Shown: positions 1-64,000 of the stretch, piece after piece
How the letters are laid out: each line of letters begins with the position of its first letter
Position numbering within the stretch: the first letter of the stretch is position 1
Source of the DNA: Aminipila luticellarii
Lineage (GTDB): Bacteria; Bacillota; Clostridia; Peptostreptococcales; Anaerovoracaceae
Direction: 5' to 3'
Length of the DNA: 64,000 nucleotides
Assembly (NCBI RefSeq): GCF_004103735.1
Contig: NZ_CP035281.1
Coordinates: forward strand, 62,001-126,000
The notes under the pieces: model-generated
Told to the model about the DNA's origin: nothing
Seen by the model: the letters and a program-made list of their open reading frames with translations, nothing else
The model's database searches: none
Position numbers and translations under genes: made by a program

Positions 1-609
1 TTCTCTTAAATCGATTGGGCGAGCCTCTGTGTTCGGCCACATACCTACAGGGGTAGCGTTTATGATGATTTCTACATCGGACTGAGCAGCCAGATCTTTG
101 TAATTCAATGTGGTGCAGTGGATGGAAGCATAAGGGGCAGCCTCTGATTCGGCGTGGAGTGTCTCAACGATTGGAGCGTCGACCTTTCTGGAGGCGATAA
201 GAATCTCTTTGGCTCCTTGATCCCAAACAGCTCTTCGGATGGTCTTACAAGTTGCACCGTCTCCCAGAATCAATATTTTTTTATCTCGGATTGGTATTCC
301 GGCCTGTTCCACTGCATAGAGAAAGCCTGTGTAATCCGTATTTGTTCCCCAAAGCCGTCCGGCGTTATCAAAGTAAAGTGTATTGACCGCACCTATTTTC
401 TGTGCCAGAGGGGATATAAAGTCACAATAAGGAATAACGGTCTGCTTGTATGGTATGGTAACGCTGAGCCCGTCAAAATCTCTCTTTTTTAGAAGTACAT
501 CTAATTCTTCCCGTGTAAGGGGAATTAGATCATAGGAATAGGCTCCCAGCTTTTCGTGTATTATTTTTGAATAGCTGTGCCCAAGTTTTTCTCCGATTAA
601 TCCGTACAT
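1..609 (-). CDS. aroE: Shikimate dehydrogenase, 3' part cut by window edge
   Basis: Reduces 3-dehydroshikimate to shikimate with NADPH in the cytoplasmic chorismate pathway. About 203 residues are visible from the ATG at 609; the C-terminal part lies left of the window. The substrate-site motif TIPYK near residue 62 and NTDYTGF near residue 87 identify the family. The nucleotide-binding loop reads GDGATCKT instead of the usual GAGGA-type sequence, a deviation but still glycine-rich. It is the last visible gene of the aro operon, 30 nt after pheA. The dehydroquinase and shikimate kinase genes are not in the window and may follow beyond the left edge (inference). Confidence 0.93.
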   Translation of the reverse strand, partial: MYGLIGEKLGHSYSKIIHEKLGAYSYDLIPLTREELDVLLKKRDFDGLSVTIPYKQTVIPYCDFISPLAQKIGAVNTLYFDNAGRLWGTNTDYTGFLYAVEQAGIPIRDKKILILGDGATCKTIRRAVWDQGAKEILIASRKVDAPIVETLHAESEAAPYASIHCTTLNYKDLAAQSDVEIIINATPVGMWPNTEARPIDLRE

Positions 610-639
610 GGCAATCCCTCCAATATTTAATATTTAAAA

Positions 640-1779
640 TTAATTTTCAATATAATTTCCAAGGAAGACAAAAACCTCCGGCTGAGAGGACAGTTCACAG
701 AGCAGGCTGACTACTTCAGGAGAACATAAGGAAGCCTCCATATCAAAGTAGAACATAAATTCAAAATCACTTCCCGGTATAGGTCTGGACTCTAATTTTG
801 TTAAATTCAAGCCCAAGCTTGAAAATTTGGCTATCATATTGTATAAAGACGATGGACGATGCGGGACTGACAGCATCAAGCTCAGCTTATTGGCACCGGG
901 GTATATTTCAAGATTTTTAGAGATACAGATGAAGCGGGTGTAATTGTTATCACTGAGCTGAATATCGTCTGAAAGAATGTGAAGCCCATAGATTCCGGCA
1001 CATTCTCCGGAGGAAATGGCGGCAATATCTGTGCGGCCGCTTTTAGCCACCCATTCCGCCGCCATGGCAGTGTTAGAACAGGTGGTTATTTTAACATTTT
1101 TAAGGCTCTCAATGAATTGGGAGCATTGACCTAAAGCCTGATCGTGGGAGATGATCTCTTTGACGTCTTTTATCTCCACACCGGGTTTTGCCAGCAGCTT
1201 ATGGGATATCCGCAGTTTAAGAGCCTTGGCAATATAGAAGTGATGATTTTTCATCAGGTCATACACGGGACCTACGGATCCATAGGAGCTGTTTTCAATA
1301 GGCAGAACCCCATACTGGCACAGACCTTTATTCACCGCATTAAAAACACTGTCCCAATTATTAAAATACATAACAGAGGGAAATTCGAAAATCTTTTCCG
1401 CAGCAAGCTGGGAGTAAGAACCCTCAATTCCCTGACATGCAACCACGGCTCTCTTTGGGAAAAGAGCCGGAGTGTTGGTCATAGCGGTTTCGATCTGCCG
1501 CTTTAAAGGAGCTTCCGCATACAGAAAGCGCGTTTGATAAGAACGGCTGACATCGAATAACGTGTTATACAGAATGCGCATATATCGTTCCAGGGTTTCG
1601 CCTGCCTGATCGGAAACTCTGGTCAGAATCTCCTTTTCCCGCTTTGTATTTAATAAAGCCGTGCCGGAAGCCTTTTTTTCTTTGGCTACTTTTTCAGCAA
1701 TATTCATGCGCTTTACAAACAAATCTGCAAGCTCCGTATCAATCTGGTCTATCTCATCTCTTAAATTTTCTAAAGTCAT
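640..1779 (-). CDS. pheA: Bifunctional chorismate mutase / prephenate dehydratase (P-protein)
   Basis: Converts chorismate to prephenate and then to phenylpyruvate, committing carbon to phenylalanine. The 379-residue product has an N-terminal AroQ chorismate mutase helix bundle (about residues 1-85), a prephenate dehydratase domain (about 100-290) with the GSYS and TRF motifs, and a C-terminal ACT domain with the ESRP phenylalanine-binding motif. Feedback inhibition by phenylalanine is therefore expected. The open frame extends 21 codons further upstream, but the ATG at 1779 has a GAGGG ribosome binding site at good spacing and starts exactly at the mutase domain (MTLENLRDEID). It lies 43 nt after aroC in the aro operon. 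Confidence 0.96.
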   Translation of the reverse strand: MTLENLRDEIDQIDTELADLFVKRMNIAEKVAKEKKASGTALLNTKREKEILTRVSDQAGETLERYMRILYNTLFDVSRSYQTRFLYAEAPLKRQIETAMTNTPALFPKRAVVACQGIEGSYSQLAAEKIFEFPSVMYFNNWDSVFNAVNKGLCQYGVLPIENSSYGSVGPVYDLMKNHHFYIAKALKLRISHKLLAKPGVEIKDVKEIISHDQALGQCSQFIESLKNVKITTCSNTAMAAEWVAKSGRTDIAAISSGECAGIYGLHILSDDIQLSDNNYTRFICISKNLEIYPGANKLSLMLSVPHRPSSLYNMIAKFSSLGLNLTKLESRPIPGSDFEFMFYFDMEASLCSPEVVSLLCELSSQPEVFVFLGNYIEN

Positions 1780-1822
1780 GTCGTTCCCTCTTCCTTTATA
1801 ATATATAAGCGTTGCAGTAATT

Positions 1823-2959
1823 TCAATATAAAAATTTATCACATTCCAGTAAAAGATCTAAGAGGCCTACTGCCATAGCAGCCTCTACTACAGGAACGGC
1901 TCGTATGGCAACACAGGGATCGTGTCTGCCCGTAATGTGCATCGTCTCGTTGGTCTTATTGCAAAGGCTTACGGAATGCTGTTCTTTTGCAATGGAAGGC
2001 GTAGGTTTAAAGGCAAGTCTGCAGATAAGCGGCATTCCTGATGAAATCCCGCCCAGAATGCCTCCATGGTGGTTTGTAATGGTTTTTACCCGGTCTCCGT
2101 CCATCGTGAACGCATCATTATTTTGAGAACCTCTCAAAGAAGCACAGTCAAATCCGTTGCCGAATTCAACACCTTTTACCGCCGGAATGCCAAAAAAAAT
2201 CTGAGAAAGATGCCCTTCTAAGCCGTCGTACATGGGACCGCCGACACCGGGAGGAAGTCCCAGCGCACAGCATTCCACCATACCTCCTACCGAATCCCCT
2301 TCGGACATAGCGGCTCGGATTGCTTCCTCCATAGCATGTCCCTTGCTTTCGTTCAGCACAGGTAAGGAATGGCTCCGAACAACAGCAAAATCATTTGTCT
2401 GAACCTGCACCGGATCAAAAGGAGTATCCTGCACCTTTTCTATGGAATAAAGGTGTGCGCCGATGGAGATGCCCCGGTCTTCCAGAAGCTGAAGAGCGAT
2501 AGCTCCCGCAATGCAGAGCGGGGCGGTCATTCTCGCCGAAAAAGGGCCGCCGCCGGCCATATTTATCGTACCGCCGTATTTTACTGCGGCGGTATAGTCT
2601 GCATGAGCAGGCCTGGGAATGTCCTGATGGGCGGCATAATCGCCAGATCGGGTATTTGTATTTCGTATGAGGAAAGTCAAAGGCTCCGAAGTGGTTTTGC
2701 CATCCAAAAGACCGGACAAGACCTCCGGCTCATCCGGTTCCTTTCGAGGGGTGGTAAAAATGCTGTTTCCAGGTGCCCTTCGGGCCAGGAACCGTCTGAT
2801 TTGATCCAGATCGATGGGAATGCCGTCAGGAAGCCCGCTCATCGTTACGCCAATGTGCGGTTCGTGTGAACCGCCGAAAATCGTAACCTTCAAGTTCTTT
2901 CCGAAGGAAGAAGAAACTGTCTTATATGTTTTTTTTGTTTTGCTTGTATCAGAGAACAT
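1823..2959 (-). CDS. aroC: Chorismate synthase
   Basis: Makes chorismate from 5-enolpyruvylshikimate 3-phosphate using reduced FMN. At 378 residues it has the usual length, with a roughly 14-residue N-terminal extension before the conserved SSFGKNLKVTIFG start. The first family signature is normally G-E-S-H-G; here it reads GGSHEPHIG, an atypical form that keeps Ser-His. The C-terminal region keeps the family GRHDPC and RAVPVVEA blocks. The frame opens at a GTG at 2968, but that codon lies in the AGGAGG Shine-Dalgarno of the ATG at 2959, so the ATG is chosen. The start overlaps the end of aroA by 11 nt, indicating translational coupling. Confidence 0.95.
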   Translation of the reverse strand: MFSDTSKTKKTYKTVSSSFGKNLKVTIFGGSHEPHIGVTMSGLPDGIPIDLDQIRRFLARRAPGNSIFTTPRKEPDEPEVLSGLLDGKTTSEPLTFLIRNTNTRSGDYAAHQDIPRPAHADYTAAVKYGGTINMAGGGPFSARMTAPLCIAGAIALQLLEDRGISIGAHLYSIEKVQDTPFDPVQVQTNDFAVVRSHSLPVLNESKGHAMEEAIRAAMSEGDSVGGMVECCALGLPPGVGGPMYDGLEGHLSQIFFGIPAVKGVEFGNGFDCASLRGSQNNDAFTMDGDRVKTITNHHGGILGGISSGMPLICRLAFKPTPSIAKEQHSVSLCNKTNETMHITGRHDPCVAIRAVPVVEAAMAVGLLDLLLECDKFLY

Positions 2960-4208
2960 GGAATTCACCTCCTAAACGGGTAAAGTCCTCAAAGAACTTT
3001 GGATAGGATTTATCGGCCGCTTCTGCCCCCAGTATGATGACCGGTTCTGTGCATAGAATGGAAGCGATGGCAGCGGACATGACAATCCGGTGGTCGTTAT
3101 GTCCGTTTACCGTACCCCCCCTTAACTTTCCGGTACCGTTTATGACAAGCCCTTCCGGAAGTTCTGTAATATCCCCTCCTAATGAGCCGATCAGCTCGTG
3201 CACGGTGGCCAGTCGGTCACTTTCCTTTATTCGAAGCCTGCCCGCATGGGTGATTTCTGTGATGCCCTCCCGGGAAGCGGCCAGAACTGCCAATATGGGA
3301 ACCAGATCCGGAACTTCGGAAGCATCAAAGACAAGCTTTTCTTTGCTCTTTTTTGTTTGACGAACAGCTCGCACAAAGGAAAGGATCGCCTTATCCCCTT
3401 GAGCTGAGTTTTTGTTTAAATTCAGGCAGGAAACAGAAGGTTCGGAAGTCCTTTGTGAGAAAGAGGACAGCGCATCTGCCACAATCCAGAACGCTCCGTT
3501 GGACCAGTCTCCTTCGGCCGTCACCTCGCCCGGGGACTTGTATTTCTGATTCCCTTTGATAACAAAGGAATAAAGGGTTTCTTGTTCCCTCTTGGGATTC
3601 TTAGAAAATTCCTGCCGGATGCGAATGCCGAAACATTCTAAAACCTCTAGCGTGAGCCGTACATATCCCGATGATTCCAGCTTGGAAGTAAGGGTAATGC
3701 TGCTGTCCTCTTTCAGTAAAGGCAGGGCAAACAGCAGACCGGTAATATATTGGGAACTCACATTCCCCGGAAGCTGAAAGGCACCGCCTTTTAATCTGCC
3801 CGTCCCCGTATAGATGAGTGTAGATCCGTCGAAAGGAGGAAAAGAAATATCTGTTTCTGTAGTAAAGGTGCATCCGTGTGCTTCCAGTTCTTCCTTGAGA
3901 GGAGAAAGCGGTCTTTCGGGAAGTCTTCCGGAACCGAAAAAAGAAGCTTGATTTTTTAAGGCCATAGCTATGGGCAGCAAGAACCGCAAAGTAGAACCGC
4001 TTTCGTGACAGTCCAGTACAGGCGATTCATCGCTTAATTGCATTAAACAATTTTGCGTGGCTTCCAAATCCTGATTCATATCAGAAATGTGAACCTGACA
4101 AGGCTCTTCACACAGAGAAGCTGCGATCATCAGCCGGTGAGCGTGAGACTTGGAGCTTATGGAAGGGATGCGGCCTTTCAAAGGCTTTGGTGTAATTTGT
4201 ATATTCAT
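2949..4208 (-). CDS. aroA: 3-phosphoshikimate 1-carboxyvinyltransferase (EPSP synthase)
   Basis: Transfers the enolpyruvyl group of PEP to shikimate 3-phosphate. The 419-residue product shows the two-domain EPSP synthase motifs: SKSHAHR near residue 20 (catalytic Lys region), NVSSQY in the middle, RIKESDRL near 330 and NDHRI near 375. The PEP-site loop reads ESGSTLRF rather than the GNAGTAMRP of E. coli; I recall this form from some clostridial enzymes. The first possible start is a TTG at 4229; the ATG at 4208 sits 8 nt after GGAG and matches the family start. It lies 39 nt downstream of aroB and overlaps aroC. Confidence 0.95.
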   Translation of the reverse strand: MNIQITPKPLKGRIPSISSKSHAHRLMIAASLCEEPCQVHISDMNQDLEATQNCLMQLSDESPVLDCHESGSTLRFLLPIAMALKNQASFFGSGRLPERPLSPLKEELEAHGCTFTTETDISFPPFDGSTLIYTGTGRLKGGAFQLPGNVSSQYITGLLFALPLLKEDSSITLTSKLESSGYVRLTLEVLECFGIRIRQEFSKNPKREQETLYSFVIKGNQKYKSPGEVTAEGDWSNGAFWIVADALSSFSQRTSEPSVSCLNLNKNSAQGDKAILSFVRAVRQTKKSKEKLVFDASEVPDLVPILAVLAASREGITEITHAGRLRIKESDRLATVHELIGSLGGDITELPEGLVINGTGKLRGGTVNGHNDHRIVMSAAIASILCTEPVIILGAEAADKSYPKFFEDFTRLGGEFHVL

Positions 4209-4247
4209 GTTTTTTTCTCCGGTTGCCAAAATAAAAAAGAAATAGGT

Positions 4248-5342
4248 TTATAAGCCTGCTTTTATAAAAGCTTCTAAATTGGAAATATCTGTTTTCTTTA
4301 AATAACAATGTCCTATATATTCGGGCAGAACTAATGTGATGCTCTTTCCGGCGCGCTTCTTATCTTTCAGTGCGGCACGGGTCAACTCCTCTGCCGTATA
4401 AGGGCAGGTAACGGGAAAATTAAATGTCTTTAATATTTCCTCGATGGCAGAAAAGCAATCTGTTTTGCAGAGCCCAAAGGTATGGGCTGCTTTGGAGATG
4501 ATGAGCATCCCCATGGCGACCGCATGGCCGTGGGTAACCGTATAACCGCTGCACTTTTCAATCGCATGACCCACGGTATGCCCAAAATTGAGCAGCTGGC
4601 GAATCCCGGTATCCTGTTCATCTTCCATGACAAGATCCCGTTTGATTTGGACGCATTGTTTTACGACCTCAATAACCGCATCCGAATGATCGGGTTTCTC
4701 ATTCACCAAAGGTTCGGAAAAGAGCCGTTGATTGTGCAGCAGGAGCAGTTCAAATAGTTCCAGGCTGATAATAACACCATATTTCACAGCTTCCGCAACG
4801 CCGTCCAGAAAAATTTCGTAGGACAGAGTGGAGAAGGTGTCGCAGTCGCATAAGACCAGAGATGGCTGCCAAAAGGCTCCCGTCAGATTTTTCCCCGCAT
4901 GAAGATTGACCCCGGTCTTTCCGCCTACGGAAGAGTCCACCGCAGCTAAGAAGGTCGTGGGAATCTGTATGAACTGGATTCCCCGCAGGAAAATGGCGGC
5001 GGCAAATCCGGCGATGTCTCCCGTAATCCCGCCGCCCAAAGCGACGATCCCATCGCTTCGGGTAAATTCATTTTCAGCCATATATTCTAAAATATTGTGA
5101 ACGGTCTCCATGTTCTTGGAGTTCTCGCCTGCCTTAAAAACAAATGTATGGACGTCAAAGCCGGCATCAGAAAGAGCCTGAGAGACCGTGTCCTTGTAAA
5201 GCTCGGAAACCACATCGTCTGTTATGATACAGAGCTTACAAGTGGGGAGGATTTCCGAAATATACATTCCCGCATCTTTTAACAAATTTCTTCCGATATA
5301 GATGTCATATGTTCTTGAAGCCTTTACCTGAATCTTTTCCAT
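4248..5342 (-). CDS. aroB: 3-dehydroquinate synthase
   Basis: Cyclises DAHP to 3-dehydroquinate, using NAD and a divalent metal. The 364-residue protein carries the GGGITGD dinucleotide region, the PTTFLAAVDSSVGGKTGVN block (about residues 120-145), the VAEAVKYG acidic ligand and the two histidine motifs GHTVGHAIE and HGHAVAMGM expected of metal ligands. Its ATG overlaps the tyrA stop by one base (TAATG), a classic coupled arrangement in which ribosomes terminating on tyrA can reinitiate. It is the third gene of the aro operon. Confidence 0.96.
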   Translation of the reverse strand: MEKIQVKASRTYDIYIGRNLLKDAGMYISEILPTCKLCIITDDVVSELYKDTVSQALSDAGFDVHTFVFKAGENSKNMETVHNILEYMAENEFTRSDGIVALGGGITGDIAGFAAAIFLRGIQFIQIPTTFLAAVDSSVGGKTGVNLHAGKNLTGAFWQPSLVLCDCDTFSTLSYEIFLDGVAEAVKYGVIISLELFELLLLHNQRLFSEPLVNEKPDHSDAVIEVVKQCVQIKRDLVMEDEQDTGIRQLLNFGHTVGHAIEKCSGYTVTHGHAVAMGMLIISKAAHTFGLCKTDCFSAIEEILKTFNFPVTCPYTAEELTRAALKDKKRAGKSITLVLPEYIGHCYLKKTDISNLEAFIKAGL

Positions 5343-6184
5343 TAGAATTTCTCTCCGTCTATTATCATTTTGCGTTCTTTACCTTCCTTTAAAAGTGTGC
5401 AAAGGGCAGCTGCATTTTTTTCCTTTATAGCAGTGCTGTATTGCTGAAGCCGCTGGATAATACCATCAATTTCTTCTGCTAAGAATAAGTTGTTGTCCAG
5501 AAAAAGCTCTGACCACATGTTTTCGTTCAATTTGGCTACCCGGGTCAGATCCTTATAGCTGCCGGCAGAAAAGCCTTTATGTTCCAGAGCAGAAGGGCTC
5601 TTGATATAAGCATTGGAAACCACATGAGCCAGCTGGGAAGTAAAGGCGATTACCCGGTCGTGCTCTTCGGGAGTAGATATTTGGGTATTGGTAAAGCCAA
5701 TACTTTCGGAAAGAACCTTTATTTTCTGAACATCTTCAATTCGCGTTCCCTTTGCAGGAGTCAGGATCATGGAAGCATTATTGAACAAGGCTTTTTTTGC
5801 GTGGGTAAATCCTGCATGGGCAACACCTGCCATAGGGTGACCGCCCATAAAGATAAAACCATTTTCTTTTGCCACAGGTTCAAGAGCCTGGCAGATGACC
5901 TGCTTGACGCCGCAGCAGTCAAGTACAATGGAGCCTTTTTTTATGCTGTCCGCGTGTGCTTTTACAAAGTCTATGGTATCCTGCGGATAAAGAGCCACGA
6001 TTAACAAGTCGCAGGATGGGATAAGTTCTTCGGTAAGGGGTTCGTCAACCGCTCCTATTAAAATGGCTTTTTTAATGATTGTATCTTGAAGGTCATGGCC
6101 GAAAACCGTATGCGGTGTATTTTGTTTGATTGCCTTTGCCATAGAACCGCCGATCAGGCCCAGGCCGATAATTCCAATATTCAT
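5342..6184 (-). CDS. tyrA: Prephenate dehydrogenase
   Basis: Oxidatively decarboxylates prephenate to 4-hydroxyphenylpyruvate for tyrosine synthesis. The 280-residue protein starts with a Rossmann motif (GIIGLGLIGGS, residues 4-14) and carries GGHPMAG near residue 115, typical of TyrA. It is the short form: I see no ACT domain, so tyrosine feedback through such a domain is not evident. The start codon follows the aroF stop directly (TAG then ATG), and the stop overlaps the aroB start, so translation of the three genes should be coupled. Confidence 0.95.
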   Translation of the reverse strand: MNIGIIGLGLIGGSMAKAIKQNTPHTVFGHDLQDTIIKKAILIGAVDEPLTEELIPSCDLLIVALYPQDTIDFVKAHADSIKKGSIVLDCCGVKQVICQALEPVAKENGFIFMGGHPMAGVAHAGFTHAKKALFNNASMILTPAKGTRIEDVQKIKVLSESIGFTNTQISTPEEHDRVIAFTSQLAHVVSNAYIKSPSALEHKGFSAGSYKDLTRVAKLNENMWSELFLDNNLFLAEEIDGIIQRLQQYSTAIKEKNAAALCTLLKEGKERKMIIDGEKF

Positions 6185-7198
6185 CTATTGTTCCCCCTTA
6201 AAACTGTATGGCAGGATCGCCCGTACTGCATCGGCAACATCTTTAAATGCTTCCGGTGTCAGCGACTGGGCTCCGTCACAAAGTGCATGCTCCGGGTCGT
6301 TGTGAACTTCTATCATTAACCCGTCCGCGCCGCAGGCGGCGGCGGCAAGTGCCATAGGCTTTACTAATTTTGCAATGCCTGTGGCATGGCTGGGATCTAC
6401 GATAATAGGCAGATGCGTCATGGATTTTAAAAGGGGAATGCTGGCCAGATCCAGCGTATTTCTTGTGGCAGTCTCAAAGGTACGGATTCCTCTTTCACAG
6501 AGGATGACATTTTCGTTTCCGCCGGCCATGATGTATTCCGCACTCATGAGAAATTCCTGTAAAGTGCTGGAAAGCCCTCTTTTTAAAAGAATCGGTTTCC
6601 TCAAAGTACCCAGTTCTTTTAAAAGCTCAAAGTTCTGCATATTTCTGGCACCGACCTGTATCACATCCACGTCCTCAAACAGCGGAAGATGTGAAATATC
6701 CATGACTTCGGTTACAATAGGAAGCCCCGACACCTTTTTTGCTTCCAGAAGAAGATGAATGCCTTCTTCTCTCATGCCTTGAAACGCATAAGGGGACGTC
6801 CTCGGCTTAAATGCGCCTCCCCGATATAAGGCGGCGCCGGATTCTTTTACAGACAGCGCCACTTGGCAGATCTGCTCCTTGGATTCCACCGAGCAGGGAC
6901 CGGCTATCATTTGAAAATTTCCTCCTCCGATTTTTACTCCGGCCACATCTACCACAGTAGGGTCCGGATGGAATTTTCGATTGGCATTTTTATAAGGCTC
7001 CTGTATCCTTTTTACTGTTTCTACGATATCCAGTGCGTTGATCAGCTCCATATCGACTCCGGAGGTATCTCCTATTAGTCCGATAAGGGTCGTATTGGCA
7101 CCCTCGCTCATATGAATACCAAGATTCATGCTTTTGAGCCAGGATAAGAGATTATCCAATTGTTTCTGATTCGGGTTGCTTTTTAAAATAATTACCAT
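6185..7198 (-). CDS. aroF: 3-deoxy-7-phosphoheptulonate (DAHP) synthase, type I-beta with N-terminal regulatory domain
   Basis: First enzyme of the shikimate pathway; condenses PEP and erythrose 4-phosphate. The 337-residue protein has an N-terminal ferredoxin-like domain (about residues 1-70), as in the Thermotoga-type enzymes where it mediates aromatic feedback inhibition, then a TIM barrel with GPCSVES, KPRTSPYAFQG, GARNMQNF, KRGL and DPSHATG. The frame opens at TTG 7216, but that codon lies in the GGAGG of the ATG at 7198, so the ATG is used. It is the first structural gene of the operon, directly downstream of a transcription attenuator and an aromatic-rich leader peptide. Confidence 0.96.
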   Translation of the reverse strand: MVIILKSNPNQKQLDNLLSWLKSMNLGIHMSEGANTTLIGLIGDTSGVDMELINALDIVETVKRIQEPYKNANRKFHPDPTVVDVAGVKIGGGNFQMIAGPCSVESKEQICQVALSVKESGAALYRGGAFKPRTSPYAFQGMREEGIHLLLEAKKVSGLPIVTEVMDISHLPLFEDVDVIQVGARNMQNFELLKELGTLRKPILLKRGLSSTLQEFLMSAEYIMAGGNENVILCERGIRTFETATRNTLDLASIPLLKSMTHLPIIVDPSHATGIAKLVKPMALAAAACGADGLMIEVHNDPEHALCDGAQSLTPEAFKDVADAVRAILPYSFKGEQ

Positions 7199-7229
7199 AT
7201 TGCTATCCTCCAACAATCTTCTGTAAACT

Positions 7230-7262
7230 AAAAAGTCCGCAGATGAATTTCATCTGCGGACT
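7230..7262 (-). terminator. Attenuator terminator of the aro operon
   Basis: On the minus strand a 13-bp perfect stem with a 3-nt loop (7234-7262) is followed by five T residues (7234-7230). It lies 32 nt upstream of the aroF start and downstream of the leader peptide. As an intrinsic terminator before the first gene it should stop transcription when it forms. Its 5' arm can instead pair with the leader-peptide coding region (see 7315-7336). Confidence 0.85.
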
Positions 7263-7302
7263 CTAATTCCTGTGTTTATTTGTTTAACAGCTTGTTATGC
7301 CG

Positions 7303-7410
7303 CTAAATCAGAGTGTCCATATTTGCAGAGAAATTCAAATAAGCCTTACTTTTAAAATAAGTAAAGCTAAAGTATAAATATTCAACTGCCCAATTAATAA
7401 CATTTTTCAT
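7303..7410 (-). CDS. Aromatic-rich leader peptide of the aro operon (35 residues)
   Basis: A short reading frame between the aro promoter and the attenuator hairpin. It starts with ATG after GAAAGGG at 7-nt spacing and ends with TAG. Nine of 35 residues are aromatic: Trp at 7, Tyr at 11, 13, 18 and 24, Phe at 14, 16, 19 and 27; residues 11-19 read YLYFSFTYF. This is the layout of classical amino-acid attenuator leaders such as those of E. coli trp and pheA (established mechanism). Here ribosome stalling at the aromatic cluster would report low charged tRNA for Phe, Tyr and perhaps Trp (inference). The peptide itself probably has no function after translation. Confidence 0.8.
   Translation of the reverse strand: MKNVINWAVEYLYFSFTYFKSKAYLNFSANMDTLI
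7315..7336 (-). promoter_or_regulatory. 5' arm of predicted antiterminator in the aro leader
   Basis: On the minus strand, bases 7336-7325 (GAATTTCTCTGC) are complementary to the 5' half of the terminator with only one bulged base, and 7318-7315 (GGAC) also pairs with it. The arm lies within leader codons 26-32, just beyond the footprint expected for a ribosome paused at codons 11-19. Pairing here would prevent the terminator. Confidence 0.7.
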
Positions 7411-7466
7411 GGACTTACCCTTTCATTTTTGTTCATATTCACTAAAAAACTGTGATAATATGTCTG

Positions 7467-7495
7467 ATTATACAACAGAAGTAACAGGTTGTAAA
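7467..7495 (-). promoter_or_regulatory. Promoter of the aro operon
   Basis: Minus-strand TTTACA (7495-7490), 17-nt spacer, TATAAT (7472-7467) preceded by TTG. This is a near-consensus sigma-A promoter about 60 nt before the leader peptide. Confidence 0.8.
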
Positions 7496-7526
7496 GATAT
7501 TTTTAGATTTTATCTTTTTTTGTTTA

Positions 7527-7556
7527 TTGACGATTCCAAGGCATAAAATATATAAT
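7527..7556 (+). promoter_or_regulatory. Promoter of the diguanylate cyclase gene
   Basis: TTGACG (7527-7532), 18-nt spacer, TATAAT (7551-7556). It is divergent from the aro promoter and about 30 nt before the gene start. Confidence 0.65.
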
Positions 7557-7587
7557 CTAAAATAAGGGATGAAAAGGTATATTTAGT

Positions 7588-10182
7588 TTGAAAGGTAACA
7601 AAGTGATGTCATATAAAAAAAGGCATACATATGTGGCTGTCATAATTATTTCGATAATTATTTTCAGCAGCTTTATACCATATACCTCCTATGCAGAAGG
7701 GAAAAAACAGGCGGATATAATTAAAGTTGGATATTTCCAGCTGGAGGGGTTTAATGATGTTTCCCGAGATGGGCATTTCAGTGGATATGGGTACGAATAC
7801 TTAATGGAAATCGCCAAATATACAGGGTGGGATTATGATTTTGTATATAAGGTGAGGGATCCCGCTACGGGTGATGAGCACAGGATGACTTACGAAGAAG
7901 CCCTTAAGATGCTGGAAGAAGGTCAGGTAGATATCGTTTGCAATGTGGAAAAAACAGAACAGACGGAACGTGCTTTTCTCTTTCCGGCATTCTCTCTTGA
8001 AGAGGATTACGGGGTTCTCTCTGTAAGGCGAGAGGATGTAAAATACAGCCGAAAAAATCTGCACACCTTGGATGGAATCACGATTGGCGTATGGTCTGGC
8101 AGTACTCGAAACGAGGAAATCAAGACCTATCTAACGGCCAATCACATTCCTTTTAAGCTGGTGGCTTTCTCTACCGCAGAGGAAATAAAAAAAGCATTGG
8201 CCGAAACAAAAACAGTGGATGCCATTTATACAAATAATATCCGGTGTCAGGAAGGAGAACGGACGCTTCTCCGATTGAAGCCCGGTTCTTTTTATGCGGT
8301 TACAAATAAGCAGAAGCAAGAGCTGTGCGATCAGCTGGATGGGGCCTTAGAAGAAATAACCGGGAAACATCCGCAGTTCGCGGCGGAGCTATACAAGAAA
8401 TATTACAGCTGTTTAAAAGAAGAACCTATTGTATGGACACCGGAAGAATGGGAATATATGAAACAGAATCCGGTCATCGATGTCGGAATCGATGCAGCTT
8501 TTATTCCCATCGAGTATTATGATAAAGACGAGCGTAAGGCTTCCGGTATCGCAGGAGATGTCCTGGACCATATAACGGCTGTGACAGGTCTGACCTTTAA
8601 CAGTATACCGTATGACAGATACCGGGACATCTGGAAGGAGACTGACAAAGATAAGGTTCAGCTTATTTCTACCTTTGGCGCCGATTATCAGTGGGCTTCG
8701 GCACATCATGTGCGGCTGACCTCGGCCTATTTAAATATACCGGTCAGCGTGGTCTCACAGTATTACATAAAGGATTACACCCTTCCAAATCTCAAGGTGG
8801 CGGTAGTAAAAGGCTATTTTTTAACGGACAAAATTCACAAGACTATGAAGTATGACCATTTGGTCTATTGCAATAGCTTAAAAGACTGCGTGGCGGCCGT
8901 CAATAAGGGGACCGCAGATATTACATATATTCCTACGTACAGTGCGGATTATTTCGGCTCTCATGCAAGATATACCCGAATAAGAACATATGCCGTACCG
9001 GATTTTAATTATAAGGTCTGTTTTGCCGTGCCGGATGACAAGGATATCCGATTATATCAGATCATCAATAAAGCGATCAATAACATACCGCAGAATGAAA
9101 TTGATAAAATAGTCTTTGATAATATTTTATTTGACGGAAGTCAGGACGGATATTTTGATTACGTTTATAAATATCCGATATTTACTCTGGCTGTGATTTG
9201 TTTGCTATGGATGGGCATACTTCTGGTGATTTATCGCAACAGAAAACTGGAACGAACAGTAAAAAAGGAATTGCAGTTAAATGATGAAAAAATTCATATT
9301 GCTTTAGCTCAGACAAATATGATCGTATGGGAATTTGATCTGGTCAATAAATGTATCGTCCGGACAAAAGGAACGAAAAGCTGGATAGGTATGAAGGATA
9401 AAATGGACAATGTTCCTCAGAGCCTGATCGAATCCGGATATGTTCATCCTGATTCTGCCGATGCGTTCGTGAAAATGTTTCAGGATATCTTGGCAGGCGC
9501 AAAAGTGGCGTCCGGCTTATTTAAGCTGAAGAAAAGGGAAAGGGACGGAGGATGGGCAGGCCAGTATATCTGGGAAGAAATTAAAATGACCAATCTTTTT
9601 GATGAGGACGGAAAAGCTATCCGCGCAGTAGGATTAGCCGAAGATGTAACAGACAAAATCAATGAAGAACTGAGATTAAAAGATAAGGCATCAAGAGACG
9701 CATTAACCAATCTTTTAAACAGAACCTCTTTTCAGGCCTATGTGCAAGACTTTTTACAAAAAGAATATCAAAAGGAGTCCATCAGTGCGCTGATTATATT
9801 GGATACAGATGATTTTAAAAGAGCGAATGATACCCACGGCCATTTCTATGGAGACGAAGTCCTGAAAAGTATTGCTTTGAAGCTGACAAAGCTGTTCCGG
9901 ACAGAAGATCTTGTAGGGAGGCTGGGCGGAGATGAATTTATTATCTTCATGAAAAATGCCGGCTCCTTTGAAAACGTGGAGAAAAAGGCAAAACAAATTT
10001 GTAACAGTCTGGTCTTTGAAAAGGATAGCCTGGTCACCACTTGCTCCGCCGGAATAGCCATTGTGCCGAACGGCTATGTAAATTATGATCTGCTCTATAA
10101 ATATGCGGATGAAGCCATGTACGAGGCAAAAAAATGCGGAAAGTGCAGATATGTGATTTATGATGCCAGCCAGATTGGGTAA
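7588..10182 (+). CDS. Membrane diguanylate cyclase with two solute-binding sensor domains
   Basis: Predicted to make cyclic di-GMP from GTP in response to an extracellular ligand. The 864-residue protein has an N-terminal signal segment, two tandem periplasmic-binding-protein type 3 domains (about residues 35-275 and 290-510), a transmembrane helix near 535-555, a PAS-like region (about 570-690) and a C-terminal GGDEF domain. The active-site motif is an intact GGDEF near residue 780, with an RTED inhibitory-site motif (RxxD) five residues upstream, so product inhibition is likely. The chosen TTG at 7588 has AAAAGG at 9-nt spacing; the ATG at 7606 is an alternative start. SBP-type sensors often bind amino acids, but the ligand is unknown. 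It is monocistronic and divergent from aro. Confidence 0.9.
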   Translation: MKGNKVMSYKKRHTYVAVIIISIIIFSSFIPYTSYAEGKKQADIIKVGYFQLEGFNDVSRDGHFSGYGYEYLMEIAKYTGWDYDFVYKVRDPATGDEHRMTYEEALKMLEEGQVDIVCNVEKTEQTERAFLFPAFSLEEDYGVLSVRREDVKYSRKNLHTLDGITIGVWSGSTRNEEIKTYLTANHIPFKLVAFSTAEEIKKALAETKTVDAIYTNNIRCQEGERTLLRLKPGSFYAVTNKQKQELCDQLDGALEEITGKHPQFAAELYKKYYSCLKEEPIVWTPEEWEYMKQNPVIDVGIDAAFIPIEYYDKDERKASGIAGDVLDHITAVTGLTFNSIPYDRYRDIWKETDKDKVQLISTFGADYQWASAHHVRLTSAYLNIPVSVVSQYYIKDYTLPNLKVAVVKGYFLTDKIHKTMKYDHLVYCNSLKDCVAAVNKGTADITYIPTYSADYFGSHARYTRIRTYAVPDFNYKVCFAVPDDKDIRLYQIINKAINNIPQNEIDKIVFDNILFDGSQDGYFDYVYKYPIFTLAVICLLWMGILLVIYRNRKLERTVKKELQLNDEKIHIALAQTNMIVWEFDLVNKCIVRTKGTKSWIGMKDKMDNVPQSLIESGYVHPDSADAFVKMFQDILAGAKVASGLFKLKKRERDGGWAGQYIWEEIKMTNLFDEDGKAIRAVGLAEDVTDKINEELRLKDKASRDALTNLLNRTSFQAYVQDFLQKEYQKESISALIILDTDDFKRANDTHGHFYGDEVLKSIALKLTKLFRTEDLVGRLGGDEFIIFMKNAGSFENVEKKAKQICNSLVFEKDSLVTTCSAGIAIVPNGYVNYDLLYKYADEAMYEAKKCGKCRYVIYDASQIG

Positions 10183-10227
10183 AGGGCAAAGTTTACTTGA
10201 AAACAGAACATTTGTTTGCATTCTGCT

Positions 10228-10256
10228 TGACTTAAAGGGAGTAAGATGTTAATATA
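10228..10256 (+). promoter_or_regulatory. Promoter of the methyltransferase gene
   Basis: TTGACT (10228-10233), 17-nt spacer, TAATAT (10251-10256), 27 nt before the methyltransferase ATG. Confidence 0.65.
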
Positions 10257-10283
10257 TTTTCATAACTTATTTGGAGGGTATTT

Positions 10284-11579
10284 ATGGAATATGTAATCGA
10301 TAAAAGTCAAGTACACGCCATCATGGAAAAGAGAAATATCAGGACACAATCAAATTTAGCAGAGCGTCTGGGTATAACAAAGAATCAATTATCCGTCATT
10401 TTATCGGAAAAAAGTAACCCTTTGAAGAGTAATTATCAGAAATTATGTGATGTTCTTGAGGTAGAGCCAATGGATATTATTATACCCAAAGCGAAACTTG
10501 ACAAGGCTCAAAAAGATAAAGTAGTATCAGAGAGTCAATTAGACGATGTGGATGTCAGATATATCAAGGGGAAAAGGCCTTATCATTCAGTGGAGCTTTT
10601 CGCCGGAGCCGGAGGCTTAGCTTTAGGCTTAGAAATGGCAGGATTTCAGGCAGAAGGCTTGGTAGAAATCGATAAGTATGCGGCACAGACATTAAGACAA
10701 AATCGTCCGGAATGGAATGTCATTGAGGATGATATTATTAAGGTATCAGAAAGCGGGATTAGGAATTATTTACCAAAGAACTGTGAAATTGATTTTGTTT
10801 CCGGAGGGTATCCTTGTCAGGCATTTAGTTATGCAGGGCATAAATTAGGATTAGATGATGTGCGAGGAACCATGTTCTTCTATTTTGCAAAAATAATTAA
10901 AGATTTAAATCCAAAGGTGTTCTTAGCGGAAAACGTGAAGGGGTTGACGACACACGATAATGGAAAAACACTGCAAACGATGCTAGGTATTTATGAGAGC
11001 ATGAATTACCATGTAACCTGGAATATTTTAAAGGCAAATAATTACGGTGTTGCTCAAAAGCGAGAAAGGGTAGTCATCATAGGCATCCGCAATGATATTG
11101 ATATTCCGTATCGTTTACCAAAAGAATATGATTATAAACCAGTTCTGCGGGATGTATTACAAAATGTGCCCGAATCAATAGGAGAAAAATATCCTGAGAA
11201 AAAACGTAAGGTTTTGGAGCTAGTCCCTGCGGGTGGTTACTGGAGAGATTTACCGGAAGATATAGCAAAAGAGTATATGGGAAAAAGTTATTATTCCGGT
11301 GGAGGAAGAACCGGTATGGCAAGAAGGATTTCATGGGATGAACCAAGCTTGACTCTCACTTGCAGCCCTGCACAAAAACAAACAGAAAGATGTCATCCGG
11401 AAGAAACCCGACCGTTTAATGTCCGGGAATACGCCAGAATTCAAAGCTTTCCAGACGAATGGAGTTTTTCCGGATCCATGGGACAACAGTATAAGCAGAT
11501 TGGAAATGCAGTCCCGGTGGAGTTTGCAAAGGCCGTGGGATTATCCATAATAGATGTATTAAATAAAGCAGAGAGTTAA
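10284..11579 (+). CDS. Type II DNA (cytosine-5) methyltransferase with N-terminal HTH domain
   Basis: Methylates C5 of cytosine at the recognition site and protects the host from the partner nuclease. The 431-residue protein starts with a Cro/CI-like helix-turn-helix (about residues 8-65), then has the C5 methyltransferase motifs in order: motif I FAGAGGLALG near 108, motif IV GGYPCQAFSY with the catalytic Cys near 177, motif VI AENVKG, motif VIII QKRERVVIIG and motif X IGNAVPVEFA near 410. N-terminal HTH domains on C5 methyltransferases such as M.EcoRII and M.SsoII repress their own genes, so autoregulation is likely here. It is convergent with the nuclease gene and overlaps it by 4 nt. Specificity is not readable, though RGGNCCY-like is possible if the partner is EcoO109I-like. 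Base composition looks more AT-rich than in the flanking genes. Confidence 0.94.
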   Translation: MEYVIDKSQVHAIMEKRNIRTQSNLAERLGITKNQLSVILSEKSNPLKSNYQKLCDVLEVEPMDIIIPKAKLDKAQKDKVVSESQLDDVDVRYIKGKRPYHSVELFAGAGGLALGLEMAGFQAEGLVEIDKYAAQTLRQNRPEWNVIEDDIIKVSESGIRNYLPKNCEIDFVSGGYPCQAFSYAGHKLGLDDVRGTMFFYFAKIIKDLNPKVFLAENVKGLTTHDNGKTLQTMLGIYESMNYHVTWNILKANNYGVAQKRERVVIIGIRNDIDIPYRLPKEYDYKPVLRDVLQNVPESIGEKYPEKKRKVLELVPAGGYWRDLPEDIAKEYMGKSYYSGGGRTGMARRISWDEPSLTLTCSPAQKQTERCHPEETRPFNVREYARIQSFPDEWSFSGSMGQQYKQIGNAVPVEFAKAVGLSIIDVLNKAES

Positions 11580-11592
11580 ATCTCTGCTTTTT
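11565..11592. terminator. Bidirectional terminator spanning both R-M stop codons
   Basis: A 10-bp perfect stem (11565-11574 with 11581-11590) has a 6-nt loop that contains both overlapping stop codons. T-rich sequence follows on each strand, so one hairpin can end both convergent transcripts. Confidence 0.8.
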
Positions 11593-12460
11593 CGATTTCA
11601 TCTGCCAGTTTATTAATAACCGTATTCAGTAATTCACGACCGTCATATTCGGAAGCAACCTCATCAATGGCAGCGGTCAATTCTTTATAAAAGCTACTGT
11701 CTCCAGTCAATCGATACCAAAAATCTTGACCGATGTATACAGGATAATCTTTCTTGATCTTTTTATAATGACCACTTAGATCTTTCTCTTCCCCATAAAA
11801 AACGCCAACAATTAAATCATTAAAACCTATATTCAGGTTATTTGTCCTTGCCAGATTCTTTACACCAATGAAATGGTCTGAAATGGTCTTCACATCATCT
11901 TTATTAATGGTATTGGGGCCTGCTTTGATCTGGCAGTACTTTCTTCTTCCATCAATAAAGTCTTCAAATTCAATGTCGATACCTGAGGTGGTAGACGCAT
12001 ATCCTGACAAAATATCACTGCAGAATTTTTGAAGATTTGTTCCAAAGGTCGTATTAATGGATGAGCCCAGTGTTCTTGCATAAATCAGTGCGGTCGCCTT
12101 GCTTTTAGCAGAACTATCCCCTAAAAGAAAGTTAGCTTTGTAATTGTCTAAAAAAGGATTCAGATTAAATTCTTTTAAATGCTCAAGCTTTAAAGTATTT
12201 TTGCGATGGTTCTCTGCAATTTCTTCACGAAAGAATTTCTTCCATTTTTGAATTATTTCCGCTTTATGTTTGCGTGCAGAAATAATATTCTCAAGGGCAT
12301 CTTTGCCTAAACGTTTATATAATTCAAATTCTGAAACACTAAGACCAAGCAAATTGTAATCGACAGAGGTTTCACTTTCATATATAAGAGAAACTTGTTT
12401 GGTAAATTCGTCATAGGTTATTTCTTCATTTATATATTTGTCAAAAAAAGTATCGTTCAT
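11576..12460 (-). CDS. Type II restriction endonuclease, probably EcoO109I/PmeII-like
   Basis: Predicted to cleave unmodified DNA at the site protected by the neighbouring C5 methyltransferase. The 294-residue protein has a largely helical N-terminal half and a core with GIDIEFEDFIDG followed by QIKAGPNTIN (about residues 163-190). This fits a PD-(D/E)XK fold in which Gln replaces the central acidic residue (Asp...QxK). The family assignment comes from recognition of this block, not from a search. Its own promoter lies at 12493-12521. The ribosome binding site before the ATG at 12460 is an unusual run of G residues. It is convergent with and partly overlaps the methyltransferase gene. Confidence 0.75.
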   Translation of the reverse strand: MNDTFFDKYINEEITYDEFTKQVSLIYESETSVDYNLLGLSVSEFELYKRLGKDALENIISARKHKAEIIQKWKKFFREEIAENHRKNTLKLEHLKEFNLNPFLDNYKANFLLGDSSAKSKATALIYARTLGSSINTTFGTNLQKFCSDILSGYASTTSGIDIEFEDFIDGRRKYCQIKAGPNTINKDDVKTISDHFIGVKNLARTNNLNIGFNDLIVGVFYGEEKDLSGHYKKIKKDYPVYIGQDFWYRLTGDSSFYKELTAAIDEVASEYDGRELLNTVINKLADEIEKAEI

Positions 12461-12492
12461 AGTGCCCCCCGCCGTATATAAAATTTATGTAT

Positions 12493-12521
12493 ATTATACT
12501 GTAGATAACAGGAAAAGTAAA
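12493..12521 (-). promoter_or_regulatory. Promoter of the restriction endonuclease gene
   Basis: Minus-strand TTTACT (12521-12516), 17-nt spacer, TATAAT (12498-12493), about 33 nt before the ATG. Confidence 0.6.
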
Positions 12522-12555
12522 ATCTATTATAAACTTATAAAGGTAAAAGCGACAA

Positions 12556-12592
12556 AAAAACTGCTGTCTGCCGAATACAGAAAGCAGTTTTT
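12556..12592 (-). terminator. Terminator of the leu operon
   Basis: A 10-bp A/T-flanked stem (12556-12565 with 12583-12592) has an extra inner TCTG/CAGA pairing and is followed on the minus strand by a T-run. It lies 27 nt after the last leuC stop. Confidence 0.8.
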
Positions 12593-12619
12593 CGATTAGG
12601 AGATTAGAATACTTCGCCT

Positions 12620-13870
12620 TCACCCCTGCGGAGGACTGGTTATTTCCCCATGCAGAGCCGCCAGTGCCGCGGATATGGGAGACGCTAAGTAGATTTCTAC
12701 TTTTGATGTTCCCATCCTGCCGAGGAAATTGCGGTTGTTTGTTGCCACGACCCGTTCTCCGTCGGACAGAATACCCCCTGTACGGCCGCAGCAAAGCCCG
12801 CAGCCCGGGTGTGTAATAATTGCTCCGGCCGCAGCCAGAGTTTCTAGGATGCCGGCTCGTGTGGCTTCCATAAAAACCTTGCGGCTGGCGGGCGTAACAA
12901 TTAATTTCACGAAAGGTGAGATAGTCTTCCCTTCGAGAATTTTGGCGGCAGCTTCCAGATCTTCCAAACGGCCGTTGGTACAGGAACCGATAAAGACTTG
13001 ATCAATTTGGATTCCCGCAAGCTGAGCCACAGGCTTGATATGATCCACCTGCGAAGGGCAGGCCATGACCGGAACAAAATCTTCCGCCCTGTAGTTTATA
13101 GTTTTATAATAGACGGCGTCTCCATCCCCTTTCAGTGAGGTTTCCTGCTCAGTCAGCTTGATCTGACAATACTCTGCCGTTTTTTCATCCGGTGTGAACA
13201 AAGCACATTTTGCACCGGCTTCAACAGCCATATTGGACATGGTCATGCGGCTGGCAACTGTCATCTCTTCAACGGCACTGCCGGTAAATTCCAAGGCCTT
13301 GTAAGTGGCTCCGTCCGCCCCTAAATCGCCGATCAGGGTTAAAATAATATCTTTAGAAGTCACATTTTCGGGAAGAGTTCCCTCTATGTTTACCTGAATG
13401 GTTTCCGGAACCTTGATCCACATAGTTCCGGTTCCTAAAATACTGGCCATTTCTGTATAGCCGATTCCGGAAGAAAAGGCACCTACACAGCCATAAGTAG
13501 TAGTATGGCTGTCCGTTCCGAACACTACGTCACCCGGTTTCACATAACCGGCCTCGGTCATAAGCTGATGACAGATTCCGTCCGAACGGTGCACATGCGT
13601 CATACCATATTTCTTCGCAAACGCATCTCCGATCTTAAAGTGTCTCACATCATCCTGCTGACTGGCAGGAACCAGATGGTCATAGATCAATACGACTCTA
13701 TCCGGATTCCAAAGCTTTGAAAAGCCCATTTCTTCAAACTTCTCAGCCACAAAGGGAATAAATATATCATGAATCATAACACGATCTACTTGAACCGTGA
13801 CAATATCTCCCGCCTGAACCGGTGCAGAAATATTACGGCTTACTAATTTTTCTATAAATGTCTGTCCCAC
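12620..13870 (-). CDS. leuC: 3-isopropylmalate dehydratase-type large subunit, copy with canonical Fe-S motif
   Basis: Aconitase-family [4Fe-4S] hydro-lyase subunit that isomerises 2- to 3-isopropylmalate or a related acid with its small subunit. The 416-residue protein has GTDSHTTTYG, the cluster cysteines in GSCTNGR near residue 300 and the canonical PGCGLCCG motif near 360. The start is GTG at 13870 with AAGGAGG at 6-nt spacing. It follows its small subunit by 11 nt and is the last gene of the leu operon. A second, different large-small pair lies immediately upstream, so one of the two may use homologous substrates such as citramalate, homoaconitate or dimethylmalate. The sequence does not say which. 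Confidence 0.88.
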   Translation of the reverse strand: MGQTFIEKLVSRNISAPVQAGDIVTVQVDRVMIHDIFIPFVAEKFEEMGFSKLWNPDRVVLIYDHLVPASQQDDVRHFKIGDAFAKKYGMTHVHRSDGICHQLMTEAGYVKPGDVVFGTDSHTTTYGCVGAFSSGIGYTEMASILGTGTMWIKVPETIQVNIEGTLPENVTSKDIILTLIGDLGADGATYKALEFTGSAVEEMTVASRMTMSNMAVEAGAKCALFTPDEKTAEYCQIKLTEQETSLKGDGDAVYYKTINYRAEDFVPVMACPSQVDHIKPVAQLAGIQIDQVFIGSCTNGRLEDLEAAAKILEGKTISPFVKLIVTPASRKVFMEATRAGILETLAAAGAIITHPGCGLCCGRTGGILSDGERVVATNNRNFLGRMGTSKVEIYLASPISAALAALHGEITSPPQG

Positions 13871-13881
13871 AGTGTTCCTCC

Positions 13882-14382
13882 TTACTCAAGCGGTTCCAAA
13901 CCATTGCGTTTTCGCATGGCCGCTACCAGTCCCCCCGCCTGCAGGATATCCAGTAAATTCTGCGGCAAGGAAGCAATCGGATATTCCTTGCCGTTACATT
14001 TTATATAATGATTTACGCATACCTCGATTTCCTGCCCTTCTGTCACTGCGTCGTGAATAAAAGGGTTTTCAATCAGCAACAGTCCGTTGTTAATCGCATT
14101 TCTGAAAAAAATGCGGGCAAAGGACTTTGCGATGACACATTTTATATGCAGAGCCTTTATAATCTCCGGAGCCTGCTCCCGGGAAGAGCCGCAGCCAAAA
14201 TTTTTTCCGGCTACGATAACGTCACCTTCTTTAATTTGTCCGGCAAGCTCCGGGCGTAGGGGGGAAAAGGCGTATTGTTTCATATCATCAATGGTTTTCA
14301 GTGCCAGATAATCCGTAGGAATAATAATATCCGTATCAATATCGTCTCCTAAAACCCATACTCTGCTTTTAAACGTTTCCAT
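13882..14382 (-). CDS. leuD: 3-isopropylmalate dehydratase-type small subunit (downstream copy)
   Basis: Swivelling small subunit that partners the large subunit at 12620-13870. The 166-residue protein has the GCGSSREQAP motif near residue 65, including the catalytic-site arginine. The substrate-specificity loop after the IDTDIIIP segment reads DYLALK, unlike the SQYLLLP of the upstream copy; in this superfamily the loop helps define the substrate. The GTG at 14391 lies in the Shine-Dalgarno region; the ATG at 14382 has GGAG at 8-nt spacing. Which of the two pairs is the true LeuCD is not resolved. Confidence 0.87.
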   Translation of the reverse strand: METFKSRVWVLGDDIDTDIIIPTDYLALKTIDDMKQYAFSPLRPELAGQIKEGDVIVAGKNFGCGSSREQAPEIIKALHIKCVIAKSFARIFFRNAINNGLLLIENPFIHDAVTEGQEIEVCVNHYIKCNGKEYPIASLPQNLLDILQAGGLVAAMRKRNGLEPLE

Positions 14383-14448
14383 ACTGACCACTCCTTTAAA
14401 GTCTTAAGATTTTTATTTATCGTTTATTGCAATTAGAAACTGATACTG

Positions 14449-15702
14449 TTATTCCAGTTCATTTTCTGTGGCAATGACTCCTTTAATCGCGGAAGCGGTT
14501 ACAGTGGCTGCCGAACCAAGATATACCTTAGAGGAAGGATGTCCGGCCCGGCCTTTGAAGTTTCTGGTTCCTGTGCTGATCAGCACTTCATTTTCGCCGA
14601 TAACGCCCTGACAGCTGCCCCAGCATACACTGCAGTTGGCATTCATGACAATAGCTCCTGCTTCCATAAAGATCTCAATTAATCCTTCTTCGAGGGACTG
14701 TATATAGACCTCGTTGCTGGCGGGAACGATGAGGAAGCGAACGGTGTCAGCCACCCTGCGCCCCTTCAGCAGTCTCGCTGCAACCCGCATTTCATCAATC
14801 CGTCCGTTATTACAAGAACCTAAAAAGGCTTCATCAATTTTAATGCCGCAAGCCTCTCTTGCAGGGATGACATCATCTACAAAGTCAGGTCTTGCAACAA
14901 TTGGTTCTATTTTATCTAAATCAAAGGTATATTCCTTGAAATAATGTGCATCCGGATCACTCCTAAAGACATGCTTCGGTTCGCGGCCGCGTTCTTTTAG
15001 CCAAGCAAGAGCTGTTTCGTCGGCCTCAAAGACCGCAGATTTTGCACCGGCTTCTACAGCCAGATTGCATAAGACCATTCGGTCGTTCACACTGAGAGCC
15101 TTAGCACCATCCCCGGTAAATTCCATCACCTGATAATTCACGCCGTTGGCACCGATCTGACCAATAATGTGGAGCATTAAATCTCTGGGATAAACGCCTT
15201 TTCTCAAGCGTCCTGTCAAATTAAATTTTACGGTTTCAGGAACGAGAAGCCAAGAAGTGCCCGTGACCATTCCATATAAGAAATCCGTACAGCCAACGCC
15301 GGTTCCAAAAGCACCGAGAGCACCATAGGTGCAGGTATGGCTGTCTGCTCCGAAGATTAGTTCTCCCGGACAGACATAGTGCTCCATCATGATTTGATGG
15401 CAGACACCTTTTCCCTCCCAAAAGTCAATGTGATGCTCTTTGGCAAAATCCCGCATTTTCTTCTGGGAAGCGGCGGTTTTCGGATTATCCGCAGGGACAT
15501 TATGGTCTACGATAAAAATGAGTTTTTTCGGATCCGCAATAGAAGGGTTCTTAATCTGCTGATGATACATATCAATGGTCAAATGCGTGGTTCCGTCATT
15601 GCTCATCATACGGTCAAGAGTAACCGTATGGATGTCTCCCGGCTTTACGGTTTCCACACCTGCTGCGGAAGCAATTATTTTTTCTGCAATAGTCATTCCC
15701 AT
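14449..15702 (-). CDS. leuC: 3-isopropylmalate dehydratase-type large subunit, copy with variant Fe-S motif
   Basis: Aconitase-family large subunit of 417 residues. It has GADSHTCTYGALGAFGTG near residue 115 and GSCNNGR near 300. The second cysteine pair sits in NANCSVCWGSC instead of PGCGxC, so the three cluster cysteines are present in a different context. The longest frame begins at 15720 inside the GGAGG; the ATG at 15702 is preferred, leaving 1 nt after the leuD stop. It lies next to leuB in the operon, which favours a role in leucine synthesis, but the divergent motif leaves another 2-hydroxyacid substrate possible. Confidence 0.87.
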   Translation of the reverse strand: MGMTIAEKIIASAAGVETVKPGDIHTVTLDRMMSNDGTTHLTIDMYHQQIKNPSIADPKKLIFIVDHNVPADNPKTAASQKKMRDFAKEHHIDFWEGKGVCHQIMMEHYVCPGELIFGADSHTCTYGALGAFGTGVGCTDFLYGMVTGTSWLLVPETVKFNLTGRLRKGVYPRDLMLHIIGQIGANGVNYQVMEFTGDGAKALSVNDRMVLCNLAVEAGAKSAVFEADETALAWLKERGREPKHVFRSDPDAHYFKEYTFDLDKIEPIVARPDFVDDVIPAREACGIKIDEAFLGSCNNGRIDEMRVAARLLKGRRVADTVRFLIVPASNEVYIQSLEEGLIEIFMEAGAIVMNANCSVCWGSCQGVIGENEVLISTGTRNFKGRAGHPSSKVYLGSAATVTASAIKGVIATENELE

Positions 15703-15703
15703 A

Positions 15704-16216
15704 TTACTGTTTACCTCCATCTTTTGAAACGGCAGGAGAAGCTGTTTCTGCTTCGTTCAGGGAAGCAATCAAACCGCCCTTATCGAGAATTGCCTGCATG
15801 TAGGGGGGCAGTTTGGTACACGAATACTCCCTGCCGCCGGTCTTGATGATTCCTTCCGATAAAAACAATTCCATGGTATCACCGGTAGAAACCTGATCGG
15901 GTAAGTCCTTGCAAATAATGACAGGAAGTCCGATGTTAATAGAATTTCTGTAAAAAATACGAGCAAAGGATTTCGCTACAACGCCTTTTACCCCCAGCGC
16001 TTTTAAAACGCCGGGTGCCTGCTCTCTGGAAGAGCCGCAGCCAAAATTTTCACCGCCTACTACGAAGTCGCCGGGCTGAACTTTTTTTGAAAAGTCTGCG
16101 TCAAGCGATTCAAAGGCATGTGCCTTCATTTCATCGATAGAAGGTAATAATAAATATTGTGAAGCAATGATCTGATCCGTATCCAAATCATTGTGAAATT
16201 TAAAGATAGCACCCAT
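15704..16216 (-). CDS. leuD: 3-isopropylmalate dehydratase-type small subunit (upstream copy)
   Basis: Small subunit of the first dehydratase pair, 170 residues, with GCGSSREQAPGVLKALGV near residue 65. The specificity loop is SQYLLLP. A hydrophilic tail of about 20 residues extends beyond the usual end. The ATG follows AGGAGG at about 9-nt spacing. It lies between leuB (41 nt upstream) and its large subunit (1 nt downstream), so the pair is likely translated in a fixed ratio. Confidence 0.88.
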   Translation of the reverse strand: MGAIFKFHNDLDTDQIIASQYLLLPSIDEMKAHAFESLDADFSKKVQPGDFVVGGENFGCGSSREQAPGVLKALGVKGVVAKSFARIFYRNSINIGLPVIICKDLPDQVSTGDTMELFLSEGIIKTGGREYSCTKLPPYMQAILDKGGLIASLNEAETASPAVSKDGGKQ

Positions 16217-16257
16217 AAGGCAATCCCTCCTTTTTGTTAAATACCGGCTGATTCCGA

Positions 16258-17331
16258 CTATTTTATCACAGCAGTCACTAAATCGCCGGCTTCTTTTGTA
16301 CCGACGGCTTTTGTTCCTTCCGTATAAAGATCGGGTGTTCTATAGCCATCTGCAAGAACCTTTTTGACCGCCGTTTCGATGTCATCTGCTTCGGCAGAAA
16401 GTCCGAAGGTATATCGGAGCATCATAGCGGCAGAAAGAATCGTTGCCATGGGGTTTGCTTTATTCTGCCCGGCAATATCCGGAGCAGAACCGTGTACCGG
16501 TTCGTACATGCCGAAGTTGCCTTTCGCAAGGCTGGCCGACGGGAGCATACCAATAGAGCCTGTGATCATGCTGGCTTCGTCGGAAAGAATGTCTCCGAAA
16601 ATGTTGCTGGTCACGATCACATCAAACTGCTTGGGATTGCGGACCATCTGCATGGTGGCGTTGTCAATATACAGATTATCTAATGTGACTTCCGGATAAT
16701 CCACAGAGACTTCCGCTACGATTCTTCTCCAAAGTCTGGAGCTTTCCAGCACATTGGCTTTATCCACACTGGTTACTTTCTTATTTCTTTTCATAGCCAT
16801 GTCAAATGCGACGATAGCAATTCTTCGCACCTCTTCTTCGGCGTACTGCTCAATATCGTAAGCGGCAGGGCCTAAATCCGTGTCCTTAAAGCCTTTTTCC
16901 CCAAAGTAAATACCTCCGGTGAGTTCTCGAACGACCACCAGATCAAGCCCGCCTTCAACGATTTCAGGTTTGAGCGGGCAGGCGTCTGCCAGCTCGTCAA
17001 AGAGCAGAGCCGGCCGCAGGTTGGCAAACAGACCCAGTTCTTTTCTTAAGCCGAGTAAAGCTCTTTCCGGTCTTTGGTCTCCCGGCAGCGTATCCCACTG
17101 CCAGCCCCCTACCGCACCTAAAAGTACGGCACCGCTGGCTTTGCAGATATCAATAGTTTCCTGCGGAAGACAGCCGCCCGTTTCGTCAATCGCGCAGCCT
17201 CCTGCCAAAACCTTCGTATATTCAAATTTGTGACCGTATTTTTCTCCGATTTTATCTAAAACCTTGACGGTCTCGGCAACCACTTCCGGTCCGATTCCAT
17301 CCCCTGGTATTAATGCAATTTTATAGTTCAT
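16258..17331 (-). CDS. leuB: 3-isopropylmalate dehydrogenase
   Basis: NAD-dependent oxidative decarboxylation of 3-isopropylmalate to 4-methyl-2-oxopentanoate. The 357-residue protein starts with [13 protein letters not shown], carries the substrate-loop arginines ([16 protein letters not shown], residues 91-106), the [25 protein letters not shown] metal-site block and [18 protein letters not shown] near 275. This is the LeuB pattern rather than isocitrate dehydrogenase. GAGGAG precedes the ATG. It is the second gene of the leu operon. Confidence 0.96.
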
Positions 17332-17422
17332 ACTTCTTCTCCTCTTAGAGCAAGTATCGTCTTATGAGTACTTGCAGTTATTTTTTGCTCACATTCTTAT
17401 TTATAACATACGCAGTCGTTGT

Positions 17423-19123
17423 TTAATCCGCTAACGGACGAATTTTTTCCTGCCTGTTAAGGGCGGAAACCAACGCGTTGATAGAAGCCAGAATAATATC
17501 GTCGTGAATACCGATGCCCCAATAAAGCTTGCCGCTCTTATCCGTCAATGCGACATAAGCGCAGGCTCTGGAATTGGAATCCGCCTCAAGGGCATGTTCT
17601 GAATAGGTGACAAAGGTATAATCAAAGGTATAAGGCGTCTTTTTAAGTGCATTGCTCACGGCATCCAGACGCCCGTTTCCAGCAGCGGAAACCTCAAACT
17701 CATTGCCGTCGATCGTCACCTTGATATCTACCAGCATGCCGTCATCGCTCTTATAAGTGGAAACCTTTTTAAACGTTGCGTCGGTAATATCTACCGGAGA
17801 AAAGATATTGATGTATTCCCCGTCAAATATTTCATAGATTTCATCCGCAGTCAACTCCTTGTGTGCATTGTCGGAGATTCCTTTGATCAGGTATCCTACT
17901 TCTTCCCGCATTTTTTGAGGAATAGCGTATCCATAATTTTGTTCAAGGATATAAGCAATGCCGCCCTTACCGGACTGACTGTTAATACGGATTACGTCCG
18001 CATCGTATTTACGTCCCACGTCGTGGGGATCAATAGGCAGATAAGGAACCGTCCATTTGTCTGTTTGATGTTCCTCATGAAAGGCCATGCCTTTGGCAAT
18101 AGCGTCCTGATGAGAACCGGAAAATGCTGCAAATACCAACTGACCGCCGTAAGGCTGTCTTGGATGGACGGCCAAATCCGTAAATTTTTCATATTTTTCT
18201 ACAATAGAAGGCATATCGGAGAAGTCCAGACCCGGATCGACTCCATGGGCGAACATGTTCATAGCGACGGTTATGATATCCACATTTCCTGTACGTTCCC
18301 CGTTTCCGAACAGCGTTCCTTCCACCCGGTCACCGCCGGCGAGAAGGCCCAGTTCCGCATCCGCAACGGCAGTTCCTCTGTCGTTGTGTGGATGAAGAGA
18401 AAGAATAACGTGCTCCCTGCCGTGAAGGTGGTCGCTCATATATTCAATCTGACTGGCATAAACGTGCGGCATGGACATGGATACCGTGGCCGGCAGATTG
18501 ATAATGACCTTGTTTGCAGGGGATGGCTGCCAGATGTCTATGACCTCATTGCAGATTCTCAGAGCAAATTCCATCTCTGTACCGGTAAAGCTTTCCGGTG
18601 AATATTCAAAAGATATTTGACTTTCCGGCATAGTCTGCCTGTATTTATTCAAAAGCCTTGCTCCACTTGTGGCGATTTCTACGATTTCATCCGGTGTTTT
18701 TTTAAAGACCTGCTGCCTTTGTGCGAAAGACGTGGAGTTGTAAAGATGTACAATCGCTTTTTTTACACCCTTCAAGGATTCAAAAGTCCTTTTTATAATG
18801 TGCTCTCTGGATTGAGTAAGCACCTGAATCGTCACATCATCAGGAATGAGATCCTTTTCAATCAGCGTTCTTAAAAAAATATATTCTGTTTTAGAGGCGG
18901 CGGGAAAGCCGACCTCTATCTCTTTGAATCCGAGGCTTACGAGGAACTGGAAAAATTCAATCTTTTCATCTAGGCTCATGGGAACGATCAGCGCTTGATT
19001 GCCATCGCGAAGGTCTACACTGCACCAAGCTGGCGGTTCTGTGATGTGATCCTTCTTGACCCACTTAAATTCGTTGACCGGCGGCATAAAATAACCGACG
19101 TTATACTTTTCATAATTTTTCAT
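17423..19123 (-). CDS. leuA: 2-isopropylmalate synthase, long form
   Basis: Condenses acetyl-CoA with 3-methyl-2-oxobutanoate, the entry step to leucine. The 566-residue protein is the long type-2 LeuA form: a TIM barrel with DLRDGNQAL near residue 40, HPHNDRGTAVADAELG near 245 and GNGERTGNVD, followed by a communicating region and a C-terminal LeuA allosteric dimerisation domain (about 440-560), which normally binds leucine. The frame extends 17 codons upstream, but the ATG at 19123 has AAGGAGG at 8-nt spacing. It is the first gene of the leu operon, divergent from ilvB. Confidence 0.95.
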   Translation of the reverse strand: MKNYEKYNVGYFMPPVNEFKWVKKDHITEPPAWCSVDLRDGNQALIVPMSLDEKIEFFQFLVSLGFKEIEVGFPAASKTEYIFLRTLIEKDLIPDDVTIQVLTQSREHIIKRTFESLKGVKKAIVHLYNSTSFAQRQQVFKKTPDEIVEIATSGARLLNKYRQTMPESQISFEYSPESFTGTEMEFALRICNEVIDIWQPSPANKVIINLPATVSMSMPHVYASQIEYMSDHLHGREHVILSLHPHNDRGTAVADAELGLLAGGDRVEGTLFGNGERTGNVDIITVAMNMFAHGVDPGLDFSDMPSIVEKYEKFTDLAVHPRQPYGGQLVFAAFSGSHQDAIAKGMAFHEEHQTDKWTVPYLPIDPHDVGRKYDADVIRINSQSGKGGIAYILEQNYGYAIPQKMREEVGYLIKGISDNAHKELTADEIYEIFDGEYINIFSPVDITDATFKKVSTYKSDDGMLVDIKVTIDGNEFEVSAAGNGRLDAVSNALKKTPYTFDYTFVTYSEHALEADSNSRACAYVALTDKSGKLYWGIGIHDDIILASINALVSALNRQEKIRPLAD

Positions 19124-19193
19124 TTTAAATTCCTCCTTGTTTTGCCTCGTAAGCAAATATTTTTCATAATTCATTATCTATTCATGATTTTAC

Positions 19194-19222
19194 ATACTAA
19201 TAGAGGTTTTGTGTTTTGTCAA
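19194..19222 (-). promoter_or_regulatory. Promoter of the leu operon
   Basis: Minus-strand TTGACA (19222-19217), 17-nt spacer, TAGTAT (19199-19194). The leader is only about 65 nt, too short for a T-box or attenuator. Confidence 0.75.
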
Positions 19223-19264
19223 TAACAAATGGTAAAATAATTTGTGAATTTTAACAAAAAATCG

Positions 19265-19292
19265 TTGACTTTTTTCTTCGTGCCTATATAAT
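19265..19292 (+). promoter_or_regulatory. Promoter of the ilv operon
   Basis: TTGACT (19265-19270), 16-nt spacer, TATAAT (19287-19292). The leader of about 85 nt contains two small imperfect hairpins but no leader ORF, T-box or intrinsic terminator that I can see. Confidence 0.75.
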
Positions 19293-19385
19293 AGGTATTA
19301 AACACCACAAATCGTAGTGGCTCTGGAGCGCACATTCCAAGAAAAAAATATGTGCAAATTTTAAGAAAGAAGGGAAGTAAACAAA

Positions 19386-21047
19386 ATGAAATTAACAGGA
19401 TCTGAAATTGTTGCAGAAGTATTGCTAGAGCAAAAAGTCGATACCGTTTTTGGGTATCCCGGAGGCACCATCCTCAACATTTATGACACCCTCTACAATT
19501 ATCAGGACAAAATTAAGCACATTCTTGCTTCTCATGAACAGCATGCTGCCCATGCAGCTGACGGTTATGCAAGAGCCACTGGAAAAACAGGTGTAGTATT
19601 CGCAACAAGTGGCCCGGGAGCGACGAATCTGGTAACAGGAATCGCAACCGCCTTTATGGATAGTATTCCAATGGTAGCTATTACTTGCAACGTACCGGAT
19701 TCTCTGATCGGAAGAGATGCTTTTCAGGAGATTTGCATCACAGGAGTAACGATGCCTATTACAAAGCACAACTACTTTGTTAACCGAATTGAAGATTTGG
19801 CAGATGCTCTTAGAAATGCGTTCAGGATCGCTCAGAGCGGAAGAAAAGGTCCGGTTTTAGTAGATATTACCAAGGACGTGACCGCAGCGGTATTTGACTA
19901 TGAAAAAAAGAAGCCTTTGCCGGTTCTGGAAATGCCGAAAGCCAATCCGGAGGAGATTCAGGAGGTTGCGGATTTAATTAATAAAGCCCGGCGGCCTATC
20001 GTGTACTTCGGAGGCGGCGTAGCGTCTTCCTGTGCATCCCATCAGTTGGCGGAATTGTTACAGAAGGCAGATATGCCGGGTACATATACTATGATGGCCG
20101 CAGGCGTATTGAGTTATGACGATAAGAAGAATCTGGGCTTGATCGGAATGCACGGAAGTGTTGCTTCCAATAAAGCGATCGACAAAGCCGATCTGGTTCT
20201 GGCTCTTGGCACGAGATTCAGTGACCGGGTTGCTTTGAACATGCAAAAGTTCGCCAAGGATGCTACGATTGTTCAGATCGATATTGATAAGAGTGAAATT
20301 AATAAAAATGTTCTAGTAGATTTGAGTATTGTAAGTGATGTAAAGGACGCTTTGGAAAAATTGATTCCATTAGTTGAAAAAGTAGAAAGAACGGAATGGA
20401 TCGATAAGCTTCGAGAATGGAAAAAGGTTAGAGGGGATAAAAAAGAGGGAGCAGCGAAGCTTCACCCGGTAGAAATTGTTACGTCTGCCTGTGACCTGAC
20501 CGATAAAGAAACCATATATGTTACCGATGTAGGGCAGCATCAAATGTGGGCGGCTCAATATTTAAAGCATAAAAACACCAGAAGCTTTTTGACCAGCGGA
20601 GGTCTTGGCACCATGGGATTCGGTTACGGAGCTGCCATTGGAGCGCAGATTGGATGTCCGCAGAAAAGAGTCATTCATTTCACAGGTGACGGTTCTTTCC
20701 ATATGAATTTAGCAGAAGCTTGTACAGCTGTCAGCAATAACCTTCCGATCATCACCATTATCATGAATAACAGTGTTTTGGGAATGGTTTATCAGTGGCA
20801 GACGGCTTTTTACGGTAAGAGATACTCCTCCACCACCCCAGAACGAAAGACGGACTTTGTTAAAGTAATCGAGGGCTTTGGCGGAAAAGGCTACAGAGCT
20901 ACCAACCCGGAGGAATTCGAAGCAGCGTTTAAAGAGGCGCTTAAAGCCGAGGGGCCGGTTTGGATAGACTGCATCATCTCAAGGGAAGAACGGGTTCTTC
21001 CAATGATTCCAAATGGCGGAACTGTAAACGATATGATTGTAGGATAG
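19386..21047 (+). CDS. ilvB: Acetolactate synthase large (catalytic) subunit
   Basis: Thiamine-diphosphate and FAD dependent; forms acetolactate or acetohydroxybutyrate, the common first step to valine, leucine and isoleucine. The 553-residue protein has GYPGGTILNIYD at the N-terminus, the catalytic glutamate in the SHEQHAAHAADGYARATG block (residues 46-63), a central FAD-type domain, and the ThDP/Mg motif GDGSFHMNLAEACTAVSNN near 435-455. It is the first gene of the ilv operon, with the regulatory subunit 16 nt downstream. This is the anabolic AHAS type, given the ilvN partner. Confidence 0.96.
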   Translation: MKLTGSEIVAEVLLEQKVDTVFGYPGGTILNIYDTLYNYQDKIKHILASHEQHAAHAADGYARATGKTGVVFATSGPGATNLVTGIATAFMDSIPMVAITCNVPDSLIGRDAFQEICITGVTMPITKHNYFVNRIEDLADALRNAFRIAQSGRKGPVLVDITKDVTAAVFDYEKKKPLPVLEMPKANPEEIQEVADLINKARRPIVYFGGGVASSCASHQLAELLQKADMPGTYTMMAAGVLSYDDKKNLGLIGMHGSVASNKAIDKADLVLALGTRFSDRVALNMQKFAKDATIVQIDIDKSEINKNVLVDLSIVSDVKDALEKLIPLVEKVERTEWIDKLREWKKVRGDKKEGAAKLHPVEIVTSACDLTDKETIYVTDVGQHQMWAAQYLKHKNTRSFLTSGGLGTMGFGYGAAIGAQIGCPQKRVIHFTGDGSFHMNLAEACTAVSNNLPIITIIMNNSVLGMVYQWQTAFYGKRYSSTTPERKTDFVKVIEGFGGKGYRATNPEEFEAAFKEALKAEGPVWIDCIISREERVLPMIPNGGTVNDMIVG

Positions 21048-21063
21048 GAAAGGAGAGCATGCG

Positions 21064-21585
21064 ATGACAATGAGAAAAGAAGTAATCAGTATTTTTGTTG
21101 ATAATCAGGCAAATGTTCTCAGCAGAGTTGTCAGTCTGTTTGGGAGGAGAGGCTTCAATATCGATTCTTTGACCGTATCGGCTACCAATAACCCAGAGAT
21201 CTCAAGAATAACGGTTGTCTTTACAGGAACCGATCAAGCCTTAAATCAGATTATTACACAGACAGAAAAGCTGGAAGTAGTAAAGGAAATATTTCCTCTT
21301 GGAAAAGAGGATAGTGTATATCGAGAACTTTTGCTCGTGAAGATAAAGGCGGATAAAACAAATCGGTCGGCTCTTCGAGAAATCGTAGATATTTTCAGAG
21401 GAAAGATCATTGACCTTTCAAAGGAAAGTGTAGTCATTGAAATGACGGGCGCTCCGGATAAGATCGATGGATTTATGAATATGGTCAGCTGCTATGAAAT
21501 CATAGAGATGTGCAGAACCGGCGTAACCGGAATTAAAAGAGGGCTTGCTACGCCTTCCTGCTGTCAGGAAGATGCAGAACTTTAG
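21064..21585 (+). CDS. ilvN: Acetolactate synthase small (regulatory) subunit
   Basis: ACT-domain subunit that activates IlvB and confers valine feedback inhibition in characterised homologues. The 173-residue protein has an N-terminal ACT domain (VISIFVDNQANVLSRVV, GFNIDSLTV, residues 6-40) and the usual C-terminal ferredoxin-like half, ending in a short Cys-containing tail. AAAGGAG lies 8 nt before the ATG. Co-transcription with ilvB is expected. Confidence 0.95.
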   Translation: MTMRKEVISIFVDNQANVLSRVVSLFGRRGFNIDSLTVSATNNPEISRITVVFTGTDQALNQIITQTEKLEVVKEIFPLGKEDSVYRELLLVKIKADKTNRSALREIVDIFRGKIIDLSKESVVIEMTGAPDKIDGFMNMVSCYEIIEMCRTGVTGIKRGLATPSCCQEDAEL

Positions 21586-21636
21586 AATAGAGTTTCTGAT
21601 CAACGATTAATAAAAGGTTTAATATTTAATAGCTAA

Positions 21637-22653
<1,017 letters not shown>

Positions 22654-22710
22654 GCTCTTTTGGATGTATCAAGCTGAAATAAATTTATGATGATGAAGAG
22701 GAGATTGCGT

Positions 22711-24384
22711 ATGACACGAAGAAGTGCAAGCGTGACTCAAGGGATAGAAAAGGCTCCGATGAGAAGCCTTTTTTATGCGATGGGTTATACGAAGGAAGAA
22801 TTAGATAGACCCTTGATCGGTGTGGTTTCAGCACACAGCGAAATCGTGCCGGGGCACTATCACTTAGATAAAATAGCGGATGCTGTAAAAGCCGGCGTTC
22901 GAATGGCAGGCGGAACACCGATTATGATCCCGTCTATCGGTGTTTGCGACGGAATCGCTATGGGGCATATCGGCATGAAATACAGCCTTGCAAGCAGAGA
23001 GCTGATCGCTGACAGTGTAGAGACCATGGCACTGGCACATGCGTTGGATGGATTGGTACTGGTTCCGAACTGCGATAAAATCGTTCCCGGTATGGTTATG
23101 GGAGCAGTTCGAATCAATCTTCCGACAGTTGTATGCTCCGGAGGGCCTATGCTGTCTGGGCTGGTAGATGATGAGGATATAAGCTTGTCCAAAATCTTTG
23201 AAGCGGTTGGCGCCAGAAAAGCAAACCTGATCGATGATGAAAAATTAGAGGAGTTTGAACAGGGCTGCTGTCCGGGATGCGGATCCTGTGCCGGTATGTA
23301 TACGGCCAACAGTATGAATTGCTTATGTGAAGCACTGGGGATCGCTCTGCCGGGGAATGGCACGATTCCGGCTGTTCACAATGGTAGAATGCGTCTGGCA
23401 AAGCACGCAGGCATGGCAATCATGAATTTGGTAGAAAAAGACATCAAAGCCAGAGATATTGTCAACGAAAGGTCCATCACCAATGCGCTCCGATGTGATA
23501 TGGCGCTGGGATGCTCTTCAAACAGCGTGTTGCATCTGCTCGCTATCGCAAATGAAGCAGGTGTACCGCTGGACTTAAAGAGGTTCAACAAAGAAAGCGA
23601 AAAAACGCCGAACTTGTGTCATCTGGCTCCTGCGGGGGAGACCCATATGCAGGACTTAAATCTGGCAGGAGGAATTCCGGCAGTTCAGAGCGAGCTGGCT
23701 AAAAAGGGAATGCTGGATTTGGATGTCATCACCGCTACCGGCCAGACATTGGGCGAAAATATAAAGAATGCCAAAAACAAGAAGCCGGATACCATCCGGC
23801 CAATCGAAAAGCCTTATAGCGAGACGGGCGGTATCGCTGTCCTGTTCGGAAACATCGCAACAGAAGGCTGCGTAGTGAAGAGGAGTGCTGTAGCGCCTGA
23901 AATGCTGACGCATTCCGGACCGGCCAGAATATTCAACTCTGAAGAAGAGGCTATCGATGCCATTTACAAGGGTAAAATTGTCGGCGGCGACGTAGTCGTT
24001 ATTCGTTACGAAGGACCGAAAGGCGGCCCGGGCATGCGAGAAATGTTAAATCCAACCAGTGCCCTTGCAGGGATGAAGCTGGATAAGACCGTAGCACTTA
24101 TCACAGACGGAAGATTCAGCGGAGCAAGCCGGGGCGCATCGATCGGACATGTATGTCCGGAGGCGGCAAACGGCGGAAATATCGGACTCTTGGAAGAAGG
24201 GGACATTATAGAAATTAATATTCCGGAATACTCCATCCATGCAAAAGTCTCTGAGGAAGAGTTCGCAAAGAGAAAAGAGCATTACGTTGCACCGGAACCA
24301 AACATTAAGACCGGATGGCTGGGCAGATATGCCAAGATCGTGGATTCGGCGGCAAAAGGTGCAGTTATGAAGCAGGAGTTCTAA
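22711..24384 (+). CDS. ilvD: Dihydroxy-acid dehydratase
   Basis: Fe-S dehydratase that gives the 2-oxo acid precursors of valine and isoleucine. The 557-residue protein has cluster cysteines in [10 protein letters not shown] (near residue 113) and [20 protein letters not shown] (near 182) and the C-terminal [19 protein letters not shown] block near 470. The frame opens at 22687, but the ATG at 22711 is 7 nt after GAGGAG and gives the normal family length. It is the last gene of the ilv operon, followed by a strong terminator. Confidence 0.96.
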
Positions 24385-24451
24385 TCGTAAACTTTCATAA
24401 CAATACGATTATAAATACGCAAGATTATTTTCCTAAAATATATAAGTAATC

Positions 24452-24505
24452 AAAAAGAAACTGGGAACCGGTGGTTATAGAACTGCCAGTTCCCAGTTTC
24501 TTTTT
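24452..24505. terminator. Bidirectional terminator between ilvD and the zinc-ribbon gene
   Basis: A 17-bp stem (24452-24468 with 24489-24505) runs from an A-tract to a T-tract with a 20-nt apical region. It serves ilvD on the plus strand and the convergent operon on the minus strand. Confidence 0.85.
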
Positions 24506-24540
24506 GCTAGAGAAAATTTTCCCAACTGTATCATTTTATT

Positions 24541-24948
24541 TTACTCCGGCATCTTCTTGCCGCATTTACTGCAGAACTGAAACCCTTCTCCGAGTTTTGC
24601 ACCGCAGTATGGACAGAAAGCGGAAACTTCGAAATCCAAAGAAGTCTCTTTTTCCGGCATAGAGCCTGTATCGGTTTTTTTATGAACTAATTCCTGCAAA
24701 GGGTCGCTTTCTTCTGTTTCATCAACAATATCAAACTCAGAAAAACGGTCTTTACTCGTTGCATTATTGAAATTATAAACAGCCTGGACGATGGCTATTC
24801 CGACAAAGACAATTCCGAACAAGGAAAAAAATGCAGGAGCACCCATGCCGGCTGCACCGATTGTCCAGATAACACCGAATATTCCAACGAAGACAGAACT
24901 CAATCCGCTCATCATAGAAGGCCCTCGGCCCGGTTTAATACTTTTCAT
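24541..24948 (-). CDS. Small membrane protein with C-terminal zinc ribbon
   Basis: A 135-residue protein of unknown function. Two hydrophobic stretches (about residues 15-35 and 38-58) indicate two membrane helices. An acidic linker follows, then a C-terminal zinc ribbon CPYCG...CSKCGKKMPE. The ribbon resembles the DUF-type zinc ribbons on clostridial membrane proteins. The start at 24948 has GGAGG at 6-nt spacing and overlaps the comFB-like gene by 14 nt, so the two are coupled. It is the last gene of a four-gene operon. Confidence 0.8.
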   Translation of the reverse strand: MKSIKPGRGPSMMSGLSSVFVGIFGVIWTIGAAGMGAPAFFSLFGIVFVGIAIVQAVYNFNNATSKDRFSEFDIVDETEESDPLQELVHKKTDTGSMPEKETSLDFEVSAFCPYCGAKLGEGFQFCSKCGKKMPE

Positions 24949-25249
24949 ATATATCCTCCATTTTAAACGAAGCATAAGGGGTCTTATGGCGGCAATTTTG
25001 GGAAACCACCTGTGCCGCCTGGGAAAGTGCACTTAACAGATCCGCCTCATATTGAAGAGAAAGCGTATCGAGTTTTGAATACATTTCACCTTCATAGGTG
25101 ACCACGTATTTGGGCGGCAGAAGGTTTAGAGCATAGGAAGCAATATCCAGCCTGCATTCATCGCATGTGCAGCACCCAAGCTTATCGATTGTTTCGTCCA
25201 GTTTTTGAAGAACAATGGATTCCATGATATTTTTTAAAATAATTTTCAT
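24935..25249 (-). CDS. ComFB-like protein
   Basis: A 104-residue protein similar to the late-competence protein ComFB family. The recognisable features are an N-terminal helix (NIMESIVLQKLDETIDKLG), the CCTCDECRLDIASYALNLLPPKYV block (residues 27-50) with four cysteines, and a helical C-terminus. ComFB homologues have been reported to bind cyclic dinucleotides, so a c-di-GMP receptor role is possible; this window also encodes a diguanylate cyclase. No competence genes are adjacent. The start at 25249 has GGGGAG at 7-nt spacing, replacing a frame opening at 25312. Confidence 0.75.
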   Translation of the reverse strand: MKIILKNIMESIVLQKLDETIDKLGCCTCDECRLDIASYALNLLPPKYVVTYEGEMYSKLDTLSLQYEADLLSALSQAAQVVSQNCRHKTPYASFKMEDIYEKY

Positions 25250-25268
25250 TGCATATCTCCCCTTTAGG

Positions 25269-26312
25269 TTAAGCATAATTCGTGTCTGGCAGAAGCTCCA
25301 ATTGCAGGTCAAAGATCTTCTTGGAAAGTTGTTCCGGATTTATTTGGTCCAGCTGATGCATATATACCTCCGGTGCGTGTGTACTGCTGTCCCCTGTTGG
25401 TATTAAAGCTGCTCGCTCGGACAGGAAGGAAGGTTTTATCTTATTAAAATCTTCCACCGTTGGAGCCATAGATGCAAATTGAATCAGAACCTTTTGATTG
25501 GAAGCCAAATCAGCCGCATCTATCTGACCTTTTTCAGGGAGGGAGTATGTCACGCCGTACTTGCCATATCCCCATGTTTCCAAAGGAATTTCTGTCACAA
25601 TATCTGCCGGATTGACCGCATTAAAAATATTTAAGTCGTAACGCTCCGGATCTATTTTTGCCACGTTAGGGGTTGCAAAGGTATATCCATAGATGTTTGT
25701 TCGAGGGGCTAATGTTTCGCCTTCGGACAATTCGGCTGCCAGCAGGTTGGCGACGGCCGCACCTCGGCTATGGCCTGTAATTAAGAATTTAGTACTTGAT
25801 GGGGAACAATGCAGTGCCTGTACATATGCATTTAAGTCGGATAACAGTGCTTTTTCTGCCTTTTGAAAACCTTCATGCACGTCGGGGCTGCTGCCCGAAT
25901 TATTTATATTAAAATTGCTGATCCACTCACTTTCCCCGCTGGTTCCTCTGACCACTACGGCAATCAGCGTAAAATCCCTGTCCCCGCATTGAATGGTCTT
26001 ATGGGCAAAGGAATAGCCCGCCAAATCCGTATCCCGAGCAGAGGATTTCTGATAAGAGTCTTTGTCATAGATCGAATCATTCGTAAAGCCGTAAGAAGTC
26101 AGCAGCTTTTCAATCGTTGCACTGGTGTCGCCGTAAGCAGCTGAACTTAAAGCCAGCGAAAGCTTTGCCAAGTCCAAGCTGAACTGAGTGGACGGCTGTT
26201 CAAAAAGAAGCTCCCTGTTGTTTGATGCAAAGGCAATACCGGAGTTAGCAGAAATAAAAGCAAAAAGAACCACAGTCGATATAGTAAGAAGCCATTTAAT
26301 TTTCCGTATCAT
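25269..26312 (-). CDS. Secreted class 3 lipase-like protein
   Basis: A 347-residue alpha/beta hydrolase with an N-terminal signal peptide (hydrophobic residues about 7-28, likely cleavage near AFAS). The nucleophile elbow is GHSRG near residue 180, in the FLITGHSRGAAVANLLA context typical of lipase class 3. An upstream VVVRGTSGESEW segment resembles the oxyanion-hole region. The natural substrate is unknown. The start overlaps the DUF815 gene by 17 nt and the ComFB-like gene follows 19 nt after the stop, so it sits in a coupled operon. Confidence 0.85.
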   Translation of the reverse strand: MIRKIKWLLTISTVVLFAFISANSGIAFASNNRELLFEQPSTQFSLDLAKLSLALSSAAYGDTSATIEKLLTSYGFTNDSIYDKDSYQKSSARDTDLAGYSFAHKTIQCGDRDFTLIAVVVRGTSGESEWISNFNINNSGSSPDVHEGFQKAEKALLSDLNAYVQALHCSPSSTKFLITGHSRGAAVANLLAAELSEGETLAPRTNIYGYTFATPNVAKIDPERYDLNIFNAVNPADIVTEIPLETWGYGKYGVTYSLPEKGQIDAADLASNQKVLIQFASMAPTVEDFNKIKPSFLSERAALIPTGDSSTHAPEVYMHQLDQINPEQLSKKIFDLQLELLPDTNYA

Positions 26313-27522
26313 CCCTGTCCTCTCCTTCTAATTGCATCACAGCTTGAAGCTGAACAAAATGCTTTGCTGTTCTGGGACTTCTTCCGCCGTTCCGGATAGC
26401 AAAAGCTTCGGCTTTTGTGCAAAGCTCTTTTTCAGGAAGAGTCAGTTTGTATTCCTTTGCCAAATGTCTTACAATATCCAGATAATTTTCCTGATCGGGG
26501 GCTTGGAATGTAACGGTAAGGCCAAATCTGGCGGATAAGCTGAGCGTTTCCTGAAGGGTATCGTTCACGTGCAGGTCATCGCCGCTTCTTTCTGCCATAT
26601 TTTCTTTAACCAGATGCTTTCGGTTGCTGGTCGCATAGATGGCAACGTTTTTGCTTCTGGAAGCAATACTTCCTTCCAGGACTGCTTTTAACGCAGAAAA
26701 ACTGTCATCATTCCCGCTAAAACTTAAATCGTCAATAAACAATATGAACTTAAGCGGATTAATGGATAGCATTTCCAACAGACTTGGCAGTTCTAATAAC
26801 TGATCTTTTTTTATCTCAATAAGCCGTAAACCCTTATTCTTATATTCGTTTAGAATAGCTTTTACCGTCGAACTTTTTCCTGTTCCCGCATCCCCATATA
26901 AAAGAACATTGTTGGCTCCCGTACCTTCAATCAATGCCAGTGTATTCTGGATAATAAGGCTTCGCTCTCTTTCATAGCCGGGAAGCTCGGACAGCCTTTG
27001 CGGATCCGGGTGCGCCACAGGCATAATTCCGTCGGAAGACAGAACAAAGGCGTAATATTTGGCATAGATGCCGTATCCGCTCACGGGAAGCTTTGCTATA
27101 CGCTCCATGTATAAAGAAGTCAGGTCTACCGGCTCGTTGGTCCATACCGGCAGAAAACCTTTATAGTTGATAATGGATCGTGCATCTTCCGGTGTCAGTG
27201 AGGCAAGACGGGTCAGTACATCCAATTCATTTTTTAAAGCGGCTTCGATGACCGGATCAAAGGCTTTCCCCGCACCTTTCCCAATAATATAAAAGTTTTC
27301 ATCGTTTAGAACCAGTTCGGTAATGTACCGGGATAAAGAACTGGTTTTATTAAAAAGCTTCGAAACAAAATCTCCATAAATGTGGAGAACGAGATCTTTT
27401 GATTCCAAAGAATAAGTGGAAACCGCCAGTTCCTGAAAATTTTTTATTGCGTCATCCTTTAAAATACTTCGGAAGATTGACAAAGTATTTAATTCCGTAG
27501 ACAGATCATGTAATTTATTCAT
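26296..27522 (-). CDS. DUF815-type AAA+ ATPase
   Basis: A 408-residue cytoplasmic ATPase of the DUF815 family. An N-terminal helical domain (about residues 1-180) precedes the AAA module with Walker A GDAGTGKSS near 210, Walker B FILFIDDLSF near 260, a TSNRKHL sensor-1 region and an arginine-rich C-terminal lid. The role of the family is not established. It is the first gene of the operon with the lipase, ComFB-like and zinc-ribbon genes. AAGGAG lies 7 nt before the ATG. Confidence 0.88.
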   Translation of the reverse strand: MNKLHDLSTELNTLSIFRSILKDDAIKNFQELAVSTYSLESKDLVLHIYGDFVSKLFNKTSSLSRYITELVLNDENFYIIGKGAGKAFDPVIEAALKNELDVLTRLASLTPEDARSIINYKGFLPVWTNEPVDLTSLYMERIAKLPVSGYGIYAKYYAFVLSSDGIMPVAHPDPQRLSELPGYERERSLIIQNTLALIEGTGANNVLLYGDAGTGKSSTVKAILNEYKNKGLRLIEIKKDQLLELPSLLEMLSINPLKFILFIDDLSFSGNDDSFSALKAVLEGSIASRSKNVAIYATSNRKHLVKENMAERSGDDLHVNDTLQETLSLSARFGLTVTFQAPDQENYLDIVRHLAKEYKLTLPEKELCTKAEAFAIRNGGRSPRTAKHFVQLQAVMQLEGEDRDDTEN

Positions 27523-27555
27523 AAAAATACTCCTTAGGTCGATAGATAAGTTTTA

Positions 27556-27584
27556 TTGATAAACCCATTGAAAAATGGTATTAT
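27556..27584 (+). promoter_or_regulatory. Possible promoter of the threonine dehydratase gene
   Basis: TTGATA (27556-27561), 17-nt spacer, TATTAT (27579-27584). About 105 nt of leader follows with one small hairpin (CACACA/TGTGTG); no terminator or T-box is seen. Confidence 0.5.
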
Positions 27585-27694
27585 TTAAATACTAATTATA
27601 TCATTCATTATACCACACAAGCTACGTCGCTGTGTGATGCAATTTTAAATAAAATTAAGAACTATAATATAAAATATTCGGGAGGTAGAAGCTC

Positions 27695-28903
27695 ATGCTT
27701 ACATTAGATAAGATATATCATGCGGCATACGTTCTGCGGGAAGTGGCCAGAAAAACAGATTTAATCTTAGCACCGGAGTTGAGCCGGGAAAACACCATAT
27801 ATCTCAAAACAGAAAATCTGCAGGTAACAGGAAGCTTTAAACTGAGGGGAGCTTATTATAAAATAAGCCAGCTCAGCGAAGAAGAGAAAGCACATGGGAT
27901 TATTGCCTGCAGTGCCGGGAACCATGCACAGGGAGTGGCGCTGGCTTCCCAAAAAAATAATATTCCTTGTCTGATCTGCATGCCGGACGGAGCACCCATA
28001 AGCAAGGTGGAGGCTACCAGAAAATATGGCGCGGAGGTTTGCCTGGTAAAGGATACCTATGATGATGCCCATGCAAAGGCGTTGGAAATTCAAAGAGAAG
28101 AAGGAAGGACCATGATCCATCCCTTTAATGATGAGGATGTTATAGCAGGGCAGGGTACCATCGGACTGGAAATCCTGGAGCAGCTCTCCTGCGCGGATGC
28201 TGTTATCGTACCTGTGGGCGGCGGCGGTCTGATCAGCGGAGTGGCTTTTGCTATCAAAAGCTTAAATCCCGATTGCAAGGTTTACGGAGTACAGGCGGCA
28301 GGTGCGCCCAGTATGTATAAAGCCATAAAAGAGCAGAGCATGATTACGCTGGATTCGGTCAATACGTTCGCGGATGGTATAGCGGTCAAGCAGCCGGGGG
28401 ATATTACTTATGAAATGGTCAGCCAATATGTAGATGATATAACGGTGGTCTCTGAGGATGAAATCGCAGCGGCTATCCTTGCTTTAATGGAGAAACAAAA
28501 GCTGATTTCCGAAGGTGCGGGAGCCGTTTCTGTGGCAGCAGCCATGTTTAATAAGTTCGACCTGCACGGAAAGAAGGTGGTCTGCCTTGTCAGCGGAGGC
28601 AACATAGACGTAAGCTTCCTGAACAGAGTCGTGACCAGAGGACTGATCATGAGCGGAAGGAGAACCACCATAACCGTGGAATTAGCTGACAGGCCGGGGC
28701 AGCTTCTTTCCGTGAGTGAAATCATAAGCCGCTGCGGAGGAAATGTGGTGACGGTATATCACGACAGGAGCGATCCGAATATGGCCATTAACAGCTGTTT
28801 CCTGCGGGTAGTCATAGAAACCCGGGATCGGGAGCAGGCAGCGCAGATAAAGCAGGAGCTGGTCAAAGCCGGTATGCAGCTTGTGGGAGAAAAGCCGCAA
28901 TAA
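27695..28903 (+). CDS. ilvA: Threonine ammonia-lyase (threonine dehydratase) with ACT domain
   Basis: PLP enzyme that deaminates threonine to 2-oxobutyrate, the isoleucine precursor or a fermentation substrate. The 402-residue protein has the PLP lysine in TGSFKLRGAYYK near residue 51, SAGNHAQGVA near 80, the glycine-rich phosphate loop PVGGGGLISG near 180 and a single C-terminal ACT domain (about 325-400). This length is the short form often called catabolic TdcB/IlvA-like; the biosynthetic role is inferred from the ilv operon nearby. GGAGG precedes the ATG. Confidence 0.92.
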   Translation: MLTLDKIYHAAYVLREVARKTDLILAPELSRENTIYLKTENLQVTGSFKLRGAYYKISQLSEEEKAHGIIACSAGNHAQGVALASQKNNIPCLICMPDGAPISKVEATRKYGAEVCLVKDTYDDAHAKALEIQREEGRTMIHPFNDEDVIAGQGTIGLEILEQLSCADAVIVPVGGGGLISGVAFAIKSLNPDCKVYGVQAAGAPSMYKAIKEQSMITLDSVNTFADGIAVKQPGDITYEMVSQYVDDITVVSEDEIAAAILALMEKQKLISEGAGAVSVAAAMFNKFDLHGKKVVCLVSGGNIDVSFLNRVVTRGLIMSGRRTTITVELADRPGQLLSVSEIISRCGGNVVTVYHDRSDPNMAINSCFLRVVIETRDREQAAQIKQELVKAGMQLVGEKPQ

Positions 28904-28930
28904 AGAATATTTTCTAAACACATATTTTCT

Positions 28931-28956
28931 AACCTGCTTTTTAAGCAGGTTTTTTT
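28931..28956 (+). terminator. Terminator of ilvA
   Basis: A 9-bp stem (28931-28939 with 28943-28951), a 3-nt loop and a following T-run, 28 nt after the stop. The next 190 nt are AT-rich and hold no gene that I can see. Confidence 0.85.
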
Positions 28957-29142
28957 CGTCTCAAAAGCATAATTATTCAAAATTAAAGCACTAAATAAAT
29001 AATGCGTTACTAGGCTAAAAGATTTGTAAAAAAAGTACAATGTTGTTGTTTTGATGTCTCATCTGGTACAAATAAGATTGTATGCAAAACCGTTTAAAAA
29101 TACAATTCTCTTCTAAGTTTTGAGAAAATTTAAAATAAAGTA

Positions 29143-29172
29143 TTGTAAATTTATTAACAAATTTGATATAAT
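29143..29172 (+). promoter_or_regulatory. Promoter of the hut operon
   Basis: TTGTAA (29143-29148), 18-nt spacer, TATAAT (29167-29172), 84 nt before the hutH start. Confidence 0.6.
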
Positions 29173-29256
29173 ATAAACGGCGTTTTACAAAAAAGAACGA
29201 TGAATAAATATACAAAATATATGAATAATTATAATAAAAGAACGAGAGGGAAAAAG

Positions 29257-30780
29257 ATGAGCATTACAATTAATGGTACACATTTAACGGTTGAAGAGGT
29301 TATCCGTGTAGCCCGATATGATGAAGAAGTTACTATTACACCGGAAGCACAGGCGGCTGTGAAAAAGGCCAGAGACTACGTGGATAAAAAACTGGCGGAA
29401 GGTGCTGTAATTTATGGCCTGACAACAGGCTTTGGTAAGTTTGCGGATACCTTCATATCCAGCGACGAAACGGCGGATTTACAAAGAAATTTGATTATAA
29501 GCCACACCTGTGCATTAGGCAACGGACTGCCCAGAGAGGTTGTCAGAGCCGCAATGCTGCTGAGATGCAATGCACTTTCACGGGGAAACTCAGGGATTCG
29601 ACCCGCTACTTTAAATACATTAGTGGATATGTTAAATAAAGGGGTTCATCCGGTCATTCCGGAGAAAGGCTCTTTGGGCGCGTCCGGAGATTTGGCGCCG
29701 CTGTCCCATATGGTATTGACCATGATCGGTGAAGGGGATGCAGAATATAAGGGTGAGATCATGCCGGGAGCAGAAGCGATGAAGAAGGCAGGAATCCCTG
29801 TGGTTCAGCTGGCAGCGAAGGAAGGGCTTGCTTTGATCAATGGAACCCAGATTATGACAGCCATCGGTGTAAATGTCCTTTGGGATGCCCTGGATCTTTT
29901 AAAGGTGGCGGACATTGCCACAGCTATGACAGCAGAAGCTTTAAACGGCATTAAAAAGGCGTATGACCATAAAGTACACGACGTAAGAGGACATCAGGGA
30001 CAAAAAGATGTGGCAGAAAATCTGCTGACCTTGCTTAAAGAAAGTGATAATGCTCAAGATGTAAATCCGAATAAGGTTCAGGATCCATATTCACTGAGAT
30101 GTATTCCTCAGATCCACGGAGCTTCCAGAGATGCCGTTCAATACGTATATGATGCTGTAACCAGAGAAATTAATGCCGTAACGGATAATCCGCTTATTTT
30201 TCCGGATGAGGACGAAGTTATTTCCGGCGGAAATTTCCACGGACAGCCTATGGCTCTGGCATTCGATTTCTTAAAGATGGCGATTGCAGAACTGGCAGAT
30301 GTTTCGGAAAGGAGAACGGAACGTCTTGTTAATCCGCAGCTTTCGGAAGGACTGCCTGCATTTTTGACAAAGCATGGCGGAGTCTGCTCAGGGTTCATGA
30401 TCGCTCAGTATGCAGCAGCTTCCATGGTTTCAGAAAATAAAATTTATGCACATCCGGCCTGCGTGGATTCCATTCCGTCTTCCGGAAATCAGGAGGATCA
30501 CGTAAGTATGGGAACAACGGCAGCAAGGACTGCGGCGATGATTCTGGATAATGCACAAAAGGTTCTCGGTATTGAATTGTTTGCCGCATCTCAGGGAATC
30601 TGGCTGAGAGGTGAGACCGGACTGGCAAAAGGAACACAGGCGGCGTATGATTTTATCAGACAGACTGTGGAGCCGGTAGAGCAGGATGTCATCATGCACT
30701 ATGAATTGAAAAAATTTGATGAAATGATCAAAGACCACTCCATCGTGGAAGCGGTTGAAAAGGTTGTTAAATTAATATAA
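29257..30780 (+). CDS. hutH: Histidine ammonia-lyase
   Basis: Non-oxidative deamination of histidine to urocanate, the first step of histidine fermentation. The 507-residue protein has YGLTTGFGKFAD near residue 53 and GSLGASGDLAPLSH near 142, whose Ala-Ser-Gly forms the MIO electrophile. The C-terminal block with QEDHVSMG is also present. The start at 29257 has GAGAGGG at good spacing; the longer frame from 29200 adds a Lys/Asn-rich stretch with no ribosome binding site. It is the first gene of hutH-hutU-hutI-cyclodeaminase-ftcD. Confidence 0.96.
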   Translation: MSITINGTHLTVEEVIRVARYDEEVTITPEAQAAVKKARDYVDKKLAEGAVIYGLTTGFGKFADTFISSDETADLQRNLIISHTCALGNGLPREVVRAAMLLRCNALSRGNSGIRPATLNTLVDMLNKGVHPVIPEKGSLGASGDLAPLSHMVLTMIGEGDAEYKGEIMPGAEAMKKAGIPVVQLAAKEGLALINGTQIMTAIGVNVLWDALDLLKVADIATAMTAEALNGIKKAYDHKVHDVRGHQGQKDVAENLLTLLKESDNAQDVNPNKVQDPYSLRCIPQIHGASRDAVQYVYDAVTREINAVTDNPLIFPDEDEVISGGNFHGQPMALAFDFLKMAIAELADVSERRTERLVNPQLSEGLPAFLTKHGGVCSGFMIAQYAAASMVSENKIYAHPACVDSIPSSGNQEDHVSMGTTAARTAAMILDNAQKVLGIELFAASQGIWLRGETGLAKGTQAAYDFIRQTVEPVEQDVIMHYELKKFDEMIKDHSIVEAVEKVVKLI

Positions 30781-30838
30781 GAATAGGTATAAAGGTACAT
30801 TTATGTATCTAAAAGACCTTGTACGAGGGGGGAACGAA

Positions 30839-32863
30839 ATGTTAGATAACAAGAAAATAGCGGAAGCTATGACCGTGAAGCTGGATGCCGTATTGCCGGA
30901 ATATCCGGCCTTTGAAGAGGGAAAGAGACGGGCTCCGGACAGAGGATTCCGGCTGACTCCGGCGCAGACCAAGCTGGCTCTTAAAAATGCACTCAGATAT
31001 GTACCTGAGGAGCTGCATGAAACACTGGCTCCAGAATTTATGGAGGAGCTGAAAAATTACGGAAGAATTTATGCGTACAGATACAGACCGGCAGGAAGAA
31101 TTTACGGAAAGCCTATCGACGAATATAAAGGGAACTGCATAGAAGGAAAAGCCTTTCAGGTCATGATCGACAATAATCTGGACTTTGAAATAGCCCTTTA
31201 TCCTTATGAGCTGGTTACGTACGGAGAAACGGGCCAGCCTTGTCAGAATTGGCTTCAATATCGATTAATCAAGAAGTACTTGGAGGAATTGACGGATCAT
31301 CAGACCTTAGTGCTCGAATCGGGTCATCCGCTGGGACTGTTCCCATCAAAGCCCAATGCGCCCCGTGTAATTATTACAAACTCCATGATGATCGGTATGT
31401 TTGACAATCTGGAAGACTGGGAAATCGCCGAGGAAATGGGTGTAGCAAACTATGGACAGATGACGGCAGGCGGCTGGATGTATATCGGGCCTCAGGGAAT
31501 TGTCCACGGAACCTTCAACACCATATTGAACGCCGGAAGAAAATATCTGGGCGTGCCGGAGCAGGGCGATCTGACAGGGCATACCTTTGTATCCTCCGGC
31601 CTTGGCGGGATGAGCGGAGCACAGCCTAAGGCGGCGAATATTGCAAAGGCAGTGGGCATTTTTGCGGAAGTGGATTTGTCCAGAATACAGACGAGATACG
31701 ATCAGGGATGGGTAGATGTCATTCTTGAGGATTTAGATGAAGTATTTAAGCTGGCTGAAGAGAAACTGAAAGCGAAGGAATCCATTTCTATTGCCTATCA
31801 CGGCAATATCGTGGACTTGCTTGAAAGAGCGGCGGAAGTAGGCTTTAAAATGGATCTGCTGTCCGACCAGACCTCTTGTCATAATGTGTATAATGGCGGA
31901 TACTGCCCGGTTGGACTGACTTTCGAGGAAAGAACGGAACTGCTGCATAAGGACCGAGAAGAATTTTGTAAAAAGGTAGACCAATCACTTCATAGGCATT
32001 TTCAGGCGATTAAAAAGCTGACGGCGGAAGGAACCTATTTCTTTGACTATGGAAATTCCTTTATGAAGGCCATGTATGATGCGGGGATTAAGGAAATATC
32101 CAAGAACGGTATCGATGAAAAGGACGGGTTCATTTGGCCTTCCTATGTAGAAGATATTATGGGGCCTATGCTGTTCGACTATGGATACGGGCCGTTCAGG
32201 TGGGTTTGTCTGTCAGGAAAGCCAGAGGATCTGGACAGAACAGATAAGGCCGCTATGGATTGTATCGACCCGAACCGAAGATTCCAGGACAGAGATAACT
32301 GGGTATGGATTCGGGATGCAAAAGAAAACAAGCTGGTGGTAGGCACACAGGCCAGAATCCTGTATCAGGATGCAGAGGGCAGAAGAGACATTGCCCTTAA
32401 GTTTAATGAATTGGTTCGGGAAGGCAAGATCGGACCGGTCATGATCGGACGAGATCATCACGATGTGAGCGGAACCGATTCGCCGTTCAGAGAAACCTCC
32501 AACATTAAAGACGGAAGCAATGTCATGGCCGACATGGCTGTTCAATGCTTTGCCGGAAATGCGGCCAGAGGAATGAGCTTATGCGCTCTTCATAACGGCG
32601 GCGGCGTGGGAATCGGCAAAGCCATTAACGGCGGGTTCGGACTTGTGCTGGACGGAAGCGAAAGAATCGATAAGATCATCCGATCTGCTATGATGTGGGA
32701 TGTAATGGGCGGCGTGGCCAGAAGAAGCTGGGCGAGAAATGAGAACGCCCTTGAAACGTCGGTCGCATACAATAAAAACTATGCGGGCAAGGGTCATATT
32801 ACGATCCCTTATGTGGCAAGCGATGAACTGGTAGACGGTATTGTTGCAAAATATATGAAGTAG
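30839..32863 (+). CDS. hutU: Urocanate hydratase
   Basis: NAD-dependent hydration of urocanate to imidazolone propionate. The 674-residue protein belongs to the longer urocanase form. Conserved blocks include GQMTAGGWMYIGPQGIVHGT near residue 215, SSGLGGMSGAQPKA near 255, DQTSCHNVYNGGYCPVG near 350 and GRDHHDVSGTDSP near 540. The start at 30839 follows GAGGGGGG; a frame extending to 30803 lacks a signal. It lies 58 nt after hutH and 8 nt before hutI. Confidence 0.96.
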   Translation: MLDNKKIAEAMTVKLDAVLPEYPAFEEGKRRAPDRGFRLTPAQTKLALKNALRYVPEELHETLAPEFMEELKNYGRIYAYRYRPAGRIYGKPIDEYKGNCIEGKAFQVMIDNNLDFEIALYPYELVTYGETGQPCQNWLQYRLIKKYLEELTDHQTLVLESGHPLGLFPSKPNAPRVIITNSMMIGMFDNLEDWEIAEEMGVANYGQMTAGGWMYIGPQGIVHGTFNTILNAGRKYLGVPEQGDLTGHTFVSSGLGGMSGAQPKAANIAKAVGIFAEVDLSRIQTRYDQGWVDVILEDLDEVFKLAEEKLKAKESISIAYHGNIVDLLERAAEVGFKMDLLSDQTSCHNVYNGGYCPVGLTFEERTELLHKDREEFCKKVDQSLHRHFQAIKKLTAEGTYFFDYGNSFMKAMYDAGIKEISKNGIDEKDGFIWPSYVEDIMGPMLFDYGYGPFRWVCLSGKPEDLDRTDKAAMDCIDPNRRFQDRDNWVWIRDAKENKLVVGTQARILYQDAEGRRDIALKFNELVREGKIGPVMIGRDHHDVSGTDSPFRETSNIKDGSNVMADMAVQCFAGNAARGMSLCALHNGGGVGIGKAINGGFGLVLDGSERIDKIIRSAMMWDVMGGVARRSWARNENALETSVAYNKNYAGKGHITIPYVASDELVDGIVAKYMK

Positions 32864-32871
32864 GTGACAGT

Positions 32872-34110
32872 ATGGCAAATACACTGCTGATAAAAAATAT
32901 CGGAATCTTGCAGACCCCTGTGGGCAGTTTCAGCCACAAGGGAGAAAAGCAGGGTGAAAATGTGAAAATGAAAGATGCCGCTCTCTTTATTGAAAGCGGT
33001 ATCATAAAAGAAATCTGCGAAAACGGCAAGCTTCCTGCGGATGCAGAAAAAGCAGAAACCATCATTGACGCAGAAGGAAAGCTGGTCACCCCCGGCTTGG
33101 TAGAAGGGCATACGCATTTGGTATTTGGCGGATACAGGCAGAATGAAATCCCCATGAAGCTGAAAGGAGCCGGTTATCTGGACATCCTGAATGCGGGAGG
33201 CGGAATCCTGGATACGGTAAGACATACCAGACAGGCAACCTTTGAGGAGCTTTATGATAAATCCTTTGATTTTCTGGACGAGATGATGGCACTTGGCGTG
33301 ACGACCTGTGAAGCAAAAAGCGGATATGGGCTCGATATGAAAAACGAGATGAAGATGCTCCAGGTCGTAAAAGCGTTGGATGAAAATCATCCTATGGATA
33401 TGGTGGCTACCTTTATGGGTGCTCACGCTGTTCCGGAGGAATATAAAGACAGGGCGGACGATTATATTGAACTGCTGTGCAGGGAGGTTCTTCCAGAAGT
33501 CCAAAAGCAAGGGCTGGCAGAATTTGCGGATGTATTCTGCGAGGATTCTGTATTTGATGTATCGCAGAGCAGGAAATATTTGGAATGTGCGAAAGACTGC
33601 GGTTTTGGTCTTAAAATTCACGCAGATGAGATTGAAGAGATCGGCGGCTCCCAGCTGGCCGGTGAAATCGGAGCTATTTCGGCAGAGCATTTAATTGCCA
33701 TAGGAGAGAGAGGTATGGCGTCCATGGCGAAAGCGGGGACGACCGCTATGCTCCTTCCGGCGACTTCCTTCTATCTTGGGAAGGACTTTGCTCCGGCCAG
33801 GAGAATGATAGAGCTGGGCATTCCGGTGGCGACGGCTTCGGACTTTAATCCGGGCTCCTGTCCATCCTTAAATCTGCAGTTTGTTATGAATCTGGGCTAT
33901 CTAAAATACAAGATGACGCCGGAAGAGGTTTTGACGGCAGTAACTATTAATCCGGCCTGTGCCATCGGAAGAGGCGATCGTGTGGGAACACTGGAAGTCG
34001 GCAAGCAGGCGGATGCAGTCATTTGGGATGCACCGGATATGGAAATGCTCTGCTATCGATTCGGCTCGAATCTGGCCATGCAGGTCATTAAAAAAGGAAT
34101 ATTGGTTTAA
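32872..34110 (+). CDS. hutI: Imidazolonepropionase
   Basis: Hydrolyses imidazolone propionate to N-formimino-glutamate. The 412-residue metal-dependent amidohydrolase has the metal-binding HTH (VEGHTHLVFGG, near residue 79), an HADEI histidine near 246, a further His in SAEHL, and the terminal Asp in SDFNPGSCPSL near 325. The ATG follows an AGGTGA site that overlaps the end of hutU, suggesting coupling. Confidence 0.96.
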   Translation: MANTLLIKNIGILQTPVGSFSHKGEKQGENVKMKDAALFIESGIIKEICENGKLPADAEKAETIIDAEGKLVTPGLVEGHTHLVFGGYRQNEIPMKLKGAGYLDILNAGGGILDTVRHTRQATFEELYDKSFDFLDEMMALGVTTCEAKSGYGLDMKNEMKMLQVVKALDENHPMDMVATFMGAHAVPEEYKDRADDYIELLCREVLPEVQKQGLAEFADVFCEDSVFDVSQSRKYLECAKDCGFGLKIHADEIEEIGGSQLAGEIGAISAEHLIAIGERGMASMAKAGTTAMLLPATSFYLGKDFAPARRMIELGIPVATASDFNPGSCPSLNLQFVMNLGYLKYKMTPEEVLTAVTINPACAIGRGDRVGTLEVGKQADAVIWDAPDMEMLCYRFGSNLAMQVIKKGILV

Positions 34111-34177
34111 CCTTCTGATTGATTTTGCGGCACAACGGCAAGACATAATCGGATGATATAAAATATGGGAGTACTTT

Positions 34178-34804
34178 ATGAAAATCAACGAAATGAAAGT
34201 GAACGAATACCTGAACCTTTTAAAGTCTGATGCTCCGGCACCCGGAGGCGGCTCAGCGAGCGCGCTTGCCGGTGCCCAGGGGATAGCTCTGTTTGAGATG
34301 GTGTGCGATTTGACCATTGGAAAAGAAAAGTTTGCAGAGTATCAGGAAATCTGCGCACAGGCAAAAGCAGACGGAGAAAAGCTTTATAAAGAGTTGACAG
34401 AAGCGATAGATAAGGATACGGAGGCCTTCAATCTCGTTTCTTCCGCATTTAAGCTGCCAAAGGCAACGGAAGAGGAAAAAAAGGTCAGGAGTAAGGCCAT
34501 TGCAGAGGGTACGCTGGCAGCAACAGAAGTTCCTTTTAAATCAATGGAGCTGGCATATGAGGGTCTTTTGATCGTACAAAAACTTGTGGGAAAGTCTAAT
34601 CCGAATGCGGTCAGCGATCTGGGAGTAGCCGTTCTGAACTTGATGTCCTGCATCAAAGGCGCGTGGCTCAATGTTAAAATTAATTTGCCCGGCGTAAAAG
34701 ATGAAGCCGCGGCAAAAGGATTTCAAGAAAAGGGTGAAAAAATCATTTTAGAAGCCGAAGCTTTAGAAAAAGAATTGTATGGCAGAGTCTTAGAATTATT
34801 ATAA
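34178..34804 (+). CDS. fchA: Formimidoyltetrahydrofolate cyclodeaminase / methenyl-THF cyclohydrolase family
   Basis: The 208-residue, mostly helical protein is of the FTCD C-terminal type, with APAPGGGSASALAGAQG near residue 23. Next to ftcD it most likely releases ammonia from 5-formimino-THF to give 5,10-methenyl-THF, recovering the one-carbon unit of histidine. Cyclohydrolase activity (FchA) is the alternative name for the same fold. Its position between hutI and ftcD supports the deaminase role. Confidence 0.9.
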   Translation: MKINEMKVNEYLNLLKSDAPAPGGGSASALAGAQGIALFEMVCDLTIGKEKFAEYQEICAQAKADGEKLYKELTEAIDKDTEAFNLVSSAFKLPKATEEEKKVRSKAIAEGTLAATEVPFKSMELAYEGLLIVQKLVGKSNPNAVSDLGVAVLNLMSCIKGAWLNVKINLPGVKDEAAAKGFQEKGEKIILEAEALEKELYGRVLELL

Positions 34805-34862
34805 ATAACAGAGCCTCTGTGAGGTGTTTATAAAAGATTAAAATATGGGAGGAAAAATCAAT

Positions 34863-35759
34863 ATGGCTAAAATAATAGAAAGCGTGCCCAATATCAGTGA
34901 GGGCAGAAATCAGGATGTAATTGAAGCATGTGTGGATCAGATTCGGACGACAGCAGGCTGCACCTTGCTGGATTACTCCTCAGATGCAAGCCATAACAGA
35001 ACGGTCATTACATATATGGGCAGCCCTGAAGCCTGTGAGGAAGCCAGCGTAAAGCTTGCGAAGAAGGCGGTCGAGTTAATTGATTTAACAAAACATACAG
35101 GCGAGCACCCTAGAATGGGCTGTGTGGACGTAATGCCTTTTATTCCGATTAAGGATGCCGGCACAGAGGATTGCATTGAATTATCTAAAAAAGTGGGAAG
35201 GAGAATCGCCGAAGAAGCAGATCTTCCGGTTTTCCTTTACGAGCAGTCCGCAAGTGCTCCTCATAGAGAAAATCTGGCAGCAATTCGTAAGGGTCAGTTT
35301 GAAGGCATGGCAGAAAAGGTGAAAGATTCCCTTTGGATTCCCGATTTTGGAGGTCAGAGAATTCATCCAACGGGAGGTGTTGTGGCAGTAGGTGCCAGAC
35401 CGCCGCTAATTGCTTTCAATATTAATTTGAGCACTTCCGATGTGGAAATCGCCAGCAAGATCGCTAAGATTATCAGAAGGTCAAACGGCGGATTTGACTG
35501 TGTAAAAGCGATGGGGGTTTTACTGGAAGAGAGAAACACGGCACAGGTTTCCATTAATATGACGGATTTTACCAGAACACCGCTTTACAGGGTGGTTGAA
35601 CTTACCAAAGCGGAAGCGGCCAGATATGGCGTACACGTGATCGGAACGGAGATTGTTGGACTTTGTCCAATGAATGCCCTATTTGATGCGGCAGAATATT
35701 ATCTTCAAATTGAAGATTTTGATTCCTCCGTACAGGTCATAGAGAACCATTTGCTTTAG
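34863..35759 (+). CDS. ftcD: Glutamate formimidoyltransferase
   Basis: Transfers the formimino group of formiminoglutamate to tetrahydrofolate, giving glutamate. The 298-residue protein has VPNISEGRN at the start, TGEHPRMGCVDVMPFIP near residue 80 and the C-terminal GTEIVGLCP region. It is the stand-alone transferase domain; the deaminase partner is the preceding gene. The frame opens at 34845 inside the Shine-Dalgarno region; the ATG at 34863 has GGAGG 10 nt upstream. It is the last gene of the hut operon. Confidence 0.95.
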   Translation: MAKIIESVPNISEGRNQDVIEACVDQIRTTAGCTLLDYSSDASHNRTVITYMGSPEACEEASVKLAKKAVELIDLTKHTGEHPRMGCVDVMPFIPIKDAGTEDCIELSKKVGRRIAEEADLPVFLYEQSASAPHRENLAAIRKGQFEGMAEKVKDSLWIPDFGGQRIHPTGGVVAVGARPPLIAFNINLSTSDVEIASKIAKIIRRSNGGFDCVKAMGVLLEERNTAQVSINMTDFTRTPLYRVVELTKAEAARYGVHVIGTEIVGLCPMNALFDAAEYYLQIEDFDSSVQVIENHLL

Positions 35760-35801
35760 CTTTTAAAGAAGCCTCCGCTGATAAAGAAAAATGTGTCGGA
35801 C

Positions 35802-35831
35802 TTGCGAAAATTGGACAAGATATGTTAGAAT
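35802..35831 (+). promoter_or_regulatory. Possible promoter of the DtxR-like gene
   Basis: TTGCGA (35802-35807), 18-nt spacer, TAGAAT (35826-35831), 39 nt before the ATG. Confidence 0.5.
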
Positions 35832-35869
35832 GAAAGAATGAATAAATAGGATTTGTCGGAGGTGAGAAA

Positions 35870-36250
35870 ATGGCGATTTATGAGTCCGGAGAAGATTATT
35901 TGGAGACAATTTTAGTGCTCCATCAAAGAAATGATATCGTGCGTTCCATCGATGTGGCAGCAGAACTTGGTTTTTCAAAACCCAGTGTCAGCAGAGCCAT
36001 GAGTATATTGAAAAAGGACGGCTATATTCACATGGATGAAAAGGGTCACATAACACTCACCGAAAAAGGTCTGAATACGGCAGAAAATATTTATGCAAGA
36101 CATAACAATATTTCCAAATTTTTCATAGAATTCCTGGGTGTCAGTGAAGAGAATGCCCTAAAAGACGCTTGCAGGATTGAGCATGATTTGACCAATGAGA
36201 CCTATGAAAAAATATGTGAGGCGTTAGCTCATAAAAAATTTAATATATGA
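35870..36250 (+). CDS. DtxR/MntR-family metal-dependent regulator
   Basis: A 126-residue predicted Fe(II)- or Mn(II)-responsive repressor. It has an N-terminal winged helix (SIDVAAELGFSKPSVSRAMSIL, about residues 25-46) and a dimerisation domain with the metal-ligand cluster CRIEHD near residue 103. That Cys-Glu-His spacing matches the DtxR ligands Cys102, Glu105 and His106. It lacks the C-terminal SH3-like domain of full-length DtxR. GGAGG precedes the ATG. The stop overlaps the open frame of alr (ATGA). Targets are not evident; no metal transporter is nearby. Confidence 0.88.
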   Translation: MAIYESGEDYLETILVLHQRNDIVRSIDVAAELGFSKPSVSRAMSILKKDGYIHMDEKGHITLTEKGLNTAENIYARHNNISKFFIEFLGVSEENALKDACRIEHDLTNETYEKICEALAHKKFNI

Positions 36251-36255
36251 AAACG

Positions 36256-36288
36256 GAGATTCTCGAGGCCGATCCCTTCGAGAATCTC
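36256..36288 (+). other. Perfect hairpin between the DtxR-like gene and alr
   Basis: An 11-bp perfect inverted repeat (36256-36266 with 36278-36288) has an 11-nt loop. No T-run follows, so it is not a standard intrinsic terminator. It lies 39 nt before the preferred alr start and could be an operator, an mRNA processing or stability element, or part of a weak terminator. Confidence 0.7.
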
Positions 36289-36327
36289 TCTGTATGGCGC
36301 ATGACCAAAAAAGAAAGGATTGAAAAA

Positions 36328-37464
36328 ATGTTAAAAGAAGCAATTAGACCAGTGTGGGCAGAAATTAATTTATCAAATTTAGACTATAATATTAAAAATA
36401 TTATAGCTAAAGCAGGAAAGAATAAGGAAATCATCGGAGTAATCAAAGCAGACGCATACGGACATGGATCCGTTCCGGTTGCCAAGGTTCTCATGGAAAA
36501 TGGTGTGAAGACCTTTGCAATTGCCACATTACAGGAAGCGATTACTCTTAGAGAGGCAGGAATCCAAGGAGAAATCATCATGTTGGGATTAACTCCCGAT
36601 ATGTATGCTGATACAATTGTTAAATATAACATTACACCCGTAGTATGCAGCTCTGAAAATGCAAAAGCTATTTCTGTGGCCGCTGAAGCAGAGGGAAAGA
36701 CTGTGAAAGGTCTTATTGCCGTAGATACCGGCATGGGAAGGATTGGATACCTTCCGGATGACGAGACTGCGGTAGAGGATATCAAGAAAATTGCATCACT
36801 TTCCAACTTTAAGATCAAGGGAATGTTCTCCCATATGGCTACAGCTGATGCTTTTGATAAAGCCTTCTCAAAGCTGCAGGAAGAACGATACATAGGCTTT
36901 TATGAAAAGCTGAAAAAAGCAGGAATTGACGTACCTTTCAGAACCCTTGCAAACAGCGCGTCCATTATGGAAATTCCGTCGGTTCATTATGACGCAGTCA
37001 GACCGGGAATCATTTTATACGGCTGCTATCCCTCGGATGAAGTGGATAAAAAGCAGCTTGATATTAAGCCGGTCATGTCCGTTAAAGCAAATATTGTCCA
37101 CTTAAAGAAGGTGGGAAAAGGCTTTTCTGTAGGATATGGAAGGAAATTCATATCAGAGAGGGAAAGCCTGATAGCGACTATAGCTTTAGGTTATGCAGAC
37201 GGCTATCCAAGACCTTATTCCGCTCATGCAAAAGTTCTTGTAAATGGTGTGGTAGCTCCAATCGCCGGAAATATCTGCATGGATCAGTGCATGATCGACG
37301 TGACGGATGTACCGGGCGTAAAGCTCGGAGATGAAGTGATCATCATGGGTACGGACGGAAAGAACACAATTCTAGCAGATGATATAGCAAATGCTACAGG
37401 GACGATTAACTATGAAATTGTATGTGCTTTTGGGCAGCGTCTGCCAAAAATTTATGTGAGATAG
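36328..37464 (+). CDS. alr: Alanine racemase
   Basis: PLP-dependent interconversion of L- and D-alanine for peptidoglycan. The 378-residue protein has WAEINLSNLDYN at the start, the PLP lysine in VIKADAYGHGSV near residue 40, RTLANSAS, VRPGIILYG, and the catalytic tyrosine region VGYGRKF followed by ALGYADGYPR. The open frame extends to 36247, overlapping the DtxR stop, but the extension spans a hairpin. The ATG at 36328 has AAAGGA at 8-nt spacing and fits the family. Confidence 0.95.
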   Translation: MLKEAIRPVWAEINLSNLDYNIKNIIAKAGKNKEIIGVIKADAYGHGSVPVAKVLMENGVKTFAIATLQEAITLREAGIQGEIIMLGLTPDMYADTIVKYNITPVVCSSENAKAISVAAEAEGKTVKGLIAVDTGMGRIGYLPDDETAVEDIKKIASLSNFKIKGMFSHMATADAFDKAFSKLQEERYIGFYEKLKKAGIDVPFRTLANSASIMEIPSVHYDAVRPGIILYGCYPSDEVDKKQLDIKPVMSVKANIVHLKKVGKGFSVGYGRKFISERESLIATIALGYADGYPRPYSAHAKVLVNGVVAPIAGNICMDQCMIDVTDVPGVKLGDEVIIMGTDGKNTILADDIANATGTINYEIVCAFGQRLPKIYVR

Positions 37465-37499
37465 AACAAAATAGGGGAGATAAAAGAGGTAAACAGCAG

Positions 37500-38939
37500 A
37501 TGGGTTTTGGATTATTTAAGAAAGATCGGACAGCAGATACGGTTTTCACCAATGGAAATATATATACTCAGAATAGGGAATTGCCTTGGGCAGAAGCTGT
37601 CGCCTGCCGGGACGGAAAGTTTATCTATGTGGGAAACAGTCAAGAGGTGGAACGGTACATTGGGCCGGATACATATACGGTGGATCTGTCAGGGAAATAT
37701 GTATTGCCGGGACTTATAAATACGCACAACCATGCGGCACTTCGAATTTTTGAGGGCATGTATATCCCTGTTTCTCAAACAGAAGATCTGGAAGGTGTGC
37801 TGGGCGTGATGTCGGACTATATCTTTGATAATCCGGAGCAGGAAGCTTATTTTGGATACGGATTTGAAGAGGATATTGTGAAAGAAATGACTCAGAAGGA
37901 GGCCAGCGAAAAGCTGGATGCAGTGAGCACGGAAAAGCCGATTTTGCTTCTGAACAGCGGGGAAGATGTGCTTTGGGTCAATAACTGCGCCTTGGAGCAG
38001 GCCAGAGCTGCCGCTCAGCAAGATGGGATTTTGAAGATGTCCGTATCCTATTTTATGCAGGCAGTGGCACCTTTTAACGAGGAAGACCTTCAAAACAGAG
38101 TGAAGGAACTGGCTTCTGAATATAGTTCAAAAGGCTTTACCAGTATTTTTAACGTGGGAGCACCTGAATTTATGAATAATGTCTATCAAGAGATCCTTCT
38201 GACCATGTATCAGCAGGAGACTATGAAACAGCGGTATTTTGGCAGCCTTGAGCTGGCCGGAAATAAGGTCGGCCGGTTACAGGAAGCCATGAAGAAGCTG
38301 ATACAGAAAAGAACCCATACGACAGAGCTGGATGACTTTATTCATTGCAATATTTTAAAACTGACCCTTGGTCAGGAGGACGTTTGTGAGGAGCCAATAG
38401 CAGAGAGGCTGCAAACTTTATTAATGGAAGCTTCTGAGCGGGGATTTGACGTGCATGTGGATGCACTGGATCATGAAGCATTTATAGCAAGTATGGAGTA
38501 TATTACAGCAATTCGAAATGCGGGATATCGAAAAAATAACTTTATAATAGCCTGTGACAAGGAATTTCGGAAAAAAAGCGAAGGTTTTAATCTGAATGAT
38601 ATGAGTATGGAAAATGTATTTTTTCAGCCCTCCACCAGATGGGAACCGGCAAATGAGTATGCGGCTGTTGAAGAAGCGAAAAGCATAGAAGAGGTCCTGG
38701 ACTGCTTTACAGTAGATGCAGCGGAATCTCTTGGAATAGAGAATAAGCTGGGCTCTATTGAAATTGGGAAGCTGGCAGACTTCGCGGTATTTGAAAAAAA
38801 TCCTTTTGGGCTTGTAAACCCAATGCTGTTTAAAAGGCTTTTAGCAGACATGACCGTGATAGCAGGACAGGTGGTATACGATGCGGAAGAGGAAAATATG
38901 CAGGAATGGTATAATCTGATGAGCGGCATACAGCTTTAA
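37500..38939 (+). CDS. Amidohydrolase family 3 (YtcJ-like) protein
   Basis: A 479-residue metal-dependent hydrolase-like protein of unknown substrate. It has the N-terminal beta-sandwich segment (TVFTNGNIYTQN), a THNHAALRIFEG motif near residue 77 corresponding to HxH, and the C-terminal LGSIEIGKLADFAVFEKNPF block typical of amidohydrolases. The usual later metal-ligand His and Asp motifs are less obvious: HVDALDHEAF near 325 may supply some, while the SDxP motif is not clear. Activity is therefore uncertain. The ATG at 37500 has GAGG 10 nt upstream. It is 35 nt after alr. Confidence 0.8.
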   Translation: MGFGLFKKDRTADTVFTNGNIYTQNRELPWAEAVACRDGKFIYVGNSQEVERYIGPDTYTVDLSGKYVLPGLINTHNHAALRIFEGMYIPVSQTEDLEGVLGVMSDYIFDNPEQEAYFGYGFEEDIVKEMTQKEASEKLDAVSTEKPILLLNSGEDVLWVNNCALEQARAAAQQDGILKMSVSYFMQAVAPFNEEDLQNRVKELASEYSSKGFTSIFNVGAPEFMNNVYQEILLTMYQQETMKQRYFGSLELAGNKVGRLQEAMKKLIQKRTHTTELDDFIHCNILKLTLGQEDVCEEPIAERLQTLLMEASERGFDVHVDALDHEAFIASMEYITAIRNAGYRKNNFIIACDKEFRKKSEGFNLNDMSMENVFFQPSTRWEPANEYAAVEEAKSIEEVLDCFTVDAAESLGIENKLGSIEIGKLADFAVFEKNPFGLVNPMLFKRLLADMTVIAGQVVYDAEEENMQEWYNLMSGIQL

Positions 38940-39009
38940 TGTTAAGAAATTTTTAAGGAAATAAATAAATTTCACATGGAATCTACACATAATCATCACA
39001 ATCTTTGTC

Positions 39010-39137
39010 TATAATAAAGGTCGTAGGGGATTATTGGGACCCTGAAATATGCATTTGAAAAAATGCAGGTTTCCTTCTTTTATTAGATACACACACACTA
39101 AAGAAAAACCTCCCGGTTAGCTGGGAGGTTTTTCTTT
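39010..39137 (+). other. Candidate small structured RNA in the 230-nt gap after the amidohydrolase gene
   Basis: The gap between 38940 and 39169 has no ORF. It contains an isolated TATAAT (39010-39015), a short GGTC/GACC pairing, a perfect 7-bp hairpin with a GAAA tetraloop (39050-39067) flanked by GAAA/TTTC pairing, and then a strong terminator ending at 39137. That would give a transcript of about 115 nt. The -35 region is weak, so this is only a candidate; the pieces could equally be the 3' UTR of the upstream gene. Confidence 0.3.
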
Positions 39138-39140
39138 TTT
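39100..39140. terminator. Bidirectional terminator between the amidohydrolase gene and brnQ
   Basis: A 15-bp stem (39100-39114 with 39123-39137) has an 8-nt loop and an A-tract before and T-tract after it. It suits both convergent transcripts. Confidence 0.85.
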
Positions 39141-39169
39141 TGAATAATATATTTATTTTCCTTAATATT

Positions 39170-40528
39170 CTATTCCTCTATATCCTTACTGTAATAGCTA
39201 CCATTCTGAATTGCTTTCTTGGATAGGAAGTTCACACAAGGCAGCAGCCCGATCAGACAACCGACGATAGCCGGAAGAATCCAGCCTAATCCTAAATCAA
39301 ATAAAGGAAGTCTTGACAGCAATCCGCTCAAGCCGCCCAGAGAAATCCCGGCGGTTCGGAGGCCGTCAAATACGCTGATAATAAAAGCAAACAACAGGGC
39401 AAGCGCATACGCTTCGGATTTGTTCTTGATCCATCGATTGAAAAAGGATAATACAATCAGTGCGATTGCAGGCGGATAAATCATGACCAACGCAGGAAGT
39501 GTTATGCGGATCATGGTGGTCAATCCCACATTAGATATGGCAAAACTGAAAATACAAACCACTGTTAAAATACTTTTATAGGAGTACTTCGGTAAAATCG
39601 TATGGAAATAATCCGCAAAGGAGGTTGCCAGACCAATGGAAGTAGTCAGGCAAGCCATTAAAACGGCGAGACCTAAAATGATATTACCGCCCCTTCCCAG
39701 CAGCTGAAAAACAACAGAGGACAGCAGCTGACTGCCATTTTCAAATAATGGAGCCATTGAAGTCTGAGCACCTATGAAGCCCAGAGCAAGGTATACAACA
39801 CCGAGGCCGACTCCGGCAAATACGCCGGCCAGTAGCGTATATTTCACAATGGATTTAGATTCTGTGATACCAAAATCCTTTACAGCGTTTATGACAACGA
39901 TGGCAAAGGCTAACGCAGCCAGGCCGTCCAGTGCCAGATAACCTTCGATCATTCCGCGGAAAAACGGAATGGTAGTATAGTCGCCGGTGGCAGTACCGAT
40001 TTCTCCCACAGGGTGAATCACACAAGCGATAAAAATGACGGCGATAGAAAGCAGCAGAATCGGTGTCAGTACTTTTCCTACAATATCCACTAATTTAGAA
40101 GGATTTATGCTGAGGATGTAGGTAACACCGAAGAAGATTGCCGTAAAGAAAACCGAAATCAGAAATGTCGGTGCGTTCGCTGGGATAAAGGGAACAGCGG
40201 CCATTTCAAAGGAAACCGTTCCGGTTCTTGGAAGTGCAAATAAAGGGCCTATCAATAGATAAATTAAAACACCCATAAATACAGAAAACTTTGGACCGAC
40301 CAATCCGACCAGGTCGTCCAGCTTGGTACCCACGGTAACAACTGCGGCGATGCCCAGTATAGACAGCCCCGCATCGGTGGCTACAAAACCCGCTACGCTT
40401 TGGAGAAAATTACCGCCGGACAGTTGTCCCAGCATAGGGGGAAAGATCATGTTGCCCGCTCCGAAGAACATGGCAAATAACATTAAGGATAACGAAAGAA
40501 GTTTAGTAAAGCTCAATTTTTGGTTCAT
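39170..40528 (-). CDS. brnQ: Branched-chain amino acid transport protein BrnQ
   Basis: LIVCS-family sodium- or proton-coupled importer of leucine, isoleucine and valine. The 452-residue, about 12-helix protein starts with the family signature (LFAMFFGAGNMIFPPMLG, residues 17-34) and has PRTGTVSFEM near residue 100. An AGAGGTAAAAA site precedes the ATG. It lies 41 nt downstream of a uracil/xanthine permease gene on the same strand and is probably co-transcribed with it. Confidence 0.94.
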   Translation of the reverse strand: MNQKLSFTKLLSLSLMLFAMFFGAGNMIFPPMLGQLSGGNFLQSVAGFVATDAGLSILGIAAVVTVGTKLDDLVGLVGPKFSVFMGVLIYLLIGPLFALPRTGTVSFEMAAVPFIPANAPTFLISVFFTAIFFGVTYILSINPSKLVDIVGKVLTPILLLSIAVIFIACVIHPVGEIGTATGDYTTIPFFRGMIEGYLALDGLAALAFAIVVINAVKDFGITESKSIVKYTLLAGVFAGVGLGVVYLALGFIGAQTSMAPLFENGSQLLSSVVFQLLGRGGNIILGLAVLMACLTTSIGLATSFADYFHTILPKYSYKSILTVVCIFSFAISNVGLTTMIRITLPALVMIYPPAIALIVLSFFNRWIKNKSEAYALALLFAFIISVFDGLRTAGISLGGLSGLLSRLPLFDLGLGWILPAIVGCLIGLLPCVNFLSKKAIQNGSYYSKDIEE

Positions 40529-40569
40529 TTTTTACCTCTTTATTTCTGTCTAACTATTTTAGTCTAAAT

Positions 40570-41904
40570 TTATAATACCTGATCGGGCTCCTCCCGATCG
40601 TTGGTGATGCCCATTCTGTCAAAGATATAGAACAGGAGGCTTAACAGCATACCGGCAACACAGGCCAGTACCATTCCCTTAAGCTCGATTCCTCCGAAAT
40701 GAACGGCAACTCCGGACAGACCGGTTACAAATACCACGGAAGTAAGGGTAAGGTTTCTGGATTTGCCGTAGTTTAATCTGGCATCTACCATGATTCGAAT
40801 GCCGGAGGCACCGATCATTCCATATAATAGAAAGGAGATGCCGCCAATAACAGGCCCCGGAATGGTGCTGATCAACTCCGAGAGCTTTCCGACGAAAGAG
40901 CATATGATGGAAAGAACAGCAGCTCCTCCAATGACCCGGACGCTGTACACCTTTGTGACGGCCATGACGCCAATATTTTCACCGTAAGTGGTGGTGGGTA
41001 CGGAGCCGATCAGACCGGACAGGGTGGTGGAGAAATAATCTGCAAATAAGCTTCTATGGAGTCCCGGATCTTTGATTAAATCTTTTCCGATGATTTCACT
41101 GGTAACAATCTGATGTCCAATATGTTCTGATGTGATAACGAGCAGAACAGGAAGGATCATGAGAATGGCCTCTGCACTGAACTTAGGCGTGGAAAAGTTC
41201 GGAATAGAGAAGAGCGGTGCCGCTATGACCTTTTCAAAGCTTACGATGCCCACGCAAATGGCAGAGATATAACCGGCAATAATAGCGATAAGAATGGGAA
41301 CCACAGCGAGAAATTTTTTAAAAAGCACATTCCCGAAAACAGCGGTGCCCAAGGTAATGGCAAATACAATAACATTTCTCGGATCAATAGGTGTCACGAC
41401 CTGTTGGTACGTATGCGTTCCTTTTATAAGCGTATAGGAAACGTTCTGAAAAAGACCGGCGGTATTCGCTGCTGTTCCTGCCAGTTCAAGTCCTATAAGA
41501 GCAACGACAGGACCCATAGCGGCCGGAGGCAGAACCACGTTGATCCAGTCTGCGCCAAATTTATATATGATAAGAGAAAGTAAGATTCCGAACAGCCCTA
41601 CGGCTACGAAACCGCCCAGAGCGTAGGAATAACCCAGATCCTGCCCATATTTCTCGATTAAAGTAATGACGGGCGCAATAAAAGCAAAGCTGGAGCCTAA
41701 GTAAGCCGGTGCTTTGCCTTTTGTAATGAGTATAAATAATAATGTACCGATACCGTTCATTAAGAGAACGACCGCCGGGTTTATTCCAAACAGGAAGGGA
41801 ACTAAAACCGAGGCACCGAACATGGCAAACATGTGCTGCAAACTGAGCGGTGCCATTAAGGAAAACGGAACCTTATCCTCCACTTGAATAATTTTTCTTT
41901 CCAT
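40570..41904 (-). CDS. uraA: Uracil/xanthine permease (NCS2 family)
   Basis: A 444-residue polytopic nucleobase:cation symporter of the NCS2/UraA family, with LSLQHMFAMFG at the N-terminus, GSSFAFIAP near residue 70, the substrate-site region ITSEHIGHQ near 258 and GSVPTTTYGENIGVMAVT near 300. The SEHIGH and GENIG motifs fit uracil transporters better than xanthine ones, so uracil is the likely substrate (inference). AGGAGG precedes the ATG. It is the first gene of a two-gene unit with brnQ. Confidence 0.9.
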   Translation of the reverse strand: MERKIIQVEDKVPFSLMAPLSLQHMFAMFGASVLVPFLFGINPAVVLLMNGIGTLLFILITKGKAPAYLGSSFAFIAPVITLIEKYGQDLGYSYALGGFVAVGLFGILLSLIIYKFGADWINVVLPPAAMGPVVALIGLELAGTAANTAGLFQNVSYTLIKGTHTYQQVVTPIDPRNVIVFAITLGTAVFGNVLFKKFLAVVPILIAIIAGYISAICVGIVSFEKVIAAPLFSIPNFSTPKFSAEAILMILPVLLVITSEHIGHQIVTSEIIGKDLIKDPGLHRSLFADYFSTTLSGLIGSVPTTTYGENIGVMAVTKVYSVRVIGGAAVLSIICSFVGKLSELISTIPGPVIGGISFLLYGMIGASGIRIMVDARLNYGKSRNLTLTSVVFVTGLSGVAVHFGGIELKGMVLACVAGMLLSLLFYIFDRMGITNDREEPDQVL

Positions 41905-41936
41905 AAAAAAAGCCTCCTTTCATTAGACCAAAAGAG

Positions 41937-41965
41937 ATTATAGCATTTTCTAATGAGAGGGGCAA
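41937..41965 (-). promoter_or_regulatory. Promoter of the uraA-brnQ unit
   Basis: Minus-strand TTGCCC (41965-41960), 17-nt spacer, TATAAT (41942-41937), only 32 nt before the ATG. The leader is too short for a riboswitch or PyrR attenuator. Confidence 0.65.
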
Positions 41966-41970
41966 GAGAA

Positions 41971-42039
41971 ATTTGTAATATTTTGTAATGCATTTTGTGG
42001 AAATTAATAAGTTTTTATAGCAATTTGTAGTATTTTGTA
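41971..42039. repeat. Two near-identical 17-bp direct repeats in the uraA-HD gene gap
   Basis: The 17-bp unit at 41971-41987 recurs at 42023-42039 with one mismatch; both contain TTTGTA and ATTTTGTA. They lie just upstream of the uraA promoter in an AT-rich 320-nt gap that holds no gene, and could be a regulator site or chance AT-rich similarity. Confidence 0.5.
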
Positions 42040-42226
42040 CAATTCCTGTCCCTGCATTTATATTTTTTCCGATTTCCAGGGAATCATGTATTTTAATAAA
42101 GTTTCGGATATTTTAACATTTATAGCTTGAAATTAAACGGAAAAGAAGAGATAATATATATTAATGAAATCAACTAAAAAATATTAGAATTTTTGTTGGA
42201 AATCACAATAATAGGAGGCGGGTTTT

Positions 42227-42799
42227 TTGAAAACAATAAATAAAGAAGATGCGTTGGAACTGCTAAAGGAATATAATAAGGAAGAATTTCATATCACTCA
42301 TGGATTGACTGTGGGCGGCTGCATGCGGTATTTCGCCGAAAAACTGGGATATGGTGAGGATGCTGATTTTTGGGAAGTGGCAGGCTTGCTCCACGATATA
42401 GACTTTGAAATGTACCCGGAGGAGCACTGTGTGAAGGCTCAGGAAATTTTGAAGGAAAAGGGTCTGGACGAGGATTTGATACATGCGGTTGCCAGTCACG
42501 GATACGGTCTTTGCTGTGATGTAAAGCCAGAGCATGAAATGGAAAAGGTCTTGTTTGCTGTAGATGAACTGACGGGATTGATCGGTGCCGGCGTTATCCT
42601 AAGACCTTCCAAAAGTGTTCAGGATATGGAACCTAAATCAGTTAAAAAGAAATTTAAAGATAAAAGATTTGCGGCGGGATGTTCCCGTGACGTAATCGAA
42701 CAGGGAGCCGGTATGCTGGGCTGGGAACTGGATCAGCTGATTTCGGAAACCCTTGAAGCGATGAAAGCCTGTGAAGCTTCGGTGAAGGAAACCGTATAA
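42227..42799 (+). CDS. HD-domain protein (predicted hydrolase)
   Basis: A 190-residue protein with the HD metal-binding pattern: HGLTVGGCMRYFAEK near residue 21, LLHDIDFEMYPEEH near 53 and a later VDELTGL. It resembles small HDIG-type phosphohydrolases; the substrate is unknown. The start is TTG at 42227, supported by GGAGG at 8-nt spacing and by lack of a suitable upstream ATG. It is monocistronic with its own terminator. Confidence 0.85.
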   Translation: MKTINKEDALELLKEYNKEEFHITHGLTVGGCMRYFAEKLGYGEDADFWEVAGLLHDIDFEMYPEEHCVKAQEILKEKGLDEDLIHAVASHGYGLCCDVKPEHEMEKVLFAVDELTGLIGAGVILRPSKSVQDMEPKSVKKKFKDKRFAAGCSRDVIEQGAGMLGWELDQLISETLEAMKACEASVKETV

Positions 42800-42846
42800 G
42801 AACCGATTTAAAGGCCTGCTGAAGGATACAGGTTTAAGGAAAGAAA

Positions 42847-42885
42847 ACGAGGGTATTATATGAGAAGTATCCTTGTTTTTTTGAT
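42847..42885 (+). terminator. Terminator of the HD-domain gene
   Basis: A 12-bp stem with several G-T pairs (42847-42858 with 42867-42878), an 8-nt loop and a long T-run. Confidence 0.75.
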
Positions 42886-42984
42886 GTTTTTTTGTTTAGC
42901 TCCTATACAATATATAGGTAAGGGGTATAATATAATTACTAGATGATGTTAAATATGATTTAAAATAAATAGGAGGGAATTATT

Positions 42985-43275
42985 ATGAGCATTAAGATCA
43001 CCGGAAACGTAGATGAAAAAGAAGCACAGGTATATGTGGAGTATTTACAGAACAAATATAACAGGAAGCTGGAAAGCTTAGATGTAAAAGCAGACGGAGA
43101 ATTTGTGGATTTAAACTACGAATTTGAACATGTGAACTTTGATCGAATCCGAAGGATTACGGGTTATTTGGTAGGGACCATGGATCATTGGAATAACGCC
43201 AAAGCTGCAGAAGAACGAGACAGAGTCAAACACGGCCTTGACGGATGTGAATGCTGCGGGATGGAACACATTTAA
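42985..43275 (+). CDS. Small protein related to the C-terminal region of anaerobic ribonucleotide reductase (NrdD)
   Basis: A 96-residue protein. The segment RIRRITGYLVGTMDHWNNAKAAEERDRVKH (residues 58-87) resembles the end of class III ribonucleotide reductase NrdD, where the activatable glycyl-radical loop lies, and a CECCGM cysteine motif follows. It is far too short to be a reductase and no nrdD or nrdG is adjacent. A stand-alone regulatory or accessory role is possible but unproven. AGGAGG precedes the ATG. It lies upstream of purB with a promoter-like sequence between. Confidence 0.7.
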   Translation: MSIKITGNVDEKEAQVYVEYLQNKYNRKLESLDVKADGEFVDLNYEFEHVNFDRIRRITGYLVGTMDHWNNAKAAEERDRVKHGLDGCECCGMEHI

Positions 43276-43296
43276 ATTTTTGGAAAGGGAATCCCC

Positions 43297-43325
43297 TTGT
43301 AATTGAAAAGAGATGATGGTAAAAT
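43297..43325 (+). promoter_or_regulatory. Possible promoter of purB
   Basis: TTGTAA (43297-43302), 17-nt spacer, TAAAAT (43320-43325), 57 nt before the ATG. Confidence 0.5.
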
Positions 43326-43381
43326 ATATGGGTTCAAAAAGGAATTTATATGATCATGGCGTAAAGAAAGGATTATGATAT

Positions 43382-44812
43382 ATGAAAACAAACTATACGA
43401 GCCCTTTATCGCAGCGTTATCCAAGCAAGGAAATGAAATATATCTTTTCACCGGAGATGAAGTTCCGCACATGGCGCCGTCTTTGGATTGCTCTTGCCGA
43501 AACAGAAAAAGAGCTGGGCCTTCCGATTACGCAGGAACAGATTGATGAACTAAAAGAACACGCCCTTGATATAAACTATGACGTAGCAGAAGAAAGAGAG
43601 GCCGTTGTAAGGCACGATGTTATGGCACACGTTTATGCTTATGGCAGGCAATGCCCTAAAGCAAAAGGTATTATACATCTTGGAGCCACATCCTGTTATG
43701 TAGGTGATAACACAGACTTGATCCTTATGACAGAAGGGCTGAAACTTATAAAAAAGAAATTGATCAATGTGATTGCTGAACTGGCAAAGTTCGCAGATCA
43801 GTATAAGGACATGCCGACGCTGGGATTTACCCATTTTCAGGCCGCGCAGCCGACAACTGTGGGAAAACGTGCGACGCTTTGGACGCAGGATCTGTTATTG
43901 GATCTGGAGGATCTGGAGCATGTGATAGAGTCCATGAAGCTGCTCGGTTCAAAGGGAACCACCGGAACGCAGGCAAGCTTCTTGGAACTGTTTGACGGAG
44001 ATCACGAAAAGGTTAAGAAAATAGATGGCATGATAGCAGAAAAAATGGGCTTTAAATCCTGCTATCCTGTTTCAGGGCAGACTTATAGCCGCAAGGTGGA
44101 CAGCCGGGTGCTGAACGTGCTCAGCGGCATAGCGCAGAGCGCACATAAGTTTTCCAATGATATAAGATTATTACAGCATTTGAAGGAAGTGGAAGAACCG
44201 TTTGAAAAAAGTCAGATCGGTTCCTCTGCTATGGCATATAAAAGAAATCCCATGAGGAGTGAAAGAATCGCTTCCTTGGCGAACTATGTAATTGCAGATG
44301 CAAACAATCCTGCCATTACAGCGGCCACCCAGTGGTTTGAAAGAACACTGGATGATTCCGCCAATAAGAGAATAAGTATACCCGAAAGCTTTTTAGCGGT
44401 AGACGGAATACTGGAGCTTTACCTAAACATTACGGACGGACTTGTGGTGTATCCGAAGGTCATTCATGCCAGACTGATGCAGGAATTACCGTTTATGGCT
44501 ACCGAAAATATTTTGATGGACGCGGTTAAGGCCGGCGGAGACAGGCAAGAGCTTCACGAAAGAATTCGGGAACATTCCATGGAGGCCGGAAAAATGGTTA
44601 AGGTGGAAGGCAAAGAAAACGACTTATTAGAACGAATAGCGAAAGACCCTGCATTTAATATGACGATAGAGCAGCTGCAGAGCATTATGGATCCTGCAAA
44701 TTTTGTAGGAAGAGCCGTTCAGCAGACGAGCGAATTTATTGAAGAAATAGTTCAGCCTATTTTGGATAAAAATAAGAATGTATTAGGCATTACAGGGGAA
44801 GTAACTGTTTAA
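43382..44812 (+). CDS. purB: Adenylosuccinate lyase
   Basis: Cleaves SAICAR and adenylosuccinate in purine synthesis. The 476-residue fumarase-superfamily protein has the [14 protein letters not shown] block near residue 95, [18 protein letters not shown] near 145 and the mobile signature loop [15 protein letters not shown] near 280. AAAGGA precedes the ATG at somewhat long spacing. It is followed by a terminator-like hairpin and then purA, so the two AMP-branch enzymes are adjacent but perhaps not fully co-transcribed. Confidence 0.96.
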
Positions 44813-44847
44813 TGTTCAGGTATTGAATTGCTGATGACATGCCAGAG

Positions 44848-44896
44848 GTCGGTTTAATCTGGTGAAAATATTTTTCCCGATTAAATCGGCTTTTTT
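44848..44896 (+). terminator. Terminator-like hairpin between purB and purA
   Basis: A 12-bp stem (44848-44859 with 44879-44890), a 19-nt loop and six T residues, 44 nt before the purA start. It may simply end purB or act as an attenuator for purA. Confidence 0.7.
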
Positions 44897-44939
44897 AATG
44901 AATATACTTGATGATAAAAGAAAGAAGAAGGTGTTTTTT

Positions 44940-46217
44940 ATGGTAAAAGCAATCGTAGGCGCTAATTGGGGCGATGAAGGAAAAGGTAAGATTACGGATA
45001 TGCTTGCGAAGGAATGTGACATAATCGTTAGATTTCAAGGCGGAAGCAATGCAGGCCACACCATTGTAAATGACTATGGCAAGTTTGCGTTACATCTGCT
45101 GCCCTCCGGCGTATTTTATAATCATACCACAAGCGTTATCGGAAACGGCGTAGCCTTAAACATTCCATATCTTGTAAAAGAGATCAACTCCTTGGTGGAA
45201 CAGGGCGTTCCGAAGCCGAAGGTCTTGGTTTCAGACAGAGCGCAGATCTTAATGCCTTACCATATTTTATTTGATGAATATGAAGAAGAAAGACTGGGAG
45301 GCAAATCTTTCGGCTCGACCAAATCCGGAATTGCACCGTGTTATTCAGACAAATATGCCAAGATTGGCTTTCAGGTAAACGAACTTTTCGATGAAGATAC
45401 ATTAAAAGAAAAAATCGAGAATGTATGCGAGCAGAAAAATATCATATTGAAGCATTTATACCATAAGCCGCCGATTGACAAGGAAGAGCTATATAAGACC
45501 ATGGTAGAATACAGGGAAATGGTCAGACCGTATGTATGTAATGTATCCGCATATCTGTACAATGCCATTAAAGAAGGAAAGAACATCCTGCTGGAGGGTC
45601 AGCTGGGCGCACTGAAGGACACGGACCACGGCATTTATCCGATGGTTACTTCCTCCTCTACCTTAGCTGCGTACGGAGCGATCGGAGCCGGTATCGCACC
45701 TTATGAAATCAGGGAAATCATCACGGTGGTAAAGGCTTATTCCAGCGCGGTCGGTGCCGGAGCATTTGTCAGTGAGCTGTTTGGAGATGAAGCAGAAAGC
45801 CTGAGAAAACGAGGAGGAGACGGCGGCGAATATGGAGCTACTACGGGAAGACCAAGGCGCGTAGGCTGGTTTGATGCGGTGGCTACCAAGTACGGATGCC
45901 GCATACAGGGAGCTACAGAAGTCGCACTTACGGTATTGGATCCTCTTGGATATTTAGATGAAATTCCTATTTGTGTAGGTTATGAGATCGATGGTGAAGT
46001 GACCACAGATTTCCCTAATACGACACAGCTTTATAAAGCAAAGCCGGTATTAAAGAAGTTACCAGGCTGGAAGTGTGATATCAGAGGCATTAAGGAATTC
46101 GACAAGCTTCCGGCTGAATGCCAGAATTATGTAAAAGAAATCGAAAAGGAAATAGGTGTACCGATCACGATGGTTTCCAATGGACCGGGACGTGACGATA
46201 TTATCCTGAGAAAATAA
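44940..46217 (+). CDS. purA: Adenylosuccinate synthetase
   Basis: GTP-dependent ligation of aspartate to IMP, the first committed step to AMP. The 425-residue protein begins with VGANWGDEGKGKITD (GDEGKGK phosphate loop) and has QGGSNAGHTI near residue 35, EGQLGALKDTDHGIYPMVTSSST near 220 and TTGRPRRVGWFDA near 300. The frame extends to 44862 through the terminator; the ATG at 44940 with AAGG about 8 nt upstream is preferred. Confidence 0.96.
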   Translation: MVKAIVGANWGDEGKGKITDMLAKECDIIVRFQGGSNAGHTIVNDYGKFALHLLPSGVFYNHTTSVIGNGVALNIPYLVKEINSLVEQGVPKPKVLVSDRAQILMPYHILFDEYEEERLGGKSFGSTKSGIAPCYSDKYAKIGFQVNELFDEDTLKEKIENVCEQKNIILKHLYHKPPIDKEELYKTMVEYREMVRPYVCNVSAYLYNAIKEGKNILLEGQLGALKDTDHGIYPMVTSSSTLAAYGAIGAGIAPYEIREIITVVKAYSSAVGAGAFVSELFGDEAESLRKRGGDGGEYGATTGRPRRVGWFDAVATKYGCRIQGATEVALTVLDPLGYLDEIPICVGYEIDGEVTTDFPNTTQLYKAKPVLKKLPGWKCDIRGIKEFDKLPAECQNYVKEIEKEIGVPITMVSNGPGRDDIILRK

Positions 46218-46268
46218 TAAATTTCCCGATGCCAGGAAAGAATAAGCCTTGAAGGGAAGGTGAATTCT

Positions 46269-46475
46269 TTGAAAGATCTGGATAATTTATGGGAAACTTC
46301 CAATATGGAAAACTCAAAGGACTTTAAACCGGAGGGAGAAGATCTCTGGTTTGGAAATGAAAAATATGCTGAACAACTGGTGAAGAACGGCAATGTTCCG
46401 CCGGGAAGCGTTCAGCATCAGAATTTGGGCCATAACTCGAAAAAAGAGGGACTGGGACCCAATACGAAACGGTAA
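46269..46475 (+). CDS. Small hydrophilic hypothetical protein
   Basis: A 68-residue hydrophilic protein without a recognised domain; it is rich in Asn, Lys and Gly at its C-terminal half (PPGSVQHQNLGHNSKK). Start choice: TTG at 46269 with AAGGGAAGG 8 nt upstream; a GTG at 46260 lies in that site and is the alternative. It follows purA by about 50 nt and ends before a strong terminator, so it is probably expressed as the tail of the purA transcript. Confidence 0.6.
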   Translation: MKDLDNLWETSNMENSKDFKPEGEDLWFGNEKYAEQLVKNGNVPPGSVQHQNLGHNSKKEGLGPNTKR

Positions 46476-46480
46476 GATGA

Positions 46481-46525
46481 AAACTGGCCTTAAAGATATT
46501 TAATATCTTTAAGGTCAGTTTTCTT
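46481..46525 (+). terminator. Terminator after the purA-small ORF unit
   Basis: A stem of about 18 bp with one G-T pair (46482-46499 with 46503-46520) is followed by a T-rich tail. The remaining roughly 110 nt before the next gene holds nothing clear. Confidence 0.85.
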
Positions 46526-46636
46526 GTAAAATACACAATATCTTCACACAATGTACACGTTGAAGTCAAAGCTGCTCCATGTTTTTCCATTAATATTTAT
46601 ATGACAAGATTCAAAGTAAAGTGAGGTAAATAATCA

Positions 46637-48409
46637 GTGGACATTGGAACTAGCAGGAATAAAGCAAAGGCAGGTCTGAGTAAAATCCTTACGGCGGTCA
46701 GAACGGGCGGAATGAAGACAGGGGCGAAAATCGAAATCCTGTTCAGCAAAATCCCTGTTCTGAAAAAAATTACAAGGCTGACGTCAGGAAAGAAAAAAAT
46801 GGCATACACGGCGATGGCATTGGCAGTGATCCTGCCGGCAGCTTATGTAATAAGCAGTATGGCATTAGGAAAAGAAACGGCTTCCGAATTTGCGGAATAC
46901 ACGGCAAAGAAAGGAAATGTAGAAGTAGCTGTCAGCGGGTCCGGAACGGTAACTCCTGTAGAGCAGTATAACATCTCTGCACTGGTGGAGGGGGATGTGC
47001 TCCAGGATACTTTTAAAGAGGGAGATACCGTAAAAAAGGGAGATGTCCTTTATGTGATAGATTCTGAGGAAATGGAAAATTCGCTGGAGAAAGCAGACAT
47101 TGCATTAGAGAAGCAGCAAATAAGTTATAACGACAGCGTGAAGGCGTATGCCGGGCTCAAGGTCACCTCACCGATTAAAGGGATGATTGATGAGCTCTAT
47201 GTAGCCAAAGGAGATTCGGTACAAAAAGGCACCAAAATAGCAAAAGTTGTCGATAATGACACCATGACAGCAAGGGTGCCTTTCAGCGAAATCGATGCAG
47301 AAGGCCTTTATACGGGGGAGACGGTTACCGTCACGGTGGAAAATACTTTCGAGCAATTAACAGGAAAAATAAGTAAATTATATAATTCCAAAAGAGTCCT
47401 GGACGGCTATATAACCGTTACTGATGTGGAGGTGGAACTGACCAATCCGGGTTATTTGAAGACCGGTACATATGTTTCGGTAACGGCGGGAGGCAAAGCC
47501 TGTTATTCCTCAGCCCCCCTCGAAGCTTCTTCAGAAAAAATTGTGCTGGCAGAAGCCGCAGGAACAGTGAATTCAATTAACGTAGAAGGCGCTTACTTAA
47601 AAAATGGCGGTGCCATAGCTACACTGGACAGCGACGATGCGGAGGATGAATTAAAAAACGGCCAACTTTCTTTGCGGGAATCTCAGATATCCTATAATAA
47701 TACACAGAAACAATTGGATAACTATACCATTACCTCTCCGATTTCAGGCACCGTTATCTCAAAATCGGTGAAAGCGGGAGATAAATTGGACGAAAATGCT
47801 ACCACCATGGCTGTAATCGCCGACATGTCAAAGATCACCTTTGAAATCAGCGTAGACGAACTGGATATAGCCAGCATGAGCGTAGGGCAGACGGTGGATA
47901 TTACAGCAGATGCACTTCCGGATAAAGCCTTTACCGGGTATGTGGAGAAAATAGGGCTTTTAGGAACATCTACGGAAGGTGTGACCTCCTATCCTGTTAC
48001 GATCGTTATCAATGAGCCAGATGGCCTGTGGCCAGGCATGAATGTAACAGGAAATATCGTCATCGATTCTGCCAGAAATGTTCTGGTAGTTCCCGTAGAC
48101 GCTGTAGCCAGGGGGAATACCGTGACGATGAAGGACGGAACTCAAAAAAAGGTAACGATAGGGCTGAGTGATGATAACAATGTGGAGGTAAAAAGCGGCT
48201 TGAAGGAAGGAGATGTACTCCTGGTAAAGGTGCAGGCAAAAGAATCCTCTAATACTCAGAACATGATGAGAGGCCCAGGCATGGGAGGCGGTCAAAGCGG
48301 CGGCAGTATGTCTGGCGGAGGAAATGGTGCTTCGGGAGGCAACTGGTCCGGTAAAGGCAGCGGCTCATCCGGAGGAGGCAGCGGCGGCGGTGCTCCCGGC
48401 AGAATGTAG
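46637..48409 (+). CDS. MacA/HlyD-like efflux adaptor with duplicated lipoyl domains
   Basis: Membrane-anchored periplasmic-adaptor-type protein of a MacAB-like exporter; in Gram-positive cells it would link the ABC transporter to substrate at the outer face of the membrane. The 590-residue protein has a positively charged N-terminus, one transmembrane helix near residues 55-75 and two biotinyl-lipoyl-like regions (about 90-195 and 300-400), with short helical segments in place of the long adaptor hairpin. Beta-barrel domains follow, and the last 48 residues are rich in Gly and Ser with Met at both ends. The start is GTG at 46637 with GAGG 10 nt upstream. Coupled to the ATPase and permease genes. 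Confidence 0.85.
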   Translation: MDIGTSRNKAKAGLSKILTAVRTGGMKTGAKIEILFSKIPVLKKITRLTSGKKKMAYTAMALAVILPAAYVISSMALGKETASEFAEYTAKKGNVEVAVSGSGTVTPVEQYNISALVEGDVLQDTFKEGDTVKKGDVLYVIDSEEMENSLEKADIALEKQQISYNDSVKAYAGLKVTSPIKGMIDELYVAKGDSVQKGTKIAKVVDNDTMTARVPFSEIDAEGLYTGETVTVTVENTFEQLTGKISKLYNSKRVLDGYITVTDVEVELTNPGYLKTGTYVSVTAGGKACYSSAPLEASSEKIVLAEAAGTVNSINVEGAYLKNGGAIATLDSDDAEDELKNGQLSLRESQISYNNTQKQLDNYTITSPISGTVISKSVKAGDKLDENATTMAVIADMSKITFEISVDELDIASMSVGQTVDITADALPDKAFTGYVEKIGLLGTSTEGVTSYPVTIVINEPDGLWPGMNVTGNIVIDSARNVLVVPVDAVARGNTVTMKDGTQKKVTIGLSDDNNVEVKSGLKEGDVLLVKVQAKESSNTQNMMRGPGMGGGQSGGSMSGGGNGASGGNWSGKGSGSSGGGSGGGAPGRM

Positions 48410-48418
48410 GTGATAGCC

Positions 48419-49168
48419 ATGATAAAGCTAGAGGACATTTATAAGATCTACGTAATGGGAGACAGTGAGGTCCACGCTCTGGACGGAATTTCTCTGGAAA
48501 TTAGAGAGCGGGAAATGGCAGCCATCATCGGACAGTCCGGATCCGGAAAATCCACTTGCATGAACATTATAGGCTGTCTCGATGTGCCGACAAGGGGAAA
48601 ATACTATTTAGACGGGGTGGATGTAAGCACGCTGAACGACGACCAGCAGGCAGAAATCAGGAACAGGACCCTGGGATTTATATTTCAGCAGTATAATCTG
48701 ATTCCAAAGCTGAATGTTATTGAAAATGTGGAGCTCCCTTTAATTTATAAGGGATTACCCGAAGCAGAGAGAAAAGAAAGAGCCATAATCTCTTTAAAAA
48801 GAGTCGGGCTGGATACAAAGACAACCAATATGCCTTCCCAGCTTTCAGGAGGTCAGCAGCAGCGGGTTTCCATCGCCAGGGCGCTGGCAGGAGAACCTTC
48901 CATCATTTTAGCGGATGAGCCCACCGGAGCTTTAGACAGCAAAACTGGGCGTGAGGTGCTGGAATTTTTGCAGCAGTTAAATGCCGAAGGAAATACGGTG
49001 GTCCTGATCACTCATGATATGGGTGTGGCAGAAAAGGCAAAACGGATTATCCGGGTCTCAGATGGAAAGATCATAGAGGACAGCGGGCACTCTGTTACGG
49101 AAAGCGCCACAGAAAAGCGGATGGTACCCCCAGAGCAGGTTATTTTTGCAGGAGGTGAAGCTCAGTGA
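48419..49168 (+). CDS. MacB-like ABC transporter ATPase
   Basis: The 249-residue ATP-binding subunit of a LolD/MacB-type transporter. Walker A is GQSGSGKST near residue 40, followed by the Q-loop FQQYNLIP, the signature LSGGQQQR near 140, Walker B IILADEP, the D-loop and the switch His in LITHDMG. A GTG at 48410 is an alternative start; the ATG at 48419 has AGGTGA at 7-nt spacing. It lies directly after the adaptor gene and its stop overlaps the permease start. Confidence 0.93.
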   Translation: MIKLEDIYKIYVMGDSEVHALDGISLEIREREMAAIIGQSGSGKSTCMNIIGCLDVPTRGKYYLDGVDVSTLNDDQQAEIRNRTLGFIFQQYNLIPKLNVIENVELPLIYKGLPEAERKERAIISLKRVGLDTKTTNMPSQLSGGQQQRVSIARALAGEPSIILADEPTGALDSKTGREVLEFLQQLNAEGNTVVLITHDMGVAEKAKRIIRVSDGKIIEDSGHSVTESATEKRMVPPEQVIFAGGEAQ

Positions 49169-50343
49169 ACTTTAAACAGTCTTTTACTCTTGCACTGAAA
49201 AGCTTAAAAAGTAGCAAAATGAGGGCCTTTCTGACGATGCTGGGCATTATCATAGGAGTTGCCTCGGTGATCGTGCTGATCAGCCTCATGAACGGCTTAT
49301 CCTCTGACATGACCTCCCAGTTTGAGAGTATGGGAACAAATACGATTACCGTCAATCTCGTGGGAAGAGGCGGAAACCGGGCAGCAAAGGTCGAAGATAT
49401 CGAAGAGCTTGTAAAGGAAAATCCCGCTTATTTAGACCAGTACAGCCCTATGGTGACCGCATCGGTCACCGTAAAAAATGGGACAGAATCCATCGATACG
49501 ACCACAGTTAAAGGAGTTAATGAAAATTATCAGGAAATGCAGCATATCGAACTGGACCAGGGAAGATTTATTCAGTATATCGATACGACCCGAAGGCAGA
49601 AAGTCTGCGTGGCAGGGAGTTATGTGGTAAGTGAATTATTCGGAACAACAAATCCTATCGGACAGACTGTAAAAATAAACGGTTCAGAATATACCATAGT
49701 GGGATTGCTGACAGAAACTGCAGATTCCGAGGAAAGTTCGGACGATGATGTAATTTATATCCCTTATACAACGGCAACCAGACTCTCCTACAACGGAAAT
49801 ATCAGCAGCTACTACATAACAGCAATAAATACAGAAAATATCGATATAACAGTTGCCTTGATTGAAAATGCGCTGTATAAAATCTATGGCAGTGCAGACG
49901 CCTACCGTGTGACGAGTATGACCTCGATGATCGAGCAGGTGAATGAGATGACCAGTTCAATGGCAGCGGTACTCGTGGGTATAGCCGGTATATCACTGGT
50001 TGTAGGGGGGATAGGAATCATGAATATCATGTTGGTCTCTGTGACAGAGAGAACCAGAGAAATCGGCGTAAGAAAAGCCCTGGGGGCTAAACGTAAAAAC
50101 ATTATGGAGCAATTTATAATTGAAGCAGCGACGACCAGTGCTTTGGGAGGAGTTATAGGAATCCTTTTGGGTATTGCTGTCTCTGCCGCAGCCGGAAAAA
50201 TCATGGATATGACTGTAATTGTTTCACTGAATGCCATATTACTGGCCTTTTCTGTATCTGTAGGAATAGGTATTATCTTTGGATATTTTCCTGCCAATAA
50301 AGCAGCAAAAATGAACCCTATCGATGCACTGAGATATGATTAA
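49165..50343 (+). CDS. MacB-like ABC transporter permease
   Basis: The 392-residue type VII ABC permease has an N-terminal transmembrane helix (near residues 20-45), a large extracytoplasmic MacB periplasmic-core domain (about 50-260) and three C-terminal helices. The region GGIGIMNIMLVSVTERTREIGVRKALGAKRKNI is characteristic of the FtsX/MacB fold. GTG start overlaps the ATPase stop by 4 nt (GTGA), with GGAGG at good spacing. The substrate is unknown; peptides, antibiotics or a surface protein are possibilities. Confidence 0.92.
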   Translation: MNFKQSFTLALKSLKSSKMRAFLTMLGIIIGVASVIVLISLMNGLSSDMTSQFESMGTNTITVNLVGRGGNRAAKVEDIEELVKENPAYLDQYSPMVTASVTVKNGTESIDTTTVKGVNENYQEMQHIELDQGRFIQYIDTTRRQKVCVAGSYVVSELFGTTNPIGQTVKINGSEYTIVGLLTETADSEESSDDDVIYIPYTTATRLSYNGNISSYYITAINTENIDITVALIENALYKIYGSADAYRVTSMTSMIEQVNEMTSSMAAVLVGIAGISLVVGGIGIMNIMLVSVTERTREIGVRKALGAKRKNIMEQFIIEAATTSALGGVIGILLGIAVSAAAGKIMDMTVIVSLNAILLAFSVSVGIGIIFGYFPANKAAKMNPIDALRYD

Positions 50344-50385
50344 GATTTATCAGCAGTTTGACAAAGTAAAAAGAGGAGGAAATTT

Positions 50386-52278
50386 ATGAAAACCAATTAT
50401 TTTGCATATGGAGGCAGGCCTGTATATCGAAAAGTCGCTATTGCTCTGGCCTTTCTTCTCATTGTATTGATGGCAGTTCAGCCGGAAGAGGCACGGGCGG
50501 ATACGGATGATTCATCCAGTGCTACCATGATGCTGGAAGCCATGGGCGTTATCTCTCCGGACAGTTCGGGAAATTATAATTTAGGAGCTAATGTCACAAG
50601 GGCACAATATGCCAAGATGCTGGTCATGGCATCAAAATATAAGGATCAGGTGGCGGCTTCCTCTTATTCTTCTTTATTCAGAGATGTAAGTGCCGGAAAC
50701 TGGGCAGCGCCATATATTAAGCTGGCAGCATCCAATAATTTGCTGTCAGGTTACAGTAACGGAACCTTCAACCCTGACAGCATGGTGACTTTGGAGCAGG
50801 GTGTAAACAGCGCATTGCTCTTACTGGGATATACATCATCCGATTTTACAGGGGCTTTTCCTTATGCGCAGATGAATCTGTACTCTTCCCTGGGACTTTC
50901 TTCGGGTATCGTAGGGGGAATAGGCACGCTTATGACAAAGGGGGATGCGGTACAGCTGATCTATAACGCACTGAAGACTGACCTAAAAGACGGAAGCAAG
51001 AGTTATGCAGAATCTCTCGGATATTCCGTAAATGATAACGGTGAGGTGGATTATGCAGGTGTAGTAACGGACAATATGAATGGACCGTATACAGTCACAG
51101 CTTCTGACTGGTACACCAAACTGGGAATCAATTCAGGAGCTGCCGTGTATAAGAATGGAAACAAGATCAGTCTTGCCGATGTGGAAAACTATGATATTGT
51201 TTATTATTCCAATTCAAAAAGTACCGTATGGGCTTACAACGACCGGGTAACCGGAATTTATGATAAGGCGGAACCGAGTCAGGACGCTGTCACCAGCATT
51301 ACCCTGTCAGGAAAAACTTACACGCTGGAATCCACAAAAGCCTTTTCAGCCTTGTCTTCCACCGGGAATCTCAAGATAGGAGATGCAATCACTTTACTTC
51401 TTGGAAGGACCGGGAACGTGGCGGACGCGGTCTCCAGTACAGTCTTAAAACAGGAAACCATCCTTTATGTGACAACGGCTGATAAAACTGCCATAGAAGG
51501 GGTGACGCCGACAGGAAGCAAAGTTGCATATACTGTAGATAAAAATACTACGGTGGAACCGGGAGATGTGATTAAGATCACGTTTGATTCCGGTGGAAAC
51601 ATGCAGATTTCTTCTGTTTCAGGAGGAGGAATGATATCCGGAACAGTCGATTCAGATCTCATGAATATTGGCAATACTAGGATCGCCGGCACAGCAACCA
51701 TACTGGATACCTATGAGGGCGCATATACTGCCACCTCCATCAGCAGATTGGACGGATTGACCCTTGACAGTGATGACGTTCTGTACTATGAAGCCAGGAA
51801 CGGATCGGTTACCAGCCTGATTCTCAACAATGTTACAGGGGATTCACTTCAGTATGGCGTTATAACTTCTGCAAAGTCTTCAGGCAAAAATAGTTCAGGC
51901 ACAAGCGGAAGTTATATATATGATATAAAGGGAACAAGCTATTCCTTGAACAGCAGCGATACGAATTTTAATGTATCTGCAGGACCTGCCATGTTTTACG
52001 GGGATGGGGACAGCATTGAGAAAATGAAAAATATTACTAGGGCAAGCTCAAAAGTTCAATCTTTTGACGGCTCTTCTGTAACCTTCGCTGATGGCACATC
52101 CTTTAAGCTGGCGGCAGATGTAGCCGTATATGAATATAAGACATCGACAGGTACCTACAGTTACGAGGGTTCTGTCAGTGATGCACTCGAAGCATATAAA
52201 TCCGGAAAAATGATGACTTACTGCTACGATAAAGGGACAGTTAAAGGCGGGCAGATCAGAGTGATCATATATCAATAA
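50386..52278 (+). CDS. S-layer homology (SLH) domain surface protein
   Basis: A 630-residue secreted protein. A signal peptide (hydrophobic residues about 17-33) is followed by about three SLH repeats (residues about 45-210) with the SLH hallmarks VTRAQYAKMLVMASKY and FRDVSAGNWAAPYIKLAASNNLLSGYSNGTFNPDS, which bind pyruvylated cell-wall polymer in characterised proteins. The rest is Ser/Thr/Gly-rich beta-type sequence without a recognised domain. It lies 42 nt after the exporter permease, so it may be a partner or cargo of that system or simply a co-regulated surface protein. Confidence 0.87.
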   Translation: MKTNYFAYGGRPVYRKVAIALAFLLIVLMAVQPEEARADTDDSSSATMMLEAMGVISPDSSGNYNLGANVTRAQYAKMLVMASKYKDQVAASSYSSLFRDVSAGNWAAPYIKLAASNNLLSGYSNGTFNPDSMVTLEQGVNSALLLLGYTSSDFTGAFPYAQMNLYSSLGLSSGIVGGIGTLMTKGDAVQLIYNALKTDLKDGSKSYAESLGYSVNDNGEVDYAGVVTDNMNGPYTVTASDWYTKLGINSGAAVYKNGNKISLADVENYDIVYYSNSKSTVWAYNDRVTGIYDKAEPSQDAVTSITLSGKTYTLESTKAFSALSSTGNLKIGDAITLLLGRTGNVADAVSSTVLKQETILYVTTADKTAIEGVTPTGSKVAYTVDKNTTVEPGDVIKITFDSGGNMQISSVSGGGMISGTVDSDLMNIGNTRIAGTATILDTYEGAYTATSISRLDGLTLDSDDVLYYEARNGSVTSLILNNVTGDSLQYGVITSAKSSGKNSSGTSGSYIYDIKGTSYSLNSSDTNFNVSAGPAMFYGDGDSIEKMKNITRASSKVQSFDGSSVTFADGTSFKLAADVAVYEYKTSTGTYSYEGSVSDALEAYKSGKMMTYCYDKGTVKGGQIRVIIYQ

Positions 52279-52354
52279 AATAAGAACGCTTGAAGGACCA
52301 AAAGGAACGGAATGTAAAAAAGCCACGGGGTATTGTACCAATGGCATTAAGTTA

Positions 52355-52406
52355 AGAAGAAAGAGAAGTTTTCGTCATCTATGACGTTAGGTTCTCTTTT
52401 CTTTTT
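52355..52406 (+). terminator. Terminator after the SLH gene
   Basis: A long hairpin with AAGAAAGAGAA/TTCTCTTTTCTT arms (one bulge), an inner perfect CGTCAT/ATGACG stem, and a T-rich tail. The next 85 nt up to the transposase remnant contain no gene. Confidence 0.7.
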
Positions 52407-52492
52407 ATATAAAAAAGTAAATGATCTTTTTCGTGACATGACAAATAGACAAGATGGGATTCTTGTCAAAAAAGATGTTTTTTTCGAAAAAA

Positions 52493-53163
52493 TTATGCTA
52501 CTCTATACATGAAGCTTATTGTTTGCTTGACCTTCATATCTCGTGGTCTTGAGCGTCCAGGGCGAATGGGGGTTATATATCTTGCAATCAATGCTTCAAT
52601 ATCAGGTGGAAGGCCTTTTCCTAATAGAAATTCACGGCATATATGTACTGCGACAGAAAAGTTGGCTTTATATACATACTTTCTGTCTTTCTTTTCTATG
52701 ACTACGTGCCAGGTAATCAATTCGGAAAAGTTATACATGATCAGCCGTGCAAAAATTTCTTGGAGAATGTATTCCACTTTTTTTGAATGAAAATGAAGTA
52801 ACCCTATTGTATATTTTAAATCTCGAAATGATGTTTCAATTCTCCAACGCATCCCATATAACTGTTTTAAAACATCCGGTGGACATTCATCTTTATCTAG
52901 ATTTGTTACAACAACTTCAAAAGTATTCTCCGTAATCGGAAAACGAACAACTCGAAATGGCAATGCATATATTACGGCCAAGTCCGACTTTTTACTGTTT
53001 GAAGGAAGATAATCAAAATTCTTGTTATGCGCAATTTTGCGGTAATGATTTCCATCCCTTTTCTTGAATATGAGCCATGTTGTTATACGCCTCGTATCCT
53101 CTGTCTGCAATAATAATCGCTTTCCCTGACAGAGTAGAACGATCCACCATTTCAGTTAACGCT
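52493..53163 (-). pseudogene. Decayed IS4-family transposase remnant
   Basis: The C-terminal half of an IS4-type DDE transposase is readable from about 53050 to 52493, with the signature YGMRWRIETSFRDLK (Y-(2)-R-(3)-E-(6)-K), carrying the third catalytic acid. In another frame, from about 53165 to 53050, an upstream part is readable with the IADRGYEAYNNMAHIQEKG block and the second Asp. A frameshift plus an apparent internal deletion near 53045-53059 separates them, and the N-terminal part with the first Asp is missing. No clear terminal inverted repeats or target duplication are visible. The element is inactive. Confidence 0.8.
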
Positions 53164-53446
53164 TTATTTTCTCCCTATCGATTCAGTCAGGTTTTTAACG
53201 GCGGTATCATCACCTGATTTCAAGGCATCCACAATGCAGTGTTTCATATGATCCTTTAAAATTATTTTGCCAGTGTTATTAAGTGCCGCTGTAACCGCCG
53301 ATAGCTGAATCAATACCTCTGCAGTCAGATTCATTTTCCACCATTCTTTTTACAGCATCCAGGTGGCCTCGTGCCCGGGCCAGCCGGTTCAGTACAGTTT
53401 TTGTATTGGTGGACGCCTTTATGTTTTTCGGCCGGATTGCAGGCAT
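53164..53446 (-). pseudogene. csoR: Frameshifted CsoR/FrmR-family metal-sensing repressor
   Basis: Two frames together make a CsoR-like protein of about 94 residues. From the ATG at 53446 the first frame reads ..NTKTVLNRLARARGHLDAVKRMVENESDC; after a loss of about 2 nt near 53321 the second frame continues AEVLIQLSAVTAALNNTGKIILKDHMKHC and runs to the stop at 53164-53166. The joined protein keeps the Cys-His-Cys metal-ligand pattern of copper-type CsoR, so it was a plausible metal sensor. It directly abuts the transposase remnant and no copper-exporter gene is nearby. A sequencing error is a possible alternative to true decay. Confidence 0.75.
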
Positions 53447-53667
53447 ATACAGGACCTATGCTGCCATTTAAATTATGGGCATACGCCTGAGAGAGCTTTG
53501 CTCTGTCCATGATCTTTCCTCCTATTTTTCCTTGAAAACAATATTTTGTTGTACAGTTCAAATCCTGTTGCATGAATGCAACAGAGGAAAGAAAGCCTTG
53601 ACTTTTTTGCTGAAGCAAAATAAGGTAAAGATAAAAATAGTATAAAATGGGGGAGGTTAAGAAGGAT

Positions 53668-55830
53668 ATGAATAAAAGAAGGAAAACTCAAATCAGTATG
53701 GTGCTGGTGACGCTTCTGTTAGCGACCAGCTTCAGCGGTTGTCAAATGTTCTCGAAGGGAGAGACAGCCGAGAGCCAGCCGGTCATTGCAGACAGTGGGT
53801 TCGCAGCCTATAAAGATGTGCCGGTAGATATAAATCCGGCCATGCAGAACTATAAGGTCTCTCCAGGCCTTGACAATATTACGAATCGGGATGCTTTCGC
53901 TTTTTCTGATGAGGCACAGAAGCTTCTGGTTCAAAATGGTTTTGTCGTCATACCTTATCCTGCACGGGAATTTTTCATTACATATGAGTTGAATCGATAT
54001 GGTGATACCCCGAATTTCATCACAACAGACGCTATGCTGCACAATTACCATTTGTATTTCAGCTATCTTTTGAGGACGATTGAGAAGGACACGCTTCGAA
54101 ATGAACTGGAGGTGCTGACGGAATCCATGCTGTCCAAAAGTGAGAAGCGATATAAATCCCTGAAAAATACCGAATGGGAAACGGCTGCCAAACGCAATGT
54201 GGCATTCTTTGCCGTAGCAGCGAAAATACTTCATCCGGATTTGGACGTTCCTTCTTTTGTAAGCAAAGAAGTAGAACAGGAATTACAGCTGATTGCCAAT
54301 CATCAGGAAAATTTTTATCCTTCTCCGGTGATGAATATTGGGAATGCTAAGGTCAGCTCGGTTGACGCATTGAAGGAGGATTACACACAATATATTCCTC
54401 GGGGGCATTACGCAAAGTCCAATGCATTAAAAACCTATTTTCAAACCATGATGTGGTATGGCCGCATGAATTTTCGAGCCTTTAATGCAGAGGAAACAAA
54501 ATCGGCTGTTTTAATTACCTCGCTTTTCAACCAAGAAGATTATGACCATTGGAACAATATTTATGAACCGACAAACTTCTTCGTAGGAAAGAGTGATGAT
54601 CTGGGCATAAATCAATACAGCGCCCTGTTACAGAAGGTGTACGGTAAAAATCCTTCCGTAAAAGAATTAACAAGCGATTCCGAAAAGTGGAAGACTCTGG
54701 TTGCTCAAATCAAAAAGCTCGATCCGCCTGCCATCAACTCTATACCGATATTTAACGAAGCTATCCAGCCGGATCAGGAAAAGGCTATAAAAGGATTCCG
54801 CTTTATGGGACAGCGATTTACACTGGATGCTTCGATTTTTCAGAATTTAATATACCGTCAGGTGAAAGAGAACAACCAGAAGGATTTTCGTATGCTCCCA
54901 AAGGGGCTGGATATGCCGGCTGCAATGGGCTCTCCGGAAGCGTATGATATTCTGAAAGGTATGGGAGAGACGGCGTATAAGAACTATCCTGAAAATATGG
55001 AAAAGATGCAGAAAAAGGTGAAAGCTATGGATACGGTCAGCCAGACCCGAAATCTGTACGGAGCATGGCTTTATACCCTTTCACCCCTGTTAGAAGCAAA
55101 AGGAGAAGGCTACCCTTCGTTCATGCAGAATCAAGCTTGGACCCGCAAACAGTTGGAAACCTATATGGGCAGTTTTACCGAACTCAAGCATGATACTGTT
55201 TTATACGTAAAGCAATCCTATGCCGAAATGGGCGGCGGCGGTGAAGAGCAAGACGACAGGGGCTATGTAGAGCCGAATGCGGCGGTTTATGGAAGAATTG
55301 CCGCCCTTACAAAAATGACTGCGGACGGGCTAGAGAGCAGAAAGCTGCTAAAAAAACAAACGCGTGAATCGCTTGCACAGTTGGAAGAATTGGCCCTGCA
55401 GCTAAAAACCATTTCCGAAAAAGAATTGGCGCAAAAGCCGCTCAGTACGTCCGAATATGATTTAATCCGGAGCTTTGGCGGACAGCTGGAACATTTCTGG
55501 CTGGAAGCATTGCAAGATGAAGGAGTGGATGGTCCGTCAGCTGCCGGAGCGAACCCATCCGCTTTGATTACGGATATTGCCACCGACCCGAACGGAAGGG
55601 TCTTAGAGGAAGGAACCGGATATGTCAATGACATTTATGCGGTTGTACCTGTTGACGGAACATTACGTATAGCAAAAGGTGCCGTTTATTCTTATTATGA
55701 GTTTGCATGGCCGTCCAACGATCGGCTGACAGATGAAAAGTGGAAGGAAATGCTTGAAGACAAACAAAATCCGGCTGCACCATCTTGGACTAAAATGTAT
55801 ACGGCACCGGAGGGAGCGTCTCAGTGGTAA
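53668..55830 (+). CDS. DUF3160 lipoprotein
   Basis: A 720-residue predicted extracellular lipoprotein. The N-terminus has a lysine/arginine-rich start, a hydrophobic stretch and a lipobox-like TSFSGC near residue 26. The rest matches the DUF3160 family pattern (FITTDAMLHNYHLYFSYLLR near residue 120 and the C-terminal VYSYYEFAWP region). No enzymatic function is established for the family. The frame opens at 53647 within the Shine-Dalgarno region; the ATG at 53668 is chosen. Its stop overlaps the start of the next gene, so the two should act together at the cell surface. Confidence 0.85.
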   Translation: MNKRRKTQISMVLVTLLLATSFSGCQMFSKGETAESQPVIADSGFAAYKDVPVDINPAMQNYKVSPGLDNITNRDAFAFSDEAQKLLVQNGFVVIPYPAREFFITYELNRYGDTPNFITTDAMLHNYHLYFSYLLRTIEKDTLRNELEVLTESMLSKSEKRYKSLKNTEWETAAKRNVAFFAVAAKILHPDLDVPSFVSKEVEQELQLIANHQENFYPSPVMNIGNAKVSSVDALKEDYTQYIPRGHYAKSNALKTYFQTMMWYGRMNFRAFNAEETKSAVLITSLFNQEDYDHWNNIYEPTNFFVGKSDDLGINQYSALLQKVYGKNPSVKELTSDSEKWKTLVAQIKKLDPPAINSIPIFNEAIQPDQEKAIKGFRFMGQRFTLDASIFQNLIYRQVKENNQKDFRMLPKGLDMPAAMGSPEAYDILKGMGETAYKNYPENMEKMQKKVKAMDTVSQTRNLYGAWLYTLSPLLEAKGEGYPSFMQNQAWTRKQLETYMGSFTELKHDTVLYVKQSYAEMGGGGEEQDDRGYVEPNAAVYGRIAALTKMTADGLESRKLLKKQTRESLAQLEELALQLKTISEKELAQKPLSTSEYDLIRSFGGQLEHFWLEALQDEGVDGPSAAGANPSALITDIATDPNGRVLEEGTGYVNDIYAVVPVDGTLRIAKGAVYSYYEFAWPSNDRLTDEKWKEMLEDKQNPAAPSWTKMYTAPEGASQW

Positions 55831-56426
55831 GAAAGGCAGCTTTGGGCGCAGGTATTTTTCTGCTGTTGCTGCTGATTTTCCTTTTGTCCTTCTCAAAAAC
55901 AGGGAACCCAGAGGTTGAGCTTCAAACACAAGGTGATCTGGATGGGGACGGGGTAATAGAAAAATATGTATGGAACAGCCAGGCTCTTACCGTGACGGAG
56001 GGAACAAAGGTGCTCTGGAAGTCGCCGCAGGGGTATGGCATAGATCGTGTTGTATTGGCAGATCCAGATAATGACGGCACGGACAATGTGGTGGTCAGCC
56101 TTTGGAAAAAGGGCAGTTTTGGAAAAATGCGGCCTTTCTGGTATACAGGTCAAAATGACGAGTATAAAAATCATTTGTTTGTTTATAAGCTTCAAGACAA
56201 AACCTTGAAACCGGTCTGGTGCTCTTCCAATTTGGCTCACCCGATTCTTTCTATTGATATTCGGGATGTGGACGGAGACGGATTAAATGAATTGATTGTA
56301 CAGGAAGGACAATACAAGAAACTGACAGGAAACCGATATATAGTAGATCCGGAAGGCTCTGCCCGAACTACGGTGTGGCAGTGGCAGGAATGGGGATTTT
56401 ATGCAGATGATAGGCGGAAAAATTAG
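55824..56426 (+). CDS. Secreted or membrane-anchored protein with calcium-loop repeats
   Basis: A 200-residue protein with an N-terminal hydrophobic helix (residues about 8-25) and three DxDxDG-type loops (DLDGDGVIE, DPDNDGTDN, DVDGDGLNE) like those of VCBS/FG-GAP or integrin-type repeats, suggesting calcium binding in an extracellular beta-propeller fragment. The start is GTG at 55824, overlapping the DUF3160 stop, with an AGGGAG site 7 nt upstream. It is co-translated with the lipoprotein and followed by a bidirectional terminator. Function unknown. Confidence 0.8.
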   Translation: MVRKAALGAGIFLLLLLIFLLSFSKTGNPEVELQTQGDLDGDGVIEKYVWNSQALTVTEGTKVLWKSPQGYGIDRVVLADPDNDGTDNVVVSLWKKGSFGKMRPFWYTGQNDEYKNHLFVYKLQDKTLKPVWCSSNLAHPILSIDIRDVDGDGLNELIVQEGQYKKLTGNRYIVDPEGSARTTVWQWQEWGFYADDRRKN

Positions 56427-56450
56427 TTCTGCATAAGAAGAAGGTATGGA

Positions 56451-56495
56451 AAAAGTCCGAAACTCGTTAAAAATTAACAAGTTTCGGACTTTTTA
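56451..56495. terminator. Bidirectional terminator between the calcium-loop gene and ohrR
   Basis: A stem of about 20 bp (56451-56470 with 56474-56494), with one mismatch and a 3-nt loop, is bordered by A-rich and T-rich ends. It ends both convergent units. Confidence 0.85.
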
Positions 56496-56516
56496 TTGTG
56501 CCGCGCAGGGGCCGCT

Positions 56517-56945
56517 TCAACCCATTTGATCTAAAAGCTTGTATAAAAGCGTATACAGGGTTTTCGCTTCTTCCGGAGAAAGCGGTAGGCACTTTCCCAT
56601 TTCTGAGGGAATGCTTACGGCTTTTTCTTTTAATCCTTCTCCAGTTTCAGTGAGAGTGACATTGACATTTCGTTCATCTTCAAGCGAACGTATGCGCTCA
56701 ACAAATCCTTTGGATTCAAGACGCTTTAAAACGGGTGTCAGAGTACCGGAATCCAGGTACAGATGTTTGCCGAGTTCTTTTACACTGATGCTTTTATGCT
56801 CCCACAGCACCATCATGACGATGTACTGCGTATAGGTCAGATCAATTTTATCGAGAAAGGGCTTATATCGATTTACGATTTCCTTTGATGCGGCATAGAG
56901 CGGAAAACAAAGTTGATTTTCCAGCTTAAGAATTTCGTCATTCAT
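56517..56945 (-). CDS. ohrR: MarR/OhrR-family peroxide-sensing repressor
   Basis: A 142-residue winged-helix regulator. The N-terminal LENQLCFPLYAASKEI places a Cys at residue 13, the reactive cysteine of OhrR proteins, with Tyr 27 and Tyr 38 matching the tyrosines that hydrogen-bond it. A second Cys at 119 is 106 residues away, similar to the two-Cys (Xanthomonas-type) OhrR spacing. The wing is in ERIRSLEDERNVNVTLT. Derepression by organic hydroperoxides is expected. It lies 15 nt downstream of the glutathione peroxidase gene in one operon. Confidence 0.87.
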   Translation of the reverse strand: MNDEILKLENQLCFPLYAASKEIVNRYKPFLDKIDLTYTQYIVMMVLWEHKSISVKELGKHLYLDSGTLTPVLKRLESKGFVERIRSLEDERNVNVTLTETGEGLKEKAVSIPSEMGKCLPLSPEEAKTLYTLLYKLLDQMG

Positions 56946-56960
56946 CAGGCGCCTTTCCTT

Positions 56961-57503
56961 TTACAGCAATTTTTCAATGTCATCAGCGATATCTTCCGGT
57001 TCAACGGTTGGTTCATAACGGGAAATGACATTTCCATTTCGGTCAATCAGAAATTTGGTGAAATTCCATTTAATCTGGCTATCAGAAAAAGTATCCTTGT
57101 ATCTGCCTTTAAGCATCAATTCAAAGGTCTTAGCTTTTACACCCTTTCCCATGCCTTCAAATCCTTTTTGAGCAGTCAGATACTGATAAAGCGGTATAGC
57201 ATTTTCATCCCGCACCTCAACCTTTTGGGATAATGGGAAAGTAACACCATAGCGTACAGAACAAAATTCAGCAATATCCTGTTCGCTCCCAGGCTCCTGC
57301 TCCATAAACTGGTTGCACGGAAAGCCAATAATTGTAAAATCCTGGTTTTTATACTTTTGATAGAGTTCCTCTAACCCCTTATACTGAGGAGTGAAACCAC
57401 ACTTGCTGGCCGTGTTGACAATGAGCAGCACTTTACCCTTGTAGTCAGACATTTGTACCGGTTTGTTCTCAATGGATGTGTATTCGTAATCATAAATAGA
57501 CAT
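56961..57503 (-). CDS. Glutathione peroxidase family protein (Cys type)
   Basis: Thiol peroxidase of 180 residues that reduces hydroperoxides, probably with thioredoxin as donor rather than glutathione in this group. The peroxidatic residue is Cys 35 in NTASKCGFTPQY; a UGA/selenocysteine is not used. The remaining tetrad is visible as GFPCNQF (Gln) and WNFTKF (Trp, Asn), and Cys 63 in FPCNQ may be a resolving cysteine. AGGAGG precedes the ATG. It is the first gene of an operon with the OhrR-type repressor and has an OhrR-like operator in its leader. Confidence 0.94.
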   Translation of the reverse strand: MSIYDYEYTSIENKPVQMSDYKGKVLLIVNTASKCGFTPQYKGLEELYQKYKNQDFTIIGFPCNQFMEQEPGSEQDIAEFCSVRYGVTFPLSQKVEVRDENAIPLYQYLTAQKGFEGMGKGVKAKTFELMLKGRYKDTFSDSQIKWNFTKFLIDRNGNVISRYEPTVEPEDIADDIEKLL

Positions 57504-57528
57504 ATATTTACCTCCTACTTACATTTAT

Positions 57529-57543
57529 CACAATTTAATTGTG
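57529..57543. promoter_or_regulatory. OhrR-like operator
   Basis: The perfect palindrome CACAATT-T-AATTGTG lies between the peroxidase promoter and its start codon. It closely resembles the TACAATT-A-AATTGTA repeat bound by Bacillus OhrR (established). The repressor would block transcription from the downstream side. Confidence 0.75.
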
Positions 57544-57561
57544 CAAAATTATTATGAAATC

Positions 57562-57590
57562 ATTATAAAATAATAAAAATTAAAAGTCAA
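57562..57590 (-). promoter_or_regulatory. Promoter of the peroxidase-ohrR operon
   Basis: Minus-strand TTGACT (57590-57585), 17-nt spacer, TATAAT (57567-57562). The operator lies about 18 nt beyond the -10 box. Confidence 0.8.
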
Positions 57591-57800
57591 TAAAATTTTT
57601 GAAATGGAGAAAATTACATCTTATTATGATAGAAAAACCAAAGCATTATTATAATGTTTTCAAATAAATAATTTGTAAAAAATCAGGTTATATTTATACT
57701 ATATTAAAATAAGATGGATTCAGTTTGAAAATATATATTGATTTTTTCAAACTAGGTTATTATAATGAAGCTATCATTTAAAATAGGGGGTGAAATTTTT

Positions 57801-59030
57801 ATGAAGTATGAGCTGTTAAGTAAATATTATTATAAAGGAAACGATATTTATTTAGATGAATATAACAAAAGAATAAACAGCTTTGGTTGTACAATATTTG
57901 ACTTTAAACTTGGTTCTGATCCGATATTTATTGTTTCTACCATAGAACTAATTAATTTGATAGCAAAAATTTACAAGAAAAATTCAGAGCTTAATAAAAA
58001 AATACTAGAGCTTCCGTATATTGCATTAGATAGCTATCAAAAAAGCTGTCTCGTTGATGAAATCATGCTGACAAATGACATTGAAGGGATACACAGCACA
58101 AGAAGAGAAATTAAAGATGTGATTGATGCGTCTCGAGAAGACAGAAGTAAACGATTTAATGGACTTGTAAAAAAATATTTACTTTTACTGGAGCAGCATA
58201 TCAATATTCCTTTAAAGACTTGCGAAGATATTCGTTCTTTATATGATGAAATTGTGTTAGATGAAGTTAAATCAGAGTCAAAAGAAAATATTCCGGATGG
58301 GGAGCTTTTCCGTACCGAAATAGCCGAAGTGATTTCAGGAACACAAAAAGTAAAGCATGTCGGACTTTTTCCTGAGTCTAAAATTATAAATGCCATGAAT
58401 CAGGCTCTTTCCATATTAAATAGTGAAGGAATCACACCGCTTATCCGTATTGCCATATTTCATTATCTCTTCGGCTATATACACCCCTTCTACGATGGCA
58501 ATGGACGTACGAGCAGATTTATCAGCAGTTATACCCTTTCTCAGGAGCTGAGTCCATTAGTTGCTTATCGATTATCATTTGCTATTAAAGAAAAAAAGGA
58601 AGACTATTATAAAGCATTTGATTTTTGCAACGATAAAAAAAACAAAGGGGATATTACTCCTTTTGTTATCATGTTTCTTGAAATGATTGATAGAGCTATT
58701 GATAATTTATCAAATAAAATTAATGATGGATTTGAAAAATTAAAATTTTATCTTGAGCTTATAAATCAGGCCTTTACGAATTCAAAAGAAAATCTGATGC
58801 GGGATATTTTATTTTGCTTAATTCAAAATTCTCTTTTTAGTAATGATGCACTGGGCAGAAATGAACTTGCGGTTATGTTAGAACGCAGTTACCCTACCAT
58901 TAAGGGAACTCTTAACGCTTTAATAAAAAGTGGCGCACCAATTTATGAAAAGACGGAAGAACGCAATAAAAAAGTTTATACGCTAGATTTAGACAAAGTA
59001 GGCGAGTACCTTAAGCAAAAGAATGTATAA
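57801..59030 (+). CDS. Fic-domain protein (predicted AMP-transferase)
   Basis: A 409-residue Fic protein that probably transfers AMP from ATP to protein hydroxyls. The active-site motif HPFYDGNGR lies near residue 228, and an N-terminal TNDIEG near residue 91 fits the (S/T)xxxE(G/N) inhibitory helix of class II Fic proteins, so basal activity should be repressed in cis. A C-terminal winged-helix-like segment (ELAVMLERSYPTIKGTLNALI) follows. No antitoxin gene is adjacent, consistent with self-inhibition. The frame opens at 57765; the ATG at 57801 has GGGGGTG at 8-nt spacing. The gene is clearly more AT-rich than its neighbours, suggesting transfer. Confidence 0.92.
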   Translation: MKYELLSKYYYKGNDIYLDEYNKRINSFGCTIFDFKLGSDPIFIVSTIELINLIAKIYKKNSELNKKILELPYIALDSYQKSCLVDEIMLTNDIEGIHSTRREIKDVIDASREDRSKRFNGLVKKYLLLLEQHINIPLKTCEDIRSLYDEIVLDEVKSESKENIPDGELFRTEIAEVISGTQKVKHVGLFPESKIINAMNQALSILNSEGITPLIRIAIFHYLFGYIHPFYDGNGRTSRFISSYTLSQELSPLVAYRLSFAIKEKKEDYYKAFDFCNDKKNKGDITPFVIMFLEMIDRAIDNLSNKINDGFEKLKFYLELINQAFTNSKENLMRDILFCLIQNSLFSNDALGRNELAVMLERSYPTIKGTLNALIKSGAPIYEKTEERNKKVYTLDLDKVGEYLKQKNV

Positions 59031-59042
59031 TTGAATCTAAAT

Positions 59043-59073
59043 AAAAAATAGCAGAAATAGTCTGCTATTTTTT
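59043..59073. terminator. Bidirectional terminator between fic and tRNA-Ala
   Basis: A 13-bp perfect stem (59043-59055 with 59061-59073) and a 5-nt loop with A- and T-tracts at the ends. It serves both converging transcripts. Confidence 0.85.
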
Positions 59074-59077
59074 GTTT

Positions 59078-59153
59078 TGGTGGAGCGTAGGAGGCTCGAA
59101 CTCCTGACCCCCACACTGCCAGTGTGGTGCGCTCCCAGCTGCGCTAACGCCCC
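59078..59153 (-). tRNA. tRNA-Ala (anticodon GGC)
   Basis: A 76-nt cloverleaf on the minus strand: acceptor GGGGCGT pairs with ACGCTCC (one G-T), D-stem GCGC/GCGC, anticodon stem CCACA/TGTGG with loop CTGGCAG (anticodon GGC), T-stem AGGAG/CTCCT with TTCGAGC loop, and an encoded CCA end at 59078-59080. GGC reads alanine codons GCC and GCU. Confidence 0.95.
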
Positions 59154-59166
59154 TCAAAATATGAAG

Positions 59167-59733
59167 TTACAGTTGTGTCACTGGAATAAATGCCTTAGGA
59201 TTATCTAAATGTTCTCCCATCATCTTTTCCATCCAGATTATATCATACCAAGTTCCAAATTTATAGCCGCACTTGGTAAAATGGGCTGTTTTTGTATAAC
59301 CCAAGTGTTGATGAAAAGCCTCACTTGCATTATTCAGATGAGTATCTTCATTGAAAGTATATGCAATGCAGGCATTCAAGTTAATAATGTTCTGACGCTT
59401 GAGCAGTTCCTCTAATTTTAAATATAGTCTTTTGCCCAAACCCTTGCCTCGGCATTCCTGTTTGAGATATATGGTCGTTTCAACCGCCCAGTCGTATGCG
59501 GCGCGCGGGTTAAAAGCCGACGCATAGGCGTAACCGATAATCTGCTCTTTTTCTACAGCAACGATATAGGGATACCTTTTTAAAGTATTCTGAATCCTCT
59601 TTGAAAATTCTTCAACAGAGGGTACATCGTATTCAAAGGTAATGGCCGTATTTGTAACATAAGGTGCATAAATTTTTAACAATTCCCCTGCATCGGTTGC
59701 TTCCGCCATGCGAATAGATACCGTTGTGCTCAT
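59167..59733 (-). CDS. GNAT-family N-acetyltransferase, phosphinothricin acetyltransferase-like
   Basis: Acetyl-CoA dependent N-acyltransferase of 188 residues, of the Pat/Bar/YncA type. It shows IRMAEATDAGELLKIYAPYV at the start, the ECRGKGLGKRLYLKLEEL acetyl-CoA loop (R/Q-x-x-G-x-G, near residue 90) and the NASEAFHQHLGYTKTAHF region with the FHxHLGF-like motif near 137. The substrate could be an amino acid analogue such as methionine sulfoximine. The ATG at 59733 has AGAAGG at 8-nt spacing; the ATG at 59739 is too close to that site. The tRNA-Ala follows 13 nt downstream on the same strand. Confidence 0.9.
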   Translation of the reverse strand: MSTTVSIRMAEATDAGELLKIYAPYVTNTAITFEYDVPSVEEFSKRIQNTLKRYPYIVAVEKEQIIGYAYASAFNPRAAYDWAVETTIYLKQECRGKGLGKRLYLKLEELLKRQNIINLNACIAYTFNEDTHLNNASEAFHQHLGYTKTAHFTKCGYKFGTWYDIIWMEKMMGEHLDNPKAFIPVTQL

Positions 59734-59888
59734 ATTCATAGCCTTCTTTCAGAACTGATTTATATAAACCAGCCTTACCTTTGATATTGTACTATAAAAT
59801 AATGGGAGTGTCGAGTCCTATTTTTTTAAATTTTGTATATGAATTTCTTTTTTTCTGGTTATCCTAATGCTGAAACGAGGTGATAAAA

Positions 59889-60008
59889 ATGAATGTAAAA
59901 ATCCCACCCAGCAAAGACGGCGATATTTATAATCCCATGCCATTAGATGTGTATCCAGTAGGCACCCGAGAAGAATTGGAACAAGAAAACGCTGATTCTG
60001 ATCGCTGA
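59889..60008 (+). CDS. Very small protein of unknown function (39 residues)
   Basis: Starts with ATG 6 nt after GAGGTG and reads MNVKIPPSKDGDIYNPMPL..., ending DSDR. It is acidic, proline-containing and soluble, with no known domain. It lies in the 360-nt gap between two minus-strand genes and no other feature explains the good ribosome binding site. After the stop a different frame encodes a Trp/Pro-rich stretch (residues like DPWRPPVCKDWGWTHRW), overlapped by a CCGCCTGTG/CACAGGTGG hairpin without a T-run. Confidence 0.55.
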   Translation: MNVKIPPSKDGDIYNPMPLDVYPVGTREELEQENADSDR

Positions 60009-60095
60009 TCCTTGGAGGCCGCCTGTGTGTAAGGACTGGGGCTGGACGCACAGGTGGGTACATATACCATTCATGCGTAAAAGCCGCATTGGAAC

Positions 60096-60560
60096 TTATT
60101 TTACCTTCCTTAGTTGTATGCTAAAGAAAATTATGGGACCAAAGGTTGAAATCAGAACAAGGGGCAGAAACCAAACCGGCAGGTGATTGGATAAGGCAGA
60201 ATTCATGGTTAAAAAGACAAAGATTGTTACGGTTACTAATTTCAACGTGCTGAGCATATTCTTGAGAATACCATATACCGCTTCTTTATTTTTCTCGGTG
60301 ACCGCAACCCCTGTATTCCAAATGGATGGGAATTTCTCTATAACGGCCATTCCTAGGTACAGTCCCCACCCGAGCATAGCAAGGATTAGCAGTTCACTTT
60401 TATCGCCCCATCTGTCTACGACGTCCCTGGCATTATAGTGCCCAGGTATGGTGTCAGGGAGTCCCTTCCAATTTATAATCAAGTAGGCGGTCATAGCTCC
60501 TAACAACAGCAAGCAAATCAACTGCATAGGAATATCCCAGCTGCTTTTTTTTATTTTCAT
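60096..60560 (-). CDS. DUF1648 membrane protein
   Basis: A 154-residue integral membrane protein with about four helices. The loop between the first two (LPDTIPGHYNARDVVDRWGDKS, about residues 34-55) is the DUF1648 signature found in SdpI-like and related proteins. Function is unknown; some SdpI homologues give immunity to a peptide toxin, but no toxin gene is evident here. The frame opens at 60578 within the ribosome binding site; the ATG at 60560 is chosen. Confidence 0.85.
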   Translation of the reverse strand: MKIKKSSWDIPMQLICLLLLGAMTAYLIINWKGLPDTIPGHYNARDVVDRWGDKSELLILAMLGWGLYLGMAVIEKFPSIWNTGVAVTEKNKEAVYGILKNMLSTLKLVTVTIFVFLTMNSALSNHLPVWFLPLVLISTFGPIIFFSIQLRKVK

Positions 60561-60709
60561 AAGCTCTCTCCATTCCAAAGTGGGTTGATAAAAAGAAAAA
60601 AAGGGAACCCAACTTTAAAAACCCTCTTTTCAACGAAGCATTATAATTATATGATATAAAAATAAGCTTTTCAACTGGCATTATGTGATAAAGGAGATAG
60701 GAGAAAAAC

Positions 60710-61495
60710 ATGAATATAGAAGTAAAATCAAAAGGGCTGTCAACCTTTGATATTAAGATTATCGGAATCGTTTTAATGGTTATTGATCACATTCATCAGA
60801 TGTTCTTGCCCTTTGGTGCGCCGGGCTGGCTGGATTGGTTCGGTCGTCCTGTAGCGACCCTTTTCTTTTTTACCAGTGTTGTTGGCTTTAGTCATACCCA
60901 CAGTAAAAAACAATACCTAATACGTTTATATATTGCTATGATCTTAATGTCACTGGGAATGCTGGCTTTAGAAAGCATTGTGAAATATGAGCAGGTTGTT
61001 CTGATGAATAACATTTTCCGAGATCTGTTGGTTGGAGTCATCTTCATGTTTGGAGTGGATCAATTGAGGATCGGAATGCAGAACCATAAGGCGAAAAATT
61101 TTTGTTTGGGCCTTTTAATTTTTTCGGTTCCATTTGTTTCCAGTATGGCTTTAGTTCTGGTAGCAAATCATTGGGCTGCAAATAGGGTTTTGCTTATATC
61201 CGTTATGAGTATAACCCCGGGAATCTTGTTTGCCGAAAATAATTTCATGGTACTCTTGATCCCGCTTTTATATATTTTTAAAGACAACCGTAAGCTTCAA
61301 TGCTTTTTGATCGCAGTAACCGCCGTTTTATATGGCATCTTAGGTGCGACTCAATGGATCATGGTCTTTGCCATCCTGCCGGTCTGGTTTTATAATGGTG
61401 AGAAAGGGCATGGTATGAAATACTTCTTTTATTTCTTTTATCCGGCCCACATTGCAGTCTTATATTTGATTTCAGCATATCTATACACCCATTAG
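60710..61495 (+). CDS. TraX-family membrane protein
   Basis: A 261-residue polytopic membrane protein of the TraX family, with TFDIKIIGIVLMVIDHIHQMF near residue 12 and a GRPVATLFFFTSVVGF block near 47. TraX of F plasmid acetylates pilin, but chromosomal homologues without conjugation genes have no known role, and none are nearby. About seven or eight helices are visible. AAAGGAG precedes the ATG. It is upstream of a sigma-54-dependent gene but not part of that unit. Confidence 0.87.
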   Translation: MNIEVKSKGLSTFDIKIIGIVLMVIDHIHQMFLPFGAPGWLDWFGRPVATLFFFTSVVGFSHTHSKKQYLIRLYIAMILMSLGMLALESIVKYEQVVLMNNIFRDLLVGVIFMFGVDQLRIGMQNHKAKNFCLGLLIFSVPFVSSMALVLVANHWAANRVLLISVMSITPGILFAENNFMVLLIPLLYIFKDNRKLQCFLIAVTAVLYGILGATQWIMVFAILPVWFYNGEKGHGMKYFFYFFYPAHIAVLYLISAYLYTH

Positions 61496-61505
61496 CCGTA
61501 AATTG

Positions 61506-61522
61506 TTGGCACTCTTTTTGCA
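61506..61522 (+). promoter_or_regulatory. Sigma-54 (RpoN) promoter
   Basis: TTGGCAC (61506-61512), 5-nt spacer, TTGCA (61518-61522): a near-perfect -24/-12 element, 35 nt before the start of the amidinotransferase-family gene. The adjacent gene is a sigma-54 activator. Confidence 0.88.
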
Positions 61523-61556
61523 TTCTCTATTATTAAAAACTAATAGGAGGTAAAGT

Positions 61557-62504
61557 ATGCAAGATAAAAAGTATGACGATATTGATGCAATATCCGGAGA
61601 ACGGTGGTTTCCCAAAGAAACGACTTTTGAAGAGGATATGAATGAATATTGGGGAGACTGGGGCGTGAGCTCTGAGGTTGAAACATTAAAAGCCGTACTG
61701 ATGCGAAGGCCGGGAAAAGAGGTTGAAAGTTTTAATGCCCATGCCGTTAGATTCTCGGATGAACCGCTGAACGTAGAACTCATGAGAAAACAGCACGATG
61801 AAGTAGCTAAGATTTACACGGACTTTGGTGTTAAGGTGTACTATGTGGAGAATCAGCGGGAAGATCGGCCAAACTCTATTTTTTGCAGAGATTTAGTATT
61901 CATGACTCCGGAGGGAGCCATTCTTTCAAGACCCGGCATGGAAGCCAGAAGAGGAGAAGAACGATATGTGGCGGGGGCGTTGAGTAAAATTGGCGTACCG
62001 ATTTTAAGGACCATTGCAGGGGATGGATTTTTTGAAGGTGCCAATGCCATGTGGGTTGACAGGCATACCTGTGTGCTTTCCACAGGCAGCAGGTGCAATA
62101 AAAACGGATTTGAACAGGTGTCCTATGAGTTAAAGCGAATGGGCGTAGAAGTATATCCCATGCAGCAGCCCTATAGCAATATCCATATTGATGGCTTGAT
62201 GAATCCGGCAAGTAATGATATGGTATTAGTACATGCTTCACAAGTTCCGTACGACATATTGGATATGCTGAAACGCAAAGGATACAAGATTTTGGAAGCC
62301 CCATCTCAAACGGAAGTACGAGAAACCTTCGGGTGTAATTTTGTAGCACTGGAGCCGGGCAATATTGTCATGCCGGAAGGCAATCCGAGAACACAGGAAC
62401 TGCTGGAAAGGAATGGGATCCGGGTTACTACGGTAAATATTTCAGAGATCATGAAAGGGAAAGGGGCTCTGCATTGTATCACGGCATATCTTAAAAGGGG
62501 ATAA
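61557..62504 (+). CDS. Amidinotransferase/arginine deiminase-superfamily hydrolase
   Basis: A 315-residue pentein-fold enzyme, probably a hydrolase of a guanidino compound (arginine, methylated arginine or a related substrate). Catalytic elements are visible: NSIFCRDLVF (Asp, near residue 108), DGFFEGANAMW (Glu, near 160), NIHIDGL (His, near 218) and a C-terminal ALHCIT with the nucleophilic Cys near 308. It is shorter than classic arginine deiminase (about 400), and the usual FEGGD is FEGAN. The exact substrate is unresolved. AGGAGG precedes the ATG. It is transcribed from a sigma-54 promoter and lies 72 nt before the activator gene. Confidence 0.85.
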   Translation: MQDKKYDDIDAISGERWFPKETTFEEDMNEYWGDWGVSSEVETLKAVLMRRPGKEVESFNAHAVRFSDEPLNVELMRKQHDEVAKIYTDFGVKVYYVENQREDRPNSIFCRDLVFMTPEGAILSRPGMEARRGEERYVAGALSKIGVPILRTIAGDGFFEGANAMWVDRHTCVLSTGSRCNKNGFEQVSYELKRMGVEVYPMQQPYSNIHIDGLMNPASNDMVLVHASQVPYDILDMLKRKGYKILEAPSQTEVRETFGCNFVALEPGNIVMPEGNPRTQELLERNGIRVTTVNISEIMKGKGALHCITAYLKRG

Positions 62505-62576
62505 CCTTGAAAAATGCTTGTATAACAGCAATTCGTTGATTCTGATATGGATATGGATATTTCAGAGAGGAAAGAA

Positions 62577-63962
62577 ATGCTTAGAAGATATGTTGAACAG
62601 ATATTGAGTGTATATAATTACATAGACGGCATCATGGTTACAGATCGGAATGGATATATTGAGTATTATTCTAATTTTAGGCCTGATGTAAATCATCTGA
62701 AAGAAAAAGATGTTCTGCATAAACATGTCTTAGAAGTATACCCGGCTTTAACCGAGGAGAGCAGCAGTATCATGCGCGTCCTTAAAACCGGAAAACCCAT
62801 AGCCAATGAATATCAGGATCTGGTGACCTACAAGGGGCAGAGTATTCGTGCAGTAAACGTTACGCTGCCTATAAAAGAAGACAATAAAATCATAGGGGCG
62901 GTAGATGTATCCAGATACATTGATCTCCCCTATGAAAGGCAGGATATATCCATATCGATAAAAGATAATGTAATAGCTAAAAACCTATATGTTACGGACG
63001 ATATAATCACCAATTCGCACAACATGATGCAGATAAAAAAGCGGATTCCCATGGTTGCCGGTACGGATTCTTCGGTACTGATCTATGGAGAGACCGGCAC
63101 CGGAAAGGAACTGGTTGCCCAATCAATTCATACCTGCAGCCGGCGAAGCAATAAAAAGTTCATTTCACAGAATTGTGCCGCCATCCCCGGCAATCTGCTG
63201 GAAAGCATATTATTTGGTACGACCAAGGGCAGTTATACAGGAGCCGAAAACAAGCCGGGATTGTTTGAAATAGCCAACGGAGGAACCTTATTCCTGGATG
63301 AAATCAACTCCATGGAATTGAGCGTTCAACCGAAATTGCTTAAGGCCATAGAAGAGAAACAAGTTACTCGTTTAGGTGGGTTTGAACCCATTAAGACAGA
63401 TATTAAGATTATTTCAGCGATTAATGAAAGTCCGCAAAAATGCCTGGAAGAAAACAGGCTTCGAGAGGATTTATTTTACCGGTTGAGCGTAGTACAAATA
63501 AATATTCCTCCTCTAAGGGAAAGAAGAGAAGATTTATTTTTTATGACATCGCATTTTATCGGACAATATAATCAGCTCATGCATCGTGATATTCTTGGAA
63601 TTGATGAACAAGTGGAGGCTATATTTAGGAAATATTCGTGGCCGGGCAACGTCCGAGAACTTAAAAATATCATTGAAGGAGCGTTCAATGTTGCTTCCTC
63701 CCGGTTTATTCAGCGAAAGGATTTACCGGAATACCTAAATGCCCGCTCGGGAGGAACCCCTGCTTTATCAACAGCTTTGGAGGAATTTCCTTTAATAGAG
63801 GAGGATTATTCTCTGGAGAAAGCCATGGCACAATATGAAAAAAGAATTATAATCGCGGCGATAAATTCCTCAAACAGTTTGGTGGAAGCTTCAAAAAAAT
63901 TGGGGATTACAAAGCAGGCTCTGAATTACAAAATTAAAAAATATAATATTAAAAATAGCTAG
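62577..63962 (+). CDS. Sigma-54-dependent transcriptional activator with PAS domain (RocR-like)
   Basis: Enhancer-binding protein of 461 residues that activates RpoN promoters. It has an N-terminal PAS-like sensor (about residues 10-120), a central AAA+ domain with Walker A GETGTGKE near 173, the sigma-54 contact loop GSYTGA (a variant of GAFTGA), Walker B GGTLFLDEIN near 237, and a C-terminal Fis-type HTH (LVEASKKLGITKQALNYKIKKY). It resembles RocR, the arginine-catabolism activator of Bacillus, which fits the neighbouring guanidino hydrolase. The ATG at 62577 has AGAGAGG 6 nt upstream; the frame opens at 62547 without a site. Confidence 0.92.
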   Translation: MLRRYVEQILSVYNYIDGIMVTDRNGYIEYYSNFRPDVNHLKEKDVLHKHVLEVYPALTEESSSIMRVLKTGKPIANEYQDLVTYKGQSIRAVNVTLPIKEDNKIIGAVDVSRYIDLPYERQDISISIKDNVIAKNLYVTDDIITNSHNMMQIKKRIPMVAGTDSSVLIYGETGTGKELVAQSIHTCSRRSNKKFISQNCAAIPGNLLESILFGTTKGSYTGAENKPGLFEIANGGTLFLDEINSMELSVQPKLLKAIEEKQVTRLGGFEPIKTDIKIISAINESPQKCLEENRLREDLFYRLSVVQINIPPLRERREDLFFMTSHFIGQYNQLMHRDILGIDEQVEAIFRKYSWPGNVRELKNIIEGAFNVASSRFIQRKDLPEYLNARSGGTPALSTALEEFPLIEEDYSLEKAMAQYEKRIIIAAINSSNSLVEASKKLGITKQALNYKIKKYNIKNS

Positions 63963-64000
63963 TAAAAAGAACTTTACCATTGGGGTGAAGTTCTTTTTAC
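63962..64000 (+). terminator. Terminator at the right window edge
   Basis: A 13-bp perfect stem (63962-63974 with 63988-64000) starts at the last base of the activator stop codon; the loop is 13 nt and a T-run lies in the 3' arm. The window ends here. Confidence 0.75.

What the first reader, a model, noticed from the sequence alone, without database searches (positions are those of the whole stretch)
10284..12460. R-M pair with overlapping stops inside one bidirectional terminator and an HTH-fused methyltransferase
The methyltransferase and nuclease genes converge and overlap by 4 nt; both stop codons lie in the loop of one perfect 10-bp hairpin with T-tracts on both strands. Each gene has its own promoter, and the methyltransferase carries an N-terminal HTH, as do the autoregulatory M.EcoRII and M.SsoII. 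Control of the R:M ratio may thus combine self-repression of M with transcriptional collision or antisense RNA at the shared end. No separate C protein is visible.
Basis: partly seen in the sequence, partly recalled or inferred. Interest (0 to 1): 0.5.

Follow-up and report, generated by a model that had tools for sequence, protein, structure and literature searches.

The report
Self-repressing methyltransferase gene with nuclease partner
A small bacterial DNA-defence gene pair in which the protective enzyme very probably switches off its own gene by binding a DNA site that is kept almost unchanged in distant relatives; a new variant of a known type of control rather than a new kind of system.

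Summary
The geometry is as described: an HTH-fused C5 methyltransferase (10284-11579, +) and a nuclease (11576-12460, -) converge, share a 4-nt TTAA, and both stops lie in the loop of a perfect 10-bp hairpin. The nuclease belongs to the EcoO109I/PmeII family. The new evidence is a 22-nt site (10247-10268) over the methyltransferase's -10 box. It is kept at 17-22 of 22 positions in six relatives whose M proteins are 53-86% identical. It occurs exactly once in each of 7 of 9 genomes or records holding this type, with 1 unrelated hit in 382 class genomes. It is missing from every nuclease promoter except where the genes diverge. Self-repression of M, as in M.SsoII/M.Ecl18kI, is the best reading. 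Transcriptional collision or antisense RNA is not supported: the terminator would prevent it. HTH-fused M goes with convergent genes (8 of 9), plain M with tandem genes (11 of 11, plus one partial), but the loci are not independent. The predicted target is GGNCC. A congener has nothing between the same neighbours, so this is a mobile cassette. No binding, methylation or cleavage was tested. What delays the nuclease in a new host is unexplained.

The parts
10284..11579 (+). C5-cytosine DNA methyltransferase, 431 aa, with N-terminal Cro/C1-type HTH
   Evidence: PF00145 E 5.2e-85; HTH_26 E 2.8e-8; PADLOC MTase_II profile matched over residues 6-428
10320..10490 (+). HTH domain, residues 13-69 of M; turn and recognition helix ITKNQLSV
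   Evidence: alignment A1
10247..10268 (+). predicted operator TGTTAATATATTTTCATAACTT (imperfect inverted repeat GTTA-N11-TAAC)
   Evidence: kept in six relatives; one copy per genome
10227..10255 (+). promoter of M: TTGACT-17-TAATAT; the -10 box lies inside the operator
   Evidence: TTGAC mostly conserved
11576..12460 (-). type II restriction endonuclease, 294 aa, EcoO109I/PmeII family
   Evidence: PF14511 E 4.9e-35; profile hit to EcoO109I 1wtd E 2e-15; relatives named PmeII family
11924..11977 (-). candidate active site, D162 to K179 (GIDIEF...YCQIKAG)
   Evidence: both invariant in 20 members; aligned with D110 and K126 of EcoO109I
11565..11590 (.). 10-bp hairpin, shared terminator, encoding both protein C-termini (KAE-)
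11576..11579 (.). TTAA: the two overlapping TAA stops
12493..12521 (-). promoter of R: TTTACT-17-TATAAT; no copy of the M operator
10184..12620 (.). whole R-M cassette, inserted between a GGDEF gene and leuC; GC 0.368 against 0.423 and 0.458 in the flanks

Best explanation
It is a mobile type II restriction-modification cassette. M methylates a cytosine in a GGNCC-type site; R, an EcoO109I-family nuclease, cuts the same site or a longer one containing it. M is also its own repressor: two M molecules bind with their N-terminal HTH domains to the inverted repeat at 10247-10268 and keep RNA polymerase off the M promoter, whose -10 box lies inside that site. On arrival in a new cell M is transcribed freely; once M has accumulated, its gene is throttled. 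R has its own promoter, which M does not appear to bind. The hairpin at the shared 3' end stops both transcripts, so the facing genes do not disturb each other. Shown here: family membership, geometry, conservation and near-uniqueness of the site. Inferred: binding, repression, specificity, termination on both strands.
For: The 22-nt window site matches at 22, 21, 22, 21, 17 and 19 of 22 positions upstream of M in L012, L013, L014, L031, L030 and L007, 15-18 nt before the start codon. Of 1000 shuffles of each upstream region, 0 reached the value in five loci and 1 in L030. 15 of the 21 positions of the core pattern are invariant in all seven loci, in an otherwise poorly conserved region. The degenerate pattern occurs exactly once in 7 of 9 genomes or records that hold the HTH type, and in 3 of 382 class genomes, two of them the known HTH loci; reversed-pattern control 0. 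The two loci without the pattern carry other inverted repeats before M (L006, a perfect palindrome; L029) and differ in the recognition helix (NKTQLSSML and SKNQLSMLL against TKNQLSV or SKNQLSV). Published model of the same design: M.SsoII/M.Ecl18kI, N-terminal HTH region bound as two molecules to an inverted repeat, competing with RNA polymerase at the M promoter. Specificity: 6 of 6 inspected plasmid relatives of the M catalytic domain adjoin an Eco47II-family nuclease, and Eco47II cuts GGNCC.
Against: No experiment. The repeat is imperfect in the window (GTTA/TAAC arms only; the arm search returned nothing for WIN and L012). Part of its conservation is the -10 box, and WIN, L012 and L014 share the identical site, so the loci are few and related. 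GGNCC is depleted in the own genome (0.36-0.40 of expectation) but also in three congeners in which no PF14511 match was found (0.45-0.61), so depletion barely supports the target. One class hit of the pattern lies before an unrelated SDR gene. In SsoII, repression of M favours R through divergent, competing promoters; here the genes converge, so that step cannot be copied and the delay of R is unexplained.
Confidence: 0.72

Rival explanations
1. The overlapping 3' ends regulate the R:M ratio by RNA polymerase collision or by antisense pairing of the two mRNAs.
For: Genes converge with a 4-nt overlap in 5 of 8 convergent loci; L006 and L030 have no strong hairpin at the junction; antisense control is known in EcoRI and Eco29kI from reverse promoters (passages).
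Against: A perfect hairpin with a T tract sits on the overlap in the window and a terminator-like hairpin is kept in 5 of 8 convergent loci, which would stop transcripts before they enter the other gene. The known antisense cases use internal reverse promoters, not 3' overlaps. L031 and L014 have no overlap at all.
Confidence: 0.08
2. The conserved block upstream of M is only a strong promoter and leader; the HTH domain acts elsewhere or has lost its DNA-binding role.
For: The block contains the -10 box, lies 15-18 nt before the start codon, and its repeat is imperfect.
Against: Conservation runs about 13 nt beyond the -10 box, is dyad-like at its ends (GTTA/TAAC), is tied to the HTH sequence type, and is absent before the nuclease genes of the same convergent loci.
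Confidence: 0.15
3. A host regulator, not M, controls one or both promoters.
For: The R promoters of L012 and L013 carry a repeat TACTTT-N11-AAAGTA between -35 and -10, imperfect in the window.
Against: The M site follows the cassette between different hosts and onto a Lactiplantibacillus plasmid; the R-promoter repeat is seen only in three close relatives and coincides with the promoter boxes.
Confidence: 0.07

Closest known systems
SsoII / Ecl18kI restriction-modification systems (M.SsoII, M.Ecl18kI)
   Same: N-terminal HTH region fused to a C5 methyltransferase; inverted-repeat site at the M promoter; no C protein (passages of PMC3978073, PMC3695355, PMC6100179).
   Different: SsoII genes diverge with one shared intergenic region, site AGGACAAATTGTCCT, target CCNGG. 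Here the genes converge, the site is AT-rich with GTTA/TAAC ends, the predicted target is GGNCC and the nuclease is of the EcoO109I family.
EcoO109I (R-M with C.EcoO109I)
   Same: Nuclease family PF14511 with the aligned D and K; predicted target has the same GGNCC core (RGGNCCY for EcoO109I is recalled).
   Different: EcoO109I uses a separate C protein (mentioned in passages of PMC4824078); here the regulator is fused to M.
Esp1396I and Csp231I
   Same: Convergent M against R with a predicted terminator between them (Csp231I) or convergent transcription (Esp1396I) (passages of PMC4824078 and PMC4041747).
   Different: Both have a C gene with R; Csp231I has a 152-nt intergenic region, not overlapping stops.
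Eco47II-type GGNCC systems
   Same: M catalytic domain 55-61% identical to that of the window in the six inspected.
   Different: Their M lack this N-terminal type (of two scanned, one has none and one is MerR-like) and their nuclease is another family.

Membership tests
EcoO109I/PmeII family of type II nucleases (PF14511) | sequence match over the family's curated cut-off | tested here: met
   121.5 bits against 22.5, profile 3-196 of 198
EcoO109I/PmeII family of type II nucleases (PF14511) | PD-(D/E)XK fold as in EcoO109I | tested here: inconclusive
   A medium-confidence model (pLDDT 63.8) has 1wtd/1wte as best VIA matches, Z 5.8 and 5.7, next 4.0, but below the level trusted, and no Foldseek match at E<=0.001. 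The sequence profile match to 1wtd has E 2e-15.
EcoO109I/PmeII family of type II nucleases (PF14511) | catalytic Asp and Lys | tested here: met
   D162 and K179 invariant in 20 members, aligned to D110 and K126 of 1wtd; that these two are catalytic in EcoO109I is recalled
EcoO109I/PmeII family of type II nucleases (PF14511) | cleavage at RGGNCCY or a related site | not testable with these tools
   no enzyme assay
SsoII-type methyltransferases that regulate transcription | N-terminal HTH of about 70 residues fused to a C5 methyltransferase | tested here: met
SsoII-type methyltransferases that regulate transcription | inverted-repeat regulatory site at the M promoter, distinct from the methylation site | tested here: met
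   site 10247-10268 over the -10 box; the only GGNCC in 10000-12700 is at 11916. Prediction from sequence only; the repeat is imperfect
SsoII-type methyltransferases that regulate transcription | binding to the site and repression of M | not testable with these tools
   needs gel shift and reporter
SsoII-type methyltransferases that regulate transcription | divergent genes, so that repression of M favours R | tested here: not met
   genes converge in the window and 7 other loci; only L007 diverges. It works like SsoII for M, but is not filed as a member of the SsoII-like systems
C-protein-controlled R-M systems | separate small C gene | tested here: not met
   flanks of 100 and 160 bp leave no room

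The most novel reading that the evidence does not exclude
Fusing the regulator to M freed R from M's transcript: the family moved from tandem M-R operons to a convergent layout in which one hairpin, written into both genes' last codons, ends both transcripts. If M's two uses exclude each other as in M.SsoII, the many unmethylated GGNCC sites of a naive genome would hold M away from its single operator, so M shuts its own gene only when the genome is protected: a methylation-sensing timer without a C protein.
Probability: 0.2. Interest if true: 0.6.

Novelty: new variant of a known kind. Interest (0 to 1): 0.36.

Why it matters
By 2013 a regulatory role had been confirmed by experiment for only six of more than 300 C5 methyltransferases (passage of PMC3695355). 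Here a specific site and a specific domain pair are predicted for a further group, joined to a different nuclease family and the opposite gene layout. That tests whether methyltransferase self-repression is enough to make a restriction system transferable when it cannot act on R through competing promoters.

Tried and rejected
Operator copies before R: none better than shuffles in 8 of 9 loci; the ninth, L007, is the divergent locus that shares one site. GGNCC avoidance as proof of target: own genome lowest, but congeners are low too. Relatives of R in viral contigs: none. RNA families: none at 9000-14000. Structure of R: usable only as weak support; Foldseek gave no match at E<=0.001. Covariation of the hairpin in three loci: one pair changed on both sides (A-T, G-C, C-G), but 100 to 183 of 500 shuffles reach the values, so not significant by itself. 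A hit of the pattern in G182 was followed up and lies before an SDR gene with no methyltransferase near. PmeII literature: one paper in the listing, not read. Search for overlapping stop codons in R-M systems in print: nothing (one search, open-access library only).

Rows dropped before the gene-order count: L009 and L010 (partner is another methyltransferase class, annotated in tandem), L008 (broken pair), L015/L027 (contig edge), L122 (nuclease frame with stops), the second nuclease of L033, and duplicates of the same genome place.

Full report
Observation. M runs 10284-11579 on the + strand, R 11576-12460 on the - strand, sharing TTAA. The 26-nt hairpin 11565-11590 is perfect over 10 bp with both stops in its 6-nt loop. 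Stems this good (10 bp or more, loop 3-8) occur 6 times in the 64 kb. The terminator scan accepts it on the + strand only. Because the arms are coding in both directions, both proteins end in similar residues: M ...NKAES, R ...IEKAEI.

What the proteins are. M has a C5 methyltransferase domain (PF00145, E 5.2e-85) and an N-terminal Cro/C1-type HTH (HTH_26, E 2.8e-8). R matches PF14511, RE_EcoO109I, at E 4.9e-35. A profile of 20 family members finds the EcoO109I structure 1wtd at E 2e-15 and aligns D162 and K179 with D110 and K126. The usual middle acidic residue is not conserved: Q177 here and S124 at the aligned place in 1wtd. A model from four sequences (mean pLDDT 63.8) has 1wtd and 1wte as its two best VIA matches (Z 5.8 and 5.7, next 4.0), which is weak by itself. 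NCBI calls relatives 'PmeII family'. The family is rare: 5 of 391 class genomes, 3 of 99 relatives, 10 of 398 phylum genomes, each count including the own genome.

Mobility. In congener G392 the upstream GGDEF gene and leuC are direct neighbours with about 260 bp between them; in G391 another gene lies there. No PF14511 match was found in the three congeners. The cassette has GC 0.368 against 0.423 and 0.458 in its flanks. Relatives sit in other Bacillota and on plasmids of Aerococcus and Lactiplantibacillus.

The operator. Upstream regions of M from nine HTH-type loci were compared; the seven with the site were aligned. In these seven, including the window, the block TGTTAATATATTTTCATAACTT or a close variant lies 15-18 nt before the start codon and overlaps the -10 box. 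Six relatives match the window at 22, 21, 22, 21, 17 and 19 of 22 positions; shuffles reached these values in 0 of 1000 for five and 1 of 1000 for L030. The pattern GTTAWTATAWWWTCAYAACWT occurs exactly once in 7 of 9 genomes or records holding the type, and not in G800 (L029) or the L006 plasmid. These two have other repeats before M, a perfect 14-bp-arm palindrome in L006 and AGTTAAATATTTTTTTAACT in L029, and differ in the recognition helix. In 382 class genomes the pattern is found 3 times: the window, the L031 genome, and G182, where it precedes an SDR gene and no methyltransferase is near; the reversed pattern gives 0. This was not a fully blind test, because the pattern was built from the known loci.

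The nuclease promoters carry no such site, except in L007, where the genes diverge and share 87 bp with one site. M therefore probably represses only itself in the convergent loci.

Gene order. Of 21 loci with both genes, the 9 with an HTH-fused M are convergent (8) or divergent (1); the 11 without the HTH and 1 partial M are all in tandem. Fisher's p of 6e-6 (for 9 against 11) ignores relatedness. The exact 4-nt overlap is present in 5 of 8 convergent loci; the others have gaps of 9, 22 and 497 nt. A terminator-like hairpin lies at the junction in 5 of 8 (window, L012, L013, L014, L031), is weak in L030, absent in L006, and not comparable in L029. In L014 and L031 it has moved relative to the stops. 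The hairpin, not the overlap, looks like the kept feature, though pair changes in three close loci are too few to prove it.

Target. Close relatives of the M catalytic domain (55-61% identical) adjoin Eco47II-family nucleases in 6 of 6 plasmid loci inspected, of 23 records found. Eco47II homologues cut GGNCC (passage of PMC10305163). GGNCC methyltransferases of other bacteria are mentioned in passages of PMC9465063 and PMC4320837; their sequences were not compared here. GGNCC is depleted to 0.36-0.40 of expectation in the own genome and 0.45-0.61 in three congeners: compatible, not proof. EcoO109I's site RGGNCCY (recalled) contains this core.

Mechanism. The design for M is that of M.SsoII and M.Ecl18kI: two molecules bind an inverted repeat through the N-terminal HTH regions and keep RNA polymerase from the M promoter (passages of PMC3978073, PMC3695355, PMC6100179). 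In those systems the promoters diverge and repression of M favours R. That cannot happen with convergent genes, so here M control would only hold M at a set level, and R would depend on its own promoter.

Verdict. Real, coherent and mostly of a known kind: a new variant of methyltransferase self-regulation with a testable site. What delays R in a new host is the open point.

Noticed in passing
12493-12521 (-); L012, L013 upstream of R: R promoters of three close relatives carry TACTTT-N11-AAAGTA (imperfect in the window) spanning the space between -35 and -10; cause unknown.
   Followed up: partly
L047, L058, L067 (MerR type), L046, L051 (Cro type): Viral contigs hold relatives of this M catalytic domain joined to at least two kinds of N-terminal DNA-binding domain, so regulator fusion seems to have happened more than once.
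   Followed up: partly
L006 upstream of R and of M: Aerococcus plasmid: perfect palindromes before both genes, with different sequences.
   Followed up: no
L008; L122: Decayed copies: the L. sakei plasmid has fragments of M and R; G899 has a nuclease frame with three stops.
   Followed up: no
12560-12589: By eye, a hairpin followed by a T run on the - strand, just upstream of the R promoter; probably the leuC terminator that insulates R.
   Followed up: no
10184-12620 and L131 5329-5898: The gap between the GGDEF gene and leuC holds the R-M cassette here, another gene in G391 and nothing in G392: a variable insertion place.
   Followed up: partly
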